From: Acidobacteriota bacterium
GTDB lineage: Bacteria > Acidobacteriota > Blastocatellia > Chloracidobacteriales > Chloracidobacteriaceae
NCBI GenBank assembly: GCA_016208495.1
Contig: JACQXX010000111.1
Span: forward strand, 5,934-69,933
Reading direction: 5' to 3'
DNA length: 64,000 bases
Below the pieces are notes generated by a model. The model was not told the DNA's origin. It saw only the letters and a list, made by a program, of their open reading frames with translations, and searched no databases. The position numbers were made by a program, and so were the translations under genes. Positions 1-64,000 of this stretch are shown here, in pieces; the first letter of the stretch is position 1; every line of letters starts with the position of its first letter.

Positions 1-188
1 CGCCCCCATGGGCGCGGGCGAAGTGGGGAGAAACAATGGGTAGCCCTTGGATCCGGTGGTAGGCCCAAAGCAGCCAACCGACCGGCTATCCGACCGGCAA
101 CGCTTCGCGGTGCAAAACCAAAACCTGGGCGTAACAGGACGCCCCGCCCCCAGGAACTTATTTTTTAACGCTCCCTAAGGGTTTCGAA
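1..188. other. GC-rich stretch with terminator-like hairpin
   Basis: No coding region is convincing here. The stretch is rich in short self-complementary runs. A hairpin with stem GGGCGT (127-132) and ACGCCC (139-144), nested inside CCTGGG and CCCAGG, is followed by a T-run at 161-166. That looks like the intrinsic terminator of a plus-strand gene or structured RNA that begins before the window. I could not match it to a known RNA family by eye. Confidence 0.4.
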
Positions 189-244
189 AACCCTGAACCC
201 TGAACCCTGAACCCTGAACCCTGAACCCTGAACCCTGAACCCTA
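189..244. repeat. 7-bp tandem repeat AACCCTG, 7 perfect units plus AACCCTA
   Basis: Seven perfect heptamers followed by one variant unit end two bases before the arsC ATG, where a Shine-Dalgarno would be expected. The left flank TCGAAAACCC is shared with the heptamer arrays at 22692 and 33555, so this is one member of a dispersed family. Confidence 0.95.
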
Positions 245-245
245 T

Positions 246-668
246 ATGAATCAACCGCTTCGAACACTCATCCTTTGTACTGGAAATTCCGCCCGCAGCC
301 AGATGGCTGAAGGGTTACTCCGCCACGATGGCGGCCCGGCGTTTGAAGTCCATTCGGCTGGAACCAAACCGAGCCTGGTCCGCCCAGAAGCCATTGCTGC
401 GTTGCGTGAAATCGGCATTGACATCACCAGTCACTGGTCAAAATCGGTGAATGATTTCGCCGGGCAGGAATTTGACTATGTGATCACTGTGTGTGACAAC
501 GCCAAAGAAAATTGCCCTTATGTTCCAGCCAAAATCCGGCGCATCCACTTCAGCTTTGACGATCCGGCTGCCGTCACAGGAACTGACGAAGAACGACTGG
601 CTGAATTTCGACGCGTGCGCGATGAAATCCGTACCTGGCTCACTGACTTTATTCAGGAGGTTCAATAA
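246..668 (+). CDS. arsC: arsenate reductase, thioredoxin-coupled type
   Basis: A 140-residue cytoplasmic protein of the low-molecular-weight phosphatase fold that reduces arsenate to arsenite. The N-terminal P-loop has Cys11 and Arg17 (CX5R), and Cys83 and Cys90 complete the three-cysteine relay of pI258-type thioredoxin-dependent ArsC. Asp105 in the DDP motif is the expected general acid. Length matches the family (about 130-140). The ATG follows the heptamer array directly and I see no Shine-Dalgarno, so translation may be leaderless or use a distant site. No arsB, acr3 or arsR lies downstream. The next gene starts 6 nt after the stop and is probably co-transcribed. Confidence 0.93.
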   Translation: MNQPLRTLILCTGNSARSQMAEGLLRHDGGPAFEVHSAGTKPSLVRPEAIAALREIGIDITSHWSKSVNDFAGQEFDYVITVCDNAKENCPYVPAKIRRIHFSFDDPAAVTGTDEERLAEFRRVRDEIRTWLTDFIQEVQ

Positions 669-674
669 ACACCT

Positions 675-1238
675 ATGGAACACTTAGAGATTGCCGCCGC
701 CATTTCACTGGCCCTTTTTTCAATCTTTGCCGCCGTTGACGGCATTTATTTGCACCTGTGGAAATATCGCCTTCATGCCCGACCAGAAACTGTTTTTGAG
801 CATAAATTGCACACGTTACGGGCATTTTTGTTTATTCCAACCCTGTATTTGCTGTTTGCGAATAATTCAGCCGGAATCGCGCTCTGGGTGGGTTTACTGT
901 TTGTATTGATTGGTTTTGTCGTCGAATTTTGGGACGTGTTTTCCGAAAACGAGAGCCGAAGAGAACTGGGTGGGTTGACCTCGTTTGAATATGCCCTTCA
1001 CGTAGCAATTACCATTTTTCAGGTACTGGCCCTGGCGTTCCTTTTTGCTAGCAAGCCGCTGGCTGCCTGGAGCCTTGATGCTGGTGTCCTTTTGCCAACC
1101 AGCCTGACACCATTTCTGAAAATGACCGGTACCAATACACTGATTGGAACTCTGGTGATGGCCGGTCTGCATGTCTGGCTCCTGCGCCCACAATATCGCC
1201 AGGGAAACCGCCTGATTGTCGTTCGAACCTGCTGCTAA
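675..1238 (+). CDS. polytopic membrane protein of unknown function
   Basis: A 187-residue, strongly hydrophobic protein with about five membrane segments (roughly 5-25, 48-64, 69-88, 107-128, 150-170). A charged loop HLWKYRLHARPETVFEHKLHT follows the first segment, and its His and Arg residues could bind a ligand or metal; that is inference. An AGGAGG at 655-660, inside the end of arsC, serves this start. The short spacing implies one transcript with arsC, but nothing in the sequence shows a role in arsenic resistance. I do not recognise the family. Confidence 0.75.
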   Translation: MEHLEIAAAISLALFSIFAAVDGIYLHLWKYRLHARPETVFEHKLHTLRAFLFIPTLYLLFANNSAGIALWVGLLFVLIGFVVEFWDVFSENESRRELGGLTSFEYALHVAITIFQVLALAFLFASKPLAAWSLDAGVLLPTSLTPFLKMTGTNTLIGTLVMAGLHVWLLRPQYRQGNRLIVVRTCC

Positions 1239-1346
1239 AAAGAATGAAGAAAGTGGTTAGTGGTTAGTGGTTAGTTCCTGGTTCTTGGAAGCTATTGATT
1301 TCTAATCACTAACCACTAAATGGCTTCTTCATTCTTCATTCTGCCC
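1239..1346. repeat. word-repeat inverted pair between convergent genes
   Basis: The left arm has GAATGAAGAA followed by repeats of AGTGGTT; the right arm has ACTAACCACTAA followed by TTCTTCATTC, the reverse complement. Between them is the core GCTATTGATTTCTAA (1291-1305), which recurs at 18334, 37189 and 51249. The right arm runs into the last codons of the minus-strand gene. It could act as a bidirectional terminator. Confidence 0.85.
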
Positions 1347-1882
1347 TTGATGACAACTCGATTGAGGTTACTCAGTTTTTCAATATGTGCCTGCCATTGC
1401 TCGTCCAACAGGACTGAAAATTTCCCAGGAAAGGCTTCACCGCTTTTTTTCGGCTTGTATTTGAGCCCTTTGGCGGCTGGCAGGTTTTTGAGTTCTTTCA
1501 ATTGAAGCGTGTCACTTCGGTCACGAACCGCCGAGTCCAGTTCAAAGCGGACAAACAGGACTTCTGATCCGTCTTCGGCTTCAATTTCATCGTCAGCTTC
1601 ATAATAAGGACAGTACGACGGGCTCAATCGGGCATATTCCGCATCCAGAAATCGCTTTTGCTCATCTTCTTCGGCTGCCACAATCGTTCCCCGCGCAAAA
1701 ATTCCGCATTCGTCTTCCTCCATCCAGTTGTCCAGAAAGAAAACCTGGTCACCAACTTTCACCGCGCGGCACGAAATCACACTCCAGCGATCAGTGTAAA
1801 AATGTCCTTGTTCGAGATAGTTCGCCATATCCCAGTAGTCATAGAAAATATCAAGCTGATCAAACAATATTCTGGTTGTCAT
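1316..1882 (-). CDS. hypothetical protein, possible PUA/EVE-like fold
   Basis: A 188-residue acidic cytoplasmic protein. Residues 30-75 (TDRWSVISCRAVKVGDQVFFLDNW) resemble the opening of EVE/PUA-like domains, in which a short beta strand is followed by GDxVFF, but the match is weak. No signal peptide or membrane segment is present. The final residues MKNEEAI and the stop codon are encoded by the dispersed GAATGAAGAA word repeat, so the original C-terminus may have been replaced. The ATG at 1882 has no strong ribosome site. Confidence 0.6.
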   Translation of the reverse strand: MTTRILFDQLDIFYDYWDMANYLEQGHFYTDRWSVISCRAVKVGDQVFFLDNWMEEDECGIFARGTIVAAEEDEQKRFLDAEYARLSPSYCPYYEADDEIEAEDGSEVLFVRFELDSAVRDRSDTLQLKELKNLPAAKGLKYKPKKSGEAFPGKFSVLLDEQWQAHIEKLSNLNRVVIKGRMKNEEAI

Positions 1883-2002
1883 ATGATTCAGGGTTTTGGA
1901 GTTTCAGGGTTTTGGGTTTCAGGCATTGTACCTTGAATTTTCATCCAAAGCCTGTAACTTGTTGCCCATAGATTCAATCCATTCAGTTATTCCAGCAAAA
2001 CC

Positions 2003-2113
2003 CCCGACCCACTCACGAAGGTGGTACTGACAACTGACTCAAATCACCCAGGTGGTTTGACTACTCGCTACTCGCTTTTCTTTCGCTACTTCGCTACTTT
2101 GCTGTTTTCCTCT
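2003..2113. repeat. half element GGTGGTACTGAC plus CTACTCG words
   Basis: Bases 2006-2033 match the right arm of the hairpin element at 32574-32645 (CACTCACGAAGGTGGTACTG). They are followed by CTACTCGC-type words (2060-2100) of the family that forms the large inverted repeat at 50276-50505. This stretch is the leader of the AraC-like gene. Confidence 0.7.
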
Positions 2114-3004
2114 ATGCGCCGATTGTTATTCAAGTCCAATCAGGTACCGGTTTTCAAAATTGACGAGCAGTTCGTTCAGCTTGAAAGCACCGCTTCGCCC
2201 TGGACTGGACTGTGTATTGAAATCCATCGTCTGCCGCCGCTTGAAGACGAACCAGACCTGGTGCCGCATCAACACACGTTGAGCATTCATCTCAGCCCGA
2301 AACCCTGCAATCTGGAATGGAAAATTGGCGGACAGTTTGAAAATCGGGTGATGCGACAGGGGGATGTGTGTCTGTTCCCCGCCCACGCGACACTCCCGGC
2401 AGGTCGGTGGGATCAATCGGTGGATATTCTGCGGGTGGCGATTGAGCCCAGTTTTTTTGATCGCATCGCCGCCCAGGAAGGACTGTCACCCACCAGCGAA
2501 CTCCCGTTGCGGCGCGATATTGTGGACGTAAGAATTTTCAACCTGGCTCAAGTACTCAAGGTTGAACTTGAAGATGATTGCCCCAACGGGGCCTTGTTTG
2601 GTGATTCGATTGGCACCGCTCTGGTCATCCATTTACTCAAGAGTTATGCCACTCGACCACTGGTTATTCCAACGCATACCAACGGACTTGAACCAGCCCA
2701 ACTTCGCCGGGTGACTGATTTCCTGAGAGCCAATCTGGATCAAAAAGTGACGCTCGAACAACTGGCGGAGCTGGTTGATGTCAGTCAGTTTCACTTTGCC
2801 CGGCTGTTTAAGCGCTCAACAGGACTTTCTCCGCACCAATATCTGATCAAGTTGCGGGTCGAACAGGCCAAGGAATTGCTGCTCAACCGAAATTTGACCA
2901 TTGCCGACGTCGCCCAGGCAGTCGGCTTTACCGATCAAAGTCACCTGACCAACCACTTTAAGACCCTGTTGGGTATCTCCCCTGGAAAATATCGTTCCCG
3001 ATAG
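2114..3004 (+). CDS. AraC-family transcriptional regulator
   Basis: A 296-residue regulator. The N-terminal 170 residues look like a cupin-type sensing domain. Residues 190-296 carry two helix-turn-helix units, with the family signatures LAELVDVSQFHFARLFK and IADVAQAVGFTDQSHLTNHFK, ending in GISPGKYR. I prefer the ATG at 2114 because the upstream in-frame extension from 2021 is encoded by word repeats. No Shine-Dalgarno is visible. The sensed ligand and targets are unknown. A terminator lies downstream at 3149-3201. Confidence 0.88.
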   Translation: MRRLLFKSNQVPVFKIDEQFVQLESTASPWTGLCIEIHRLPPLEDEPDLVPHQHTLSIHLSPKPCNLEWKIGGQFENRVMRQGDVCLFPAHATLPAGRWDQSVDILRVAIEPSFFDRIAAQEGLSPTSELPLRRDIVDVRIFNLAQVLKVELEDDCPNGALFGDSIGTALVIHLLKSYATRPLVIPTHTNGLEPAQLRRVTDFLRANLDQKVTLEQLAELVDVSQFHFARLFKRSTGLSPHQYLIKLRVEQAKELLLNRNLTIADVAQAVGFTDQSHLTNHFKTLLGISPGKYRSR

Positions 3005-3148
3005 CAAGAAATTCCTCAGATCCGCACGAAACTCCAAGACAGTTTTCTTCACTTACCGCTACCGTTTTTCACGGGTTCACTCCTCTTTCACTGAACCTAG
3101 AGATCCGTTTCGTCAGAATGGATTTTTGTTCCTAACCCAGAAACCTCA

Positions 3149-3201
3149 CAGACCAGTTCCAGGTGTCAGTCATCCAGGCCGAGACTGGTCTGTTTTTTTT
3201 T
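3149..3201 (+). terminator. intrinsic terminator after the AraC-like gene
   Basis: Stem CAGACCAGT (3149-3157) and ACTGGTCTG (3184-3192), 26-nt loop, then nine T (3193-3201). The rest of the 3005-3453 spacer must hold the promoter of the giant gene, but I cannot single out its boxes. Confidence 0.8.
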
Positions 3202-3448
3202 CGTGCAGGAGTAGATTTTCCATCGCCTGTGTTGGGTGGCGGCGTGTTTTCCTGGGGCAGGAACCTCAAGTATTTCCAGGGGGTTGCCTTCGGCAAACAC
3301 ATTTATGGCATAGGTGACTCTGGTCTCGATTCAAAACTGGGCTTTTTCTGACATACCGTTTCTGGTATACCAGTTGAAACAAAATCCTCCAGACCAAAAA
3401 ATCACCTTCCTGTATCGAGGTTTCGGGAAAATTCCAACAGGAGCCAAA

Positions 3449-3476
3449 GGTATATGCCTTCGTCACGCCATATACC
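3449..3476 (+). promoter_or_regulatory. hairpin enclosing the start codon of the giant gene
   Basis: GGTATATG (3449-3456) is the perfect complement of CATATACC (3469-3476) with a 12-nt loop. The ATG at 3454-3456 lies inside the 5' arm, and the AGGAG ribosome site (3439-3443) lies just outside. It could limit initiation; this is structural inference only. Confidence 0.45.
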
Positions 3477-6400
3477 GTGCACTCCGCTGGCCCGGCTTTG
3501 TCTGGCTGGAGTAATCGGTAGCCTTTTTGTGTCAGTTTCGTTCACTTCCTCTTCCACTCACCATTCCACTTTCCCAACCAAATCCAATTCGCTCACCAAC
3601 AACTTTCACGTTGTCAGCTTCAAGGCTACACAGCGGGGGAATCCACATTTTCAATTTGAGAATGGGATTGAGTTTATTGCCCCTGATGAATCATCGGCAA
3701 AATCAGCAACCACTGACCTGTCTCCGGTCTCACTGGCAACGGCTGACTTTGACAGCGATGGAATGCCGGATGTCATGGCCGGGTATCAAACCGCAACGGG
3801 CGGCATGCTGGTGTTCTATCAAGGTTTGGCCGAAGCCGCTTTCCCAGGTCACCGATCACAAAAATCGGAGCCGATACTGGCATCACCACTGCGGGAAACC
3901 AGCCTGTGGATTTCAGTTCCGACGCGTCCTGATTTCCTCGGCGCCGGTGATTTTAACGGTGATGGAAAAGCTGATATTGCGCTGGCTCGTCGGGGTGATA
4001 CCCGATTGTTTTGGATGGCGGGAACTGGAAAGGGCCAGTTTGCGGAAGCTTCGGTGCGGGGACTTCCGGGCCCACTCACAACCTTGACCACAGGTGATAT
4101 CAACCGGGCCGATGGCCTGTCAGATTTAGTCATCGGCATTGCCACCGAATCCGGCGGTCAATTGTTGTGCTTTGAAGGTCCAGAAGGGGCGCTCCGTGCC
4201 GCGCCGGAAGGGATTGAACTCTCAGCGCCGCCGAGATCCATCTCAATTGGTGAAATTAGTGGAGGTCCGGAAACCGACATTGTGGTTGCTGCGGGCAATG
4301 AACTGGTCCTCATTCAAGGCCGCAACCGGAAACTCTCGATCAGCGATGATGATGTCGCCCCAATCCACATTGATCGGCGGTCATTTCCATTTGGATTGAA
4401 GTCAGTGGTCATCGGCAATTTTTCAGGGAGTGAACACCCCGAACTGGCATTGTTAGCCGATGAAGGGCAGGTTCACCTGTTAAGACACCCGGCCAGAGAT
4501 CAGCTTTCAGATTGGGAACTGGTTCAACTTGGAAAACCGGTCACCACGGCGGAAACGCTGGTTCGCACCCGGTCTTCCAGCCTGGGCCATGATGATTTGA
4601 TTACAGTTGGTCAACCATCCAGTTTGCAGGTCCTGACCTGTTTTTCCGATGACTCGTCAAAAAACCAAAGAACTCCTTCAGCTCTCAAGGCCGTGCAGGT
4701 TGACGTACCTTCAACAGTGGGCCAGCCAGTCCTGGTACTTCCCATGCAGCTCAACGGAGACGGGCTCAATGATCTGGTGGTTTTCCATCAAAACCGCAAG
4801 CGGCCATCCATCATTCAAACCCAGCCGATGGCGACGTTTACAGTCATCAGTACCTCAGACACCGGCGCTGGAAGCGGAACTTCGGGGGATTTGCGCTATT
4901 GCATCACCCAGGCCAATGCTTCGCCCGGTGCCGATACGATCAATTTCAACATTCCTGGGGCCGGAGTTCAGACCATTACTTTAACCGGGCCACTTCCGGT
5001 GATTACCCAACCCGTCACCATTGACGGATACACGCAATCAGGGACATCACCAAACACGCTTGTGGCTGGGAACGATGCCACGTTGCTGGTCGAAATTGAC
5101 GGAACAGGGGTTGGAGTCAATCAGCGGGCACTTGAATTGGGAACTGGTTCGTCAAGTAGTCGCATCCGAGGACTGGTGATGAATCGAACCGCAGCCCTTT
5201 CAGCCACGGCGCTAGGGATTCGGTCCGACACCAACACGATTGACGGGAATTTTTTCGGAGTGAATCCGACTGGAACGACGGATCAGGCCAACCATTTCAG
5301 CCTCCAGATCTTTAGCGGCTCGGGAACGCTGATTGGTGGAACAACACCCCAAGCTCGCAACCTTCTCAGTGGAGCAACCAATGCCAATGTCTTTGTTAAC
5401 AACAGTTCCAATCTTGCGATTCAAGGAAACTACATTGGTCCAAATGCGGCGGGAACGGCTGACCTGACACCAGCGGCCTTCAGTAACGGTGTGTTTTGTT
5501 TCAACTCCAGCTTGCTTGTCTTTGGCGGCACCAGTCCGGGTGCTGGGAACCTGGCGAGTGGGTCCCGAATTTCCCTGTACCTGGCCAATGCGGTTCCCAA
5601 TGCGACAATTCAGGGAAATATTTTTGGACTCAATGCAGCGGGAACGGCGGTCATTCCCACGTTTGCGGGAATCCAGGTCGAAAACAGCGCGGATGCCCTG
5701 GTGGGAGGAACAACCTCAGCCGCACGCAACATTCTCAGTGGAAGCGATATTGGCGTGGGCATCGTGGATGCCACGACCAATGCCATAATCCAGGGCAACT
5801 ACATCGGCACCAACCCGGCGGGGGATATGGCCCTTGGAAACGTCACCGGAATTGGAACCAGCCGATCAACCAGCGGTCATGTGATTGGAGGTACAGCGAC
5901 TGGGGCCCGAAATGTCATTAGTGGAAATACCATCCATGGCATCTATCTCGACGAGTCAACCAATATCACCATTCAAAATAATTTGATCGGTGTGGCCGCC
6001 AATGGCACCAGCCCATTGGGGAACGAAGTCGGCATTGATATCGGCTCCGCCTTTGGGTTTGGGCCAGTTTCAAACACCCTGCTGGGAGGCACCAACCCCA
6101 ATGAAGGCAACGTAATCGCCTTTAGTAACCGACAGGGCGTTTTCGTGGCTAACACCGGCACTGGCAACCGGATCCTCGGCAACCGGATTACCGGCAATGG
6201 ACGCCTGGGAATTGATCTGGCCAATGAAGATCTCACCCTCAATGACGCGCTTGATCCAGATACCGGTGCCAACAATGTTCAAAATTACCCAACCATCAGC
6301 CCGGTTTCAGCCAGTTCGGTCAATGCCACACTCGACAGTTCGACCAGCAACACGGCCTATCCAGTTCGGCTGGAATTTTTTGCCAACGAAGCCTGCGATC

Positions 6401-9400
6401 AATTTGGTGCAGGCGAAGGCGATGAATTCCTGGGCTCAACGTCGCTGGCGGCGCCGGGAACCGTGCTCTTTACCTTCACGCCAGTGGCCGGTAAAGACAT
6501 CATTACGGCCACGGCCACGGATGCCAATGGCAACACCTCTGAATTTTCCATCTGTAACCGGGCGCTCAATATTACCGCCGCGCCGGCGACGGTCACCGAA
6601 GGCAGTCCAGCTTCAAATATGGTGATTGCCAATGTCACCGACCCAAACCAGGCCGTGTTTACACTCAATGTCACCATTAACGGCGGCGCGTCGGCAACCA
6701 GCAATGGCGTGATGATTTCAAACCTCGTGATTGATGAAGCCGGAGCTGTCCACGCCGATGTGGTGGCAGATTGCGATGCGACCGACACGACCTTTACGCT
6801 TTCAGTAACCAACAATGTCAGCCAGATTGACACTGATACTCTGGCGGTGACGGTGACCCCCAATCCGCCACCGACATTGTCCTATGCCAGCCCCCAGTCA
6901 GTCTTGTTGGGAGGCCCTGAAACAATTTTTCCAAGCACCGGACCGCTCGACAACGGAACAATTTCCTCAATTGACCTTCTGAGCATTGTACCCAATACAT
7001 TTACCGGCACGATTCTGGTGGATGACGGAACGGGTGTTGTTTCAGTCACCAATGCCGGGCCGTTGGGGAGTTATGTGGTGACGATTCGCGCCACTGACAA
7101 CTGTGGAGACACAACCGACACCAGTTTCACACTGGATGTCGTGTGTATGGTGATGGTGACGGCCAGCAACACCGGTCCGTACTGCGAAGGCGGCACAATC
7201 CAACTGAACTGCACACCAAACGGTGGAACCGCGCCATATTCATTTGTGTGGAGCGGTCCAGGAGGATTTTCGTCAACCGACCAAAATCCAACTCGCCCAG
7301 CCACAGTAGCCAACGCGGGGCTGTATTCGGTTACGGTTACTGATTCCAACAATTGCAGTTCCACCGCTGCAACCACCACCGTGGTGGTCAATCCATTGCC
7401 GACCGTTTCGGCCAGCAACACGGGACCCTACTGCGAAGGCGGCACCATCCAACTCAATGCTACGCCAGGGGTTGGAACAGCACCGTTCACTTTTAGCTGG
7501 ACCGGGCCCGGAGGGTTTACTTCTTCGGTTCAAAATCCAACCCGTCCAGCCACGACGGCCAATGCCGGGTTGTATTCGGTGACCATCACCGATGCCAACA
7601 ATTGCACGTCATCCGCCGCCGCAACCACCACGGTCGTGGTCAACCCATTGCCAACGGTTTCAGCCGGCAATACTGGTCCTTACTGCGACGGCACCACGAT
7701 TCAACTCAACTCGACTCCATCCGGAAACGGACCGGTTACCTTTAGCTGGACTGGTCCAAATGGCTTTACCTCTTCGGATCAAAATCCAACTCGTCCGGCC
7801 ACGGCGGCCAATGCCGGTCTGTATTCGGTTACGGTCACTGACTCGAATAATTGCGTTTCTTCTCCGGCTGCCACCACCACCGTGGTGGTCAATCCGTTGC
7901 CAACCGTTTCGGCCAGCAACACGGGGCCCTATTGTGAAGGCGTCGGCACCATCCAGCTCAACGCCACTCCATCCGGAAATGGACCATTCACCTTTAGCTG
8001 GACGGGGCCGAACAGTTTTATTTCTTCGGACCAAAATCCAACGCTGGCAGCCACAGCCGCCAATGCCGGTCTGTATTCGGTGACCGTCACGGATGCCAAC
8101 ACTTGCGCTTCGTCCACCGCCGCAACCACCACGGTTGTCGTCAATCCACTGCCGACCGTTTCGGCCAGCAACACCGGCCCGTACTGTGACGGCACAACCA
8201 TTCAACTCAACTCGACTCCATCGGGAAATGGACCGTTTACTTTTAGCTGGACTGGACCCAATGGTTTTACCGCTTCGGATCAAAATCCAACCCGACCGGC
8301 GACAGCGGCCAATGCTGGTTTGTATTCAGTCATGGTCACTGATTCGAATAGTTGTGTTTCATCCACTGCCGCAACCACCACGGTGGTGGTCAATCCACTA
8401 CCGACCGTTTCGGCCAGCAACACCGGGCCGTATTGTGAAGGCGTCGGGGTCATTCAGCTTCAGGCTACTCCGACCGGAAATGGACCGTTCACCTTTAGCT
8501 GGACCGGACCAAACAGTTTCGTGTCAAGCCTTCAAAATCCAACGCTGGCAGCGACCATGGCGAATGCCGGAATGTATTCTGTCACGGTAACTGATTCCAA
8601 CAATTGCAGTTCATCTGTTCCAGCAACCACCCTGGTTGTGGTCAATCCATTGCCGACCGTTTCGGCCAGCAACACCGGGCCGTTTTGCGAAGGCACGACG
8701 ATTCAACTCAACTCAACGCCATCTGGAAACGGCCCATTTAGCTTTAGCTGGACCGGGCCAAATGGATTTACTTCAACACTCCAGAATCCAACGCTGGCGG
8801 CTTTGCTGACCAATGCCGGAGTCTATAACGTCACTGTAACCGATAGTAATACTTGTGTTTCAGTGACGGCTTCGACCACGGTAACCGTCAACCCAGCCAC
8901 TACCATTACTTTGGATCCGGTTTCCGACACGGTGAATTCCGGAGAAACGGCAACATTTACAGTGACAGCGACTGGAACCGGCACCATTACGTTCCAGTGG
9001 TTTTATGACAGCGATTGTGATGGTCCAAATTCAGCGATTGCGCTCAATAACGGAGACCGTGATGGCCGGGTCACCATTACCTCTGATGCTGGCAGTACCA
9101 CGCTCACACTGACCAACGTCATGTTCAGCGAACAAGGCTGTTACTTTGTCCAGGCGGTATCTGACTGCGGCACCGATACCAGTGCCAGCGCGACGTTACA
9201 GGTTCTGGCCACTGAATTGAGCCTGCTGTATGTCGCAGACACCAGCAACAACCGGGTGCAAAAATTTGACGCCACAACCTGGTCAATTATTGGAGCTGGA
9301 ACCACCGGAACTGGCCCCGGTCAATTCCGACTACCAGAAGCCGTTACCGCAGACATCACCGGACAAAGGATTTATGTCGCGGATACCGGAAACAATCGAA

Positions 9401-10122
9401 TCCATTATTCAACGGATGGAGGCATAACCTGGGCCAATCTGGCCATCGCCGGCTCAGGGTTGAGTCAGGTTCGAGCCCCGCAAGGACTCACGCTCGATGT
9501 CCTGGGAAATCTCTATGTGGCGGATACTGGAAACAATCGGGTTCTCAGGTTTAACGGAGGTGTTCCAGGCCCAGCCGTCGTGGTCGCCCCCAGCGGCACG
9601 ACAATTGGCAAAGTCACCGGTCCGCGTGGACTGGCGATTGATACCAGTTTCAATCTGTTTATCGCTGACACGATGAACAACCGCATTCAGAAACTGGCCA
9701 ATGCCAGCGGGTCCCCAACCGCCAGTATCGTGGCAACAGTCGGTTCGGGCCTGTCTCCTGGACATGTTCGGGTTCCGGAAGGCGTTGCGGTTGATAACCT
9801 TGGGAATCTTTTTGTCGCTGATACCGGAAACAATCGGGTGTTGTTTTTTGCTGGTGGAGCCCCCGGGCCGGCAACGCTGCTCTGTGATACAGGCAGCCCC
9901 CTGGGACAGGTGCGGTTGCCGGAGGGCCTCACGATCAGTCAGGGAATTTTGCTCGGTGGTGCAGCAGGAACTTCGGCTCTAATTATCGGGGATAGCGCCA
10001 ATAATCGGATTCAAGGGAGTTTGAATCCGACAACTCCAATCTCATTTGGTTTGGTGGGTGCACCGCTCGGTGGAGTTGGAAGCGGTGTTGGTCAATTCCG
10101 GAGTCCGAGCAAGATCAGGTGA
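3454..10122 (+). CDS. giant exported FG-GAP, beta-helix, Ig-like repeat, NHL protein
   Basis: A 2222-residue protein with an N-terminal export signal (hydrophobic core LARLCLAGVIGSLFVSVSF). Domains in order: FG-GAP/VCBS-type calcium loops such as DFDSDGMPDV and DFNGDGKADI (about 80-460); a right-handed beta-helix rich in GNVISGN and NYIGTN turns (about 460-950); a beta-sandwich region (950-1230); seven nearly identical 83-84-residue Ig/PKD-like repeats beginning NTGPYC (about 1234-1813); a further Ig-like domain (1815-1920); and an NHL propeller with repeated VADTGNNR (1920-2218). No LPXTG, membrane anchor or type IX sorting tail is visible. A cell-surface adhesive or carbohydrate-binding role is likely. 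The ATG is preceded by AGGAG with 10-nt spacing. Confidence 0.88.
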   Translation: MPSSRHIPCTPLARLCLAGVIGSLFVSVSFTSSSTHHSTFPTKSNSLTNNFHVVSFKATQRGNPHFQFENGIEFIAPDESSAKSATTDLSPVSLATADFDSDGMPDVMAGYQTATGGMLVFYQGLAEAAFPGHRSQKSEPILASPLRETSLWISVPTRPDFLGAGDFNGDGKADIALARRGDTRLFWMAGTGKGQFAEASVRGLPGPLTTLTTGDINRADGLSDLVIGIATESGGQLLCFEGPEGALRAAPEGIELSAPPRSISIGEISGGPETDIVVAAGNELVLIQGRNRKLSISDDDVAPIHIDRRSFPFGLKSVVIGNFSGSEHPELALLADEGQVHLLRHPARDQLSDWELVQLGKPVTTAETLVRTRSSSLGHDDLITVGQPSSLQVLTCFSDDSSKNQRTPSALKAVQVDVPSTVGQPVLVLPMQLNGDGLNDLVVFHQNRKRPSIIQTQPMATFTVISTSDTGAGSGTSGDLRYCITQANASPGADTINFNIPGAGVQTITLTGPLPVITQPVTIDGYTQSGTSPNTLVAGNDATLLVEIDGTGVGVNQRALELGTGSSSSRIRGLVMNRTAALSATALGIRSDTNTIDGNFFGVNPTGTTDQANHFSLQIFSGSGTLIGGTTPQARNLLSGATNANVFVNNSSNLAIQGNYIGPNAAGTADLTPAAFSNGVFCFNSSLLVFGGTSPGAGNLASGSRISLYLANAVPNATIQGNIFGLNAAGTAVIPTFAGIQVENSADALVGGTTSAARNILSGSDIGVGIVDATTNAIIQGNYIGTNPAGDMALGNVTGIGTSRSTSGHVIGGTATGARNVISGNTIHGIYLDESTNITIQNNLIGVAANGTSPLGNEVGIDIGSAFGFGPVSNTLLGGTNPNEGNVIAFSNRQGVFVANTGTGNRILGNRITGNGRLGIDLANEDLTLNDALDPDTGANNVQNYPTISPVSASSVNATLDSSTSNTAYPVRLEFFANEACDQFGAGEGDEFLGSTSLAAPGTVLFTFTPVAGKDIITATATDANGNTSEFSICNRALNITAAPATVTEGSPASNMVIANVTDPNQAVFTLNVTINGGASATSNGVMISNLVIDEAGAVHADVVADCDATDTTFTLSVTNNVSQIDTDTLAVTVTPNPPPTLSYASPQSVLLGGPETIFPSTGPLDNGTISSIDLLSIVPNTFTGTILVDDGTGVVSVTNAGPLGSYVVTIRATDNCGDTTDTSFTLDVVCMVMVTASNTGPYCEGGTIQLNCTPNGGTAPYSFVWSGPGGFSSTDQNPTRPATVANAGLYSVTVTDSNNCSSTAATTTVVVNPLPTVSASNTGPYCEGGTIQLNATPGVGTAPFTFSWTGPGGFTSSVQNPTRPATTANAGLYSVTITDANNCTSSAAATTTVVVNPLPTVSAGNTGPYCDGTTIQLNSTPSGNGPVTFSWTGPNGFTSSDQNPTRPATAANAGLYSVTVTDSNNCVSSPAATTTVVVNPLPTVSASNTGPYCEGVGTIQLNATPSGNGPFTFSWTGPNSFISSDQNPTLAATAANAGLYSVTVTDANTCASSTAATTTVVVNPLPTVSASNTGPYCDGTTIQLNSTPSGNGPFTFSWTGPNGFTASDQNPTRPATAANAGLYSVMVTDSNSCVSSTAATTTVVVNPLPTVSASNTGPYCEGVGVIQLQATPTGNGPFTFSWTGPNSFVSSLQNPTLAATMANAGMYSVTVTDSNNCSSSVPATTLVVVNPLPTVSASNTGPFCEGTTIQLNSTPSGNGPFSFSWTGPNGFTSTLQNPTLAALLTNAGVYNVTVTDSNTCVSVTASTTVTVNPATTITLDPVSDTVNSGETATFTVTATGTGTITFQWFYDSDCDGPNSAIALNNGDRDGRVTITSDAGSTTLTLTNVMFSEQGCYFVQAVSDCGTDTSASATLQVLATELSLLYVADTSNNRVQKFDATTWSIIGAGTTGTGPGQFRLPEAVTADITGQRIYVADTGNNRIHYSTDGGITWANLAIAGSGLSQVRAPQGLTLDVLGNLYVADTGNNRVLRFNGGVPGPAVVVAPSGTTIGKVTGPRGLAIDTSFNLFIADTMNNRIQKLANASGSPTASIVATVGSGLSPGHVRVPEGVAVDNLGNLFVADTGNNRVLFFAGGAPGPATLLCDTGSPLGQVRLPEGLTISQGILLGGAAGTSALIIGDSANNRIQGSLNPTTPISFGLVGAPLGGVGSGVGQFRSPSKIR
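7156..8895 (+). repeat. seven in-frame repeats of 249/252 bp
   Basis: Units begin near 7156, 7405, 7657, 7906, 8158, 8407 and 8659. The period alternates 252 and 249 bp because alternate units carry EGVG or a shorter DGTT/EGTT after NTGPYC. High nucleotide identity implies recent amplification as two-unit blocks and makes copy number prone to change or to assembly collapse. Confidence 0.92.
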
Positions 10123-10330
10123 GGACAGCGGGCTGAAGACTGAGGGTTTGGGGCTGAAGAAGACAAAATGTTCGACCTCGAACAATTTGTGCAATTTATT
10201 GAAAACAAATTGCTTAACCCAGCAAAGTAATTTGTTTCAATCTGCGATTTTTCCTTCAACACCCAGGTTCTCAGGGTTCAGCCCGATGTCTTCAGCCCTT
10301 AGCCCTGGTTTTCTCAGCCCTGGTTTCTAC
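10123..10330. repeat. GGGCTGAAG word inverted repeat between convergent genes
   Basis: The left arm 10123-10165 (GGGCTGAAGACTGAGGG type) pairs with the right arm 10260-10327 (CTTCAGCCCTTAGCCCTGG type). The AT-rich centre has a smaller inverted pair around CAATTTATTGAAAAC and TAATTTGTTTCAA. It is a likely bidirectional terminator between the giant gene and the cupin gene. Confidence 0.75.
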
Positions 10331-10837
10331 TCAGGAAATCCCGGCGAAGTCTTCGATGTGATCTATAAAAATGGGGGAAATTCGCCCAAAATCATCCTGA
10401 AGGCGTTCGATATCGTCTTCACCAAGGTAGTCGCCGCGTTGAACTTCAATAAATATCAGCACTTCCAGGCCGGGATTTTCAATGCGGTGTGCCGCCTGAA
10501 CCGGAATATCAATTACCTGGCCTGGTTCGAGCAGCACTTCGTCACCGTTGAGCGTGACTTTTCCAACGCCTTGCACGACGAACCAGTGTTCCGTGCGGTG
10601 GGTGTGTTTCTGATAACTCAGTCGTTTTCCAGGTAAGACTTCGATGCGCTTGACTTTATAGCCGTCGGCTTCGTCCAAAACCGTGTAGCTTCCCCAGGGC
10701 CGACATTCAAACTTCGGGGAAGAAATATCGGATTTCTCAAGTATCACAGATTGTTCCTCTAACTCAGTGGTGCTTTTCGTGTTGGGCCGGAGTGTGACGC
10801 GGTGGCCCGTTTGGATGTTGCTTCCAAAGCGCTGCAT
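10331..10837 (-). CDS. stand-alone cupin of mannose-6-phosphate isomerase type II
   Basis: A 168-residue protein matching the C-terminal cupin domain of bifunctional mannose-1-phosphate guanylyltransferase/mannose-6-phosphate isomerases. The signature runs from RPWGSY through KRIEVLPGKRLSYQKHTHRTEHW to VVQGVGKVTLNG, with metal-binding HxH and Glu, and ends with HRIENPG and EVQRGDYLGEDDI. It probably interconverts mannose- and fructose-6-phosphate for GDP-mannose supply, although stand-alone copies may use other sugar phosphates. There is no guanylyltransferase domain. The ATG is at 10837; the first 30 residues are poorly conserved, so a shorter form is possible. Confidence 0.85.
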   Translation of the reverse strand: MQRFGSNIQTGHRVTLRPNTKSTTELEEQSVILEKSDISSPKFECRPWGSYTVLDEADGYKVKRIEVLPGKRLSYQKHTHRTEHWFVVQGVGKVTLNGDEVLLEPGQVIDIPVQAAHRIENPGLEVLIFIEVQRGDYLGEDDIERLQDDFGRISPIFIDHIEDFAGIS

Positions 10838-10978
10838 TATCAGGTCTTACACCAAGAAGGTCAAGTGTTGGGGTCATAAGCGCCAGGATAAGGGAACAGA
10901 GTCTGATCTGAACAAGGGACAAGGTGACAGGGTGACAGGGTGAATTTCTCACCTTTCAAACACCCTGAACCCTAAACC
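10838..10978. repeat. mosaic spacer with 43-nt element shared with 47303
   Basis: Bases 10875-10917, beginning CATAAGCGCCAGGATAAGGG, match 47303-47345 with three mismatches. They are followed by GGTGACA words and by AACCCTAAACCCTAA, which ends exactly in the stop codon of the minus-strand MarR-GNAT gene. Confidence 0.85.
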
Positions 10979-11902
10979 CTAATAGTTCGGCACGCGATAC
11001 ACCATCACCGTGGCCGATTTGGGGCAGGCAATTTGAAATTCGACCGATGCCAGCACGGACTTTGGCGCCTGGCTACGCGGAATTTTCTGGAAACCAAAGC
11101 GGCGAAAGAAAGTCTCAGCCGTGGTTGTCAGCAACACAATCTTTTTCAACCGCTGCTGCCCAGCCTGACCAAGCAATCTGGAAACAAGCTGTTTTCCAAC
11201 TCCACTTCCGCGCTCTGATTCTGCAACGGCTACTGAGCGCAACAAGGCGTCTTTTCCATAACGCTCCATCCCGGCACACCCAACCAGCTTTCCATTTCGA
11301 TACACACTGGTTAATTCAAGATTTGGTGATTCAATCCCAGCCACGGGAAGATGCGAATCAAGTAACAGGCTTCGGATTGACTCAAGCTGATCTGGGCCAA
11401 CTGCCTGGAAGGTTAAATTTTCATCAGGCAGTGATGTGGAAACACCACAAGCAACCGAACCGGAAAGTTCGATTCGCAACGCATCTCGAATCAGGCGAAG
11501 TGCTTCAAAAACCTGAGGTTGTTGTTCAGAGCCGATCCGGTTTAAAACGCGTTCCGCCTGGGTATCAAGTACCGTGTTGAGATTCTCAAACCGCTTGTGT
11601 CCGGCTTCAGTCAGCGAGAGCAAAACCGCGCGGCGGTCTTCATCACTCTGAACCTTGGCAATCAGACCTTCCTGCGCCAGCGATTCAACCGCCCGACTCG
11701 TCCAGCTTTTATCCAACCCGACCCGGCGGGTAAGGTCCGCCAGTGTCAAGATTCCATTTCGCCCAAGTTCGCTGATGATAAAACACTGGGTTGACGTCGT
11801 TTGGTCACAACCGGCCACTGCCAGTCGTTGTAATTGAAGGTGCAATCGGGCGGTTTCGCGCAAGAGAGCCCCTATGCGTTCGATGTCTTTTGGTGAATCC
11901 AT
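10979..11902 (-). CDS. MarR-GNAT fusion regulator/acetyltransferase
   Basis: A 307-residue two-domain protein. Residues 5-150 form a MarR winged helix (LADLTRRVGLDKSWTSRAVESLAQEGLI, then the wing DRRAVLLSLTEAG). Residues 165-300 form a GNAT acetyltransferase with the acetyl-CoA loop SERGSGVGKQLVSRLL and the FFRRFGF segment, and resemble the ArsN2-type subgroup. Such fusions link a transcriptional switch to N-acetylation of an unknown substrate. ATG 11902 is chosen; the extension to 11971 is encoded by GGAACCCC words. No clear Shine-Dalgarno is present. The stop TAG merges into GGTTTAGGG words. Confidence 0.88.
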   Translation of the reverse strand: MDSPKDIERIGALLRETARLHLQLQRLAVAGCDQTTSTQCFIISELGRNGILTLADLTRRVGLDKSWTSRAVESLAQEGLIAKVQSDEDRRAVLLSLTEAGHKRFENLNTVLDTQAERVLNRIGSEQQPQVFEALRLIRDALRIELSGSVACGVSTSLPDENLTFQAVGPDQLESIRSLLLDSHLPVAGIESPNLELTSVYRNGKLVGCAGMERYGKDALLRSVAVAESERGSGVGKQLVSRLLGQAGQQRLKKIVLLTTTAETFFRRFGFQKIPRSQAPKSVLASVEFQIACPKSATVMVYRVPNY

Positions 11903-12002
11903 ATTGGGGTTCCGGGGTTCCGGTTCTTTGAAGGATGTAAGGGATGAAACCATTCCCTGTTTGCTTGTCACGTTAGCATTTCAAAATATCATTGTGAATA
12001 GC

Positions 12003-12083
12003 AACAAAATAGCGAAATAGCAAGTAGTGCCCTGTCAAAACAGCCTTTCACTATTTCACTATTTCGCTATTTCGCTCCTGGTT
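12003..12083. repeat. ATAGCGAA word inverted repeat
   Basis: AATAGCGAAATAGC near 12007 is inverted as GCTATTTCGCTATTTCGC at 12060-12080. It lies between the MarR-GNAT start and the stop of the next minus-strand gene. Confidence 0.7.
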
Positions 12084-12089
12084 TGCGGC

Positions 12090-12476
12090 TCAGACAGCAA
12101 CGTGGTGGCTTTCACGTACAATGATGTCTGCCACGGCTGTGCGCAACCGCTCCAAAATCCCTTCGTTGGTGGTGCCACGGATATCAACCGGGTAAAAATG
12201 AGCCTCATTAAATCCGGTGTTGCGAATGATCCGCTTAAACAACTTTGATTGCACTTCTGGAGCACAGGCACCTGACAGAATATAGGTATCCGGGCCTGCC
12301 GATTGAAAAATGTCCATCAAGGCCGCGTTCCCTCCTTGACCACACAATTGTGGGTTGACCAGGCTGTACTTCACATCCAAATCTGACTCGATTTGGAATG
12401 GAAGTGTGTTCATGTCAGCATCTTTAAAGGATGTACACATCCCCTTACAATTACAAAGCACAACTTTGATTTCCAT
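12090..12476 (-). CDS. HdrA N-terminal-like cysteine protein, stand-alone
   Basis: A 128-residue soluble protein with Cys8, Cys10, Cys14, Cys45 and Cys71. The pattern CNCKG, then NPQLCGQGG, GACAPEVQSKLF and VDIRGTTNE parallels the N-terminal segment of heterodisulfide reductase subunit A, but the FAD and ferredoxin domains are missing. A GGAGG sits 4 nt before the ATG. It could bind an Fe-S cluster or act in electron bifurcation as a separate subunit; no other Hdr, hydrogenase or formate dehydrogenase gene is nearby, so the partner is unknown. Confidence 0.65.
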   Translation of the reverse strand: MEIKVVLCNCKGMCTSFKDADMNTLPFQIESDLDVKYSLVNPQLCGQGGNAALMDIFQSAGPDTYILSGACAPEVQSKLFKRIIRNTGFNEAHFYPVDIRGTTNEGILERLRTAVADIIVRESHHVAV

Positions 12477-12876
12477 AATGCCTCCATTGGACCAGACGAG
12501 AAATGTCTGAATCCTCGATTTTGAAAAGGCAATTCACGTACCTGGAAATCAAAATGGCCGCTAGATTTCAACCATGGCTGGAATATCTGATTTCCCAGTG
12601 ATTTGGCGACCATCAGAGTTTCATTGACTGTTAGCCAAAATATGTCTGTACCGTAGAGTCAAGAGATTTCACCCGAGACATGGTCAACACCTGGACCAAC
12701 TGAGGATTTTTCCCCAGGTTGTTGATGAGAGCCTGTCCAAAAATCATTCAGTGCCAGTGAAAGAGCAACCGGATCGTAGGCTGAACACTGGACTTTCAGT
12801 GATGTACAGTATGATTTGCCGAGACCTTGACAGAGAAAAGAAGCTGGGTTGACCACTCGCCACTCGCTACTCGCTT
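12477..12876. other. 400-bp spacer without a supported gene
   Basis: It must hold the promoter of the minus-strand HdrA-like gene near 12480-12560. The lower-numbered part shows no clear structure. TAGCGAGTGG-type words at 12850-12880 end at the stop codon of the SDR gene. A 65-codon minus-strand frame at 12659-12856 has no recognisable features. Confidence 0.6.
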
Positions 12877-13581
12877 TTAGTAGCTCCGGGTAAGTCCGCC
12901 ATCCACGGTGACACTTTGCCCCGTGATGTAGCCAGCTTCCTCTGATAATAAAAAGGCCACCGTCCGAGCAATTTCCTGAAGCTGTGCCGGGCGGTTCATT
13001 GGGATGGCCTGTCGTGTTTCGTCTGAAATTTCATAATTTTCGACATATCCAGGCAAGATGCAGTTCATGCGGATATTGACGCGAGCATAGCGGTCGGCAT
13101 AGAGCTTGGTAAAACTCGATAGCGCCGCACGCAAAACCGACGATACCGGCATTGGCAAAGACGGCATGCGCATGGTGAATGAGGAAATATTGACGATTCC
13201 GCCGCCACCCTGCAGTTCCATCACCGGGGTGACCAGTCGTGACATCCGCACCACATTTAAGAGCAACAAATCCAGCCCCTTGTGCCAGTCTTCGTCCTGA
13301 ATATCGAGTAACTCGCCTTTGGCTGGATGGCCGGTGTTGTTCACCACGGCATCAATCCGGCCATATTTTTCGAGTGTGGCGGTGACCAGTCGTCGGATGT
13401 CGGTTTCTTCGGTTACCGAACCAGTAATGCCAAATCCGCCAAGTTCTTCCGCCAGGTCTTCGGCTTCGGTCGAACGCGACATCAGTGCCAGTTTATAGCC
13501 GCGATTGGCAAGTTCACGCGCACAGGCGGCGCCCATTCCACGACTGGCTGCCGTGATAATGGCAACTTTAGGTTCCTTCAT
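12877..13581 (-). CDS. SDR-family protein lacking the catalytic Tyr and Lys
   Basis: A 234-residue short-chain dehydrogenase/reductase fold. The nucleotide-binding TAASRGMG is at 10-17 and NNTG at 81-84; Ser133/134 are in place. The YxxxK motif is replaced: Ser147 stands where Tyr is expected and Arg151 where Lys is expected (PVSSVLRAALSSFTKLYADRYA). It is therefore either a non-catalytic NAD(P)-binding protein or an SDR with a different mechanism. AAAGGAAC precedes the ATG at 13581, which overlaps the 3' end of the MarR gene by 14 nt, indicating translational coupling. Expression probably follows the MarR operator at 14223-14260. Confidence 0.85.
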   Translation of the reverse strand: MKEPKVAIITAASRGMGAACARELANRGYKLALMSRSTEAEDLAEELGGFGITGSVTEETDIRRLVTATLEKYGRIDAVVNNTGHPAKGELLDIQDEDWHKGLDLLLLNVVRMSRLVTPVMELQGGGGIVNISSFTMRMPSLPMPVSSVLRAALSSFTKLYADRYARVNIRMNCILPGYVENYEISDETRQAIPMNRPAQLQEIARTVAFLLSEEAGYITGQSVTVDGGLTRSY

Positions 13582-14071
13582 CGTGAGAGTTCCTTTGTGA
13601 TTTGAATGAGTTTTGAAAATGTTGCCGGATGCGTTGTAAGACCTGGATGGCGGTCTCAACCTCAGTTACGTCCACGCCGGCAATCAGAGGAATCAGTTCA
13701 TTTGAAATCCTGGTTGAAAGCTCTTCAAAGACCGTTTCACCTTTGGCCGTCAGTTGCACCAGTTTGGAGCGCTGATGGTCAGGGTTTTCGATCAACTCAA
13801 TCACGCCATCTTTGATCAGTTCGTTGGCCAGAACCTGCATCCGCTGACGGGTGACCGAACGCAGGCGAGCCAGTTGCGGCACGGTGCGTGGGCCATGGAG
13901 CTTGAGCAGGCGGAGCATCCCCCAGTATCCACCACCTGATTGAGTCACCACACCGATCTGTTTTCCAGCCGCCCGGAGGGTAAAAAACATTTCCAGCGTC
14001 TCAATCAAGAGGGTTTCAAGCGCCTGGGCCAGGGCTGGCGAGGGTAATGGCAGATCTGGTTTGGGGTTCAT
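13568..14071 (-). CDS. MarR-family transcriptional regulator
   Basis: A 167-residue regulator with a central winged helix (TVPQLARLRSVTRQRMQVLANELIKDGVIELIENPDHQRSKLVQLT, residues about 62-107) between dimerising helices. The ATG at 14071 has GGAA 8-12 nt upstream; an earlier TTG at 14128 is possible. It overlaps and precedes the SDR gene. The divergent spacer holds a perfect 17-bp palindrome and a second half-site, the type of site MarR dimers bind, so autoregulation and control of the divergent methyltransferase are likely. Confidence 0.88.
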   Translation of the reverse strand: MNPKPDLPLPSPALAQALETLLIETLEMFFTLRAAGKQIGVVTQSGGGYWGMLRLLKLHGPRTVPQLARLRSVTRQRMQVLANELIKDGVIELIENPDHQRSKLVQLTAKGETVFEELSTRISNELIPLIAGVDVTEVETAIQVLQRIRQHFQNSFKSQRNSHDEGT

Positions 14072-14222
14072 CTGTAAGGTTCCATTCTCAAAAACCGCTA
14101 TTTGTCCGGGTTTCACTGGTTTTGTCAAGCTTTGGAGACAGAAGACTCAGTTGGCCTCCACCCTGGTTTCTCCCGGCAACCAGGGTAAATTTTCCAATTT
14201 TATTTGACTTCATCTCATAATA

Positions 14223-14260
14223 ACAATCAAATTGTCATTATGACAATCAAATTGTCATAA
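14223..14260. promoter_or_regulatory. probable MarR operator, palindrome in a 20-bp direct repeat
   Basis: ATTGTCATTATGACAAT (14231-14247) is a perfect 8-1-8 palindrome. The 16-mer ACAATCAAATTGTCAT occurs at 14223-14238 and again at 14243-14258, placing half-sites two helical turns apart. It lies between the divergent MarR and methyltransferase genes. Confidence 0.75.
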
Positions 14261-14291
14261 TAGTAAATCACCAAAACCTGGAGAAAAAAAG

Positions 14292-14894
14292 ATGAAGTAC
14301 CTGTATTCTCAGTTTGGAAATCCACGTGGTCTGATAGGACGATTGATTGGCTGGCTGATGGCTGTCAAAAACAATGATCGAATTGACTGGACATTATCAC
14401 GACTCGGGGTTCATCCGGGAGAACGGCTGATTGAAATCGGATATGGTCCCGGAGTTGCCATTGAAAAACTTATCCAAAGCACACCACAGATTCAAATTGC
14501 AGGCATTGATCATTCTGAAACCATGTTTGTGCAGGCTCATCGGCGCAATCTCAAAGCGATTCAAACGGGTCAGGTCACATTGCAGGTTGGAACTGTGGCA
14601 CCGCTTCCATTTGCTGATTGTTCTTTTCACAAAGCGCTCACCATCAATTCCAGTTTTTTTTGGCCCGACCCGGTCGAAGGGTTTCGCGAACTGCTCCGAG
14701 TGTTGAAACCAGAAGGAAAAATCGCGGTGACCGTTCAGCCTTTTTTTGCCAAAACCGATGATCAGTTTCAGAAAACGGGAACGACCCTGGTCACTCAGTT
14801 GCAGGAAGCCGGGTTCCAGCTCATTTCACTTGAACGAAAACGCATGACGCCGGTTGATTGCTGGTGTGCAACCGGGCTGAAAAAACCGAATTAA
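14292..14894 (+). CDS. SAM-dependent methyltransferase, class I
   Basis: A 200-residue protein with motif I LIEIGYGPG (about 47-55), an acidic residue ending motif II (AGIDHSE), then LPFADCSFHKAL and LLRVLKPEGKIAV, as in the Methyltransf_11/UbiE-like superfamily. The substrate cannot be read from the sequence. GGAGAAA lies before the ATG. It is divergent from the MarR/SDR pair and shares the palindromic operator region, so these genes may answer the same signal. Confidence 0.85.
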   Translation: MKYLYSQFGNPRGLIGRLIGWLMAVKNNDRIDWTLSRLGVHPGERLIEIGYGPGVAIEKLIQSTPQIQIAGIDHSETMFVQAHRRNLKAIQTGQVTLQVGTVAPLPFADCSFHKALTINSSFFWPDPVEGFRELLRVLKPEGKIAVTVQPFFAKTDDQFQKTGTTLVTQLQEAGFQLISLERKRMTPVDCWCATGLKKPN

Positions 14895-14906
14895 ACCATC
14901 TATTTT

Positions 14907-14935
14907 TTGACAGGTGTCTGAATTTTCGATACTTG
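14907..14935 (+). promoter_or_regulatory. possible promoter of the epimerase gene
   Basis: TTGACA at 14907-14912 is followed 15-17 nt later by GATACT/TACTTG, a weak -10. A very similar run, TATTTTTGACAGGGTGTGAATC, preceded by the same T-run, occurs at 17051, upstream of the STAS-like gene. Confidence 0.3.
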
Positions 14936-14973
14936 TCTGTATATTGAGACAGCACACTTTTGATTGAGGTCCT

Positions 14974-15897
14974 ATGAAACTCTTTGTCACCGGCGGCGCC
15001 GGGTTTATTGGCTCACACGTAGCCGACGCATTTCTGAACCTTGGTCATGAAGTCGTCATTTTCGACAACCTTTCGACTGGACGACGTGAAAATATCAATC
15101 CCCAGGCCAGATTTATCGAAGGCGACCTGTGCGACGATTCGTTGCTTGACATTCTGAGGGCTGAATCTCCTGATGTTATTAGCCACCATGCCGCCCAGAT
15201 TGACGTTCGCAAATCAGTCAGCGACCCGCGATTTGATGCTCAGGTCAATATTTTGGGTTCAATTAACTTGCTTGAAGCTGCCCGTCAGGCTGGTGTCAAA
15301 CACGTGATGTTTGCCTCGACCGGCGGCGCGATTTACGGAGAGCAAGATTACTTTCCCGCCGATGAAAACCATCCGTTGCGCCCCTGTTCACCCTATGGCA
15401 TCGCCAAACTGTCGGTTGAGAAATACCTGGATTACTACCGGCTGATCTACGGTCTGAAGACGACTATCCTGCGCTATGCCAACATTTACGGTCCACGCCA
15501 GAACCCGCATGGTGAAGCCGGAGTGGTCGCAATTTTCTGCGAACGGATGCTTTCCGGCAAACCGCTGGTGATCAATGGCGAAGGGTTGCAAACTCGTGAT
15601 TATGTGTTTGTCGGTGATGTTGTCAAAGCCAACCTGTTTACCCTCAACGATGACCACAGCGATATTTACAACGTTGGCACGGGTGTTGAAACCACAGTGG
15701 TTGATATCTTTCGCCACCTCCGCGAAGCATCGGGCCTGGATGCCCCTGAACATTACGGTCCGGCCAAAGCCGGTGAACAATTCCGGAGCGTGCTCACCTC
15801 GCGCAAACTCTTTGAACGCTTTGGCTGGAAACCCCAAATGCCAGTGGCCGAAGGGTTAAAACTCACGCTCGAAAGCTTTCGCAAACTGGTACAGTAA
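14974..15897 (+). CDS. NAD-dependent epimerase/dehydratase, UDP-glucose 4-epimerase-like
   Basis: A 307-residue extended [11 protein letters not shown] (7-14) binds NAD. The catalytic set is Ser/Thr in [11 protein letters not shown] and Tyr/Lys in [14 protein letters not shown]. Later motifs NIYGPRQNP and RDYVFVGDV are typical of UDP-hexose 4-epimerases. Its product would feed exopolysaccharide or LPS synthesis. It is followed at short distance by an rfbB-like gene on the same strand, so the two form a nucleotide-sugar unit. The substrate, UDP-Glc or UDP-GlcNAc, is not decided by the sequence. Confidence 0.88.
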
Positions 15898-15932
15898 TCA
15901 CTCCGATTTTAATGGAATTTGGAAAAGATCTT

Positions 15933-16991
15933 ATGCAAAACCTGCTTGTGACTGGTGGATGCGGCTTCATCGGAAGCAATTTTATTCGATATCTGCTTGA
16001 AGAATCAGAGTTTACCGGGCGTGTGATCAATCTTGACGTACTCACTTACGCCGGAAATCCGGAAAACCTGGCCGGTCTGGCAATGCGGTTTCCAGAGCGC
16101 TACCTGTTTGTTCAGGCTGATATTTGTGATGCCGCTAAAGTGGCCGAAGTTTTTGACAGTCACCAGATTGATGCGGTCTGTCACTTTGCCGCCGAATCAC
16201 ACGTTGACCGCTCGATTGTCAATCCGGGGGCGTTCATCCAGACCAATGTCGTCGGCACCTACACCTTGCTTGAAGCCGCCCGTCAGCGCACAGACCGGAT
16301 TTCACTTTTTCATCACGTCAGCACTGACGAAGTCTATGGCAGTCTCGGCGACGAAGGCTTTTTCACGGAAGATACCCCCTATCGTCCGACCAGCCCTTAT
16401 TCAGCTTCCAAAGCCAGTTCGGACCATCTGGTTCGGGCCTATTGTAAAACCTACGGGTTGCCAGTGACGATTTCGAACTGTTCCAACAATTACGGCCCCT
16501 ATCATTTCCCGGAAAAACTGATTCCGCTGATGATTCTCAACGCGCTCGAAGGCAAGCCGTTGCCAGTGTATGGCGATGGTCGCAATGTGCGCGATTGGCT
16601 CTATGTCCGCGACCATTGCACGGCAATCTGGACGGTGATGAATCGAGGACGATGCGGACAGACCTACAACATCGGCGGCCACAATGAAATCCGAAACTTG
16701 GCCGTGGTCGAGACCATCTGCACATTGCTAGATGAAATGGTTGAGCCGTTGCCCATCGGACCACGCTCCAATTTAATTACCTTTGTCAAAGACCGACCCG
16801 GTCACGACTGGCGCTACGCGATTGATTCAACCAAAATTCAACAGGAATTAAATTGGACGCCCGCTGAGTCGTTCGAAACCGGCATCCACAAAACCATCAG
16901 GTGGTATTTGGAAAACCGCACCTGGGTTGACCGCGTCCGCAGTGGTGAATACCAAACCTGGATGGCGACCCAGTATGGAGTGACAAAATGA
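15933..16991 (+). CDS. rfbB: dTDP-glucose 4,6-dehydratase
   Basis: A 352-residue protein with [10 protein letters not shown] (NAD binding), [15 protein letters not shown]-type active site [22 protein letters not shown] (Tyr/Lys), and the RmlB signatures [18 protein letters not shown] and [11 protein letters not shown]. It makes dTDP-4-keto-6-deoxyglucose, the precursor of dTDP-rhamnose and related sugars. rmlA, C and D are not adjacent. The ATG at 15933 (after GGAAAAGA) is preferred over 15912. Confidence 0.95.
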
Positions 16992-17253
16992 CACAGTGAC
17001 AGTGGTTTATGCTTGATTCTCAATTCTTCATTCTTGACTACGCTTTGGTATATTTTTGACAGGGTGTGAATCTTTTGACGCATCCAACACTGGACAACGC
17101 AGGAAATTAGACTGAAACTTCTGAATGATGAAACCGTAATTTGTGCGTTCGCAAGCACTTGCTGTGAGTCCCGGAAAAATATTGCACGCTTTGGCAAGCA
17201 ATTTGCACAACCCAAAGCCGCAACATTCATCACAGCATCAGGAGGAACGGCAA

Positions 17254-17550
17254 ATGACATTTCGAATTTCACAAACCATTGACCGCACCGCTCAAAACGC
17301 AGACGTTTTAGTCGAAGGCATTCTGACCCAGGCTGAAGCGAAGCTGCTCGAAAACATTTGCACCGACCTGATGGACCGCGTGCAAAGCAACATCACAATC
17401 AACGTTTCCGGGGTTACACTGCAGGACGAAGGTGCCAAAGAACTCCTGCGGCAGATCAAAGCCAAATGCAGTTCATTGACACGATGTTCGTTTTTTCCCA
17501 GAAATTTGATTGAGGATTTTCACAATGGCGAATTCCAGCCCTGCTATTAA
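17254..17550 (+). CDS. small STAS-like protein
   Basis: A 98-residue protein. AGGAGG stands 9 nt before this ATG, which rules out the longer frame from 17143. Residues 18-75 (VEGILTQAEAKLL, then NITINVSGVTLQDEGAKELLRQI) have the strand-helix pattern of STAS/anti-sigma-antagonist domains, including a D at the position usually next to the phosphorylated Ser or Thr; no Ser or Thr follows it. It may be a partner-switching component, but no anti-sigma kinase is nearby. The 3' end overlaps the next gene by 26 nt. Confidence 0.65.
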   Translation: MTFRISQTIDRTAQNADVLVEGILTQAEAKLLENICTDLMDRVQSNITINVSGVTLQDEGAKELLRQIKAKCSSLTRCSFFPRNLIEDFHNGEFQPCY

Positions 17551-18298
17551 ATTATTCCTTTTTGTACTCGGTGTGGCGTTGCTGACCACCGCAACCCCAC
17601 ACCCTGTCCTGGCACAAAAAAAACCGGCTCAAAAAGCGGAATCCCGCGCCACCCTGGCCGAAAAAGCTAAACAAAGCCACCAGGACCTTATTGAAGCGAC
17701 CGAAAGTTATAAAACCAGTCTTGAAAAATTGATTGCCCTGTATGAGACCGATGCTCAAAACCAGGTGGAACGCCTTGGAAAACTCCAAACCCTTTTTGAG
17801 CAGGGTCTCATCGCCCGCCGCGAACTTGACGCCCAGCAACAAGCCATTGACTCTATCCAGGCCAAAATCAGTACTGCCCAAAACCAGATCACTCAGGCAG
17901 ATTCAATGATTGTCGAAGTCCTCGCCCTTGATGAACAACTCAACCGGATGGCGCAAACCACCGCTCGATTTTCGAAATACACCACCGTTTCCATCAAATA
18001 CAGCGGTACTCGCGGCTGGTCCATTTCAGAAGCCAGTTTCCTCCAGCAATTTTACCTCAACCGGTTTGGCCGCCAGCTCCCGATTACCGCCTTTGGTCAG
18101 TCAGCCACTCACGACAAGTTAGGCTATGACCACCATAATGCAATGGACGTCGGCGTTCATCCAGATAGCGCTGAAGGTCAGGCGCTGATGGAACACCTTC
18201 GCGCCAGCGGCATCCCGTTTCAGGCATTTCGTCAGGCGGTTCCAGGATCCTCAACCGGTGCTCACATCCACATCGGATTCCCTTCCCGAAAATTCTGA
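17525..18298 (+). CDS. exported coiled-coil protein with M15-like peptidase domain
   Basis: A 257-residue protein with a signal peptide (SSPAIKLFLFVLGVALLTTATPHPVLAQ). Residues 40-150 are a heptad-rich coiled coil. The C-terminal part has YDHHNAMDVGVHPDS and GAHIHIGFPS, a His-x-Asp ... His-x-His arrangement reminiscent of VanY/M15 D,D-carboxypeptidase-like zinc sites. It probably acts on the cell wall in the periplasm; the enzyme class is inferred. The start may also be 17510. It overlaps the STAS-like gene, suggesting coupled translation. Confidence 0.7.
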   Translation: MANSSPAIKLFLFVLGVALLTTATPHPVLAQKKPAQKAESRATLAEKAKQSHQDLIEATESYKTSLEKLIALYETDAQNQVERLGKLQTLFEQGLIARRELDAQQQAIDSIQAKISTAQNQITQADSMIVEVLALDEQLNRMAQTTARFSKYTTVSIKYSGTRGWSISEASFLQQFYLNRFGRQLPITAFGQSATHDKLGYDHHNAMDVGVHPDSAEGQALMEHLRASGIPFQAFRQAVPGSSTGAHIHIGFPSRKF

Positions 18299-18383
18299 TT
18301 GGTAACTGGTGTTTGGTTCTTCGTTCTTCGAAAGCATTGATTTCTAACCACTAATCACTAACCACTAACCACATTCTTCATCC
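18299..18383. repeat. word-repeat spacer between convergent genes
   Basis: TTCTTCG words, the core GCATTGATTTCTAA (18334-18347), then CCACTAATCACTAACCACTAACCAC and ATTCTTCATCC. It is one half of the composite seen complete at 1239-1346. Confidence 0.8.
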
Positions 18384-19232
18384 TCACTGATGCACCAGAT
18401 TCACCTGGGCGATAAGCAACGAGGCATCCGCAAAAGTATTGATTTGAATCAGCGACGGATCCGGGTCGGTTGGCTTCAAACCGAAGTCGCGCTGAATTGC
18501 CAGACCTTCGCCAGCCGTCAGTGACTGGCCCAGGCGGGTTAATTTGCTCATTTGTTTGGGAATACTACTCAAATAGCCTTCGAGTTGCTGCCAGGCGGCC
18601 AGCGGAGGCTTCCACGGACAGGCGGCTGGAAATTGCTGACAATAGGCCAGTAATTCATTTCCAATCGGGATTCCCGGAAGTGGCGCACGTGCCACGACAA
18701 AATACAGGCGTTCAATGGCCGGTTTATTGCCAAAATAAAACCATTGCAGTTGAGGGTTTAGCTCGCGACTCGAAGGCAACTCCATTGGGACATGCGCCAG
18801 AATCTGGTTCAATCCGCGACTGAGTCGAACATCCGGATACAGCATCACCGGTTCACCGTCATTTTCGCGGTAAAAAACATACACAAAACCATTGGTATTG
18901 GGCTCCAGGACAAACCGTAACGCGTCACCCGCCTGGAAAATCTGGGATGGATCAACCCGAACGGCCATTCCCGTCGGATTTCCCCGCAATCTGGCATAGA
19001 GCGAAATTCCAAGTCCCAGGCGCGGCACAGAGAGCGGAAATCCGATTTTAGGTGGACGCTTCCCCTTTGTAACAGGCGGTGTAGCCGGTTTTTTCCGGGT
19101 TACTAAAAACGCACTTCGCACGCCCTCATCTGTCTCCTCATTAGTTTGAGACGTATCCTGAGCCAGCCCCAGGGGACCAAACAGTCCAATCACCAGTACC
19201 ACAACCATCCACAATAAAGATGTGCGCCGCAT
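18384..19232 (-). CDS. exported DUF4384-domain protein
   Basis: A 282-residue protein with a signal peptide (MRRTSLLWMVVVLVIGLFG ... AQ). Residues 85-190 match DUF4384: GDALRFVLEPNTNGFVYVFYRENDGEPVMLYPD, followed by RLSRGLNQILAHVP and the RLYFVVARAP strand. The fold is thought to be beta-rich and is often found with bacterial kinases and caspases. The ATG at 19232 follows AAAGGGGG at 4-5 nt; the longer frame is repeat-encoded. It lies downstream of a kinase that carries the same domain, so both may bind the same surface ligand or each other. Confidence 0.85.
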   Translation of the reverse strand: MRRTSLLWMVVVLVIGLFGPLGLAQDTSQTNEETDEGVRSAFLVTRKKPATPPVTKGKRPPKIGFPLSVPRLGLGISLYARLRGNPTGMAVRVDPSQIFQAGDALRFVLEPNTNGFVYVFYRENDGEPVMLYPDVRLSRGLNQILAHVPMELPSSRELNPQLQWFYFGNKPAIERLYFVVARAPLPGIPIGNELLAYCQQFPAACPWKPPLAAWQQLEGYLSSIPKQMSKLTRLGQSLTAGEGLAIQRDFGLKPTDPDPSLIQINTFADASLLIAQVNLVHQ

Positions 19233-19412
19233 AATGCCCCCTTTTGAATGAAGAATTGAGAATGAAGAATTGAGAAAGTACATGGTGACTGGTGCTTAGT
19301 ACTTGGGAACCAATATTTTCCAAGAACCAAGAACATTCTTCATTCTCAATTCTTCATTCTTCATTCTTCATTCTCAATTCTTCATTCTTCATTCTTCATT
19401 CTTCATTCGATC
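19233..19412. repeat. GAATGAAGAATTGAGAATG word inverted repeat
   Basis: The left part (19245-19275) reads GAATGAAGAATTGAGAATG; the right part (19335-19408) is a long run of CATTCTTCATTCTCAATTC ending at the stop of the kinase gene. A TTGGGAACCAATATTTTCCAAG palindrome-like centre separates the arms. Confidence 0.85.
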
Positions 19413-21149
19413 TTACTTTTCACGTTTTATCTCAATCTCAAACACAATCGGTTTTCCAGCCTCCCTGGATTCAGGCAACGCCAATCGAATGACAGACTCA
19501 TCTTCAATGGTTCGCTTGAGTTGCACCTGATTTGTCTGACAAAACTCGTCAAAAGTTTTGACTTCTCCCGCAGTCAGTGCGGTTCCAGATTCCCTGGCGA
19601 AAAACTTTGGCTCTTTCAACTGGGTTGGCGAAAGAATTATCGTGAACCGGGTTGTCGGGCTGTCATCTCGAAGCCCAATCCAATGCTCTTTTCCGGCTGG
19701 GAATTCAAATTCCTGGTTCGCCAGCAAACGATTAGTCGTCAGTCCCGTATCAATTGCCGGTTGTGACGTCAAAAACGTTGTTTGGGTTTTATCTTCCCCA
19801 GGTGCAACCAGATAGAGATATCCATCACGAACCGGAGTCAATTTAAACTTAAACACTTCGTCGGCTTTGAAAGTTATTTCATCGGTTGTTTTCCGAGTTT
19901 TTCCACCCTGATCAACTTCCAATGTCAGGGCGACGACCTCACCTCGAACATTCCCGGTTATCCCGCCACTTCCCTCAGCATTTCCCGCAATGTACCGATA
20001 GGCAAGAAACGAACCAGCAATTGCCAGTACAGCCACTACTCCGGCCCACAACAAACTGCGATTTGCCCGATGATGAACCGCAGATCCGGCTGGTGGTTGG
20101 AAAGATCCAATGATCGGTGGTGGACCTTCCGGCTGGATCGGTTGGAAATCTGAAACTGGCGGCGATTGATACCCAACTGGCGCTGGCTGAGGATGAAAGA
20201 CTGGTGATTCAATGGTTTCGGCCATTTGAGTGGCAGCCAGTGGCGGTGGCGTTTCAACTTTGAGCGCCATTCGGGTTCCGGGTAGCTGCGTAGGCCCTAC
20301 CCCACCAGGAATCAATGTTTTGGCTGACTGTTTAGCTAAAACTGGCTGTGCCGCCTCACGAAACATCTGACGCATCACTTTGGCTGAGGCCGGGCGGCGC
20401 TCCCGATCCAGGGCCATCGCCTGTTGCAAGATTCCCGAAATCTCCTGTGGAACTCCTGGGTTGAGCCGATGAACCGGAAGCATTGGATCCGGCTCGCCAT
20501 TGGCCACGGTCATCGCCCGCGTTACTGAATTGGGCGGAGATTCCCCTGAAAGCAAATGCCAGAGCGTGGCGCCAAGTGCATAGAGGTCGCTCCGGGCATC
20601 GGTGCTGATCTGATCAATTTGTTCTGGCGGCGCATAATTGACGGAATATCCAGCGACGCTGCTGCCGCCACCGCCTCGGGCCATTCCAAAATCAAGCAGG
20701 ATGATCCGACCTTCAGGAGTCAACTTTAAATTGGCGGGCTTGATGTCGCGATGAATAATCGGCGGCTGTTGAGTGTGAAGATATTCGAGCACGTCCAGAA
20801 TCTGATCCGCCCAGTCAAGCACCTGACTCAGTGGGAACGGTCCCGGCTGGCGTTCGGCCATTTGCTGCAAATCTTCGCCTGGAACATAAGCCATCACCAG
20901 AAAAACACCGTCGCCTTCGCTGAAATAGTCACTGACCTTTGGAAGTGCCGGGTGAAACAGTCCCGCCAGGAGTTTGGCTTCGCGTTCAAACGCCCGCCGT
21001 AAACGCTCGTCCTGAAACAGGGTCTCTTTGAGCGCCACCACGTTGCTGAGTCTGGTATCAGTGGCTCGATATACGGCCCCCATGCCACCTTTCCCGAGCA
21101 AGGATTCAATCCGATACCGATTTTGCAGAAGCGATTGGAGTGCAAGCAT
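19413..21149 (-). CDS. transmembrane Ser/Thr protein kinase with DUF4384 ectodomain
   Basis: A 578-residue PknB-type kinase. The glycine loop GKGGMGAVYRA is at 19-29, Lys41 binds ATP, HRDIKPAN is at 133-140 and DFG at 153-155, all intact. A proline-rich linker (280-360) leads to one membrane helix (about 365-386). The C-terminal part (400-575) resembles DUF4384 (FKLTPVRDGYLYLVAPGED) and would face the periplasm. AGGAGG lies before the ATG. It heads a minus-strand series with a DUF4384 protein below and caspase, M48 and lipase genes above. Confidence 0.92.
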   Translation of the reverse strand: MLALQSLLQNRYRIESLLGKGGMGAVYRATDTRLSNVVALKETLFQDERLRRAFEREAKLLAGLFHPALPKVSDYFSEGDGVFLVMAYVPGEDLQQMAERQPGPFPLSQVLDWADQILDVLEYLHTQQPPIIHRDIKPANLKLTPEGRIILLDFGMARGGGGSSVAGYSVNYAPPEQIDQISTDARSDLYALGATLWHLLSGESPPNSVTRAMTVANGEPDPMLPVHRLNPGVPQEISGILQQAMALDRERRPASAKVMRQMFREAAQPVLAKQSAKTLIPGGVGPTQLPGTRMALKVETPPPLAATQMAETIESPVFHPQPAPVGYQSPPVSDFQPIQPEGPPPIIGSFQPPAGSAVHHRANRSLLWAGVVAVLAIAGSFLAYRYIAGNAEGSGGITGNVRGEVVALTLEVDQGGKTRKTTDEITFKADEVFKFKLTPVRDGYLYLVAPGEDKTQTTFLTSQPAIDTGLTTNRLLANQEFEFPAGKEHWIGLRDDSPTTRFTIILSPTQLKEPKFFARESGTALTAGEVKTFDEFCQTNQVQLKRTIEDESVIRLALPESREAGKPIVFEIEIKREK

Positions 21150-21167
21150 GGTGGGACCTCCTTTTAG

Positions 21168-21322
21168 GGTTTGGGGCTGAGGGCTGAGGGCTTGGGGTAA
21201 AAACAGAAAAAGACAAAAAGGACTAAAGTGACCAAAAGGACATAAACTCGAAGACCTCGAACCCCGAACCCCAAACCCCGAACCCCGAACCCCGAACCCT
21301 GAACCCTGAACCCCGAACCCTA
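21168..21322. repeat. compound spacer: GGGCTGAGG, AAAAGGAC and GAACCCC words
   Basis: Three word families in order: GGGCTGAGGGCTGAGGGCTT, then AAAAAGGAC-type nonamers (21205-21245), then at least nine GAACCCC/GAACCCT heptamers (21256-21320) that finish as the TAG stop of the caspase gene. Confidence 0.9.
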
Positions 21323-22621
21323 CTTCACAATTGCCAGTTGCAGTCCGTCGTTATTTCCGACAGCCGCCCGTGGATGCTGCCCGGTGAGTTCAGCCGTAAT
21401 GCCTTTTTGTCGGAGCAACTGAATGTGACTCTCAACCGCTTTTGGAACTTCACCCCGGACGTACTCAAAAATTTCACCAGCGGTGACCAGGTTATCCCGA
21501 TCCACATCCGCTGCTCCTTTGAGCCCTTTCAACAGAAAATAAGTAAAGACACCATGCCCGTCCCAAACCTGGCTTTCATATGACTTTTCGTCAATGTCGC
21601 TTGAGGTCAACACCGCAATTCCTTGCGCCCCATAAAGCAGGCTTTCAAAATCCTGGTTGATCAAATTCAACCCGAAATCCCGCATACCAAAGCCACCTGC
21701 CTGTGGATCGCCAGCCAAACCGGCGCTGTGACAGGTATCAATGAAACAAACCAGCCGTTTCGCCCGCAGATCCTTGGTCAAGCGGTCACGGAGCAACGTC
21801 ATCGGGAGCGCCGACCGGGTAAAATCCTGCCCGGTGTCATAGGTCATAAAGTAGCGGGTTTTGCGGCTTCCAGGATCGGGGCCGCCATGTCCAGCCAGAA
21901 AAAATACCAGTAAATCATCTGAAGTCACCTGCTTGACCACGGTTTCAAGTGCTTGCTGGATACCGCCTAACGTGGCTGATTCATTTTCAATCAACAGAAT
22001 ATTTTCCGGTCGGAAACTTCCTCCCTGGCGACTCAGCAGAAAGTCACGAAACGCCCGTGCATCGGCATCAGCAAATTTGAGCGAATTGCCATGGAGATAG
22101 CGCGAAATCCCAATCACCAGCGCATATTTTTGACCAGTAAACTGCACGACGGAGCTGCCTGGCTTTGGTATTCCCACCCCCGACAGGCCATAGGGCGTCG
22201 AAATGACACAGGCGTTATACACTTCGCGCCCATCGGCCAGCTCGGCCAGCACTTCGATTGAATTTTTCCCTTCACGCAACAAAAACCCTGGCAATCGCCG
22301 CAAGTCAATCTTCATCAGTTTGCCCGCTGGCGTGTTGACCTTATCCAGAATCCGATTGGCTGCCTGCCCATTGATTGACAGGAAAATGCCACCATAGGTC
22401 ACCTGGTCCGCCAGCGGTTTTGGAATTAGCACTTCAAGTCGGGTCAACCGGGTATGCGGAATCGGGATTTGTGGTGGCACAAACTGGGTGGTGTTCAGTT
22501 CGGGAAACATCACCAGAAACGGCAGTTCCTGAATTTCCCCTGGTCGTATCGAAGCCACCGCGAACGGAACAACCAGCAGTAAACTCACAATGGCAATCAA
22601 CAGTCTGGTGTGGGTGCGCAT
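21320..22621 (-). CDS. exported caspase-like peptidase (C14) with EF-hand-like loop
   Basis: A 433-residue protein with a signal peptide. Residues 30-160 are a beta-rich N-terminal region. From about 165 comes the caspase p20-type fold: QKYALVIGISRY, DADARAF, His245 in FFLAGHGG and Cys297 in FIDTCHSAG. DVDRDNLVTAGE at 372-383 fits a 12-residue calcium loop, so activation may be calcium-dependent. AGGAG lies 6 nt before the ATG at 22621 (an ATG at 22627 is less well spaced). It lies between the kinase and M48 genes. Substrates are unknown; a regulatory or cell-death protease is the family-based guess. Confidence 0.88.
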   Translation of the reverse strand: MRTHTRLLIAIVSLLLVVPFAVASIRPGEIQELPFLVMFPELNTTQFVPPQIPIPHTRLTRLEVLIPKPLADQVTYGGIFLSINGQAANRILDKVNTPAGKLMKIDLRRLPGFLLREGKNSIEVLAELADGREVYNACVISTPYGLSGVGIPKPGSSVVQFTGQKYALVIGISRYLHGNSLKFADADARAFRDFLLSRQGGSFRPENILLIENESATLGGIQQALETVVKQVTSDDLLVFFLAGHGGPDPGSRKTRYFMTYDTGQDFTRSALPMTLLRDRLTKDLRAKRLVCFIDTCHSAGLAGDPQAGGFGMRDFGLNLINQDFESLLYGAQGIAVLTSSDIDEKSYESQVWDGHGVFTYFLLKGLKGAADVDRDNLVTAGEIFEYVRGEVPKAVESHIQLLRQKGITAELTGQHPRAAVGNNDGLQLAIVK

Positions 22622-22632
22622 GGCCATCTCCT

Positions 22633-22747
22633 GGACAAAAAGGACAAAAAGGACAAAAAGGACAAAAGGGACGAAAAGGACAAGCGTCGAAAACCCGGAA
22701 CCCGGAACCCGGAACCCGGAACCCGGAACCCGGAACCCGGAACCCTA
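22633..22747. repeat. compound repeat: AAAAGGACA nonamers plus AACCCGG heptamers
   Basis: Five AAAAAGGAC-type units (22635-22682), the joint GCGTCGAAAA, then seven perfect AACCCGG units and AACCCTA (22692-22747). The last unit supplies the TAG stop of the M48 gene. It has the same structure as the spacer at 21168-21322. Confidence 0.95.
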
Positions 22748-24472
22748 ATTTTTCTTCCCTGGGTTCTTTTGAACCTGTGTGTTTGGCGGCGGCTGGTTGG
22801 CAGGCGGAGTCGTCACCGGGCTGGATTTCATCACCACGGGAAAAACCTCCTGAGCCGTGACATTGCTAGTTGGCGGGACAAACCAGGCCGTTTCTCCGGC
22901 TTGACTCATGTAGTCATACAAAATGTCCATATTTGGTGGAACACTGCCGCCATTGTTGAGCTTATAGAGCCGGACATATTCTTTGATGTAGCCAACGGCT
23001 TCCGGAAACTTCGTTGGGTCACTGGTATCGAGCAAACTCAACGCCTGTTGCAGCCGAATTCCAGGCATTGACCCACGTGTTTCGTCCAGCTTGAGCGCGG
23101 TGGCAAATTCGCGCCGGGCGCGTTCTCGTTCCTCTGGTGTGCGACTGGTTAATTTCAGCACCCGTCCAAGGTAATAGTGCGCTTTGGCATCGTCAGACCG
23201 GATTCGCAACGACCACTCAAGGTTTTTGCGAGTCATATCAAACATGTCGTAGTAGAAAGCCACCACACCATTATCTCGTTTCAATTCAGCCATTAACACT
23301 TCAAATTCAGAATGGCTGCCAATCAATTTCCCCTGGCTGGAAAGTTGTCGGATCGTATTTTCGTTTTCCTTGAGCAGCAGTTTGACACCTTCATTGCGTT
23401 CATACACGTGCTGCAACGAAGACATAAACCCAAGCCCGACTCGTTGGTCAGCCAGCACGGCATTGTACAAATTGACAAAGAGTTTCGGGACTTCCTGCAC
23501 GTCAAACCCATTAGCCAGACAGTTTTGAAAAGCAAACCGGTCGGCGTCATCTTCGTCGGCAATGTTCCATTCGGTAATTCGCACATCCCGAATGGCCAGG
23601 TCGCCGATCAAATGGCCCAATCCGTAGCCGAGCGAGGCCCCTTGATAGGCACCTTGCAACCCGTCTGATTTCGCACCCAGCGCCAGTCCACCCAGCGCCA
23701 TCAAAGCGCCAATTCGCTGCCGTTTCTTTTCCTTATCTTCATTTTTTTCGGCCAGGGCAATCGGCAGCATGGATTGATAAAACCAGTGATCCATTTCAAC
23801 GTGGGCAATTTCGTGGCTCAGGATGTAGGCCAGTTGGGCTTCGTTATCGAGCATCCCGAGCAATCCGGTTGAAAGGTAGATCGTCCCAGTTGAGAGCGAG
23901 TCAGCTCGTGGGAGCGGATCTTGTAGAATCTTAAAGGCATAGAGCTTTCGGGAATTTGCCGGTACCAACCGATGACCAATTCGACTAACATAGTCCTGCA
24001 GCATCGGGTTGTCATATAAGGCATCCATCCCGCCCGAAGAAGCCTCAGCACCACTGGAACGGGCGGCAAAGTTGCCTCCTTCGCCTTCCAGGTCGCCCAT
24101 CACGCGAAGTGGTGGACGGGTATTGACCCGAAATGCCTGAAGCTGATGGGTGCGCCGCATATCGTTATAGGCCCGCACCACGTCAGATTTAAAATCCATG
24201 TCCGCATCCTCTTTGCCCTGGAGTTTTTTGAGGCCATAGTCCTTTAACTCCAGAACTTCCTTGATGTCCTTGCTGTATTCGCGAAGTTTCTTTTGCTCCT
24301 TTTTGGTTTTGTCATCCTGCGGATATGGTGCTGAAGTAGCTTTAATCTCCAGCGACAGCACAATCAAACCGGCGGCCAGGAGCAGAATCAACAACTCAAT
24401 AATGCCACGCAGCAACAGCGTTTCTTTATATCCAGGTTCTTCAAAGCGATGGGGAAGATGTATGTGTCCCAT
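22745..24472 (-). CDS. membrane-anchored M48 metalloprotease with TPR-like tail
   Basis: A 575-residue protein with one N-terminal membrane helix (about 22-42). The zinc motif HEIAH is at 220-224, within ILSHEIAHVEMDHW, and the third ligand is likely in DEDDADRFAFQ, as in Ste24/HtpX/BepA-type M48 peptidases. The part after 380 has TPR-like helices (HYYLGRVLKLTSRTPEERERARREF), as in BepA, which assists outer-membrane protein quality control. AAGGAGG precedes the ATG. The tail is proline/asparagine-rich. Confidence 0.9.
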   Translation of the reverse strand: MGHIHLPHRFEEPGYKETLLLRGIIELLILLLAAGLIVLSLEIKATSAPYPQDDKTKKEQKKLREYSKDIKEVLELKDYGLKKLQGKEDADMDFKSDVVRAYNDMRRTHQLQAFRVNTRPPLRVMGDLEGEGGNFAARSSGAEASSGGMDALYDNPMLQDYVSRIGHRLVPANSRKLYAFKILQDPLPRADSLSTGTIYLSTGLLGMLDNEAQLAYILSHEIAHVEMDHWFYQSMLPIALAEKNEDKEKKRQRIGALMALGGLALGAKSDGLQGAYQGASLGYGLGHLIGDLAIRDVRITEWNIADEDDADRFAFQNCLANGFDVQEVPKLFVNLYNAVLADQRVGLGFMSSLQHVYERNEGVKLLLKENENTIRQLSSQGKLIGSHSEFEVLMAELKRDNGVVAFYYDMFDMTRKNLEWSLRIRSDDAKAHYYLGRVLKLTSRTPEERERARREFATALKLDETRGSMPGIRLQQALSLLDTSDPTKFPEAVGYIKEYVRLYKLNNGGSVPPNMDILYDYMSQAGETAWFVPPTSNVTAQEVFPVVMKSSPVTTPPANQPPPNTQVQKNPGKKN

Positions 24473-24498
24473 AACGAGCCCTCCTTTCCCCTCACCAT

Positions 24499-24637
24499 AT
24501 GAATTATGAATTATGAATTATGAAGAAGTTAAGTGATTTGATTTTAATGAAATGGAACTCCATTCATCATTACATTCCGCTTCTCATCCAGCTTGTTCCT
24601 GATTTTCATAATTCATAATTCATAATTCATAATTCAT
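24499..24637. repeat. AATTATG word inverted repeat
   Basis: ATGAATTATGAATTATGAATT (24499-24524) faces its reverse complement of about 33 nt at 24605-24637, around an 80-nt centre. The right arm begins at the stop TGA of the lipase-like gene (read on the minus strand TGAATTATG). Confidence 0.9.
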
Positions 24638-26253
24638 TCAAGACTGCCCAGTTGTTCTGGATCCCACTGACTGATGGAAGGTGTTCCCACCCAGGGGCCA
24701 GCCGACCTGAAGAGATGTTGACGTAACCAGCGGGCAGTTTCCGGGTTGCGTCGGAGTGATCCATGGTCATCCCAGTTCCACGGACCTGAATAGAGCCGGT
24801 ACCACGATCCCCGCACCAGATTACCCGCTATTGGCCATTCACGGTTGTGGTCAAAGTATTCGAGCGTGGTGGTGCCGAGCTTAACCCCCAAGGCCGAGTC
24901 AATACCGACCATGCCGTCATTATCAATTTCGCCGTCAGCGGCACGAGTTGAATACCTATTGTCGGTATTTGGACGATTTTCCCCTGAAGGTACAAATGTC
25001 GGCAGCAAATCAAACAGGCTTCGCGGCTCGCTCCGCCATGGAACTTTGAGATAATACAGCGGAAAAAGTTCTGGCTGATCACGAGGTTCAGAGAGTTCGC
25101 CAGGTGGCAAAAGCGTCAAAAAAGCTCGTCGAACCCAGTCCAGATCGCGTGACGATGGCGGCACAAGTCCCCAGTGATTTGGCGTCCCAGGCGTGGCATG
25201 CAGGGCATAATCCAACGACATCAGGCCAATGGTTTCATACAATGTTTTGGTGTCTTGCCCACCGACTTCGCCAGCCAGCGTGACCGGATCACGATTTGGA
25301 TCATCAAAAAACGTGCGGCCTGGACTTCGGCTGCCCAAACAATAAATCGGAATCAAACTTGCATCGGTTCGGCAAGCCCGTTCCGGTGCCAGAGCGCTAA
25401 TGTTTTGATTGGCCCAAAAGTCAGTTCGCAGATGGCGTGTTGAATCCGAATCGGCACCTAACCAGCCAATCACGTGCTCGCGTGGGGAATTCATCCCGGC
25501 CAGGGCATAAAATTCACGGAGTGGCGAGGGGTTTTGACCAAGGAATTGTGCAATTTGTGTGAATTTATCAGCCAGTGGCGACCCTTCGTGCGGCGTTCCC
25601 AGGGTAACCGCAAACAGGGTTCGATCCCGGAGAAAATCAGCCTGGGTTCGTTCTCCCGCCGTCAACCGAATATTGTTTAGGGCTTCAATCGGGTTACTCA
25701 GAACATACCGAATCACATTGCCGCCCATGCTATGGCCAACCCAGATAATTTGCGGCTGAACGTCACTCACCTGAGCCAGTTGCGTGTATTGTGCATAAAC
25801 CTGACGAATGATGGCCCGCCCCTGACTGGCCAGGGTTTCAGAGCCATTTCGATAGGTCAGCAGGACGCTCAACTCAGGTAAGCGACGTGAAGTTTTGACG
25901 GCTTTGAGGGCTGAATCTGGAATTATAAACTGATCCAGAGACTCAGAATCACGCAATCTTGCCTCCGTCCACGTTTCAGAGTTGAGCCGAACACCTGACA
26001 CTGTGCTCAAATCCGAGGTGGCCCCAATCAGGTTTTGAACAAAGGTGTACTCCCAATAATTGCAGGCGTGCTGGAGCGTCCCAATGTGTTTTTCTGGGTG
26101 ATAGCGGGGTTCATCGGTTGCACCGTGAACCAGAATGATCAGTCGAGGCCGGGCTGATTCAAAAAATTCTGAGGATGGTTTTTGAGCTTGAGCACCCGTA
26201 TCAATAAAAAGTAGGAATAAAAGCAAGGGAATCAACAGGCGTGCAGTTTTCAT
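24634..26253 (-). CDS. exported alpha/beta hydrolase, lipase-like
   Basis: A 539-residue protein with a signal peptide (MKTARLLIPLLLFLLFIDTGAQAQ). LIILVHGATDEPRYHP forms the oxyanion-hole strand and GHSMGGN (173-179) has the nucleophile Ser175, as in PGAP1/triacylglycerol lipase-like hydrolases. A late DHG motif near 510 (NWDDHGSLRRN) may supply the acid and His. GGGAGG stands before the ATG. It belongs to the same-strand series of exported hydrolases. The substrate is unknown: an ester or lipid. Confidence 0.82.
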   Translation of the reverse strand: MKTARLLIPLLLFLLFIDTGAQAQKPSSEFFESARPRLIILVHGATDEPRYHPEKHIGTLQHACNYWEYTFVQNLIGATSDLSTVSGVRLNSETWTEARLRDSESLDQFIIPDSALKAVKTSRRLPELSVLLTYRNGSETLASQGRAIIRQVYAQYTQLAQVSDVQPQIIWVGHSMGGNVIRYVLSNPIEALNNIRLTAGERTQADFLRDRTLFAVTLGTPHEGSPLADKFTQIAQFLGQNPSPLREFYALAGMNSPREHVIGWLGADSDSTRHLRTDFWANQNISALAPERACRTDASLIPIYCLGSRSPGRTFFDDPNRDPVTLAGEVGGQDTKTLYETIGLMSLDYALHATPGTPNHWGLVPPSSRDLDWVRRAFLTLLPPGELSEPRDQPELFPLYYLKVPWRSEPRSLFDLLPTFVPSGENRPNTDNRYSTRAADGEIDNDGMVGIDSALGVKLGTTTLEYFDHNREWPIAGNLVRGSWYRLYSGPWNWDDHGSLRRNPETARWLRQHLFRSAGPWVGTPSISQWDPEQLGSLE

Positions 26254-26460
26254 ACAGACCTCCCGCAGTCAAAAGATGAAATCACGCGACACCGGAGGCG
26301 GAATTTGAGCCAGAAGTAATCTGCAAGAAATTGTCTGCAAAGCCCGTACCACGATTTTCTCCCGACCTGATCGGGGCTTGATCAAATCAAAATAGTGAAA
26401 AAATCTGGTTCTTTGCGCAAGATTCCCCAGTGGTCGGGTTGAATCTGGCGCTTATGGACA

Positions 26461-27867
26461 TTAGTCCCGAGCTAACGGTTCAGGTAAATCAGCCAGAATA
26501 AAGGCCAGTACGGCCAGTGCCGCTGTGTTTTGAGCCAAATCATTTGGATTGATCTTGTCCAGCGTGTCAGCATGGGTGTGGTGAAAATCAAAATAATGCG
26601 TCTGGTCAGAATCCATTCCAAAGCTGGGAACTCCGGCGGCAGTCAACACCGAAATATCAGCCCCAGTCCGATCCTCATGGCGAATCCGCTGGGCGTCAAT
26701 GCTTTTGAGAAGTACGGCGATCTGTTCTACAGTCGCCAGACTCCGACCTTTTCCGGTAAATGAAAAGCCGGCTGTCCGCCCGGCGCCGGAATCACATTCG
26801 ATAGCAGCAATGTGCTTTTCAAACTCTGCTTTATGGGCATCAGCATAAGCTCGTGCCCCTCCAAGTCCATTCTCTTCATTGGTAAAGAGTACCACCCGTA
26901 TGGTTCGCCGGGGTCGGAGATTTAGTTTCTTCAAAATACGGGCAGCTTCCATGGCCATCACGCATCCGGCCCCGTCGTCATTGGCGCCACTACCGACATC
27001 CCACGAATCAAGGTGGCCGCTCATAAGCACAATTTCATCTGGTTTTTCCCGCCCGCGAATTTCCCCAATCACATTGGCTGATTCAACCTCGGGGAGCATA
27101 TGAGCTTCCATCATCAAGGTCACGGTTGGTTTCTGCCCGACGGCACAAAGACGGGTCAACAAATCGGCATCTTCAGGTGACAAAGCCGCCGCTGGAATGG
27201 CTGGAAATTCAGCAGCATAATGAGTGGAACCAGTGTGGGCAGTGCTGAGGCTTCGGGTTGTGACGGAACGAATCAAAACAGCAACCGCCCCTTGCTGTGC
27301 CGCAGCGGTTGGTCCCTGGCCGCGATATTCTACGGCATCACCGTAGGCAGTGTCCGGTGCCAGGTCTTTTCGCATGGCATAGCTGTACAACACGATTTTC
27401 CCTTTGACGGCGTCTCCGAGGGCCTTCAATTCTTCAAAGTCACGGACCGCCACAACTTCCGCCGTAATGCCTTCACGAGGCGTTCCTACCGAGTTTCCCA
27501 ACCCCAACATGGTCAGTTTCTGCTTTTTTGGGGTGAGAAGCTGACAACTTTCATTCCCACGCACCCAATGGGGCACTTTTGCAGGTTCAGCCTGGACCCG
27601 ATCCAGCTTGTCTGCCTGCATGGCAGCAACGGCCCATTGAATAGCCAGGTCAAGCTGTGGACTGCCGCTCAGTCGGTTGCCAATGCGGTCGGTTAAATAT
27701 TCCAGCTTGGCAAAATCACCGTGGTCAACCATAGCGGTTCCAATGATTTTGGCGGCGGCTTCTCGATAGTTTTTTTCTATTTCGTTAGATGCCAGGGGAC
27801 TTTGAGCCAGCAACGGCGACCAGGCACCAAGCCAAAAAAAGCAACATACAACAGCAACAATTCGCAT
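26461..27867 (-). CDS. exported M28-family aminopeptidase/carboxypeptidase
   Basis: A 468-residue protein with a signal peptide (MRIVAVVCCFFWLGAWSPLLAQ). Residues 120-230 form a PA-type insert. The M28 zinc site is clear: SGHLDSWDVGSGANDDGAG (His and Asp ligands) and FTNEENGLGG (catalytic and ligand Glu), with the final His in QTHYFDFHHTHAD. It resembles carboxypeptidase Q/PGCP. The ATG at 27867 has AAGGA upstream; the much longer frame to 28125 lacks conserved content. It shares a divergent spacer with the MoxR gene. Confidence 0.9.
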   Translation of the reverse strand: MRIVAVVCCFFWLGAWSPLLAQSPLASNEIEKNYREAAAKIIGTAMVDHGDFAKLEYLTDRIGNRLSGSPQLDLAIQWAVAAMQADKLDRVQAEPAKVPHWVRGNESCQLLTPKKQKLTMLGLGNSVGTPREGITAEVVAVRDFEELKALGDAVKGKIVLYSYAMRKDLAPDTAYGDAVEYRGQGPTAAAQQGAVAVLIRSVTTRSLSTAHTGSTHYAAEFPAIPAAALSPEDADLLTRLCAVGQKPTVTLMMEAHMLPEVESANVIGEIRGREKPDEIVLMSGHLDSWDVGSGANDDGAGCVMAMEAARILKKLNLRPRRTIRVVLFTNEENGLGGARAYADAHKAEFEKHIAAIECDSGAGRTAGFSFTGKGRSLATVEQIAVLLKSIDAQRIRHEDRTGADISVLTAAGVPSFGMDSDQTHYFDFHHTHADTLDKINPNDLAQNTAALAVLAFILADLPEPLARD

Positions 27868-28169
27868 GAGAAGAAAGTCCTTTACCGGATGAAAGGGAAT
27901 GTTGAAAGTGAAAAGGGTGTCTACACCAATAGCCATTCCCTTTTCTACCGTCCTTACCGAAAAGAAATTGATTTTTACACATTTTGTAAGCGGAGGACCG
28001 GGCTGGAGAGCCTCTCTGCCTCTCGACCCCAAAATACCTGCATCAAAGATACCAGTTGTTTCCTTAACACCTGTTTTTCCCCGCACAAAATCCAGGGAGA
28101 TCAAAGATGTGATATGGTTGGCCAAATTGCCTTTCTCTCAAGGCTAAACCCTAACCGGTACAATTGTAC
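27868..28169. promoter_or_regulatory. divergent promoter spacer with palindrome GTACAATTGTAC
   Basis: Both the M28 gene and the MoxR gene must start transcription here. A perfect 12-bp palindrome GTACAATTGTAC (28158-28169) directly abuts the MoxR ATG and replaces the expected Shine-Dalgarno; it could be an operator. I cannot assign -35/-10 boxes with confidence. Confidence 0.45.
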
Positions 28170-29342
28170 ATGAACACCAACGAACTTGAAAAAACAACGC
28201 AACAGGCAGCCGGATCGCTTCGAGCGGCTGTCACTCAAGCCAGCCAGGGTTTGATCGAACGTGAATCCCTGGTGGAGACGATTGTTCTGGCGGCAGTGGC
28301 TGGCGAACATGTCCTTGTCATCGGTCCACCTGGAACCGCGAAAAGTGAGGCTGTCCGTCGGGTTGCTCAAGCATTGGGCGGTCAGTACTTTGAATACCTG
28401 CTAGGACGATTTACAGAACCCAGTGAAATTTTTGGCCCCATTGACCTCCAAAAACTGAAATCCGGTGTGGTCGAAATCGAAACTGCGGGCATGCTGCCCG
28501 AAGCTGAAATTGCATTTCTGGATGAGATTTTCCTTGGGTCAACGGCTATTTTAAATACACTTTTAAATTTGTTGAACGAACGGGTCTTTCGACGTGGACA
28601 CACCCGAATGGCGGTTCCGCTCCGAATCTGTGTCGGCGCATCCAACCGATTGCCGGATGATGATTCGCTGGCAGCTTTTGCTGACCGGTTTTTGATTCAC
28701 ACGTTTGTGGAACCAATCCCTGACCCACGGCTTGAAGAATTACTCGAAGGCGGCTGGTCACTGGCCGGCCAGTCAGCCTTCCAGTCTCCTGGCCAGTCGG
28801 CATCGGTGGCAGACCTTGACTTACTGGCAATAGCAGCCCGGAAGTGTGAGATGGGAACAGTTCGGGGAATTCTGGCCCACGCCATTCGGCGGCTTCGACA
28901 GGCTGGGGTGCTCTTGTCTGATCGTCGGGTTGTCAAAGCACAGCGGCTGGTGGCTGCCGCCGCGGTGCTCGCTGGTCGAAATCAACCAGCGGAAAGCGAT
29001 GTCTGGCCAATTGTGCTGACCGTGCCAACGCTTGAACAACAGGCCGTCGCCCGCGAATCGCTCCGCGATCTGCTTCAACACACCCAAAATCAGGCACTGT
29101 CATCGCTGGCTGAAGAAACCTCCCAGGGACCATTGGCCAGAGCCACGCGGATTGCCCGTGCGGCAGAACACCTGCTCACCATAAAACCCACCACTCCTGA
29201 AGCACTCACCGAATGGAAATTAAAACTCGAAGGAATTGCCCGTGAAATAGATGCCTGTTTTCTCCCAGAAAAACTCCCATCAGAACTGGTTGAATTTCGT
29301 CAGAAAATTGTACTTGAAATGATGCCGAAAACGTCGGGCTGA
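28170..29342 (+). CDS. MoxR-family AAA+ ATPase
   Basis: A 390-residue ATPase. Walker A GPPGTAKS is at 52-59, Walker B IAFLDEIF at 114-121, sensor 1 is GASN, and an arginine-rich lid follows. The MoxR/RavA signature FTEPSEIFGP is present. Family members work as chaperones that insert cofactors or mature complexes, usually with a VWA partner; no VWA gene is adjacent. ATG 28170 is used (an upstream TTG is two codons earlier). The last codons, KTSG-stop, coincide with a dispersed word (ACGTCGGGCTGA) that recurs outside genes at 40488. Confidence 0.88.
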   Translation: MNTNELEKTTQQAAGSLRAAVTQASQGLIERESLVETIVLAAVAGEHVLVIGPPGTAKSEAVRRVAQALGGQYFEYLLGRFTEPSEIFGPIDLQKLKSGVVEIETAGMLPEAEIAFLDEIFLGSTAILNTLLNLLNERVFRRGHTRMAVPLRICVGASNRLPDDDSLAAFADRFLIHTFVEPIPDPRLEELLEGGWSLAGQSAFQSPGQSASVADLDLLAIAARKCEMGTVRGILAHAIRRLRQAGVLLSDRRVVKAQRLVAAAAVLAGRNQPAESDVWPIVLTVPTLEQQAVARESLRDLLQHTQNQALSSLAEETSQGPLARATRIARAAEHLLTIKPTTPEALTEWKLKLEGIAREIDACFLPEKLPSELVEFRQKIVLEMMPKTSG

Positions 29343-29490
29343 AAAAACCAGGGCTTGGGGCTTGAGGGATGAGGGCTGAAGAACGTGGCTGAAGAATTGG
29401 TTTTATTTCATCCCTCATCCTTCATCCCTCATCCCTTCCTTTGCTCCGAGCTTGCGAGTCTTCAGCCCTCAGCCCTGGTTTTTACAGCCC
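29340..29490. repeat. GGGCTGAAG / GGGATGAGG word inverted repeat
   Basis: GGGCTTGAGGGATGAGGGCTG on the left and its complement CTTCAGCCCTCAGCCC on the right enclose CATCCCTCATCCTTCATCCC. The array stops two bases before the first iteron. Confidence 0.8.
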
Positions 29491-29492
29491 CA

Positions 29493-29995
29493 ACTTGGTG
29501 TACCCGTGACCAAACTTGGTGTACCCGTGCCCAATTTAGAGGTTTCAGCCAGGAATTTTGGATCAAATACTGATTTTGTCAGGCAAATCAATTCCGAGTA
29601 AATATTCAAAAAATCTCTTAATTAGATCAAATTAGAAAAATAAATAGATGCTATCTATAGCTCAATTTGAACTGCACTGGCGAAAACAACCAGAACGGAG
29701 CTCAGTGCGTTGCCTTATAAGATAAAACTTCGGTGGAAGTCAGGCTTGGTGTACCTGTAACCAGACTTGGTGTACCCGTGACCAAACTTGGTGTACCCGT
29801 GACCAGAAAGTCTAACCAACTTGGTGTACCCGTGACCAATATTTGGTGTACCCGTGACCAAACTTGGTGTACCCGTGACCAGTTTTCAAACCAGATTTAA
29901 CTATATCTTCCATCACTGGTTGTTTGACTTTTCCACAGGGAGGGCGAAAGAGCACTTGGTGTACCCGTGACCAGAACTTGGTGTACCCGTGACCA
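29493..29995 (+). other. iteron replication origin: ten 20-bp iterons
   Basis: Ten direct copies of ACTTGGTGTACCCGTGACCA start at 29493, 29514, 29744, 29765, 29786, 29819, 29841, 29862, 29954 and 29976. Six are perfect; copies at 29514, 29744 and 29841 have one to three changes. Neighbours within groups are 21 or 22 bp apart, two helical turns, as in iteron plasmids. A 210-bp gap (29534-29743) holds an AT-rich stretch (29570-29670) suited to unwinding. The array lies directly upstream of the initiator gene. Confidence 0.9.
29929..29937 (+). promoter_or_regulatory. DnaA-box-like site TTTTCCACA
   Basis: Matches the relaxed DnaA box TTWTNCACA. It sits between iterons eight and nine and is mirrored at 30036-30044. 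Confidence 0.55.
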
Positions 29996-30035
29996 GAGCC
30001 GAATCCGCAAACCTTTTATTTTCAATGGTTTATCC

Positions 30036-30044
30036 TGTGGAAAA
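30036..30044 (-). promoter_or_regulatory. DnaA-box-like site, inverted
   Basis: TGTGGAAAA, the reverse complement of the site at 29929. The pair brackets the last two iterons. Confidence 0.55.
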
Positions 30045-30094
30045 AAAACTCCTACTTTCTTAAATACTTTGTGTAAATACATGAAATACAAAAT

Positions 30095-30188
30095 ACACAC
30101 ACACACAATCCCGCCTGCGCGCGCGCGTGCCGCGCCATGCGCGCGAGGCGGTCTTGGTGTGTGCTTGAAAACTTGTGTGTGTGTGTGT
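30095..30188. repeat. nested inverted repeat: (AC)n, GC-rich stem, (TG)n
   Basis: An (AC) run at 30095-30107 faces a (TG) run at 30174-30188. Inside, CCGCCT plus GCGCGC (30111-30123) pairs with GCGCG plus AGGCGG (30140-30151). Alternating purine-pyrimidine tracts could form Z-DNA or a cruciform, or a strong mRNA leader hairpin. CTTGGTGT at 30153-30160 is a partial iteron. The initiator start is 70 nt downstream. Confidence 0.8.
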
Positions 30189-30257
30189 TTTTCTCTTTTT
30201 CAAACTTCAAACAAAAACACAGGTCCCACTTTGGCAAGCGAGGTAACCAGCCGGTTT

Positions 30258-31823
30258 ATGCTCTTCCCAGAACACCCTCTCGACGACGAAACCACAAACC
30301 TGGACGTCATTCGTCCTGAACTCAACCTCGAAAAGTGGCCGGCGCTCTGGCAGCCGATCCAGTCGAAGAACAAACAAAACAAAGTCGTCATCGAACGCGA
30401 GGTGATGCAGCTCAACAACAAGTTCCTGGCCCGCGTCGTGGCCACGGCCAACAGCGAGTATGGCCCGCTCACGACGGAGGATCAGAAGCTTTACTACGCA
30501 CTGCAAAAAATCTGGGAAGACAGTGGCCGCCAGCGCCGGATCGTGTTTTCGCGCCGACGCATTGCGACGATTTTGGGCAAACAATGGGGGTCAAAGGTAT
30601 CAAAGGCCATTAACGATTCGCTGTTCCGGCTACGGGGCACGCTCTTCGTCTGGACCGACTCGTTTTACGACAGTACCAACCAGAAAACCATCAAAACCCT
30701 GGGCACATTCAACATCCTTTCAGACCTCAAAATCGCCGAGGAATCGGTGGATGGCCACCGCACGACCGAGGAATGTTACTGCGAATTTCACGAACTGATT
30801 TACAAGAATTTGCTCAACGGATACACAAAACCTCTTTTGTTTACAACAGTTGTGAGCTTTGAGGATGGAATTGCCCAGATGCTCTACAGCCACCTGGACC
30901 TGATGCTGGCCAACAACGACCACTACGAACGCCGAACCCGTGAACTCTTTGACGATTTGCAACTCCAGGGCAACGAATACAAGTTCGTCTCACGCCGTAA
31001 ACGCACGCTGGAGCGTATTTTACCGACTTTACAAGACAAACCGACCTCACGTGGAGGCGTCCTGCGACTGGTGCTCGACAAAACCCGCGGCGGCAAGGAT
31101 TTCAAGCTCATTGTGGAGCGGGCTTACCTTCATAACCCCGAACCAGTGGGGGATCAAGCACCGATTTCCGCCAACCAAACCAATCCTGCTGCGCCCATCA
31201 TCACTGGGGACGACCCGGCTGACGGCGGGGAACCCCCCGAGTCTGCCGAACTGGTTCAAGCCAGACTGGACCTGGATCAGGAGAGCGATGACCTGGTGCG
31301 ATATTTCCTGAAAACGTTTCGCATCAACCGCAAACACCCCCGCCCAACCGAGCTGGCTGAGGCCAGGGAGTTGATTTACGAGTACCAGTTGACTCGCGAA
31401 AAAAGCCGGTGGATTGTGGATTTCAGCCTCAAGGCGTCGAAGGAAACCCGGTTTGTTCCCAAGAGTTTCAACGGGATTGTGCAGTACACCGACCAGGCTC
31501 TGGAAACCTGGCAACTGAACTTGCTCGAAGCTGAAAGCCTGCCTGTGCCCCCGGCCCCGCCGACTCCGGAGCCTGAAGACCCAATTCTGGCCGCCGAAAA
31601 GGCCGAGATCGAGGAATCTCAGCGGCTGGAAACGCTTGGCGAAGAGCTTTTTTCCCGCCTGTCCGAGGGGGAGCGCATCTCACTGGTGGCCTCCGAACTC
31701 GAAACCCTGCGCAAGTCGGAGCACTGGAAAGTCTATGCCCGGATGGAAAAAAACGTCCTCCACGAGCACATTTCGTGGCTGGTCGGTCGCAAGCTGGCGT
31801 TGCAGGAACTGGGGCGGTTGTAA
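30258..31823 (+). CDS. plasmid-type replication initiator protein
   Basis: A 521-residue soluble protein. Residues 20-280 resemble winged-helix plasmid initiators of the RepA/RPA type (YGPLTTEDQKLYYALQKIW, FSRRRIATILGKQWGSKVSKAIND, LRGTLFVWTDSFYD). A linker rich in Pro, Asp and Glu (290-325) leads to a helical C-terminal region with a second acidic, proline-rich hinge (about 425-445). The ten upstream iterons support the assignment. ATG 30258 is chosen (GAGGT 14 nt upstream), since the longer frame would translate the GC and GT repeats. Iteron binding probably also represses this gene. No parA/parB genes are in the window. Confidence 0.82.
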   Translation: MLFPEHPLDDETTNLDVIRPELNLEKWPALWQPIQSKNKQNKVVIEREVMQLNNKFLARVVATANSEYGPLTTEDQKLYYALQKIWEDSGRQRRIVFSRRRIATILGKQWGSKVSKAINDSLFRLRGTLFVWTDSFYDSTNQKTIKTLGTFNILSDLKIAEESVDGHRTTEECYCEFHELIYKNLLNGYTKPLLFTTVVSFEDGIAQMLYSHLDLMLANNDHYERRTRELFDDLQLQGNEYKFVSRRKRTLERILPTLQDKPTSRGGVLRLVLDKTRGGKDFKLIVERAYLHNPEPVGDQAPISANQTNPAAPIITGDDPADGGEPPESAELVQARLDLDQESDDLVRYFLKTFRINRKHPRPTELAEARELIYEYQLTREKSRWIVDFSLKASKETRFVPKSFNGIVQYTDQALETWQLNLLEAESLPVPPAPPTPEPEDPILAAEKAEIEESQRLETLGEELFSRLSEGERISLVASELETLRKSEHWKVYARMEKNVLHEHISWLVGRKLALQELGRL

Positions 31824-32004
31824 GGGAAATCTCAGGAAGGGAAATTTGAAATCGGGTTTATTTGACTTTTACGGGGTTTTTGAAGGCCGGGATATGTAAT
31901 GTGTTGATGAGTAGGTGAAAAATCGCTCAGTGGTCAAATAAACGCAATTGAGCGCTATGCTGGCAGGTGATTCCCACCCGGTTTTTGAGTCCCAGGTGAA
32001 AAAA

Positions 32005-32436
32005 TCAATCGAAATCCGGTTTTCCAGTGCGAATTCGCTTGGTCTGGCCGCGCCTGGTTTTTTCCGAGATTCGCCGTTCCTGACTCGCTCTGGTCGGGGC
32101 GGTGGGTCGGCGTGGCCTGGGCGGTTCGAGTGCATGCAGGATCAGTTTCCGGAGTTTTTCGCGGGCGTCGTCGAGATTGCGGGCCTGATCGCGGGACAAC
32201 TGGCTGGTGATGAGCACGGTATCGCCTCCCACCAGTCGCGACCCAGCGAGGGCGGACAGGCGTTCTTTGACGCCGGTGCCCAGCACGGCACAGCCGGCCA
32301 GATCGAATCGGAGTTCAACGCAGGTCGCGGTGGTATTGACGTGTTGACCCCCTGGACCTGACGACCGAACGGCTTTCCAGGTCAGGTTTTCGGTTGGAAT
32401 CGTGATGAATTGGTTGATTTCGAGAGGTTCCGCCAT
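32005..32436 (-). CDS. arfB: alternative ribosome-rescue factor, peptidyl-tRNA hydrolase ArfB
   Basis: A 143-residue protein with the release-factor GGQ motif at 29-31 (RSSGPGGQHVN) and a basic tail (about 112-143, RPRRPTAPTRASQERRISEKTRRGQTKRIR) that enters the mRNA channel. This is the size and layout of ArfB/YaeJ, which frees ribosomes stalled without a stop codon. It converges on the initiator gene across a 181-bp spacer that lacks the usual word repeats. Confidence 0.93.
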   Translation of the reverse strand: MAEPLEINQFITIPTENLTWKAVRSSGPGGQHVNTTATCVELRFDLAGCAVLGTGVKERLSALAGSRLVGGDTVLITSQLSRDQARNLDDAREKLRKLILHALEPPRPRRPTAPTRASQERRISEKTRRGQTKRIRTGKPDFD

Positions 32437-32923
32437 AGCTTTTTGAGAAATTGAAATCTATTTTTTTCGAAAAAAATTAGCAAATAAAACAAAAAAAAAT
32501 CAATGATTAAATTGGCTGTTATTGCTGCTTCGACCGGATTTTGTGTTGGCGGCAAATCAGCCGAACCCACTGAGTCAGTACCACCCGCGTCAGTGGGTGG
32601 GTCGGCGTGCTTCTCACCCAACCCGCTCACGCAGGTGGTACTGACACGTTCTATTTTTGTTGCAATTGAATTTTTAAATTAATTTACCCCAAGACCATCA
32701 CTGTTTGGAACTGACTGGCTGAGAAGGAGGTGGTTGCCTTGACCTGAATTTGATTCTAAATTGTCCTGATAGAATCTCTAACTTATTCATAATAAGATAG
32801 TTCGATTAGGGCTTGAATCGTGTAAAAGTCCAATTCCTTTCTCTGGCCCGGCCTTTGCTCATTGCGCTTCCAACCGCAGGTAACCCTGCTATTTCTTTTC
32901 TTCTGGAGGCCAAAAGAGCTACA
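32437..32923. other. AT-rich spacer with hairpin element and NuiA promoter
   Basis: AT-rich near 32450-32510, upstream of arfB. At 32574-32645 a 72-nt hairpin element has arms GTCAGTACCACCCGCG and CGCAGGTGGTACTGAC (one mismatch); half copies occur at 2006 and 46095. The rest to 32923 should carry the promoter of the NuiA-like gene. No gene is supported. Confidence 0.65.
32574..32645. repeat. hairpin element, 16-bp arms
   Basis: The arms differ by one base; the inner CAGTGGGTGGGT and ACCCAACCCGCT extend pairing with wobble. It is probably a dispersed REP/MITE-like unit. Confidence 0.8.
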
Positions 32924-33499
32924 ATGAAACCAACCTGGACCCAAAATCAATTTTTCTTGATTTGTATTATCTCCTGTTTTTTGCCTGTCCTTTTGACAGC
33001 ATCTCCGGCTGAGGCAATGACGCTGACTCGTCCCGTCAAATCCTCTGTCCAATCCGCACAACACACACCACCCAAACGAAAACAATCAAAATTTCTTATG
33101 GAACAGAATACAAACCAGCCTTCACTGCTTCAGGAATTGCAGCAAGCCTCAGAGGGTTTGCTGTTTATGAGTGAAAATGACTACCCCTTAACAGCTTTTG
33201 TGTGGGAAAAAGCGGCGGATGGTTTTAATACTGACGTGTTGTTAGCCAAATCCGGGCATCCAGCCGGAACGCTGGTTGAGACCCGGACAGTTGATAATTT
33301 CTTCCGCAACGCCATCCGCGATGATTTGTATGGAGAAGAAGCCGCTGCCCGATTTCGTCAGGTGCTTGAATTACTCAAGACACGCTTGACGGATATTCAG
33401 GTGTATCGCCTGGGAGAGATCAGCATTGACGTCTTTGTGGTCGGAAAAACCTCAACTGGCGACCTGGCCGGCTATAGCACTCGCGTGATCGAAACCTAA
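32924..33499 (+). CDS. NuiA-like nuclease inhibitor with export signal
   Basis: A 191-residue protein. Residues 60-191 match Anabaena nuclease A inhibitor NuiA closely in motif order: LLQELQQASEGLLFMSENDYPL, WE, DNFFRNAI, RFRQVLELLKTRL, VYRLGEISIDVFVVG and AGYSTRVIET. The N-terminus (FFLICIISCFLPVLLTASPAEA) is a good signal peptide, which cytosolic NuiA lacks. ATG 32924 has GGAGG 14 nt upstream; a start at the later Met (MEQNTNQPS, near 33100) would give a cytosolic form. It should bind and block a DNA/RNA non-specific nuclease; no such nuclease gene is adjacent. Confidence 0.85.
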   Translation: MKPTWTQNQFFLICIISCFLPVLLTASPAEAMTLTRPVKSSVQSAQHTPPKRKQSKFLMEQNTNQPSLLQELQQASEGLLFMSENDYPLTAFVWEKAADGFNTDVLLAKSGHPAGTLVETRTVDNFFRNAIRDDLYGEEAAARFRQVLELLKTRLTDIQVYRLGEISIDVFVVGKTSTGDLAGYSTRVIET

Positions 33500-33695
33500 A
33501 GGAATGAAGAATTGAGAATGAAGAATGAAGAAGAACCAGGTTCCTGGTCTCGAAAACCCGGAACCCGGAACCCGGAACCCGGAACCCGGAACCCGGAACC
33601 CGGAACCCGGAACCCGGAACCCGGAACCCGGAACCCGGAACCCGGAACCCGGAACCCGAGTTCTTCTCCATTCTCAATTCTCAATTCTTCATTCT
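33500..33695. repeat. inverted word repeat around 15 AACCCGG heptamers
   Basis: GAATGAAGAATTGAGAATG (33502 onward) and its complement at 33661-33695 enclose TCGAAAA plus fifteen AACCCGG units (33555-33659; the last is AACCCGA). It lies between convergent NuiA and bactofilin-like genes and starts one base after the NuiA stop. Confidence 0.95.
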
Positions 33696-34715
33696 TCACT
33701 CCGTACTGCCGCCTTTTTCAGTCAGAACCCAGCCAAAGATGATGACTTCAGGTTCAATTCGAATCTGACCGGCGGCAATCACGCTTTTCTGGCGAAAGGT
33801 ATCTCCCACAGTGGTGCCAGATGCCAGATAAATCTCTTTTTCAGAAAACACATTGCCCAGAATCTGGCTGTTTACCCCGAGGAACATGCTTTTTCGAGAA
33901 AATATGTTTCCTTCGATTCGGACTCCGGCCCCTACGGTCAGAGTTCCGTGGGTTTTGATATTGCCAAAAAGTGAACTATTTTCTCCAATCTCCAGATCTC
34001 CATATACCACCAGATCACGGCTCAGGATGGTGTCCTTCGGAAGGCTGAGTTTGCGGTTTCCCCATACGACCGCCTGATCAATGGAAGAAGGAAGCGGCAA
34101 TCCAGTTTTCTGAGTTGGGATACTGGCTTTGGAAGAAGTCGTTTGAATCGGAAGCCCCCACAAACGATGAAAGTGACAACCTTCTTCCAATTGAAGCTTT
34201 CCTTCGGCTGTGGCTGATTTTCCCAGGACACAGTTGTTTTTGAGATATAAATTTCCTTCCACATCAATCCACTGATCAATCTGGCAATGAGCCCCAATCC
34301 AGGTATCAGCATCAGCCGCCAGACAGGTAACGGTGGTGCCGGTGCCCAGGGTGACTCCATCTGCAAAATAACAATCTCCGAGAAGACATTTTTCCCCAAT
34401 CGTTGACTTTCGGCGAGCGACGAGCAAAACCGATTGATTGGAGTGATCGGCCAGCGTGAGAGTGTCAAGGATTTTGAGATGAGGTTCAATCAGGAGCTGG
34501 TCCTGGAGCGAGCAGGTGGCTGGTTCAAGTGGGTTTCGCTCCAGTCGGTGAAGAAGCTGAGCTCGAAACTGCCTCCCAAAGTACCGTGGGTCACGGCTGT
34601 ATTCGGGATCAACCGCAAGCGGTTTTCCATCCTGTGGGCGGCGGAGTTCCAAAAGTCCCGGCACCAGCGGAACACCTAATAAAAGAACAAAAGCACAGGC
34701 GATAAGAGCCAGCAT
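33696..34715 (-). CDS. bactofilin/hexapeptide-like beta-helix membrane protein
   Basis: A 339-residue protein with one N-terminal membrane helix (LALIACAFVLLLGVPLVPG). Residues 130-330 have short strands of the left-handed or bactofilin beta-helix kind: DLVVYGDLEIGENSSLFGNIKTHGTLTVGAGVRIEGNIF and similar. It probably polymerises at the membrane as a scaffold for envelope enzymes such as the neighbouring glycosyltransferase. ATG 34715 directly follows CATTCTTCATTCTT words with no Shine-Dalgarno. Confidence 0.72.
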   Translation of the reverse strand: MLALIACAFVLLLGVPLVPGLLELRRPQDGKPLAVDPEYSRDPRYFGRQFRAQLLHRLERNPLEPATCSLQDQLLIEPHLKILDTLTLADHSNQSVLLVARRKSTIGEKCLLGDCYFADGVTLGTGTTVTCLAADADTWIGAHCQIDQWIDVEGNLYLKNNCVLGKSATAEGKLQLEEGCHFHRLWGLPIQTTSSKASIPTQKTGLPLPSSIDQAVVWGNRKLSLPKDTILSRDLVVYGDLEIGENSSLFGNIKTHGTLTVGAGVRIEGNIFSRKSMFLGVNSQILGNVFSEKEIYLASGTTVGDTFRQKSVIAAGQIRIEPEVIIFGWVLTEKGGSTE

Positions 34716-34852
34716 AAGAATGAAGAATGAAGAATGAAGAATTGAGAATGAAGAATGAAGAAGAACCGGGTTCCGGGTTTTCGAGACTAGGAACCAACAA
34801 CCAGGCACCAAATATTTTCTTAATTCTACATTCTACATTCTACATTCTACTT
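34716..34852. repeat. GAATGAAGAAT and TTCTACA word arrays
   Basis: GAATGAAGAATGAAGAATTG words at 34718-34762, GGTTCCGGGTTTTCGAGAC, then four ATTCTAC units (34823-34850) ending at the glycosyltransferase stop. Confidence 0.85.
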
Positions 34853-36115
34853 TCACCTCTTGAATTCTTCATTCTTTTGAAATCTGGCGGTTTTATCCCA
34901 GACTGGCGTCCGGCGTGAGGCTAAATCGAGGACAGCATCCCAAAAACCACACAGCACCACCCAGGTATTGAAAATAAACAAGATGAACAAAAACGGGAGC
35001 ATTCGCAGGCGATTGGTCATTCCATCCAGGACGCCGGCGGCTCCAGCTTGAAAAAACGGGGCAAAGTTGCCGCACGAATTGTATTGCACCACGAGTAGTA
35101 TCAAGACCATCCAGGCGGCAACCGGTTTGGCCCCAAACAGGAACAAAACCAGATTGGCCAGAAACCCACTCAACATGAAAACTGGGAGGGCATACATCGC
35201 CAGAACCAGCAAGCCGTCCGTTTTTTGCCACAGGGTCAGGTTTGATGATTTGACCAGAGGCCAGGCATAGCGAAAAAAGACCTGATTATGACCCCGCGCC
35301 CAGCGACGGAGCTGCCGATAGCGAACTTCCCAGGTTTCAGGGACTTCTTCATAACATTCCGCCCGATTCGCATAAGCCACCCGCCAGCCAGCCAGATAGA
35401 GTTGAAAGGTGAGATGGGTGTCTTCAGCCAGCATTCGTGGGTCAAATCCGCCCAGTTTTTGAATCACTGATTTGCGAAATCCTCCCACTGTGCCGCCATA
35501 CTGAGGAATTAAATCAAGCGAATATCGGGCTTGCTGGTCAATCTGGTATCCGGCGGAGCGTTCAAAATCAAGCAGTCGGGTGAGGATTCCGGCTGAAACA
35601 TTTTTGGGAATCACACGGCCCATTACCGCGCCAACTTCCGGATCCAAAAAGGCAACCGCCAGACTCCGCAGAAGCCCACGGCTGGGTTGATAATCAGCAT
35701 CAAACACGAGCACGATTTCATGCGCGGCACAAGTCAGGGCTTCATTTAAGCCGGAAGGTTTGCCGCGCTGACCAGTCTGGCGATGGAGCGGTTGGATAAA
35801 TTCAAACCGGCGGGCGTACCCGTCCAGGATTTTGGCCGTCTGGTCTGAGGAATGATCGTTGATGGGAATGATTTCGAGTCGGTCGCGTGGATAGTCGCTT
35901 CGAAGCAGGGTTTCCAGAATTTGGGCCGCAACGACTTCTTCGTTGTGCATTGGAATCAAGACCGAAATGGCGGGCAAATCGCTGTCGAGAATATCTTGAT
36001 AATAGAGGCGTTGCGGACGAAACAGCCGGTGCAGCGTCAGCATCCAGTTGCGAAAAGTGTAGACAATCGCCACCCCAACCACCAGGAGAACCCAAAGCTG
36101 GAGTATGGCTACCAT
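34853..36115 (-). CDS. family 2 membrane glycosyltransferase
   Basis: A 420-residue processive-type GT2 enzyme. An N-terminal membrane helix (1-20) is followed by the GT-A domain: SVLIPMHNEEVVA, DADYQPS (donor/metal Asp), LAEDTHLTF (base) and QLRRWARG (QxxRW). Three or four C-terminal membrane helices follow (about 300-400), as in cellulose/hyaluronan synthase-like enzymes. The start ATG overlaps the upstream stop in ATGGTAG. The last residues QKNEEFKR are encoded by a word repeat. Confidence 0.92.
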   Translation of the reverse strand: MVAILQLWVLLVVGVAIVYTFRNWMLTLHRLFRPQRLYYQDILDSDLPAISVLIPMHNEEVVAAQILETLLRSDYPRDRLEIIPINDHSSDQTAKILDGYARRFEFIQPLHRQTGQRGKPSGLNEALTCAAHEIVLVFDADYQPSRGLLRSLAVAFLDPEVGAVMGRVIPKNVSAGILTRLLDFERSAGYQIDQQARYSLDLIPQYGGTVGGFRKSVIQKLGGFDPRMLAEDTHLTFQLYLAGWRVAYANRAECYEEVPETWEVRYRQLRRWARGHNQVFFRYAWPLVKSSNLTLWQKTDGLLVLAMYALPVFMLSGFLANLVLFLFGAKPVAAWMVLILLVVQYNSCGNFAPFFQAGAAGVLDGMTNRLRMLPFLFILFIFNTWVVLCGFWDAVLDLASRRTPVWDKTARFQKNEEFKR

Positions 36116-36855
36116 TGCCAGATTTTCTCCTGGTTCGGCGATTGATTCATGGTGCTTGACACCAGCGACAAAAAGACGGCAAAGAACCCAGAAACCAGCA
36201 CAATGTCGAGCAAGGGACCCAAAAAGCAATAGAGGTTGAGAATGAATGGCGTTCCCATCCAGGTCAGCACCCACAGGCACATCACATATTTCACGGCTGA
36301 GAAGAGAAACGCATATCCCAAAACGCCAGCGAGCAGAATCCCACGCCACCACCAGGCAGCCGGAAAGCAACAACTCAAAATGCCCAATAACAACGGTGCG
36401 GTCAGCCACAGCAAAACCGCTGTTTGAAGATAAAATAAACTGAAGGCGGCGGATTGATCTTTGAGCGGCAGAACCAGCCATTCCCAAAGTACTGAGATTC
36501 CAATGAGCAAAAAATTTGCATTCACAAAATAGCGAAGCGGCAGTTCAAAAAGCTTACGAAGTGTAAGCAGCGCGATTCCTCCCATTGAAACACCCAACCA
36601 GAGCCACAGTCGTCCAACCGATTGGACCTCCAGTTGCGCAACTGGTATCACCGCGGAAGTCCCTTGCAAGTAAAATAGCTCAAATGAAACCGGCAACTGG
36701 CTGGCTTGAACCAGGTAGGTGACCAAAAAACGATATTGACCAATAAACCACGAACGGTGCCAAACCAAAGCCAGCTCCATCAGACCCAGAATGGCAACCG
36801 ATGTTGCCACCATCCGAGACGATGGAGCGACCAGATAACGGTAGGCACGGTTCAT
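36109..36855 (-). CDS. polytopic membrane protein coupled to the glycosyltransferase
   Basis: A 248-residue protein with about seven membrane helices. No family is recognised. It overlaps the glycosyltransferase gene by 7 nt (stop and start interlocked), so the two are translated together; it may be a partner in polysaccharide export, which is inference from context. The ATG directly follows CTTCATTCTTCATT words, with no Shine-Dalgarno. Confidence 0.75.
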   Translation of the reverse strand: MNRAYRYLVAPSSRMVATSVAILGLMELALVWHRSWFIGQYRFLVTYLVQASQLPVSFELFYLQGTSAVIPVAQLEVQSVGRLWLWLGVSMGGIALLTLRKLFELPLRYFVNANFLLIGISVLWEWLVLPLKDQSAAFSLFYLQTAVLLWLTAPLLLGILSCCFPAAWWWRGILLAGVLGYAFLFSAVKYVMCLWVLTWMGTPFILNLYCFLGPLLDIVLVSGFFAVFLSLVSSTMNQSPNQEKIWQW

Positions 36856-37276
36856 AATGAAGAATGAAGAAAGTGGTTAGTGGTTAGTGATTAGTGGTTA
36901 GTGGATAGTGATTAGTGATGCCAGTGAAGAGTTGAAGCCGTTTTGGTTCTCAGCCCACGAAGTGGGCGCCGGCTTGTAGCCCAGGGCGAGTCTTCGAGCC
37001 CTGGGAATTCGGGTCATTCCCCACTTTTGCCCCGCCCGGCCAGCCGCCGTAGGCGGCGGCTGGCCGGGCGGGAGTGTGGAGGCAACGTTTTCCCAGGGTT
37101 AAAACCCTGGGCTACGAGCCTTCCACCCGCTTCGCAGGTTCAAATCCGCTCGTTTTTTCAACTCTTAACTGGCATTAGTGATTAGTGGTTAGAAATCAAT
37201 ACCTTCCAAGAGCCCAGAGCCAATTACTAACCACTAACCACTAACCACTTTCTTCATTCTTCATTCTTCATTCAAT
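36856..37276. repeat. outer word inverted repeat carrying an inserted MITE
   Basis: GAATGAAGAA plus AGTGGTT/ATTAGTG words (36856-36918) face their complement at 37175-37276, which ends at the TGA stop of the second kinase. The core TTAGAAATCAATACC (37189 onward) is an inverted copy of the 1291 core. A 256-bp element splits the words. Confidence 0.9.
36919..37174. mobile_element. MITE-like element, 18-bp inverted ends, 7-bp target duplication
   Basis: The ends TGCCAGTGAAGAGTTGAA (36919-36936) and its inverse at 37157-37174 differ at one base. TTAGTGA flanks both sides (36912-36918 and 37175-37181). Inside are four hairpins: 36953-36967, 36980-37005, 37031-37072 (18-bp arms, perfect) and 37092-37111. 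There is no coding capacity, so a transposase must act in trans. Confidence 0.8.
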
Positions 37277-39244
37277 TCAGTGGTGTTCCAGTTTGAGCAG
37301 ATGGGCGGTGACATCGCCTTCACCCGTGACGATGGAAAGCCTGGTTTCATCATTTTTGGTAACTTCGGGTTTTTTGGCTGTGGTTTGGGTGAGGAATTCT
37401 TGAATGGCTTTGATGTGCGCTGTATCGGTAACCAGGCCCCGGTCAGTTGGGTTTACCTGTCCTTTGACTGCCTCCAAAGAGGAAATGGGGTTTTTTGCCC
37501 AGATAATCCACATTTTCTCGGTCCCTTCCTGCTGATCCATCTGCCAGGGTTTTTCGCCTGGAAGTTGGAGTTCCTGATTGGCTTTGACCAGGGCATTTCC
37601 GTCATTGAGGTTGGGTTTGGGAAAGAGCAGGACGTAATGTGGCAATCCCTGGATATTGGCCGGACCTTCATTCACGATATACAAATTGCCCTCATTCGGG
37701 CTCGAAAAGGTCATCCAGACCTCATCCCCAGCCGAAAAAATGATTTCGCCAGGCAGCCGGAATGGTTTGTCTTTGGGAAACAGTTCCGGGTTTTTACGCA
37801 CGGTCAGCCAGTAATTGAAAGATCGTTTCACCACAGTCGGCGGCGGTTTTTCACCTGGTGGAGGCTGTGGGGCCGGAGATGGTGACAACATCGTCATTCC
37901 AATCGCTCCGGCAATAACCAGTACCACGGTCCCAATTCCAACTGGAACCAGTGGAAATTTTTTCACTGGCGGCGGCACCGTCGCAATTGAATCCGGGCGA
38001 GCTAGAGAGGACTCTTTTACTTCAACTGGTTTAGGGGCGGTATCACCTTGATGAGCCCCCATTGTGGCTCGTGCTTCGTGGAGTTTGGTGGCCAGATGGT
38101 CTAGGTGAACTGGTGGCTGGCTGTCGGGGGAAGTGGATTGATGGGTCTTCAGGAGGTATTCAGCCAGTTGATCACAAAATTCCCGCGCATGGGCCGGGCG
38201 ATCCTGTGGGTTATAGCTGAGTGTTTTCAGCAGCAAGTCAGCCACTTCAACCGGCAAATCAGCGCGGCGTTCGAGTGGTTTGACATATTTTTGGGTATTG
38301 ACCTGCATGCTGACCATTTGTTGCATCGCGGCAAACGGCAGATTTGAATCAGGCCGGAACGGACGGGCGCCGATGAGCATTTCATGGGCAATAATTCCCA
38401 GGGTGTAAATGTCACTGGCCGGTGAAGTTTCAGCCTTCTCGATTTGCTCCGGCGCCATGTAGACAATCGTGCCGACTGGAAAAGTGGCGGTTGAGAGATT
38501 TTCAGTCCCTGGTTTCTGAACCTTGGCAATTCCGAAATCAATCAACTTGATTTGCTCACCGCCACCGCTCAGTTTTTGGATCATGATGTTTTCGGGTTTG
38601 AGGTCCCGATGAACGACTCCTTCATCATGGGCGGCGTCCAGGGCCTGACCTAACTGGCGCAAATAGTCAGCCGCCGTTTTGAAATCCATGCCGCCAGATG
38701 GAATTCGCGCCCGCAGAATCTCGCCTTTGATAAATTCCATCACAAAAAATGGCTTTCCGTTCTCCAACACACCCCGGTCCAGGACTTTGACCACGCCTGG
38801 ATGTTCAATGCGGGAGAGGGCCTCGCTTTCGTGGCGGAATTTCTTCACCAGCCAGTCAGTGTCATCCGAATCAGACAACAACACTTTGATCACCACCGGG
38901 CGGTCATGAACTTTCGTATCGAGGGCCCGATAGACGACCCCAATCCCACCACGTCCAAGCTCAGATTCAATCCGGTATTTTTCACCAACCAGCATTCCTG
39001 GCGCCACAAGTTGACTGGTTGGTATTCCACGTTTTGATGGGTCCGTGCTTCCCTGGCTGTGGTGGATCAAGGTGCCTTGTTCCGCTGCGGTTTTCCGACC
39101 AGCCGACGTGTCATAGGCCACAGTTTGATCACTGCCGCTGGAATCAACGATGGTTTCCTGATCATTCAATCTTTTGTTTTTTCCGGCAGTGCTATGACTG
39201 GCTGATTGCTGAACCAGTGTTTTGTCTTCGTTGTTGTTTGACAT
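37277..39244 (-). CDS. transmembrane Ser/Thr protein kinase with DUF4384-like ectodomain
   Basis: A 655-residue kinase. After a Ser/Thr/Gln-rich N-terminal 85 residues comes the kinase domain: GRGGIGVVYRA, Lys120, HRDLKPEN (212-219) and DFG (236-238), intact. The membrane helix is about 431-453. The C-terminal part (470-655) has the same strand pattern as the ectodomain of the kinase at 19413 (EIIFSAGDEVWMTFSSPNEGNLYIVNEG). ATG 39244 is preferred over the longer frame. It follows an exported DUF4384 gene on the same strand. Confidence 0.9.
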   Translation of the reverse strand: MSNNNEDKTLVQQSASHSTAGKNKRLNDQETIVDSSGSDQTVAYDTSAGRKTAAEQGTLIHHSQGSTDPSKRGIPTSQLVAPGMLVGEKYRIESELGRGGIGVVYRALDTKVHDRPVVIKVLLSDSDDTDWLVKKFRHESEALSRIEHPGVVKVLDRGVLENGKPFFVMEFIKGEILRARIPSGGMDFKTAADYLRQLGQALDAAHDEGVVHRDLKPENIMIQKLSGGGEQIKLIDFGIAKVQKPGTENLSTATFPVGTIVYMAPEQIEKAETSPASDIYTLGIIAHEMLIGARPFRPDSNLPFAAMQQMVSMQVNTQKYVKPLERRADLPVEVADLLLKTLSYNPQDRPAHAREFCDQLAEYLLKTHQSTSPDSQPPVHLDHLATKLHEARATMGAHQGDTAPKPVEVKESSLARPDSIATVPPPVKKFPLVPVGIGTVVLVIAGAIGMTMLSPSPAPQPPPGEKPPPTVVKRSFNYWLTVRKNPELFPKDKPFRLPGEIIFSAGDEVWMTFSSPNEGNLYIVNEGPANIQGLPHYVLLFPKPNLNDGNALVKANQELQLPGEKPWQMDQQEGTEKMWIIWAKNPISSLEAVKGQVNPTDRGLVTDTAHIKAIQEFLTQTTAKKPEVTKNDETRLSIVTGEGDVTAHLLKLEHH

Positions 39245-39329
39245 GGCATTTGTCCAGGGCTGAAAGCTCAAAGATGAAAGATGAAAAGGCGTTATCCGTT
39301 ATCCGTCCTTCGTACCCCAAACCCTCAAT

Positions 39330-40307
39330 TCACTTTTCAAGTTTGAGCATTACCGGCACCATCACGGTGGTGTTGGGTTGGCAGGTAACACTGTACAGTG
39401 TTTGTGGCGGCGGATCATCTCGGGTCAGGATGCGGCCACCTGTTCCGGCAATTTTTTCTTCTTTGGTAATCGGGTTTCCTGAGCCATCAACCAGTTCGAG
39501 CATTTCCACCTGGGTGCTCCACTGTTTTTCCCAGCTTGCAAACTGTTCTGCAGGGAGTTTCTGGATTTTGTTGCCGATTTTCAGTTCGGCCAGCGGTGTC
39601 GGAGCAATCAGCAGGGTAAGAACTTCCCCGACCTGGGTTGGACCACTGCGAGTGACTTTGAAATATGGATTGGGATCGTCATCGCCGGGAATATCAACCA
39701 GCACCCCTGCTTTGACCTGATTGTTTTCCAGTTTGCCGCCGCGCAGAACCGGAAAAATAAGGTAAGGTTCGCTCACCGTGCCGTCGGCATATTTTTCGCG
39801 ATCAATGACATAGAGATAGCCCGAGCGTGGCACTTCGATGCTGAGTCGGATTTTTTGACCTTCCTCAAGCGGCGTATCCAGGTCAATGCGCTCGGGGGTC
39901 AATTCCCGCTGGCTGTCGGCATCATCCGTCCGTTCCAGGAGTCGAACCGCTTTGTCATCTGAAACCTTGGCTGGTCGAAGTCTCCAGGCGGTAACTCCAA
40001 TCGTAAGCCTGGACGGACTGCTGCTGGCAACCTTGGTTGATTCAGGTTTGCTGGTTGCCGGAACAGCCGCCGCAATGGTTTCTTTGCGTTTATAGCGAAT
40101 GGTGGTGAGTTTCGGTTTTGATTTCGTGGGCTGTGATTTCGTCGCTTTAGGCCGTTTTTGAAGGAACTCAGAATCCCAAAGCGAGCGGGTGGCTTCGGGT
40201 TCTTCCTGGGCGCTGGCACTGTGATAGGAACAGAGACAGATTGCCAGAATAACTAAAATCCCACGTAAGGTGCTCAAAATAAATCGGTTCAAATACAGAT
40301 GCCTCAT
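39330..40307 (-). CDS. exported DUF4384-like protein
   Basis: A 325-residue protein with a signal peptide (LRGILVILAICLCSYHSASAQ). After a basic, Lys/Thr-rich linker, residues 110-260 hold the DUF4384 pattern: LEEGQKIRLSIEVPRSGYLYVIDREKYADGTVSEPYLIFPVLRGG, NQVKAGVLVDIPGDD. AAAGGG lies 8 nt before the ATG at 40307. It sits upstream of the second kinase, mirroring the pair at 18-21 kb. Confidence 0.82.
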   Translation of the reverse strand: MRHLYLNRFILSTLRGILVILAICLCSYHSASAQEEPEATRSLWDSEFLQKRPKATKSQPTKSKPKLTTIRYKRKETIAAAVPATSKPESTKVASSSPSRLTIGVTAWRLRPAKVSDDKAVRLLERTDDADSQRELTPERIDLDTPLEEGQKIRLSIEVPRSGYLYVIDREKYADGTVSEPYLIFPVLRGGKLENNQVKAGVLVDIPGDDDPNPYFKVTRSGPTQVGEVLTLLIAPTPLAELKIGNKIQKLPAEQFASWEKQWSTQVEMLELVDGSGNPITKEEKIAGTGGRILTRDDPPPQTLYSVTCQPNTTVMVPVMLKLEK

Positions 40308-40484
40308 GTCGAATCCCTTTCCTTGTCCTGGGAGTATTTTGATTTCAGCTCCAGGGCGATGCTTCAGGTTTTTGATAGGTGATAAAGTGAGAAGGTGTAA
40401 ATTGTTGAAAAAGCGAGTGAGTGGGATGTCCCTCAAACTTTCTAAGATGGATCAAAAAAAATCAAGGGTTTTCTCGGGTTGGGG

Positions 40485-40745
40485 CTGAAGACGTCGGGCT
40501 GAGAAAACCGGGGCTGAGGGCCTGGGGCTGAAGATTCGCAAGCTCAGGGCTGGTTTTCTCAGCCCAATGTCTTCCTGTTACCTGCTATCGCGGGGTTTTT
40601 CTGAAATTCAGCTCAATCGGAAAAACAAAAAGGACCTGTCATCACAGGTCCTTATGGTTTCTTTCTCACTGGCTGACTGTTCCTACCTTCTTCAGCCCGA
40701 GGATTTTTCAGCCCCAAGCCCTGAGCCCTGGTCTTTTCAGCTCCC
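40485..40745. repeat. GGGCTGAGG word arrays around the sdh terminator
   Basis: GGGCTGAAGACGTCGGGCTGA words (40482-40530) face CTCAGCCC words (40552-40565 and 40690-40745). The last copy runs into the TGA stop of sdhB. Confidence 0.8.
40617..40653 (-). terminator. intrinsic terminator of the sdhCAB operon
   Basis: On the minus strand a 10-bp perfect stem (40644-40653 and 40630-40639, loop 4 nt) is followed by T5GT5 (reverse of 40621-40631). It lies 84 bp after the sdhB stop. Confidence 0.88.
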
Positions 40746-41492
40746 GTTTTTGTCGGTCAGGCTGGCTTTGAGGTAATCCCGGTTCATGCGGGTGATAAAT
40801 TCAAAGCTGATTTCTTTTGGACAGGCGGCTTCGCATTCACGATGACTGGTACAGTGGCCAAATCCTTCACTGTCCATCTGGTCAACCATGGCTAGAACCC
40901 GTTTGTATCGTTCGGGTTGGCCTTGTGGCAAGACACCCAGGTGACCAATTTTGGCCGAAGTAAACAGCGCGGCGGAGCCATTTGGACAGGCTGCCACACA
41001 GGCACCACATCCGATGCAGGCGGCGGCGTCCATGGCCCGGTCAGCATCGGGTTTCGGGACCAGAATCGCGTTGGCGTCCGGAACAGCACCGGTTGGGACG
41101 GAAACATAGCCCCCGGCGCCGATAATCCGATCAAAAGCGCCCCGATCAACCACCAGATCCCGGAGGACGGGAAAGCCCTTTGACCGCCAGGGTTCAATAT
41201 AGACCGAATCACCATCGCGGAAGTGTCGCATATGAAGCTGGCAGGTGGTTGTTCCACGATGTCCACCGTGGGGCATTCCATTGATGACCACTCCGCACAT
41301 TCCACAAATCCCCTCGCGGCAGTCGTGGTCAAATGCGATGGGTTCTTCCCCTTTCGCGGTCAGTTCTTCGTTGACAACGTCAAGCATTTCCAGAAAGGAC
41401 ATATCCGGATTGACGTCGGGTGCATCGTATTTCGCCATCTGGCCCTTTTCGTTCGGGCCTTTTTGTCGCCAAACGTAAAGCGTCAGTTTCAT
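40737..41492 (-). CDS. sdhB: succinate dehydrogenase iron-sulfur subunit
   Basis: A 251-residue protein with cysteine sets for the [2Fe-2S] centre ([10 protein letters not shown] with [10 protein letters not shown]), the [4Fe-4S] centre ([12 protein letters not shown]) and the third cluster ([12 protein letters not shown]). It transfers electrons from SdhA to the membrane cytochrome in the TCA cycle and respiratory chain. It starts one base after the sdhA stop (TAACATG). The C-terminal stop merges with a GGGCTGA-type word. Confidence 0.95.
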
Positions 41493-41493
41493 G

Positions 41494-43407
41494 TTATTTA
41501 TAACTCCGTTGGCTAGGTTTCACATATTCAAAGACGAGGGGTTCTTTGTGCAGAATTGGGGCCTTATTTTCGCCGGCATATTCCCAGGCTGCGGCGTAGG
41601 AATATTCTTCATCATTGCGCATGGCTTCCCCTTCCTCGGTCTGGTATTCAACCCGGAAATGACCGCCACACGATTCATTGCGGTTGAGGGCATCACGGCA
41701 CAACAATTCGCCAAGCTCAATAAAGTCAGCCACGCGGCCTGCTTTTTCAAGCGACTGGTTGAGTTCTTCCCCGCTGCCGAGCACACTGACGTTTTTCCAG
41801 AATTCCTCTTTGATCTCAGGAATTTTGGCCAGCGCCTGAGTTAAACCTTTTTCGGTGCGAGCCATACCGCAATAATCCCACATGGTTTTGCCGAGTTCGC
41901 GATGGAAGGAATCAACCGTGCGTTTTCCTTTCAGATTGAGCAGCTTATTGATTTGGCCTTTGACATCGGCTTCGGTTTTTTGGAAATCGGTGTGGGATTG
42001 ATCCAGTTTATCGAGTTTGGCCTGGGCCAGGTAATTTCCAATCGTGTACGGAATAACAAAATAGCCGTCAGCCAGTCCCTGCATCAAGGCGCTGGCACCC
42101 AGCCGGTTGGCGCCGTGGTCCGAGAAGTTGGCTTCACCCAGGACAAAGAGACCTGGAATCGTGCTCATCAGGTTATAGTCAACCCACAGACCGCCCATGG
42201 CGTAATGCACCGCCGGGAAAATTCGCATCGGGACTTTGTATGGGTTTTCGCCGGTAATCCGCTCATACATATCAAACAGGTTGCCGTATTTTTCGCTGAT
42301 GACCTTTTCGCCAACCCGTTTAATCGCGTCTCCAAAATCGAGATAGACGCCGAGGCCCGTTTCACCGACACCCCGTCCCTGGTCGCACACATCTTTGGCG
42401 GCGCGTGAGGCGATATCGCGCGGCACCAGGTTTCCAAAACTTGGGTATTTGCGCTCAAGGTAGTAATCGCGTTCATTTTCCGGGATTTGATCAGGCGAGC
42501 GTTTGTCGCCTTTCTTCAGCGGCACCCAGATGCGACCATCGTTACGCAGCGACTCGCTCATCAGGGTGAGCTTTGACTGATAGTCGCCACTGACTGGAAT
42601 GCAGGTCGGGTGAATCTGGGTAAAGCAGGGATTGGCAAACGCGGCGCCTTTCTTGTGGGCGCGCCAACTCGCCGTCACGTTTGAGCCTTTGGCGTTGGTT
42701 GACAGGAAAAATACGTTCCCATATCCACCAGTGCCCAAAATGACTGCATCTCCGACGTGGGAGTCAATCTTTCCGGTGACCAGGTCGCGGGTCACAATTC
42801 CCCGCGCCACGCCGTTGACCGTTACCAGATCCAGCATTTCAGTTCGGGGAAACATTTTGACGTTTCCCAGATGAATCTGGCGCTCCAGGGCCTGATAGGC
42901 CCCAATCAGCAATTGCTGACCGGTCTGGCCACGGGCATAGAAGGTTCGCGAAACCTGGGCACCGCCAAATGACCGGTTGTCGAGCAGTCCGCCGTATTCA
43001 CGGGCAAACGGGACACCCTGGGCCACACACTGGTCAATGATATTGACGCTCACCTGGGCCAGCCGATAGACGTTGGCTTCACGGGCGCGAAAGTCTCCGC
43101 CCTTCACCGTGTCGTAAAAGAGCCGATAAATGCTGTCGCCATCGTTGCGGTAGTTTTTCGCGGCATTGATACCGCCTTGGGCCGCAATGCTATGCGCCCG
43201 GCGTGGGCTGTCCTGAAAGCAGAAGCACAAGACCTTGTAGCCCAGTTCAGCTAACGATGCCGCCGCCGCCGCACCAGCCAGGCCGGTGCCGACCACAATC
43301 AGCGTGAATTTTCGCTTATTGGCGGGATTGACCAGCTTCATGTCAAAGCGGTGCTTATCCCACTTCTGTTCAATTGGTCCGGATGGAATCTTGGAATCTA
43401 GTTTCAT
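41494..43407 (-). CDS. sdhA: succinate dehydrogenase flavoprotein subunit
   Basis: A 637-residue flavoprotein. [15 protein letters not shown] binds FAD; the His in [15 protein letters not shown] is the expected covalent FAD site; [27 protein letters not shown] contains the dicarboxylate-site residues. Length and lack of an export signal agree with the non-classical SdhA of organisms with a single b-type anchor. The ATG at 43407 lies inside the end of sdhC (38-nt overlap), so coupling is likely; a TTG at 43449 is the alternative. Confidence 0.95.
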
Positions 43408-44107
43408 GGACTTTTTGCTGGACGATTGGTTTTTGGAGCTTGCGTTCAAAGTACTCCCGGTTCAACAGGATTGCCGTCGGGATCGAGATGTTTCCGACAA
43501 TGACAACCACCGTACCGAGGGTGGCGACTGAGCGAATCAATGGGTTGTATTTCGGGTGATTCAACCCCAGTGATTGAAAAAGACTCCACGCTCCGTGGTA
43601 GAGGTGGAAGCTCAGCAGCAGCATGGCGATGATATAGGTGGCGGAAATCAACGGATTGCTAAAGCTTTCAACCACAGTGCGATAGACCTGATGATCGTGA
43701 AACGCCTCGCTATGAACCATGCCATTGGTCAGGTGCAGCAGGTGATACACGATGAAAAAGAACAGCATCGGGCCGGTCCACTTCATGGTACGCGAGGCAA
43801 AGCTGGATCGCTGTGGTTTCCACTGCTGATAGCTCACTGGACGCGCACTGGTGCTCTGGTGGGTGAGTTGCAACGCCGCCACAATATGCACCACCACCGC
43901 ACCGAGCAAGGTGGCGCGAGCGCCCCACAGCACCAGTGGATTGGATTTAAGGAGTTTGGCGTACGTGTCGAGTTGTTCGGGGCCAAGGAAAACCTGAAGG
44001 TTTCCAAGCATGTGGACAATCACAAACCCGAACCCGATCAGGCCGGTGATTGCCATCACCGCCTTCTTTCCAGTTGTCGTTCGATAAAACGCGAATAGCC
44101 GATTCAC
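43370..44107 (-). CDS. sdhC: succinate dehydrogenase cytochrome b subunit
   Basis: A 245-residue protein with five membrane helices and conserved His residues ([44 protein letters not shown]) that fit a di-heme b558-type SdhC of the three-subunit SdhCAB class. It starts with GTG at 44107, with GGAG 9 nt upstream. It is first gene of the sdhCAB operon. Confidence 0.92.
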
Positions 44108-44664
44108 GTGGGTTTTCTCCAGAAAATAAAACTTGCAGGGATGAATTCAATCGGTTTGGGTTGCAGAAAAAAGCGTGTGTTTGAGAGGGCCACCCATTGT
44201 TTATCAGATTTAAGGGGAGAATTCCACAACTAATTGATTCAGGTATCTGAGGCAGGCCAACGAGGAGGGCAACGGGAGTATGGATCCGAGGCTGACCGGG
44301 TTCAAGCTATTTTTGTGGTTTTTTGCCGGAAATTTTGATGTGAAATGACACTTTGCGTCAAAGAATGAAAAAAGGTAAGTGGCTGATTTGATTGATAGTT
44401 TATCTGTCATTGATGCAAGGCCGGTGTGAATTCAAGTGATTTCTGGTTTGTCACCGCCTGGACCTTGAGAGTACAATCCGCTCTCTTTTCCCCCTGGCCC
44501 TCTCTTCAGATTCCAACTGCTTTTAGGTGTTTAGATCGCCGGACCTGGCCGGAGACAACCACTCATTGAGGGGTGATACACCTTCAAGTTTGGTACCCCC
44601 GGCATTTTCCGCTGAAGAGAGTTCATTTGCCTGCATTCAAGATTTGAGGAGTGAAAGACAGCTC
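44108..44664. promoter_or_regulatory. 557-bp divergent spacer, sdhCAB and amt promoters
   Basis: No gene is supported. It is one of few long spacers free of the word repeats. It must contain the promoters of sdhC (minus) and the ammonium transporter (plus). I looked for a sigma-54 GG-N10-GC site, as often found at amt, and did not see a convincing one. Confidence 0.5.
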
Positions 44665-46017
44665 ATGGAATTTAAACGTGTGCTTCCATTTGGGTTATTG
44701 ATGGTTATCAGTTGTGCGGCAGCCTTTGTTCCAGCCTCCACAGCCGCAGTCAAAGGTGGGCCCATTAACACTGGTGATGTTGCCTGGATGTTGACCGCCA
44801 CCGCGTTGGTGTTATTGATGACACCAGGGCTTTCTTTTTTCTATGGAGGCATGGTTCAACGCAAGAATGTGATTTCCACCATGTTGCAAAGTTTTATTGC
44901 CATGGGATTGATCAGTATTTTGTGGGTTGTGGTGGGGTTTAGTCTGGCCTTTGGCGATAGTATCAAAGGAGTAATCGGCAATCCGTTGACCTACTTTATG
45001 TTTCGCGGAGTCACTGGGGCAACTCACCCGGATCTTTCTCCGACGATTCCTCTGATTTTATTTGCCCTCTTCCAACTCAAGTTTGCGATTATCACGCCAG
45101 CATTGATCACTGGTTCTTTTGCTGAACGGGTCAAGTTCACCAGTTATATGCTGTTTATCTGCCTGTTCACGCTCTTTATCTATACCCCGCTGGCTCACTG
45201 GACCTGGCATCCGCAAGGGTTTTTGCGACAAATGGGAGTGCTCGACTTTGCCGGAGGCTCCGTGGTCCATATGTCGGCTGGGTTTGCAGCGTTGGCTGGG
45301 GCGATGGTGCTGGGACGGCGTCAGGTTCATAAAGGCGGCGACCATGGCATGCCGGCCCATATTCCCTATGTGTTGCTCGGCACGGGAATGCTCTGGTTTG
45401 GCTGGTTTGGGTTTAATGCCGGATCGGCCCTGGCGGCTTCGGAACTGGCGGCCCAGGCATTTTTGACCACGAACACGGCTTCGGCGGCGGCCATGCTGGC
45501 CTGGATTTTCTTTGACATGCTCAAAGGGCGTGCTCCATCAGCCCTTGGCGCCTGTATCGGTGCCGTGGTTGGGCTGGTTGCCATTACCCCCGCCGCCGGT
45601 TTTGTGACGGTTGGGGCCAGTATTTTTATCGGCTCAATTTCAAGTGTAATCAGTAATGCCGCCGTTCACTGGAAGTCGAAATCAACCCTTGACGATACGC
45701 TCGATGTGTTTCCCTGCCACGGGGTCGGAGGGATTGTCGGAATGATCCTGACGGCGGTGTTTGCGGATAAAGTTGGCCTGATGTCAGGTCAGTTCACAAC
45801 ATTTCTGCATCATTTGTATGCGTTGGTGATTGTGGGTGTGTATACCTTTGGAGGGTCGTATCTGCTCTTCAAACTGACCAACGCCATTATGCCGCTTCGG
45901 GTCAGAGTTGATCAGGAAGTGATTGGCCTTGATTTGAGCCAGCATCACGAAAGTCTGGATGAAGAACAACAGCGCACCTATCAACCCACCGGGCGCGTTC
46001 TGCTGGCTGATCTGTAA
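44665..46017 (+). CDS. amt: ammonium transporter, Amt family
   Basis: A 450-residue membrane protein with a signal-like first helix followed by about eleven membrane helices. Signatures: DVAWMLTATALVLLMTPGLSFFYGGMVQRKN, DFAGGSVVHMSAGFAALAGA (first pore His) and DVFPCHGVGGIVGMILT (second pore His). It conducts ammonium/ammonia. ATG 44665 with GAGGAG upstream is chosen over the GTG at 44527. No glnK/PII gene is adjacent, which is unusual. Confidence 0.93.
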   Translation: MEFKRVLPFGLLMVISCAAAFVPASTAAVKGGPINTGDVAWMLTATALVLLMTPGLSFFYGGMVQRKNVISTMLQSFIAMGLISILWVVVGFSLAFGDSIKGVIGNPLTYFMFRGVTGATHPDLSPTIPLILFALFQLKFAIITPALITGSFAERVKFTSYMLFICLFTLFIYTPLAHWTWHPQGFLRQMGVLDFAGGSVVHMSAGFAALAGAMVLGRRQVHKGGDHGMPAHIPYVLLGTGMLWFGWFGFNAGSALAASELAAQAFLTTNTASAAAMLAWIFFDMLKGRAPSALGACIGAVVGLVAITPAAGFVTVGASIFIGSISSVISNAAVHWKSKSTLDDTLDVFPCHGVGGIVGMILTAVFADKVGLMSGQFTTFLHHLYALVIVGVYTFGGSYLLFKLTNAIMPLRVRVDQEVIGLDLSQHHESLDEEQQRTYQPTGRVLLADL

Positions 46018-46204
46018 GGAATGAAGAATTGAGAATGAAGAATAGACATTATTGGAGGATAACTCACCAGGAACGAACAAGAGATGGAGTCAAATCAGTA
46101 CCATCTGTGTGAGCAAGTGGTTTGCCACGTGGAATTCATTCAATTTCTGGTCACTTTTTAACCCTGATAAGAGTGCTTCTCAATTCTTCATTCTTCATTC
46201 TGCC
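46018..46204. repeat. GAATGAAGAATTGAGAATG inverted repeat between convergent genes
   Basis: The left arm (46019-46046) begins one base after the amt stop; the right arm (46177-46201) is its complement. Between them is a half copy of the GTCAGTACCA element near 46095. Confidence 0.88.
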
Positions 46205-46208
46205 TTTT

Positions 46209-46820
46209 TCAGGAAATCCAGACTGTGATTTCTTCGGTCGGTGTCCAGACGCCATTTTCTTTTTGGAGTAGGACAAAGACGCCTTCACCTCCGAGTGGGC
46301 CGGCTACTTGTGACAGGTAGACCACGGCCTGGGTGAGATCACGGTTAAAGCCTACGCGGGAAAAGGTTAGCAATCCCGGTGAACCTGGATAGGCTTTGTA
46401 AAAACCACTCCAATCAGCCGCGCTGGGCACCAGTTGCCGAAATTCTTCGTCACTAATGAGGTGCACTGGAACCGAGAGTGTAAATCGTTCCTGAAGCGGG
46501 AACGGCTTTCGGTTCTGTTTCTTGAAGTTGGAAGCGGTTTTTTTCTCAAGCGCCGGCAGGTTTTGGCTGACAAATTTGACCCGGTCGTGGAGTTGCTTTT
46601 TGGATTCGGTTTCGGTTTGGGCAAAGTCTCGAAGGACCAGAACCTGGACGTTTGACGTCGGGCTCAGGTAGCGGTTTAAAATCGCGGTATAGACGCTGTA
46701 TTCTTCTTCGAGTGATTCAACTGAAAAGGGTTCAATCACTTGCTGCTGGTTTTGCGGTGAGGCTGCAACTGGCACATTTGCCAGCAAGGCGAATAAAACA
46801 AAAAACACAAAAACTTTCAT
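46209..46820 (-). CDS. exported protein of unknown function
   Basis: A 203-residue protein with a clear signal peptide (MKVFVFFVLFALLANVPVAA). Residues 35-100 are helical and charged. The C-terminal part has WSGFYKAYPGSPGLLTFSRVGFN, then TQAVVYLSQVAGPLGGEGVFVLLQKENGVWT, a beta-rich end. I recall similar exported proteins without an assigned role. GAGGAA lies before the ATG. No operon partner. Confidence 0.72.
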   Translation of the reverse strand: MKVFVFFVLFALLANVPVAASPQNQQQVIEPFSVESLEEEYSVYTAILNRYLSPTSNVQVLVLRDFAQTETESKKQLHDRVKFVSQNLPALEKKTASNFKKQNRKPFPLQERFTLSVPVHLISDEEFRQLVPSAADWSGFYKAYPGSPGLLTFSRVGFNRDLTQAVVYLSQVAGPLGGEGVFVLLQKENGVWTPTEEITVWIS

Positions 46821-47578
46821 TGGACTTCCTCAAAATTGGTTTCAAAAAATAGGCTGTGGGCTGAGTTGCCAAATTGATTTCCTGGATGAGTTCTCTGGGA
46901 TACGTGAAATTCTGGATTTGAGTTTGCCTGCACCGCTTTTCGTTTTTGGTAACGGAAAAGTACAGAGGAACAGAAGGCGACCTTAGTTTAATGTCTGGGT
47001 GTCAATTTTCTGACACAGGGACAGAAATCGGTGAGTCAATCTGGTATTGAGTGGATTACAAAGTTAGAGTACTCTTGCTTTTCTGTTTGGCGGAAAATAA
47101 TGTAAATTCTTTTTAAGTAAGTAGTTGATGGAACTATTACTATATTCTTTTATTAGATGAATACTGTGGTTTTGCAATTGCATGCTCAAAATGAAAGTAT
47201 CCAAAAACCTACCTGATACCATTTTGAAATGATGCCATCACATGAGCAAAAGGCTAAGTTGTTGATAAACTTGTATTCCCCTCAGCCCTTAGCCCGATAC
47301 CCCATAAGCGCCAGGATAAGGGAACAACGTCTGATCTGGACAAGGAGACACGAAGACAAGGAGACAAGGAGACACCTTCAATAGTCTCATTCCTCCGCTC
47401 CCAACCGGAGTCCGTTCAAGCTGACACACTCTGTGAAATTGTCTCCCTGTCTCCGTGCCTCTTCTTCTCCGTGTCTCAACCAGGCTCTCATTTCCTTGTC
47501 CTGGCGCTTATGGTTCTTAGCCCGATACCCCATAAGCCCAAAATGGTATGACCCTATTATCATTGAACCAGGTGTTTC
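46821..47578. other. 757-bp spacer: AT-rich block and word-repeat block
   Basis: 46821-47250 is AT-rich with no gene and should hold the divergent promoters. 47281-47540 is a mosaic: the direct repeat TAGCCCGATACCCCATAAGC (about 47290 and 47518), the element CATAAGCGCCAGGATAAGGG (47303) inverted at 47494-47513, and GGAGACAC-type words. The mosaic ends 40 bp before the kinase start. Confidence 0.7.
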
Positions 47579-50275
47579 ATGTCAGATCTCATCTCGCACT
47601 CTCTCAAAGGCCAATCTCAACATTTGCATCCAGGCAAGGTGGATGGTGATCTCTTTGGTCTCTTGTTTGAAAAAAACCCGGATGGCATGCTGGTTCTTGA
47701 TCAGGCAGGCCGAGTCAGTTTGATGAACCCGGCGGCTGAGCAACTTCTTGGCAAGACCGCGAGTGAACTGGTGGGACTTCCGTTGGGGATTCCGATTGTC
47801 AGCGATGAACGAATCGAAACTGAGGTGATTCGTCCTGATTCAAGCCCCGTAATAGTCGAAATCCAGACGGTTGAGATTCAATGGGATGAATCACCCGCGC
47901 TGCTCGCAACCTTACGTGACATTACAAAACACAAACAGGTTGAGCGGACCCTCCGTGCGACAATCCACCAGCAGCAATCCCTGGCCCATCTTACTACCTC
48001 TATTCTGGATGCGTTGCCTGTCCATCTTGCGATTTTGGATGAACAAGGTGTCATTCAAACCGTGAATGAATCCTGGCAGGCTTTTGGGAGAATGAACGGG
48101 CTCCATGAGCCATTTGGGATTGGCGAAAGCTACCTTGAGCGCTGTGATTGTGTCACGGATGAGGATCGAGATTCCGCGCTGGCGGTTCAATCGGCAATTG
48201 AGATGGCATTGGCTGGCCAGCAGGTTCATGACCCAATTGAATATCCCTGCCATTCCCCTACCGAACAACGCTGGTTTCAGGCACTGGTGGCGCCGTTGCC
48301 GGCAACGCCGTTCGCTGGCGTCGTTGTGATGCATATCAATATTACAGAGCGCAAACTGGCTGAACTCTCGCTCAAAGAAAGCGAACGCCGGTTCCAGGAG
48401 TTTATGGATTACAACCCGGCGGCAACCTGGATCACAGACCAGGCCGGGGCAATCCAGTATGCCAACCAGCGGTTTACCCAGATGTTTCAACTTCGAAACG
48501 GCAATCCAGTTGGGCAATTGATTCAGGACTTGTTTCCTCCCGTTCAGGCTGAACATCACCTGGCTATAATGAAGCAAGTGTGCGCCACGGAACGTGCGAT
48601 TGAAGTTACCGAATCCCTGACCTGTCCAGATGGTGCCACTGGATTTTTCCTGATCTATCGGTTTCCGATCCGCTCTGAGTTTCAGTTGCTGGTGGGCGGC
48701 GTTGCCATTGATATTACAACCTTGAAAAAGGCCGAAGTGGCCCTCAAGGAAAGTGAAACCCGCTATCGAACCCTGGTGGATGCTTCAGCTCAGGTTGTGG
48801 TGTCAATCAATATCAAGGGTCATCTGGTGGGGAATCAATCGGCCTGGGCCGCCCTGACTGGTCAACCCATCGCAGATCTGGCTGACAAGGGGTGGATCTA
48901 TGGGTTTCATCCTGACCACCGACCCATCATTTCGCAACTACTGGAGACCACCATTCAAACCCGTACCTCTGCCCAGGGAGAATTTTTGATTCAAACTGGT
49001 GGCAACGGGTATCGCCTGTTTTCACTGCGGAGTGTCCCAAACGTGGATGATGATGGCTCGATTACTGAACTCGTCACCGCCTTTACGGATATCACTGAAC
49101 TCAAAGAAGCGGAGGAGAAGTTCCGCCAGAAAGAATTGCAATTCTTGCAGGCCCAAAAAATGGAGGCGATTGGCCGGTTAGCCAGTGGTGTTGCCCACGA
49201 CTTTAATAACCTTCTGACGGTTATTGGTGGGTACACCGAACTTGCCCTGCGGCGAACCCATCCACAAGATCCGATCTACCGATTTTTTGTTGAAGTCCAA
49301 AAAGCCAGTGAAAGTGCTGGTTCCCTCACTCGTCAGTTGCTGGCATTTAGCCGCAAACAGGTGCTTCAGTCAAAAATTCTGGATTTAAACAAAGTCATTG
49401 CCAATCTGGAAAAAATGCTGCGGCGGTTGATTGGTGAGGATATCTTCCTGGAAGTCACCCTTTCCACCGATCTGCGGCCAGTGCAGGCCGACCCTGGCCA
49501 ACTCGAACAGGTTCTGCTCAATCTGGCCGTCAATGCCCGTGACGCCATGCCGAAGGGCGGAAAACTGGAACTCAAAACCCAGAATGCCACCGCTGAAAAA
49601 GAGGGCGTGTTTGAATTTTCCGTGCCACCAGGTGAGTTTGTCAGCATCACGATGACTGACACCGGCACCGGAATTGCCCCTGATGTGTTGAGTCAGATTT
49701 TTGAACCCTTTTATACCACCAAAGAAGATGGAAAGGGCACCGGGCTTGGACTTTCCACGGTCTATGGCATTGTTCGTCAATCAGACGGCCATATTTTTGT
49801 CACCAGTGAGGTTGGAAAAGGCAGTCGCTTTTGGATTTTCCTTCCGGCTGCGGCGTTTGATATTGCTTCAACCCGTGCCACCACAATTTCCGCAGGTCAA
49901 TCCAGTCGTTCCGAAACGGTGCTGGTGGTTGAAGACGCCGACAATATTCGCCGCCTGACCGTCGAAATCCTGCAACTCTCAGGATTTACTGTCCTTGAAG
50001 CGGAAAATGGCCCCAGAGCACTTGAAATCATCAAGCGTTCCAAACAGCCAATCAATTTGTTGTTAACCGATGTGGTTTTGCCGACGATGAGTGGCACCGA
50101 TCTGGCCCAGTTGTTACGGCGTGAATACCCGGAAATGAAAATATTGTTTATGTCCGGCTATCTCGACGTCACTCAGTATGTAGACGCCCAACGTGAGTTA
50201 AAAAGTGGTTTTATCCAAAAACCCTTTACCCCGGAAGGCTTGCTCAAAGCGATTGAAAAAGTTATGGGTGAGTAG
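47579..50275 (+). CDS. soluble PAS-rich hybrid histidine kinase
   Basis: An 898-residue sensor without membrane helices. Four PAS/PAC units (about 25-118, 143-257, 270-382, 395-510) precede the H-box GVAHDFNNLLT with His540, the ATPase N, G1 and G2 boxes (NLAVNARDAM, DTGTGIA, GTGLGLSTVYG) and a receiver domain from 780 with phospho-acceptor Asp831 (LLLTDVVLPTMSG). The HDFNN type often belongs to phosphorelay kinases with internal receivers. No response regulator is adjacent. The ATG has only a weak AGG upstream. Confidence 0.93.
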   Translation: MSDLISHSLKGQSQHLHPGKVDGDLFGLLFEKNPDGMLVLDQAGRVSLMNPAAEQLLGKTASELVGLPLGIPIVSDERIETEVIRPDSSPVIVEIQTVEIQWDESPALLATLRDITKHKQVERTLRATIHQQQSLAHLTTSILDALPVHLAILDEQGVIQTVNESWQAFGRMNGLHEPFGIGESYLERCDCVTDEDRDSALAVQSAIEMALAGQQVHDPIEYPCHSPTEQRWFQALVAPLPATPFAGVVVMHINITERKLAELSLKESERRFQEFMDYNPAATWITDQAGAIQYANQRFTQMFQLRNGNPVGQLIQDLFPPVQAEHHLAIMKQVCATERAIEVTESLTCPDGATGFFLIYRFPIRSEFQLLVGGVAIDITTLKKAEVALKESETRYRTLVDASAQVVVSINIKGHLVGNQSAWAALTGQPIADLADKGWIYGFHPDHRPIISQLLETTIQTRTSAQGEFLIQTGGNGYRLFSLRSVPNVDDDGSITELVTAFTDITELKEAEEKFRQKELQFLQAQKMEAIGRLASGVAHDFNNLLTVIGGYTELALRRTHPQDPIYRFFVEVQKASESAGSLTRQLLAFSRKQVLQSKILDLNKVIANLEKMLRRLIGEDIFLEVTLSTDLRPVQADPGQLEQVLLNLAVNARDAMPKGGKLELKTQNATAEKEGVFEFSVPPGEFVSITMTDTGTGIAPDVLSQIFEPFYTTKEDGKGTGLGLSTVYGIVRQSDGHIFVTSEVGKGSRFWIFLPAAAFDIASTRATTISAGQSSRSETVLVVEDADNIRRLTVEILQLSGFTVLEAENGPRALEIIKRSKQPINLLLTDVVLPTMSGTDLAQLLRREYPEMKILFMSGYLDVTQYVDAQRELKSGFIQKPFTPEGLLKAIEKVMGE

Positions 50276-50505
50276 GAGTGAGAGCGAAGTAGCGAACCAA
50301 TAGCGAATAGCGAGTAGCGAGTAGCGAGTAGTCAGAAAAAGTAAGTAGCGAGTAGCGGGTAGTAAAACAAAACTCCCTGGTTGCAACACCAGGTTTGGTA
50401 AATTGAGCCTGGAGTTTCGGTGTTAGTCAAAAAGAACCCTGGATTGACTACTCACTACTCGCTACTCGCTACTCGCTATTGGTTCGCTATTCACTATCTC
50501 GCTCT
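50276..50505. repeat. TAGCGAG inverted repeat, about 55-nt arms
   Basis: The left arm 50276-50335 and right arm 50444-50505 share the exact 17-mer TAGCGAACCAATAGCGA in inverse orientation and several GAGTAGC units. It lies between convergent genes and starts directly after the kinase TAG. A small hairpin (50376-50393) lies in the loop. Confidence 0.93.
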
Positions 50506-50512
50506 TTCCCGG

Positions 50513-51073
50513 CTATTTCTTCTCTAAATTCATTTCAAAGAACTTGCGCCACTGTTTGCCATCCATTGAAAACTCGCCGACTTCCTGCCACTTATTCTCT
50601 TTAAAAGTAATGGTATAGCGGATGCTTCCGCCGTTGGGGCTTGGAATTCCCCATTGCCAGCTTCCATTTTCGGTTGGAACTAAAACCGTGTCTAGGGAAG
50701 CCCCATCCGCTTTATGCGGGCGGATGCGATACTGATTGGTCTGGTCATCGAATGAAAGCCAGGCCAGAGCGTGATGGATGATTTTTTCAGGACTGTTCGT
50801 CTCAGCTTTGGCTTTATGCAGTCCTTCGATAATCAAAATCATGCCATTCAGCCGGGATTGAATCGTTTCGACACTGGTAAAGGTTTGGCGTTGTGGTCCA
50901 AATTCGATCCATCCGCTTCCCGTCCAGTCTCCGACCATGCCCTCCAGCTTTTTCATGGCTGCCAGTTGGGCCGCTTGTTTATTGGCGGGTGCTTGTCCCA
51001 GAATTGAGAAATCAGTTCCGCTTATCAGCATGAACCCAATACATCCGAACAAAAGAAAAAATCGTCTGGCCAT
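50513..51073 (-). CDS. exported DUF1579-like protein
   Basis: A 186-residue protein with a signal peptide (MARRFFLLFGCIGFMLISG). LEGMVGDWTGSGWIEFGPQRQTFTSVETIQSRLNGMILIIEG and the YRIRPHKADG ... TFKENKWQEVGEFS strands resemble the lipocalin-like DUF1579 group. AAGGAG lies 8 nt before the ATG at 51073. Ligand unknown. Confidence 0.72.
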   Translation of the reverse strand: MARRFFLLFGCIGFMLISGTDFSILGQAPANKQAAQLAAMKKLEGMVGDWTGSGWIEFGPQRQTFTSVETIQSRLNGMILIIEGLHKAKAETNSPEKIIHHALAWLSFDDQTNQYRIRPHKADGASLDTVLVPTENGSWQWGIPSPNGGSIRYTITFKENKWQEVGEFSMDGKQWRKFFEMNLEKK

Positions 51074-51194
51074 CGTGAATCTCCTTGGTAACGTGAATGT
51101 GTCAATTTCAGTCACGCTAAAAGGATTTGCTCGCGAGGCCAAACGATGATTTCTGAATGGTTGATTTTGCTGACTGAACGGGAAAAAGAGCAGC

Positions 51195-51263
51195 ATGAAG
51201 AATGAAGAATGAAGAATGAAGAAACTGATTGGTTCTTTGTTTTTGGATGCTATTGATTTCTAA
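51195..51263. repeat. GAATGAA words and GCTATTGATTTCTAA core
   Basis: Three GAATGAAGAATGAA units followed by GGTTCTTTG and the core at 51249-51263. The MITE-like element inserts immediately after it. Confidence 0.85.
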
Positions 51264-51264
51264 G

Positions 51265-51552
51265 TACAAGTCCCCATAAAAGGGGGATGGAATTTCGGTG
51301 ATTCCGAATTGGCTTTCGCCCGGATGGGCGCTGGAAGCTGGTTTGATCCCGGTTTTTATGGAATTTTCAGCTTCTCTCTCACCGTTGTTCCAGCGCCCAT
51401 CCGGGCGCGAACCCGTGATGGCGACTCTGTCCGGTGGCCGCGTGTCCAAAGCGACACTTGCCACCGGCTATTTTCCACCGCCCATCCGGGCGAAAACCAA
51501 TGGTTCTGCCAACGAATGGTCGAATTTCATCCCCCTTTTATGGGGACTTGTA
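51265..51552. mobile_element. MITE-like element, 25-bp perfect inverted ends, CTAAG duplication
   Basis: The ends begin TACAAGTCCCCATAAAAGGG and are perfect inverse copies for 25 bp (51265-51289 and 51528-51552). CTAAG flanks both sides (51260-51264, 51553-51557). Inside, CGCCCGGATGGGCGCTGGAA (51317-51336) is inverted at 51388-51407, and a third partial copy is near 51479. At 288 bp it is non-autonomous. The rest of the spacer to 51767 shows only a short word array before lpdA. Confidence 0.88.
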
Positions 51553-51767
51553 CTAAGTGCTAAACACCAAATACCAATCACTATTTGGGTCTTATACCAT
51601 TTTGGAATGAAGTTATCGTATTAGGGAACAGTCAAGTAATTCAATCAATTGAATTTAGTGAACTACTGACTACGATCTACTGACTACAAACTGGTATTAG
51701 AAGATATTGACCCCAAGCATCAGTCACCAGGCGTCCAGCACTAAAAAGATTTTTCATTCTCAATTCT

Positions 51768-53171
51768 TCACATATTGATCATGTGGCCAGCCAGACCATG
51801 GATGGCTTCTTTGACTGCTTCGCACAGGGTTGGGTGAGCGTGAACGTTGCGCGACATTTCCTCAACCGTCAGTTCCCACTGCTGTGCCAGGGTGAGTTCG
51901 GGGAGCAATTCGGTGACTTCCGGGCCGATTAAGTGACCACCCAGCAATTCACCGTGGGCTTTGTCGCTGATGAGTTTCACAAAGCCGATGGCGTCGTTTA
52001 AGCCGTGGGCTTTGGCATTGGCGGTGAATGGGAATTTGGCGACTTTGACGTCATACCCCTGTTCAATCGCCTGTTTTTCCGTGTAGCCAAAGCTGGCAAC
52101 TTGCGGCTGGCAGTAAGTTGCGCGAGGCATCATCACAAAATTGAGGCCCATGGTTTCCGTTCCGGTCATGTGTTCGGCGGCAATGACCCCCATCGCTTCG
52201 GCCACGTGGGCAAGCATCAATTTGGCCGTTACATCACCAATGGCATAAATGTGCGGCACATTGGTTTGCATATAGTCACTGATTTCAATGGCCCCACGGT
52301 CGGTCAGCTTCACACCGGTTTTTTCCAGGCCATAGCCTTCAACGCGTGGTTTGAATCCAATCGCCTGCATCACTTTGTCGGCTTCGAGTACTTTCTGCTG
52401 ACCTGTGCCATCGGCCACGGTGACCCGGACGTTTGAGCCAGTATCTTCAATCAGATCAACGCGAGTGCTGGTCATGATTTTGATGCCGGCGCGTTCATAA
52501 TGCTTTTTGAGTTCAGCCGAAATTTCTTCATCTTCAAGCGGCACAATCCGATCCAGGAATTCGACAATCGTTACCTGGCAGCCGTAGTTGCTCAAAACGT
52601 AGGCAAATTCGACCCCAATCGCGCCCGCCCCGGCAATAATGATGCTGCCCGGAACTTTGTCTTCAAGGATTTGCTCTTCGTAGGTCACCACGCGTTCGCT
52701 CAATTTCGAACCTGGAATCAAACGGGTCGTCGCCCCAGTGGCAATAATGCAGTTCTTGAACTTGATGGTTTCGCTTTCGCCTTTGTTGAGAGCAACTTCC
52801 AGCGTGTTGGCATCCTGAAAACTTGCCCACCCGTCGTATTCGTCAATTTTGTTCTTGCGCATCAGAAAATGGACGCCTTTCACGCGTCCATCGGCGACTT
52901 TGCGACTGCGGCGAAAGGCTTCACCATAGTCAAAACTGAGCGTCCCATCCACTTTGATTCCAAACTGGTTGGCTTTGTGCTTGAGGATATGCACCAATTC
53001 AGCATTTCTGAGCAATGCCTTTGACGGAATGCAGCCGACGTTCAAACAGACTCCGCCCCAGTATTTCTTTTCGACGATGGCTGTTTTGAGGCCGAGTTGA
53101 CTGGCGCGAATGGCTGCCACGTATCCGCCTGGACCCGCACCCAGCACGACCAGATCATATTCTTTGACCAT
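51768..53171 (-). CDS. lpdA: dihydrolipoyl dehydrogenase
   Basis: A 467-residue flavoprotein disulfide reductase. [14 protein letters not shown] binds FAD; Cys42 and Cys47 ([13 protein letters not shown]) form the redox disulfide; [10 protein letters not shown] binds NAD; His446 and Glu451 (HAHPTLCEA) form the active base pair. It is the E3 component of 2-oxoacid dehydrogenase complexes and the glycine cleavage system. GGAGAA lies before the ATG. The stop TGA merges with AGAATTGAGAATG. No E1 or E2 genes are adjacent. Confidence 0.95.
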
Positions 53172-53468
53172 TGAAAGTTCTCCTTGTGTTTGAAAGCAGA
53201 TTTGTTTTCACGACTTGAAACGGGCAGAACACAATTGGAAAGTCTGCCTGGAAGGTACAAAAGCGGCGCGATTATAGCCAAGCTTGAGGCAGAATCAACA
53301 CGGCTCCCAGTATCGAGCAGGTGGAATCAGTGTATGGAATTAGGCTATGCTGCGAATTGGAGCTGAAGACTTCGGGCTTGGGGCTGAAGACTTCGGGCTT
53401 TGGGTTGAAGTTTCTCTTTCTTTCCAAGCACCAAGCACCAAAAAACCACTTCGTCATTTGGAAATGCC
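53172..53468. other. divergent spacer with CTTCGGGCTTGGGG words
   Basis: Promoters for lpdA and the DUF4236 gene should lie here. GGGCTGAAGACTTCGGGCTT words occupy 53361-53410; CCAAGCACCAAGCACC follows. No Shine-Dalgarno is visible before the 53469 ATG. Confidence 0.55.
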
Positions 53469-55235
53469 ATGGGCTTTCGGTTTCGCAAATCCATCAAAAT
53501 TGCACCAGGTCTCAAGGTCAATCTCAGCACCAAAGGCATGAGTTTGACTGTTGGTGGACAGGGGGCTTCAGTCAATGTTGGCTCTGCCGGCACATTTTTG
53601 AATCTCGGTTTACCTGGCACCGGGCTGTCGTATCGGACAAAAGTATCCAGCAATCGCCGCAAGAACCCGGCGACGCCGCCACCGCCCACGCCCCTGCCAC
53701 CACTACCTGGCACCCAACCTGGGTGGAGCCAGCAACCTTCACCTCCGGGCACCCAGCCGACGGTGGTTCCGGCCTCGATTGGGCTCAATACTGACTCACG
53801 AATTTGTTTTTATAATCAATATGGGCAGGTGATTCCTGATACCTGGCTTGAGCAACTGGTTTCACAGAACTGGAAGGCCGTGACTGAAATTCTGGAACGC
53901 GAAGCGGCGGCCTATAACCAGGATTCCGGATTAGACCTGCATCTGGAAACGCCTTCACCGCGCAAATCCTTTGATTTACCGGAGCTGATCCTGGCCGGCA
54001 GTGTGCCGGCGCCACCTGAGATTTTCGATTTTTCAGAACCGATTCCACTTCCGCCGGAATTAAAGACTCCGGGGTTCCTCGGCGGATTGTTGAAATCCAA
54101 ACGCGACCAGATTGAAGCTGAGAATAACCGGTTGCGTGAAGCCTACGTCCAGGCCCAGCGCGAATGGGAACGCCGCCGCAATGCCCACACGACCTATAAA
54201 ACCGAAGCGATGGCCGATTACCAGGACCAACTGGCCAATTACAAACGGCTCAAGGCTGATATCACCGAGCGCAATCGGGTGCGTCAGTCGGCCTTGACCA
54301 ATGGCCGCGAAGGCAACCCCGAAGCAATGGAAGATTTGCTCGGAGAAGTGTTTAAGGAAATTGACTGGTTTCGGGAAACGACCGCCAGTTTTGAAGTGAC
54401 ACCTGATGCCCAAACCGTGTGGGTGGATGTGGATTTCCCGGAAATTGAAGACATGCCGGCCTACACCGCGACGATTGATTTCCCTGGATTTCGCCTCAAC
54501 GTGCACCCACGGTCAACCTATCGCCGCCAAAAAGAATACATCCATCATATTCATTCGGTTGCCTTTCGCGTGGTTGGTGAAATTTTTTGGGCGCTTCCGA
54601 AGGTGACATCAGTCATTTTGTCGGGATATTCGCAACGCCCCAATGCCCAAACCGGAGTCATGGAAGATCAGTACCTGCTCAGCGTCCAGGTTCCACGGGT
54701 AGAGTGGATCAAGGTTGATTTTTTAAACTTGAAAAATGTGGATGTCTTCGGCTTTTTTGAACAGTTCAAATTGCGGCGCAAGTGTTCGCGGACGGCGATT
54801 GCGGCACCGATCACACCGTTTCGAACTGCCGCTGAATTGAATGACTGGATGCCAACCGATTGTATGCTGTCGCGCAAGCTTGAACTGGCCGCGTTGACCC
54901 GTGAGGAAAAAGAATCCATGGGCTGGCTTGATCGGCGTCAACTTTCAAGCCTGACGGCTGAAGAACTTGAAATCCGCCAGGTAACGGCTGAAAAGCTGTT
55001 TGGCCGCTTTGTCGCCGAACGCATCAACATCAGCCGGATTGAAAAAGGCGATAGCGAGGAAATTGTCAAAGCCATCATCGGTTCGCCGACCACAACCGAA
55101 GCTAAACTCCTGCAAGGCAAAAACCATGTGACCTGGAAATATGCCGGAAGCAAACCCAATCAGATTAAATTCACGGTGAATTTTGAAAATGGCGTGGTGG
55201 TCAGTTGGGAAGGGAAACTGCCGTTGGGTGGCTGA
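53469..55235 (+). CDS. DUF4236 protein with long C-terminal region of unknown fold
   Basis: A 588-residue protein. Residues 1-57 are a clear DUF4236 domain (MGFRFRKSIKI, then GLKVNLSTKGMSLTVG, GLPGTGLSYRT). A proline-rich linker follows (64-95). Residues 110-215 hold a helical region and an acidic Pro-rich part; 215-265 is a charged coiled coil. Residues 300-440 form a beta-rich domain (VWVDVDFPEIEDMPAYTATI, VPRVEWIKVDFLNL) I do not recognise. The last 70 residues end GVVVSWEGKLPLGG. Cytoplasmic, no operon partner. Confidence 0.78.
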   Translation: MGFRFRKSIKIAPGLKVNLSTKGMSLTVGGQGASVNVGSAGTFLNLGLPGTGLSYRTKVSSNRRKNPATPPPPTPLPPLPGTQPGWSQQPSPPGTQPTVVPASIGLNTDSRICFYNQYGQVIPDTWLEQLVSQNWKAVTEILEREAAAYNQDSGLDLHLETPSPRKSFDLPELILAGSVPAPPEIFDFSEPIPLPPELKTPGFLGGLLKSKRDQIEAENNRLREAYVQAQREWERRRNAHTTYKTEAMADYQDQLANYKRLKADITERNRVRQSALTNGREGNPEAMEDLLGEVFKEIDWFRETTASFEVTPDAQTVWVDVDFPEIEDMPAYTATIDFPGFRLNVHPRSTYRRQKEYIHHIHSVAFRVVGEIFWALPKVTSVILSGYSQRPNAQTGVMEDQYLLSVQVPRVEWIKVDFLNLKNVDVFGFFEQFKLRRKCSRTAIAAPITPFRTAAELNDWMPTDCMLSRKLELAALTREEKESMGWLDRRQLSSLTAEELEIRQVTAEKLFGRFVAERINISRIEKGDSEEIVKAIIGSPTTTEAKLLQGKNHVTWKYAGSKPNQIKFTVNFENGVVVSWEGKLPLGG

Positions 55236-55432
55236 ATCGGGGTTCGGGATTCTCTTTCAAGGGATGAGGGATGAAGGATGAGGGATGAAAAAAATCACCT
55301 TGTCACCCTGTCACCCTGTCACCCTGTCACCCTGTCACCTTGTCACCTTGTCAGTCAGTCATTTCTAATGAATACAAGTACTTTGGGTTTGCTGACATAT
55401 TTGTTCATTCTCAATTCTTCATTCTTCATTCT
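55236..55432. repeat. GGGATGA, CACCCTGT and CATTCTT word arrays
   Basis: GGGATGAGGGATGAAGGATG (55261 onward), seven octameric CACCCTGT/CACCTTGT units (55297-55351) and CATTCTCAATTCTTCATTC (55404-55432). Convergent spacer; the last array ends in the patatin gene stop. Confidence 0.9.
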
Positions 55433-57733
55433 TCAGGTCCAGGGCAACTTAAAATACCTGAGGGTATCAACCCCGTAACGATAGCCGGCCTCGATGATTT
55501 GTTCAAAGGCGGTAAATTCAAGCATTCCAAACTCACTGACTGGCGGCGCCAGATATAAATCGGCATCCCGCTGGACGGCATTGGCGACGTTGGTACTACT
55601 GAGCAGTAACGACCGGATAATTGTATCGAGGATAGTCGGTACGCCGAGGTTTTTTTCACCGTGCAGCACCCGATCTTTCAAGGCGCCCCAGGCCGAAGGA
55701 AACTGTTCGCGCTTGGGGACCAGATCTTCTTCCGGGCTCACATTGATCACAATGTTAAACCCACTCCCAAAATCGCGGACAAGGTTTCCAGGTAAGTTAT
55801 TAAAGACGGCGCCGTCAACCAAAATATTTTTCCCATCAATGACCGGGACAAAGACACCAGGGAGCGAACTGCTGGCCCGCAAGGCATTGACGAGCGGCCC
55901 TTCGCGGTGAATCATAATTTCAGCCGTGGTTAAATTACTGGAAACACAAAAGAAATTGATCCAGGTGTCTTCAATTTGATGGTCTTCAAATGAAGACTGG
56001 ATGGCTCTGAGGGCACGATGGCTTTTCAAAAAAGCAAACACCGGGATGGTGTAATCCGAAGCTGGCTCCATATCAACCCATCCGATTTTGTTCCGGTGCT
56101 TGAGTTGTTCCCAATTCCACTGAAGCGCAATTTGAGCCCCGGCAATGGCGCCCATGCTGGTGCCTCCGATGATGTCAATTGGAATGCCAATTTCCTGCAA
56201 CGCTCGATAAACCCCGAGGTGCGCCAGGCCCCGGGCACCACCACCACCCAACACCAGCCCTACGGCATGGCCAGTCATTACCCGCGCCAGTCGTTCAAAG
56301 TCTTCCTGCCGGTCTATGACAATATGAAAATGGTTTTCCACCGGGCGCAGATCAATCCACTGTTTGGTGCCACTTGGAAGTTGATCGCGGTTGGGGTGGA
56401 TCAACACCAGCGATTGGGGTGGCGATGTGATCGAATTCATCCCGGCCAGAAAGCGCTCTTCGGCTTCTCGCAGTTTGGGTGATTCGTGGGCGAACGCCGT
56501 GAGCAGGATTCGATCTGCTTGCCGAATACAGCGTTGCGTCCAGGCCGAGGCCCCAGGCTCGGCCACATACACGACAAATTGATAGAGTAATTCCTGTCGG
56601 TCAAGCCAGGCGGTTAACCGGATGCTCAGCGGGTCTTCCACACTGGACTGGGAAATCCCCGGATTTCCTAACTCAGCATCAACCCGTTGCGCCGTCAACA
56701 CCAAAACCTTGCCAAAGGTGTGCAGGGCAGCTTCCAGTTTTTGAGCAAAGCGTTCAACCGGCAACCCGTTACTGAGTGGAATGATCGCAATGTTTGAAAT
56801 TTTGCGGGTGACCGATGACCAGCGGATGCGCGACGTTGACTGCTGACCGAGTCCTCCGTAGCGAATGCTGCCTTTGTTCCCTTGATGGAGTTCACGCGTC
56901 CGCAGCCGCTTGATCAGTGTTTGAATAATAAACTGGGTGATGTTTGGGTAGCGCTCGCTCAACCGGGTGAAGCTGGCATGATTAAATCGAATCAGAATGC
57001 TGTCACGTGAGGCAAAAATGCTGGCGGTGCGAGATTCGTGAGTGAAAAAGGCAATCTCCCCAATGATTTCTCCACGGCCAATATCATTGAGGACTCGCTG
57101 ATTTCCGCTTTGATCATTGAGCACCGCATAAAGGTGACCACTCATGACCAGATACACGGCGCCTCCGACATCCCCTTGTGAAAACAGACATTCACCTTGT
57201 TGCAGATATACCCATTCGGCGTGTTCTTCGGCCATTTGGAGGGCTTCATCATCCATTGAACCAACCAGCGGAGGCAGCACCGTCAGCATTAGCTCCCGCT
57301 GGAGCCGAACCTGAATAATCTGAGTGACGCGGTTGATCAGGTCGGGAACGCGGCTGATGGCATGTTCAAACGTGGCCCGTGGAATTTTCAGGACCATAGC
57401 CTCAGTATCGGCATACACGCTGGCGGTCCGTTTGCCGCCGGTCAAAACCTGAATTTCCCCAACTGGTTGCCCCACCAGCACCGTGCCCACGGTTTGTTCA
57501 TGCCCTTCTGGCTGCTTCACCGTGACGCGAAGCGTTCCGTTCAGGACCAGATAAATCGCATCGGCGATGTCACCCTGACGAAAAAGAAGGACATCTTTGG
57601 CCAATCGAATGCGGTAGAGTTCTCCGGACATATCCTGGATCAGGTCAGTCGGGAATCCCTGGAACAATTCAGTGGTTTTCAACCACTGTTCAATCTCTGG
57701 AACAGAAGGAAGTGGGGTATTGGAAGATTGCAT
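55433..57733 (-). CDS. patatin-like phospholipase with two cyclic-nucleotide-binding domains (NTE type)
   Basis: A 766-residue protein. Two cNMP-binding domains span about 25-140 and 160-275 (GEIQVLTGGKRTASV, GEIIGEIAFFTHESRTASI). A middle region (310-480) precedes the patatin domain: oxyanion loop GGGGARG (496-502), nucleophile Ser526 in GGTSMG, and Asp640 in VDGAVFNN. This layout matches neuropathy-target-esterase/YchK-type lysophospholipases. ATG 57733 is chosen; the longer frame is word-encoded (HSSFFILHSSF). The stop TGA merges with AGAATGAAGAATG. Confidence 0.93.
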   Translation of the reverse strand: MQSSNTPLPSVPEIEQWLKTTELFQGFPTDLIQDMSGELYRIRLAKDVLLFRQGDIADAIYLVLNGTLRVTVKQPEGHEQTVGTVLVGQPVGEIQVLTGGKRTASVYADTEAMVLKIPRATFEHAISRVPDLINRVTQIIQVRLQRELMLTVLPPLVGSMDDEALQMAEEHAEWVYLQQGECLFSQGDVGGAVYLVMSGHLYAVLNDQSGNQRVLNDIGRGEIIGEIAFFTHESRTASIFASRDSILIRFNHASFTRLSERYPNITQFIIQTLIKRLRTRELHQGNKGSIRYGGLGQQSTSRIRWSSVTRKISNIAIIPLSNGLPVERFAQKLEAALHTFGKVLVLTAQRVDAELGNPGISQSSVEDPLSIRLTAWLDRQELLYQFVVYVAEPGASAWTQRCIRQADRILLTAFAHESPKLREAEERFLAGMNSITSPPQSLVLIHPNRDQLPSGTKQWIDLRPVENHFHIVIDRQEDFERLARVMTGHAVGLVLGGGGARGLAHLGVYRALQEIGIPIDIIGGTSMGAIAGAQIALQWNWEQLKHRNKIGWVDMEPASDYTIPVFAFLKSHRALRAIQSSFEDHQIEDTWINFFCVSSNLTTAEIMIHREGPLVNALRASSSLPGVFVPVIDGKNILVDGAVFNNLPGNLVRDFGSGFNIVINVSPEEDLVPKREQFPSAWGALKDRVLHGEKNLGVPTILDTIIRSLLLSSTNVANAVQRDADLYLAPPVSEFGMLEFTAFEQIIEAGYRYGVDTLRYFKLPWT

Positions 57734-57754
57734 GGGCCTGGATGTATCAGTTAG

Positions 57755-57787
57755 GAATGAAGAATGAAGAATGAAGAATGAAGAATG
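57755..57787. repeat. GAATGAA word array
   Basis: Four to five GAATGAA units upstream of the patatin gene; in the minus sense they precede its start by 22 nt. Confidence 0.8.
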
Positions 57788-57860
57788 ATTCCTGGTCATT
57801 CAATCACTCGATCAGTTTGTCAGCGGGGCATTCTGCCACTTCTTAATTTATTTCAGCAAG

Positions 57861-58763
57861 TTATGTGTTCAGTCGTTGCTTTTGAGTGTTGTCGCGCACG
57901 ATTTTCAGAAACGCGTGCACCACGGGTGACGAATCATCACCCCGCCAGGCCACCATCACATCCACCGTCGGAGCAGGTGGCTCCAGATCAACATAGACAA
58001 TCCCAGGCATTTGAAACACTCGGGCCGAAGCTGGAATCAGGGTGATGCCCATTCCGGCGGCAACAAAACTCAACAAGATCTGAAGTTGACTGGCTTCCTG
58101 GATGATTCCCGGTGTGTAGCCGGCTGATCGAAAAATCTGACTGACCAGCGAGAAAAACCCGCAGCCCAAGCTTTGAGGGACAAACACAAAGGCATCCTTC
58201 GCCAGAGCTTGAAGTGAAACCTGAGACTGATCTTTCAACGGATGCGACTGGTGGAGTGCCACAATCAATGGTTCCCGCAGCAACCGTTCGCATTCGATAT
58301 TGTCGGCCAGATCATCTGGTTGAATTAAAAACCCGACATCAATGTGTTTGTGTTCGAGAGCATGGATTTGCTGTAGCGTCGGCATTTCGGTCACGATCAG
58401 ATCAACGTGTGGAAAGCGGGACCGATAGGTGTGCAAAATCTTGGGAATCAAGTCATAGGTGGACGAACCTTCAAGGCCGACCACCAGTTTCCCGATTTCA
58501 CCACGCCCGGCGCGAGTGGCAATCTGGAGCGCCTGATCCGCCTGGGCCAGCGTTCGGCGGGCTTCGGCCAGAAAGAGCCGGCCTGCTTCGGTGACTTCGA
58601 CTTTGCGTTTGGTGCGTTCGAAAATCTCAATTCCGATTTCTTCTTCCAGTTCACGAATCTGTTTACTGAGTGCCGATTGTGAGACGTGCAGCTTTTCAGC
58701 CGCCCGGTTGAAATTGAGTTCATCGGCCACGGCAATGCAATAGCGAAGGTGTCGTAGTTCCAT
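57861..58763 (-). CDS. LysR-family transcriptional regulator
   Basis: A 300-residue regulator: N-terminal helix-turn-helix (LNFNRAAEKLHVSQSALSKQIRELEEEIG, about 16-44), then a periplasmic-binding-protein-like effector domain (90-295), closest in look to CbbR/CatR-type LysR proteins. The ATG is preceded directly by CCGAACCCT words with no Shine-Dalgarno. It is divergent from the flavodoxin gene at 59151, which is therefore a likely target. Confidence 0.9.
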   Translation of the reverse strand: MELRHLRYCIAVADELNFNRAAEKLHVSQSALSKQIRELEEEIGIEIFERTKRKVEVTEAGRLFLAEARRTLAQADQALQIATRAGRGEIGKLVVGLEGSSTYDLIPKILHTYRSRFPHVDLIVTEMPTLQQIHALEHKHIDVGFLIQPDDLADNIECERLLREPLIVALHQSHPLKDQSQVSLQALAKDAFVFVPQSLGCGFFSLVSQIFRSAGYTPGIIQEASQLQILLSFVAAGMGITLIPASARVFQMPGIVYVDLEPPAPTVDVMVAWRGDDSSPVVHAFLKIVRDNTQKQRLNT

Positions 58764-59041
58764 AGGGTTCGGGGTTCAGGGTTCGGGGTTCGGGGGTCAG
58801 GGTTCGGGGGTCAGGGTTTGGGGTTTGAGGTTTGGGGTTTTCGATAGATCTTCAAGGAATCTCTTTGAGACTGTTTGGAAATTCAGTGTTTTAACCTGCG
58901 AAGCGGGTTCAAGAACAATTTTGTTTTAAATCAACAACTTGCAAAAATCCCAATCATTTCCAAACAGTCTCTTTGGTCTTTTTCGTCCTTTTGGCCTTTT
59001 CAAACCCGAAACCCCGAACCCTGACCCCCGAACCCCGAACT
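58764..59041. repeat. GGTTCGG heptamer inverted repeat with nested elements
   Basis: GGTTCGGGGTTCAGGG-type words (58766-58838) face CCGAACCCTGACCCCCGAAC words (58996-59040). AAAGGAC-type words (58970-59000) and a 103-bp inverted-end element lie between. It must also contain the LysR and flavodoxin promoters. Confidence 0.9.
58868..58970. mobile_element. 103-bp MITE-like element, 15-bp inverted ends
   Basis: AGACTGTTTGGAAAT (58868-58882) is inverted perfectly at 58956-58970, flanked by CTTTG on both sides (58863-58867, 58971-58975). The internal hairpin AACCTGCGAAGCGGGTT shares 16 nt with the end of the larger element near 37125. Confidence 0.65.
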
Positions 59042-59150
59042 AATCTCTTTTAGCGATTAAGTGATGAGAACAATGTATTGGACTCCTAGCGTGGAATCTG
59101 GGTATTGTCAACGCGGTCAGGAATTTGGATTTCATCACAAAGGAGTGTAT

Positions 59151-59711
59151 ATGGGACGTGTTGCAATTGTGTATCACAGTGGATATGGACATACAGCGGC
59201 GCAAGCCGAGGCCGTCGCCCGAGGCGCGGCATCTGTCGAGGGTACCACTGTTGAAGTTTTTACTTCGGATGATGCCATCACCAATTTGGAAAAATTAAAT
59301 GACTTTGACGCCATTATTTTTGGAAGCCCAACCTATATGGGCAGTGTTTCCAGCAAGATGAAAGCGTTTATGGAAGCCAGTTCGAAGATGTGGATGGAGC
59401 TGAAATGGAAAGACAAAATCGCCGCCGGTTTTTCAAATTCCGGGAGCTTGAGCGGCGATAAACTCAACACGCTGCTCCAGTTCGCGGTGTTTGCCGGCCA
59501 GCACGCCATGATTTGGGTGGGAATGGATGTGTTGCCATCTGGGGCACCCGGCGACCCGGAAAGTATCAATCGCGTCGGTAGTTTCCTCGGCGCCATGGCG
59601 CAATCCACTCACGGAACAGCCGTTCCGCCAGACGGCGATTTAAAAACAGCGGAACTGCTTGGCCGCCGGGTGGCGCTCACCGCCCAGCAATGGGTGCGTG
59701 GAAGACAGTGA
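59151..59711 (+). CDS. flavodoxin-fold NAD(P)H:quinone/FMN reductase, WrbA-like
   Basis: A 186-residue flavoprotein. The phosphate loop HSGYGHT (9-15) binds FMN, FGSPTYMG follows at about 63-70, and GSFLGAMAQ supports an NADPH-dependent FMN reductase or WrbA-like quinone reductase. AAAGGAG stands 5 nt before the ATG at 59151. Divergent from a LysR gene and followed by a pirin gene on the same strand, a context common for quinone/electrophile response. Confidence 0.88.
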   Translation: MGRVAIVYHSGYGHTAAQAEAVARGAASVEGTTVEVFTSDDAITNLEKLNDFDAIIFGSPTYMGSVSSKMKAFMEASSKMWMELKWKDKIAAGFSNSGSLSGDKLNTLLQFAVFAGQHAMIWVGMDVLPSGAPGDPESINRVGSFLGAMAQSTHGTAVPPDGDLKTAELLGRRVALTAQQWVRGRQ

Positions 59712-59826
59712 ACAATGAAAGAAAGGGCTGAGGGCTGAAGAAAGCGGCTGAAGAATTGGTTTTATTTCATCCCTCATCCTTCATCCCTCATCCCTTCGAT
59801 TGCCCTGAGCCCTCATCCCCAGATTA
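59712..59826. repeat. GGGCTGAAG and GGATGAAGG words
   Basis: GGGCTGAGGGCTGAAG (59725 onward), then CATCCCTCATCCTTCATCCC (59768 onward) and GAGCCCTCATCCCC; near-identical in order to 29360-29470. Confidence 0.85.
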
Positions 59827-59839
59827 AAGGAGGTTTCAA

Positions 59840-60565
59840 ATGATTACCGTCCGACCAGGAACTGAACGCGGACAAACTCAAACCTATTGGCTCGATAGCC
59901 GACATTCGTTCTCATTTAATATGTATTTTGATCCAAAGCATATGGGATTTCAGCACCTGCGAGTGATCAATGAAGACTGGATCCGGCCAGGCGCCGGTTT
60001 TGGAATGCACTCGCACGCGGATATGGAAATTTTGACCTATGTGATCAAAGGCACGCTTGCCCACAAAGACAGCACGGGTGGCGTGGGCGTCATTCAGGCG
60101 GGTGAAGTTCAGCGGATGTCCGCCGGAACCGGCATCAGCCACAGTGAATTTAATCACTCAGATACTGAAGAAGTGCATTTGTTTCAAATCTGGCTACTGC
60201 CCGAACGCAAAGGATTGCAGCCGGGATATGAACAGCGTCAATTTGCCGCTACAGATCGCCAGGATACGCTCTGTCTGGTGGCGGCCCGTGATGGACGCAG
60301 CCAGGCACTGACAATTTATCAAGACGTAGATTTTTACGTTGCCAGTCTGACGGCCCCCGGAAAAACCGTAAGTCACCGCCTGTGCCCAACCCGGCACGGA
60401 TGGCTTCAGATTGGACTTGGACGTGTGAACGTCAATGGAGTTGAATTGAAGACCGGAGATGCCGCCGCCATCAGCGATGTCGAACGTGTTGAAATTGAAG
60501 CACTTGAACCGTCTGAAATTCTTTTCTTTGATCTGGCGAACAATCCCAAGCCAAATCATCATTGA
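59840..60565 (+). CDS. pirin-family bicupin, YhhW-like
   Basis: A 241-residue pirin. Metal ligands His57, His59, His101 and Glu103 occupy the same spacing as E. coli YhhW, a quercetin 2,3-dioxygenase-active pirin. The C-terminal cupin lacks a metal site. AAAGGAGG precedes the ATG. It may detoxify aromatic compounds together with the upstream flavodoxin-type reductase under the LysR regulator; that link is inference. Confidence 0.93.
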   Translation: MITVRPGTERGQTQTYWLDSRHSFSFNMYFDPKHMGFQHLRVINEDWIRPGAGFGMHSHADMEILTYVIKGTLAHKDSTGGVGVIQAGEVQRMSAGTGISHSEFNHSDTEEVHLFQIWLLPERKGLQPGYEQRQFAATDRQDTLCLVAARDGRSQALTIYQDVDFYVASLTAPGKTVSHRLCPTRHGWLQIGLGRVNVNGVELKTGDAAAISDVERVEIEALEPSEILFFDLANNPKPNHH

Positions 60566-60584
60566 GGGTTGAGCAGATAAATAT

Positions 60585-60660
60585 TTCTTTGGAGTGCTGC
60601 AACTTGCTGCAGCTTTGAAAAGCGGTGACAAGTCACTGCACTCCAAAGAATTCTTTTTCT
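60585..60660 (+). terminator. large hairpin with T-tract between convergent genes
   Basis: TTCTTTGGAGTGC (60585-60597) and GCACTCCAAAGAA (60638-60650) form a 13-bp perfect outer stem with imperfect inner pairing and are followed by TTCTTTTTCT. It may also be a dispersed repeat. Confidence 0.7.
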
Positions 60661-60715
60661 GAAACCGGGTTATGGGAAGACATCGGGTGATGATTTCGAC
60701 GGAAATGAACGTGCT

Positions 60716-62023
60716 TTATATTGGTTCAATGAGCGTGACGGCTACTTTTCCAACTCGATTTCCCTCCATGGCCAGCACCGTAAATTGCCAGTTCCCATGA
60801 CGAAATTGATCACCAGCAACTGGAATTTTTCCCAACTCAAATAAGACAAAACCGCCCAGGGTTTGAAAAGCGCGTTTGGCTTCCATCGGGATTTGGATTT
60901 CAAGCAGGTCTTCGAGTTCGATCAAGGGAAACATCCCATCCAGTTGATACTGTGATGTTCCCTCGACACAGACCATCACCCGGCGAATTTCTTCAGGCTG
61001 ATGGCCTATCTGTCCAAGAATGGCTTCTGATAACTCATCAGCCGTGATCATTCCCTCGATATCCCCGTGTTCGTCAATGACAAACAACACCTGGGCTTGC
61101 GCCTGTTGAAAATGATCCAGAACTTTTAACGCGGGCACGTGTTCGGGGATAAAAAGAGGTTTGTGGAGGACTTCGGTGAGATGGATTTGGCCTTGACTGA
61201 GAAAGAGATCGAGAATTTCCCGAATGTGAACCACGCCAATGACGGTATCAAGCCCACCACGACACACTGGAATCCACACCTGCCGGGTCACACGAATTTT
61301 CTGGCGAATCTGTTCGTACGAATCACCCACGTCAATCCACACAATTTCAAGCCGGGGAATCATCACACCTGCCGTCAACCGCTCGCTCAATCGAAACACC
61401 CGGTAGACAATCTCCTTTTCGGTTGGTTCAAACACCCCCGCTTCCGTGCCTTCAGAAATCAGAATCCGGACTTCATGTTCGGTGACCGAAGTCGGCTCCG
61501 GCTCGTGTTGGCCAACCAGGTGGAGGAAAAAATTGGTGGTTTGACTGAGTAGCCAGACCAGTGGCCTGGCGACGAGCGACAGTCGAACCATCATCGGAGC
61601 CACCCGTGAAGCAATGGTTTCCGGGGCATTGAGTGCAATTCGTTTCGGCACCAGTTCTCCAAAAACCACCGAGCAAAACCCGATGCTTCCCACCACCATG
61701 AGCAGGCTCAGAACCTGACTGAATGGGGACAGGAGCGGAATCTGGCTGATCCAGCCGGCGATAAACCCGGCCAGAGTGGCTTCCCCAACGGCCCCGGCCA
61801 GAATTCCGACAAAGGTAATACCAATTTGAATGGTGGATAAAAACCGATTTTGGGACTCAATCAAACTCAGCGCCACACCAGCCTGGTCATCACCGAGGGC
61901 CTGGCGTTGCCGGAGGCGTTCTGGGCGGGATGAAACAATCGCCATTTCTGACATGGCCAGCAGTCCGTTTCCGCCAATCAACACCACAAGAATGCCAATT
62001 TGAACCAGTACACCAGAGGTCAT
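60716..62023 (-). CDS. CNNM/CorC-HlyC-family membrane protein
   Basis: A 435-residue protein. A DUF21 membrane domain (about 1-180, four helices) is followed by two CBS domains (about 200-335; MIPRLEIVWIDVGDS, HIREILDL, LFVIDEHGDIEGMIT) and a C-terminal CorC_HlyC transporter-associated domain (VEGTSQYQLDGMFPLIELEDLL). Such proteins affect magnesium/cobalt efflux; older annotations call them hemolysins. The ATG at 62023 has no strong ribosome site. Confidence 0.92.
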   Translation of the reverse strand: MTSGVLVQIGILVVLIGGNGLLAMSEMAIVSSRPERLRQRQALGDDQAGVALSLIESQNRFLSTIQIGITFVGILAGAVGEATLAGFIAGWISQIPLLSPFSQVLSLLMVVGSIGFCSVVFGELVPKRIALNAPETIASRVAPMMVRLSLVARPLVWLLSQTTNFFLHLVGQHEPEPTSVTEHEVRILISEGTEAGVFEPTEKEIVYRVFRLSERLTAGVMIPRLEIVWIDVGDSYEQIRQKIRVTRQVWIPVCRGGLDTVIGVVHIREILDLFLSQGQIHLTEVLHKPLFIPEHVPALKVLDHFQQAQAQVLFVIDEHGDIEGMITADELSEAILGQIGHQPEEIRRVMVCVEGTSQYQLDGMFPLIELEDLLEIQIPMEAKRAFQTLGGFVLFELGKIPVAGDQFRHGNWQFTVLAMEGNRVGKVAVTLIEPI

Positions 62024-62185
62024 AACATGCCATTTTGATGGAAATGCAGTTTGGCCCGTGTGCAGTTCAAGCCATCAAAATCCCGCACGCCAGGCTTTCA
62101 GATTTGATATAGACATAACTGAGTTATTTTGAGAAGATGCAATTGCCGACACCATATCATGCACGAACGGGAGTTCACCAAAAAG

Positions 62186-62857
62186 ATGACGATTCAGGAA
62201 GTTTTGCAGCAACTGGAAGCACTCGGGACAGAACAAGCCCGGAAAGTTTACCGCCAGCACGGTATCACCACGCCGATGTTTGGGGTCAGTTACGCCCATC
62301 TGGGGAAACTACAGAAAAAACTCAAAACGAATCATGACCTGGCCGTCGAGCTCTGGAATTCCGGCAATCACGATGCCCGGATTCTGGCCACGATGATTGC
62401 CGATCCAAAACAACTTACGCTGGCGCAAGTTGAAGCCTGTGTGGATGAATTATCCAATTATGTCATCACTGATGCTTTGACCGGACTGGTCGCGAAAACA
62501 TCGGTTGCCAGGCAGGTCCTGGATATGTGGAAGAACAGTGAAACGGAATGGACTGGACAGTTGGCCTGGGGAATTTTGGGAAGGCTTGCGGTTTCAGATT
62601 CAACGCTTCCAGATGATTTTTTCAAACCGTACCTCGACATCATCGAGCGGGAGATTCATACCCGCCCGAACCGCGTCCGGCACTCAATGAATGGCGCCTT
62701 GATCGGCATCGGCATGCGCAATGCGCAACTCGAAGCCGAAGCCCTTCGAATTGCTGCTGCCATCGGCAAAGTCAAAGTTGACCATGGCCAAACCAGTTGC
62801 AAAACCCCGGATGCCGCCAGCTATATCAAAAAGGCGAAAGCACGAGGGGCAAAATAG
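62186..62857 (+). CDS. DNA alkylation repair protein, AlkD-like HEAT fold
   Basis: A 223-residue all-helical protein. EVLQQLEALGTEQARKVYRQHGI, then VELWNSGNHDARILATMIADP and WAILGRLA-type helices match the AlkC/AlkD-like DNA-glycosylase superfamily, which removes positively charged alkylated bases. ATG 62186 is preferred from family starts; ATG 62159 is the alternative. The stop TAG runs into GGTTCAGGG words. Confidence 0.85.
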   Translation: MTIQEVLQQLEALGTEQARKVYRQHGITTPMFGVSYAHLGKLQKKLKTNHDLAVELWNSGNHDARILATMIADPKQLTLAQVEACVDELSNYVITDALTGLVAKTSVARQVLDMWKNSETEWTGQLAWGILGRLAVSDSTLPDDFFKPYLDIIEREIHTRPNRVRHSMNGALIGIGMRNAQLEAEALRIAAAIGKVKVDHGQTSCKTPDAASYIKKAKARGAK

Positions 62858-63084
62858 GGTTCAGGGTTTTCAGAAGGGATGAGGGATGAAGGATGAGGGA
62901 TGAAAAAATCCCCTTGTCGCCTTGTCATCTTGTCCGGGGTTCAGGGTTCAGGGTTTTCAGAAGGGATGAGGGATGAAGGATGAGGGATGAAAAAAATCCC
63001 CGTGTCCCCGTGTCCCCGTGTCCCCCTGTCATCTTGTCCGGGGTTCAGGGTTTTCGTCCTTTTTGTCTTTTCGCAAACCGGAAC
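62856..63084. repeat. tandem duplication of an 87-bp word composite
   Basis: GGGTTCAGGGTTTTCAGAAGGG followed by GGATGAAGGATGAGGGATG and CTTGTCATCTTGTCCGGGG occurs at about 62857-62942 and again from 62944; a third partial copy starts at 63039. The second copy carries extra CCCCGTGT units. It ends in the TAG of the minus-strand LysR gene. Confidence 0.92.
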
Positions 63085-63085
63085 C

Positions 63086-63973
63086 CTACCCTGGCGGCTG
63101 CAACGATTGAGCCAGCCGCAGAAAGGCTTTGCCCGCGTGCGAAAGGCCGGACTTGCGGCGATGCACCAGATACAGTTTGCGTTCGACTTTCATTTCCTTG
63201 ATCGGAATCCCAACCAGCAACTTGTGGTCGAGTTCGTTTTGAACCGCCAGTTTGGGCAGAATGCAGACCCCGCTTCCAAACTGGATGTAGCGTTTGATGG
63301 CTTCGATAGAGGGCAGTTCAAGTGTGATGTTAAGTGGTGTTTTGTAGCGTTGAAATGTTTCCATAACTTTCTGGCGGTACGGAGAAACGACATTGTGCGC
63401 CGCAAATGACTCCATTTCCAGCTCCGTAATCGAAACCAGGTCTTTTGAAGCCAGCGGATGCGTCGGCCCAACGACCAGCACCAGTGAATCGGTTCCAACT
63501 TCGATTGACTGCAACCCAGGCTCCTGGGGCTGGAATGAGATTACACCCATATCTACTTCACGATGAATAACTTGCATTGGGATTTCGCTGGCCCGGCTGC
63601 GTTTGACCTCAACCTTGATGCGCGGGTACAACCGGCGAAATTCCGCCAAAACCGGGAGCAAATACATCACGGTGTATTCATTGGCCCCAATTTGGAGTTT
63701 TCCTTGATGCAGGCTGCGGAGTTCCTTGAGCGCATTGGTGGCTTCGCGCCGGACATTGAGCATTTCCTGGGCAAAATCAAAAAGCAACTCGCCGGCATCG
63801 GTTAGGCGACCGTCCTTAAACGCACGATCAAAGAGCACTTCCCCGACATCGTCTTCCAGTTTGCGAATGGATTGGCTGACCGCCGCCTGCGTTCGGTGCA
63901 TTTTTTGGGCCGCCCGGGAAAAACTTTTTTCCTGAGCGACAGCTAAAAAGACCTCTAATTGAGAAAGATCCAT
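63086..63973 (-). CDS. LysR-family transcriptional regulator
   Basis: A 295-residue regulator. Helix-turn-helix at about 16-45 (KSFSRAAQKMHRTQAAVSQSIRKLEDDVG), effector domain 90-290 of the CysB/CysL-like type. It is complete, with the ATG at 63973. Its divergent partner, if any, lies beyond the window. The stop TAG continues as GGTTCCGG. Confidence 0.9.
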   Translation of the reverse strand: MDLSQLEVFLAVAQEKSFSRAAQKMHRTQAAVSQSIRKLEDDVGEVLFDRAFKDGRLTDAGELLFDFAQEMLNVRREATNALKELRSLHQGKLQIGANEYTVMYLLPVLAEFRRLYPRIKVEVKRSRASEIPMQVIHREVDMGVISFQPQEPGLQSIEVGTDSLVLVVGPTHPLASKDLVSITELEMESFAAHNVVSPYRQKVMETFQRYKTPLNITLELPSIEAIKRYIQFGSGVCILPKLAVQNELDHKLLVGIPIKEMKVERKLYLVHRRKSGLSHAGKAFLRLAQSLQPPG

Positions 63974-64000
63974 ACCCTGGTTGGTGCCTCCGCAACGTCC

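Follow-up and report, generated by a model that had tools for sequence, protein, structure and literature searches.

An iteron-type replication origin set among housekeeping genes raises the question of whether it drives a replicon of its own or is a plasmid remnant in the chromosome. We addressed this question for a locus in a 64-kb stretch of DNA (the window) that belongs to the 72-kb contig C111 of an 8.4 Mb Chloracidobacterium-family genome (177 contigs, 99% complete). The neighbours named in a first-pass annotation were confirmed: arfB (32005-32436, minus strand), sdhB/A/C (40737-44107, minus strand), amt (44527-46017, plus strand) and lpd (51768-53171, minus strand). Directly upstream of the origin lies a bpMoxR ATPase of the MoxR-vWA-beta-propeller systems (28164-29342). 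A cluster encoding a serine/threonine kinase, a caspase-domain protein (21320-22627) and an M48 peptidase occupies 19413-24472, with DUF4384 proteins nearby. Short tandem arrays whose unit is 7 bp (such as CCGGGTT or TTCAGGG) are numerous and scattered over the G000 genome (loci L034, L036, L038 and L040).

The iteron of this origin has the 18-bp core TTGGTGTACCCGTGACCA, present in ten direct plus-strand copies that start at 29495, 29516, 29746, 29767, 29788, 29821, 29843, 29864, 29956 and 29978; the match is perfect in eight of them, with one mismatch in another and two in the remaining copy. The copies form three clusters of 2+6+2, separated by gaps of 230 and 92 bp: a distal pair (29495-29533, copy 2 with the single mismatch), a central cluster (29746-29881, steps of 21/21/33/22/21 bp, the first copy with two mismatches) and a proximal pair (29956-29995, 22 bp step). 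The ten in-phase iterons of the first-pass annotation are therefore right in number and direction, but the 21-22 bp phase is kept only within clusters, with one 33-bp step, and is broken across the whole array. A candidate DNA unwinding element, an AT-rich stretch with 18% GC in 60-bp windows, lies at 29598-29658. Pattern matching found two DnaA-box-like TTTTCCACA sites, one at 29929-29937 on the plus strand and the other, inverted relative to it, at 30036-30044 on the minus strand; they face inward around the last iteron pair, and just five such matches occur in the 64 kb. Most sister Rep-iteron loci described below are missing these boxes. Between the iterons and rep lies a large imperfect palindrome (30090-30191; RNA fold -57.2 kcal/mol, z -6.0), in which 19-nt (AC)n/(GT)n arms enclose a GC-rich inner stem with an alternating CG core; it may regulate rep, or adopt a Z-DNA or cruciform form. 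Promoter and terminator scans of the origin region gave a signal no higher than in shuffled sequences. The rep gene itself (30258-31823, plus strand) is an intact open reading frame of 521 codons. The locus thus has the features of an iteron-type replicon, namely direct repeats in helical phase by an initiator gene, together with an AT-rich region and a DnaA box, and its initial description as a complete origin of this type stands.

The iteron is specific to this array. Throughout the 8.4 Mb genome, nine sites match the iteron 19-mer with at most one mismatch, and all nine lie inside the C111 array; matches elsewhere have at least two mismatches, which equals the level of a reversed-pattern control run on the whole genome. 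A search for the iteron in related genomes had been proposed in the first-pass annotation; TGGTG-led relatives of it occur elsewhere in the class.

The first-pass annotation had suggested that the initiator might represent an undescribed Rep group, and the searches agree with this. No family in Pfam, NCBIfam or PHROGs matched the protein; in Pfam it fell below the cut-off for Rep_3 (PF01051/PF21205), gave no RPA (PF10134) match and had no match of any other kind. Sequence comparison with the PDB returned chance matches only, and a search of viral contigs returned none. Most of its paralogs have weak, sub-cut-off RPA or Rep3_N scores in Pfam. An AlphaFold model (built from a three-sequence alignment, mean pLDDT 53) places the WH1-WH2 region at residues ~70-290, a helical middle domain at ~340-425 and a C-terminal helical domain at ~440-521. 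In Foldseek, residues ~42-292 of the model matched RctB domains 2-3 (E 1.6e-10) and RepE (E 3.4e-5), and all matches at E<=0.001 were iteron initiators. A second aligner (VIA) also ranked RctB and RepE first (RctB Z 10.8 over 225 residues, rmsd 9.7) and matched the model to pi with Z 7.8. Single winged-helix domains of the model align at ~2.6-3.5 A, and we read the high overall rmsd to RctB as a result of how the model positions WH1 against WH2. Because only initiators match it significantly, the protein is, at the moderate confidence of the model, an iteron-type WH1-WH2 initiator by predicted fold, albeit one outside every curated family.

Its C-terminal end has a different affinity from its DNA-binding core. 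The WH part is 45-46% identical to that of the nearest sister Reps and 17-19% identical to that of the chromid-type Reps described below, whereas the C-terminal 90 residues match the chromid-type Reps (E 1.4e-9 scaled to 100,000 sequences, 40.8 bits) and reach a best E of only 41 against the sisters. A window-type Rep from Pyrinomonadaceae MAG19_C2-C3 (L054 9938-11680), encoded downstream of parA and one further gene, has a DnaA domain I-like module at this end instead (DnaA_N, E 2.4e-5, just below the cut-off). In model bacteria DnaA domain I functions in helicase recruitment, from which we infer that the variable Rep C-terminus is a recruitment module. We also considered a DnaD-like fold for the middle domain and rejected it: the fragment on contig C51 gave a sub-cut-off DnaB_2 score (E 0.005), and a seven-sequence profile had no PDB match.

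In the source genome, seven Rep-iteron pairs are intact: six are of the window type (C111, C160, C177, C80, C36 and C40), and in the seventh, C91, the Rep is the ortholog of the Chloracidobacterium chromosome 2 initiator. Upstream of each rep gene lie 8-23 direct iterons of its own, repeated every 21-23 bp within clusters. Read in the direction of rep, the C111 iteron given above is accompanied by CTGGTGCTAATGAAGTACC on C160, CTGGTGCATTGGCGGTACC on C177, CATGGGGGAGTCTCTGGACC on C80, TGGGGTATTTGCTGGACCC on C36, TGGGGTAGGACCCGGACCC on C40 and CTATTGACCTTTGACATAA on C91. All but that of C91 begin with TGG(T/G)G and have ACC close to their end, and the division of the window-type Reps into the subclades C111/C160/C177 and C80/C36/C40 coincides with that of their iterons into two types. 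Every iteron differs by at least five mismatches (over 18-20 bp) from the best site in any other origin; mean mismatches within the seven arrays are 0-0.4. The six paralogous Reps are 33-63% identical in the DNA-binding core. A truncated window-type Rep at L038 9308-10066 (G000:C51), with no iteron array seen nearby, appears to be a decayed eighth module.

Window-type Reps are rare: they occur in five of the 162 genomes of the class, of which the source genome has seven matches (the six intact genes and the truncated one) and the remaining four a single match each, a patchy distribution that is typical of plasmids. In single-copy relatives the iterons are of a related, TGGTG-led kind but vary more from copy to copy (mean mismatches 2.75 in G097, 2.25 in OLB17 and 0.73 in MAG19). 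With these three genomes as the comparison, we hypothesize that near-uniform, distinct arrays reflect selection for specificity where many Reps coexist.

The C91 type is distributed differently. Chloracidobacterium has two chromosomes of ~2.6 and 1.0 Mb (PMC8245765), and a 2025 survey already includes the genus among chromid carriers (PMC12456017); we found no description of its origin in the papers searched. In a complete relative (G001:C2, 1,075,403 bp), the cumulative skew minimum at 735 kb adjoins a Rep-iteron locus at 744.5-747 kb (G001:C2:744487-747000; L049 4487-7000), and the skew maximum, at 210 kb, is nearly opposite. The chromid-type Rep is present in nine of ten family members, one copy each, as well as in several other families, and it occurs with CTATTGACCTTTGACATAA unchanged across three genera of the Chloracidobacterium family (L049, L039 and L140). 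In one of the relatives, G009, this Rep and the identical iteron sit at a local skew minimum. The chromid-type homologs P0007-P0009 exceed the Pfam cut-off for RPA, and chromid-type homologs also pass that for TrfA. The real chromid of the family is marked by this different Rep, with another iteron.

A GC skew switch near the origin, proposed as a check in the first-pass annotation, was found on C111. After gene-strand correction, third-position GC skew takes different values on the two sides of the origin, and none of 2000 permutations gave a difference as large. The best regression breakpoint is at contig 32-34 kb (window ~26-28 kb) and the cumulative minimum at contig 40 kb (window ~34 kb); the array, at window 29.5-30 kb, lies between them. 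With 11-kb flanks, the raw skew jump at C111 falls among the highest 2.9% of positions for the source genome. Corresponding ranks are 1.2% for C36, 5% for C80 and 11% for C91, and the signal is weak or absent at C40 (28%) and C160 (73%). Pooling the six testable loci by hand gave a Fisher p of ~0.003, a value to be read with the autocorrelation of the null positions in mind. Given the skew signals here, in G001 and in G009, it is very probable that the Rep-iteron loci of the Chloracidobacterium family are genuine origins.

The first-pass annotation also raised, from sdhCAB and lpdA, the possibility of a chromid or megaplasmid carrying core metabolism, and this argument is weak. Contig C16 encodes a second SDH, orthologous (55%) to the one on Chloracidobacterium chromosome 1, and the source genome has three Lpd-like proteins besides that of the window; a core-gene cargo of C111 is therefore unproven. 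The sdhCAB of the window is of the type present in G009 and G010. The expectation that dnaA would lie on another replicon agrees with its position on a separate contig, C56, where it is flanked by clusters of 12 and 7 DnaA-box matches, each within 500 bp, that resemble an oriC. C111 is a linear fragment in the assembly, as its ends do not overlap, and no parAB, relaxase or other plasmid backbone gene was found among the C111 genes scanned; 18 ParA-like matches occur elsewhere in the genome. Two traits of a chromid are present, a plasmid-type replication system and a composition close to the chromosome: the composition of C111 is like that of C56 and of random contigs, and an apparent tetranucleotide separation of the Rep contigs from C56 (40 kb) disappeared once random contigs and 20-kb pieces were used. 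No tRNA genes occur on ~520 kb of Rep contigs, versus four on the 200 kb of C56, all very small counts. Genes of the window have orthologs that are 74-80% identical (DNA) in genus g4. The MoxR and sdhCAB orthologs share one G009 contig, C128, which has no window-type Rep and no skew minimum at MoxR/sdhCAB, its skew trend being opposite to that of C111; for this reason the origin and the skew on C111 are probably additions of the source lineage. Synteny between the window and G009 is limited to scattered orthologs, so no empty site can be defined in G009.

We consider it probable that C111 is a fragment of a large secondary replicon, driven by this intact iteron origin and its own initiator, and that the molecule would be independent. 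This reading is the most likely one because the iterons of the seven modules are distinct enough to avoid cross-incompatibility, and at the level of sequence it is supported by the origin parts, the fold class, the uniqueness of the iteron and the strand-skew switch. That the repeats arose by chance next to a DNA-binding protein that is not an initiator is scarcely credible and already contradicted: although the protein has no curated family name, six sister loci and loci in three further genomes of the Blastocatellia show the same layout of array and Rep, and the significant fold matches of the model are to initiators only. Integration or fusion could instead have left the module in the chromosome, silent or occasionally firing. 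The absence of partition or transfer genes nearby, the ordinary composition, the g4 orthologs and the pairing of MoxR and sdhCAB on a G009 contig that is free of the window-type Rep all fit such an event, which we nevertheless regard as unlikely. A dead origin is expected to decay, as the truncated Rep on C51 has done, but here gene and array are intact, the iterons near-perfect and the skew switches at the locus; the opposite trend on the matching G009 contig further argues that this switch was not inherited from the neighbourhood.

Several modules might also reside on one or two large fused replicons, which would make the secondary replicons fewer than seven. Co-integrate plasmids can carry several Rep modules, all the contigs are fragments and the truncated Rep on C51 shows that modules do decay, so this arrangement, which is compatible with a functional window origin, is possible but doubtful; redundant origins should drift, yet the six intact arrays are near-uniform and orthogonal, and several modules have separate skew switches. 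It is quite improbable that seven orthogonal initiators share the cell with some or all of them firing on the chromosome or on a merged replicon, which would give several active origins per molecule.

Initiation at this origin would resemble that of known iteron systems. On the model of RepE, pi and RctB, monomers of Rep would bind the ten direct iterons with their pair of winged-helix domains. Binding would bend the array and open the AT-rich DNA that separates cluster 1 from cluster 2, and DnaA might assist from the two inverted TTTTCCACA sites. The helicase or another part of the replisome could then be recruited by the helical domains in the middle and at the C-terminus of Rep, and copy number may be set by Rep titration and iteron pairing. 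A close parallel is RctB/ori2 of Vibrio chromosome 2 (PMC6090056), which shares an initiator of chromid scale, larger than plasmid Reps, the best structural match for the modelled WH1-WH2 core, and direct iterons, an AT-rich region and a DnaA box upstream of the gene. Unlike the window, with its 18-20 bp iterons at 21-22 bp steps, ori2 has 12-mers, and its 39-mer or 29-mer inhibitors have no recognised counterpart here; identity to RctB in the structural alignment is 15-16%, and the C-terminal parts differ. RepE/mini-F and pi/R6K (Rep_3, PF01051) share the predicted WH1-WH2 fold, direct iterons of about two helical turns and a gene just downstream of the array, but the window Rep is longer by ~230 residues, which form two helical domains at its C-terminus, and has no Pfam match. 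Relative to the RPA (PF10134)/TrfA (PF07042) group and the chromosome-2 Rep, its C-terminal domain shows clear homology to the corresponding domain of the chromid Rep and several of its paralogs have sub-threshold RPA matches, whereas the WH domains are divergent. The Reps of MAG19_C2-C3 and Acidobacteria bacterium OLB17 (L053) are 36-39% identical to it, with one copy per genome.

An iteron origin is a known kind of element; what is notable here is the number of modules, their orthogonality and the modular initiator. Chromid-type, clade-B type and DnaA domain I-like C-terminal modules have been swapped over the same DNA-binding core, which points to replisome recruitment by this end of the protein. 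The six Reps and their own near-uniform arrays constitute a natural set of orthogonal Rep-DNA pairs, with which initiator specificity and the rules of plasmid incompatibility become directly testable. For the family, comparison of the modules gives the position of the chromosome 2 origin in Chloracidobacterium, and for the source organism the seven modules suggest that many secondary replicons co-exist in one cell.
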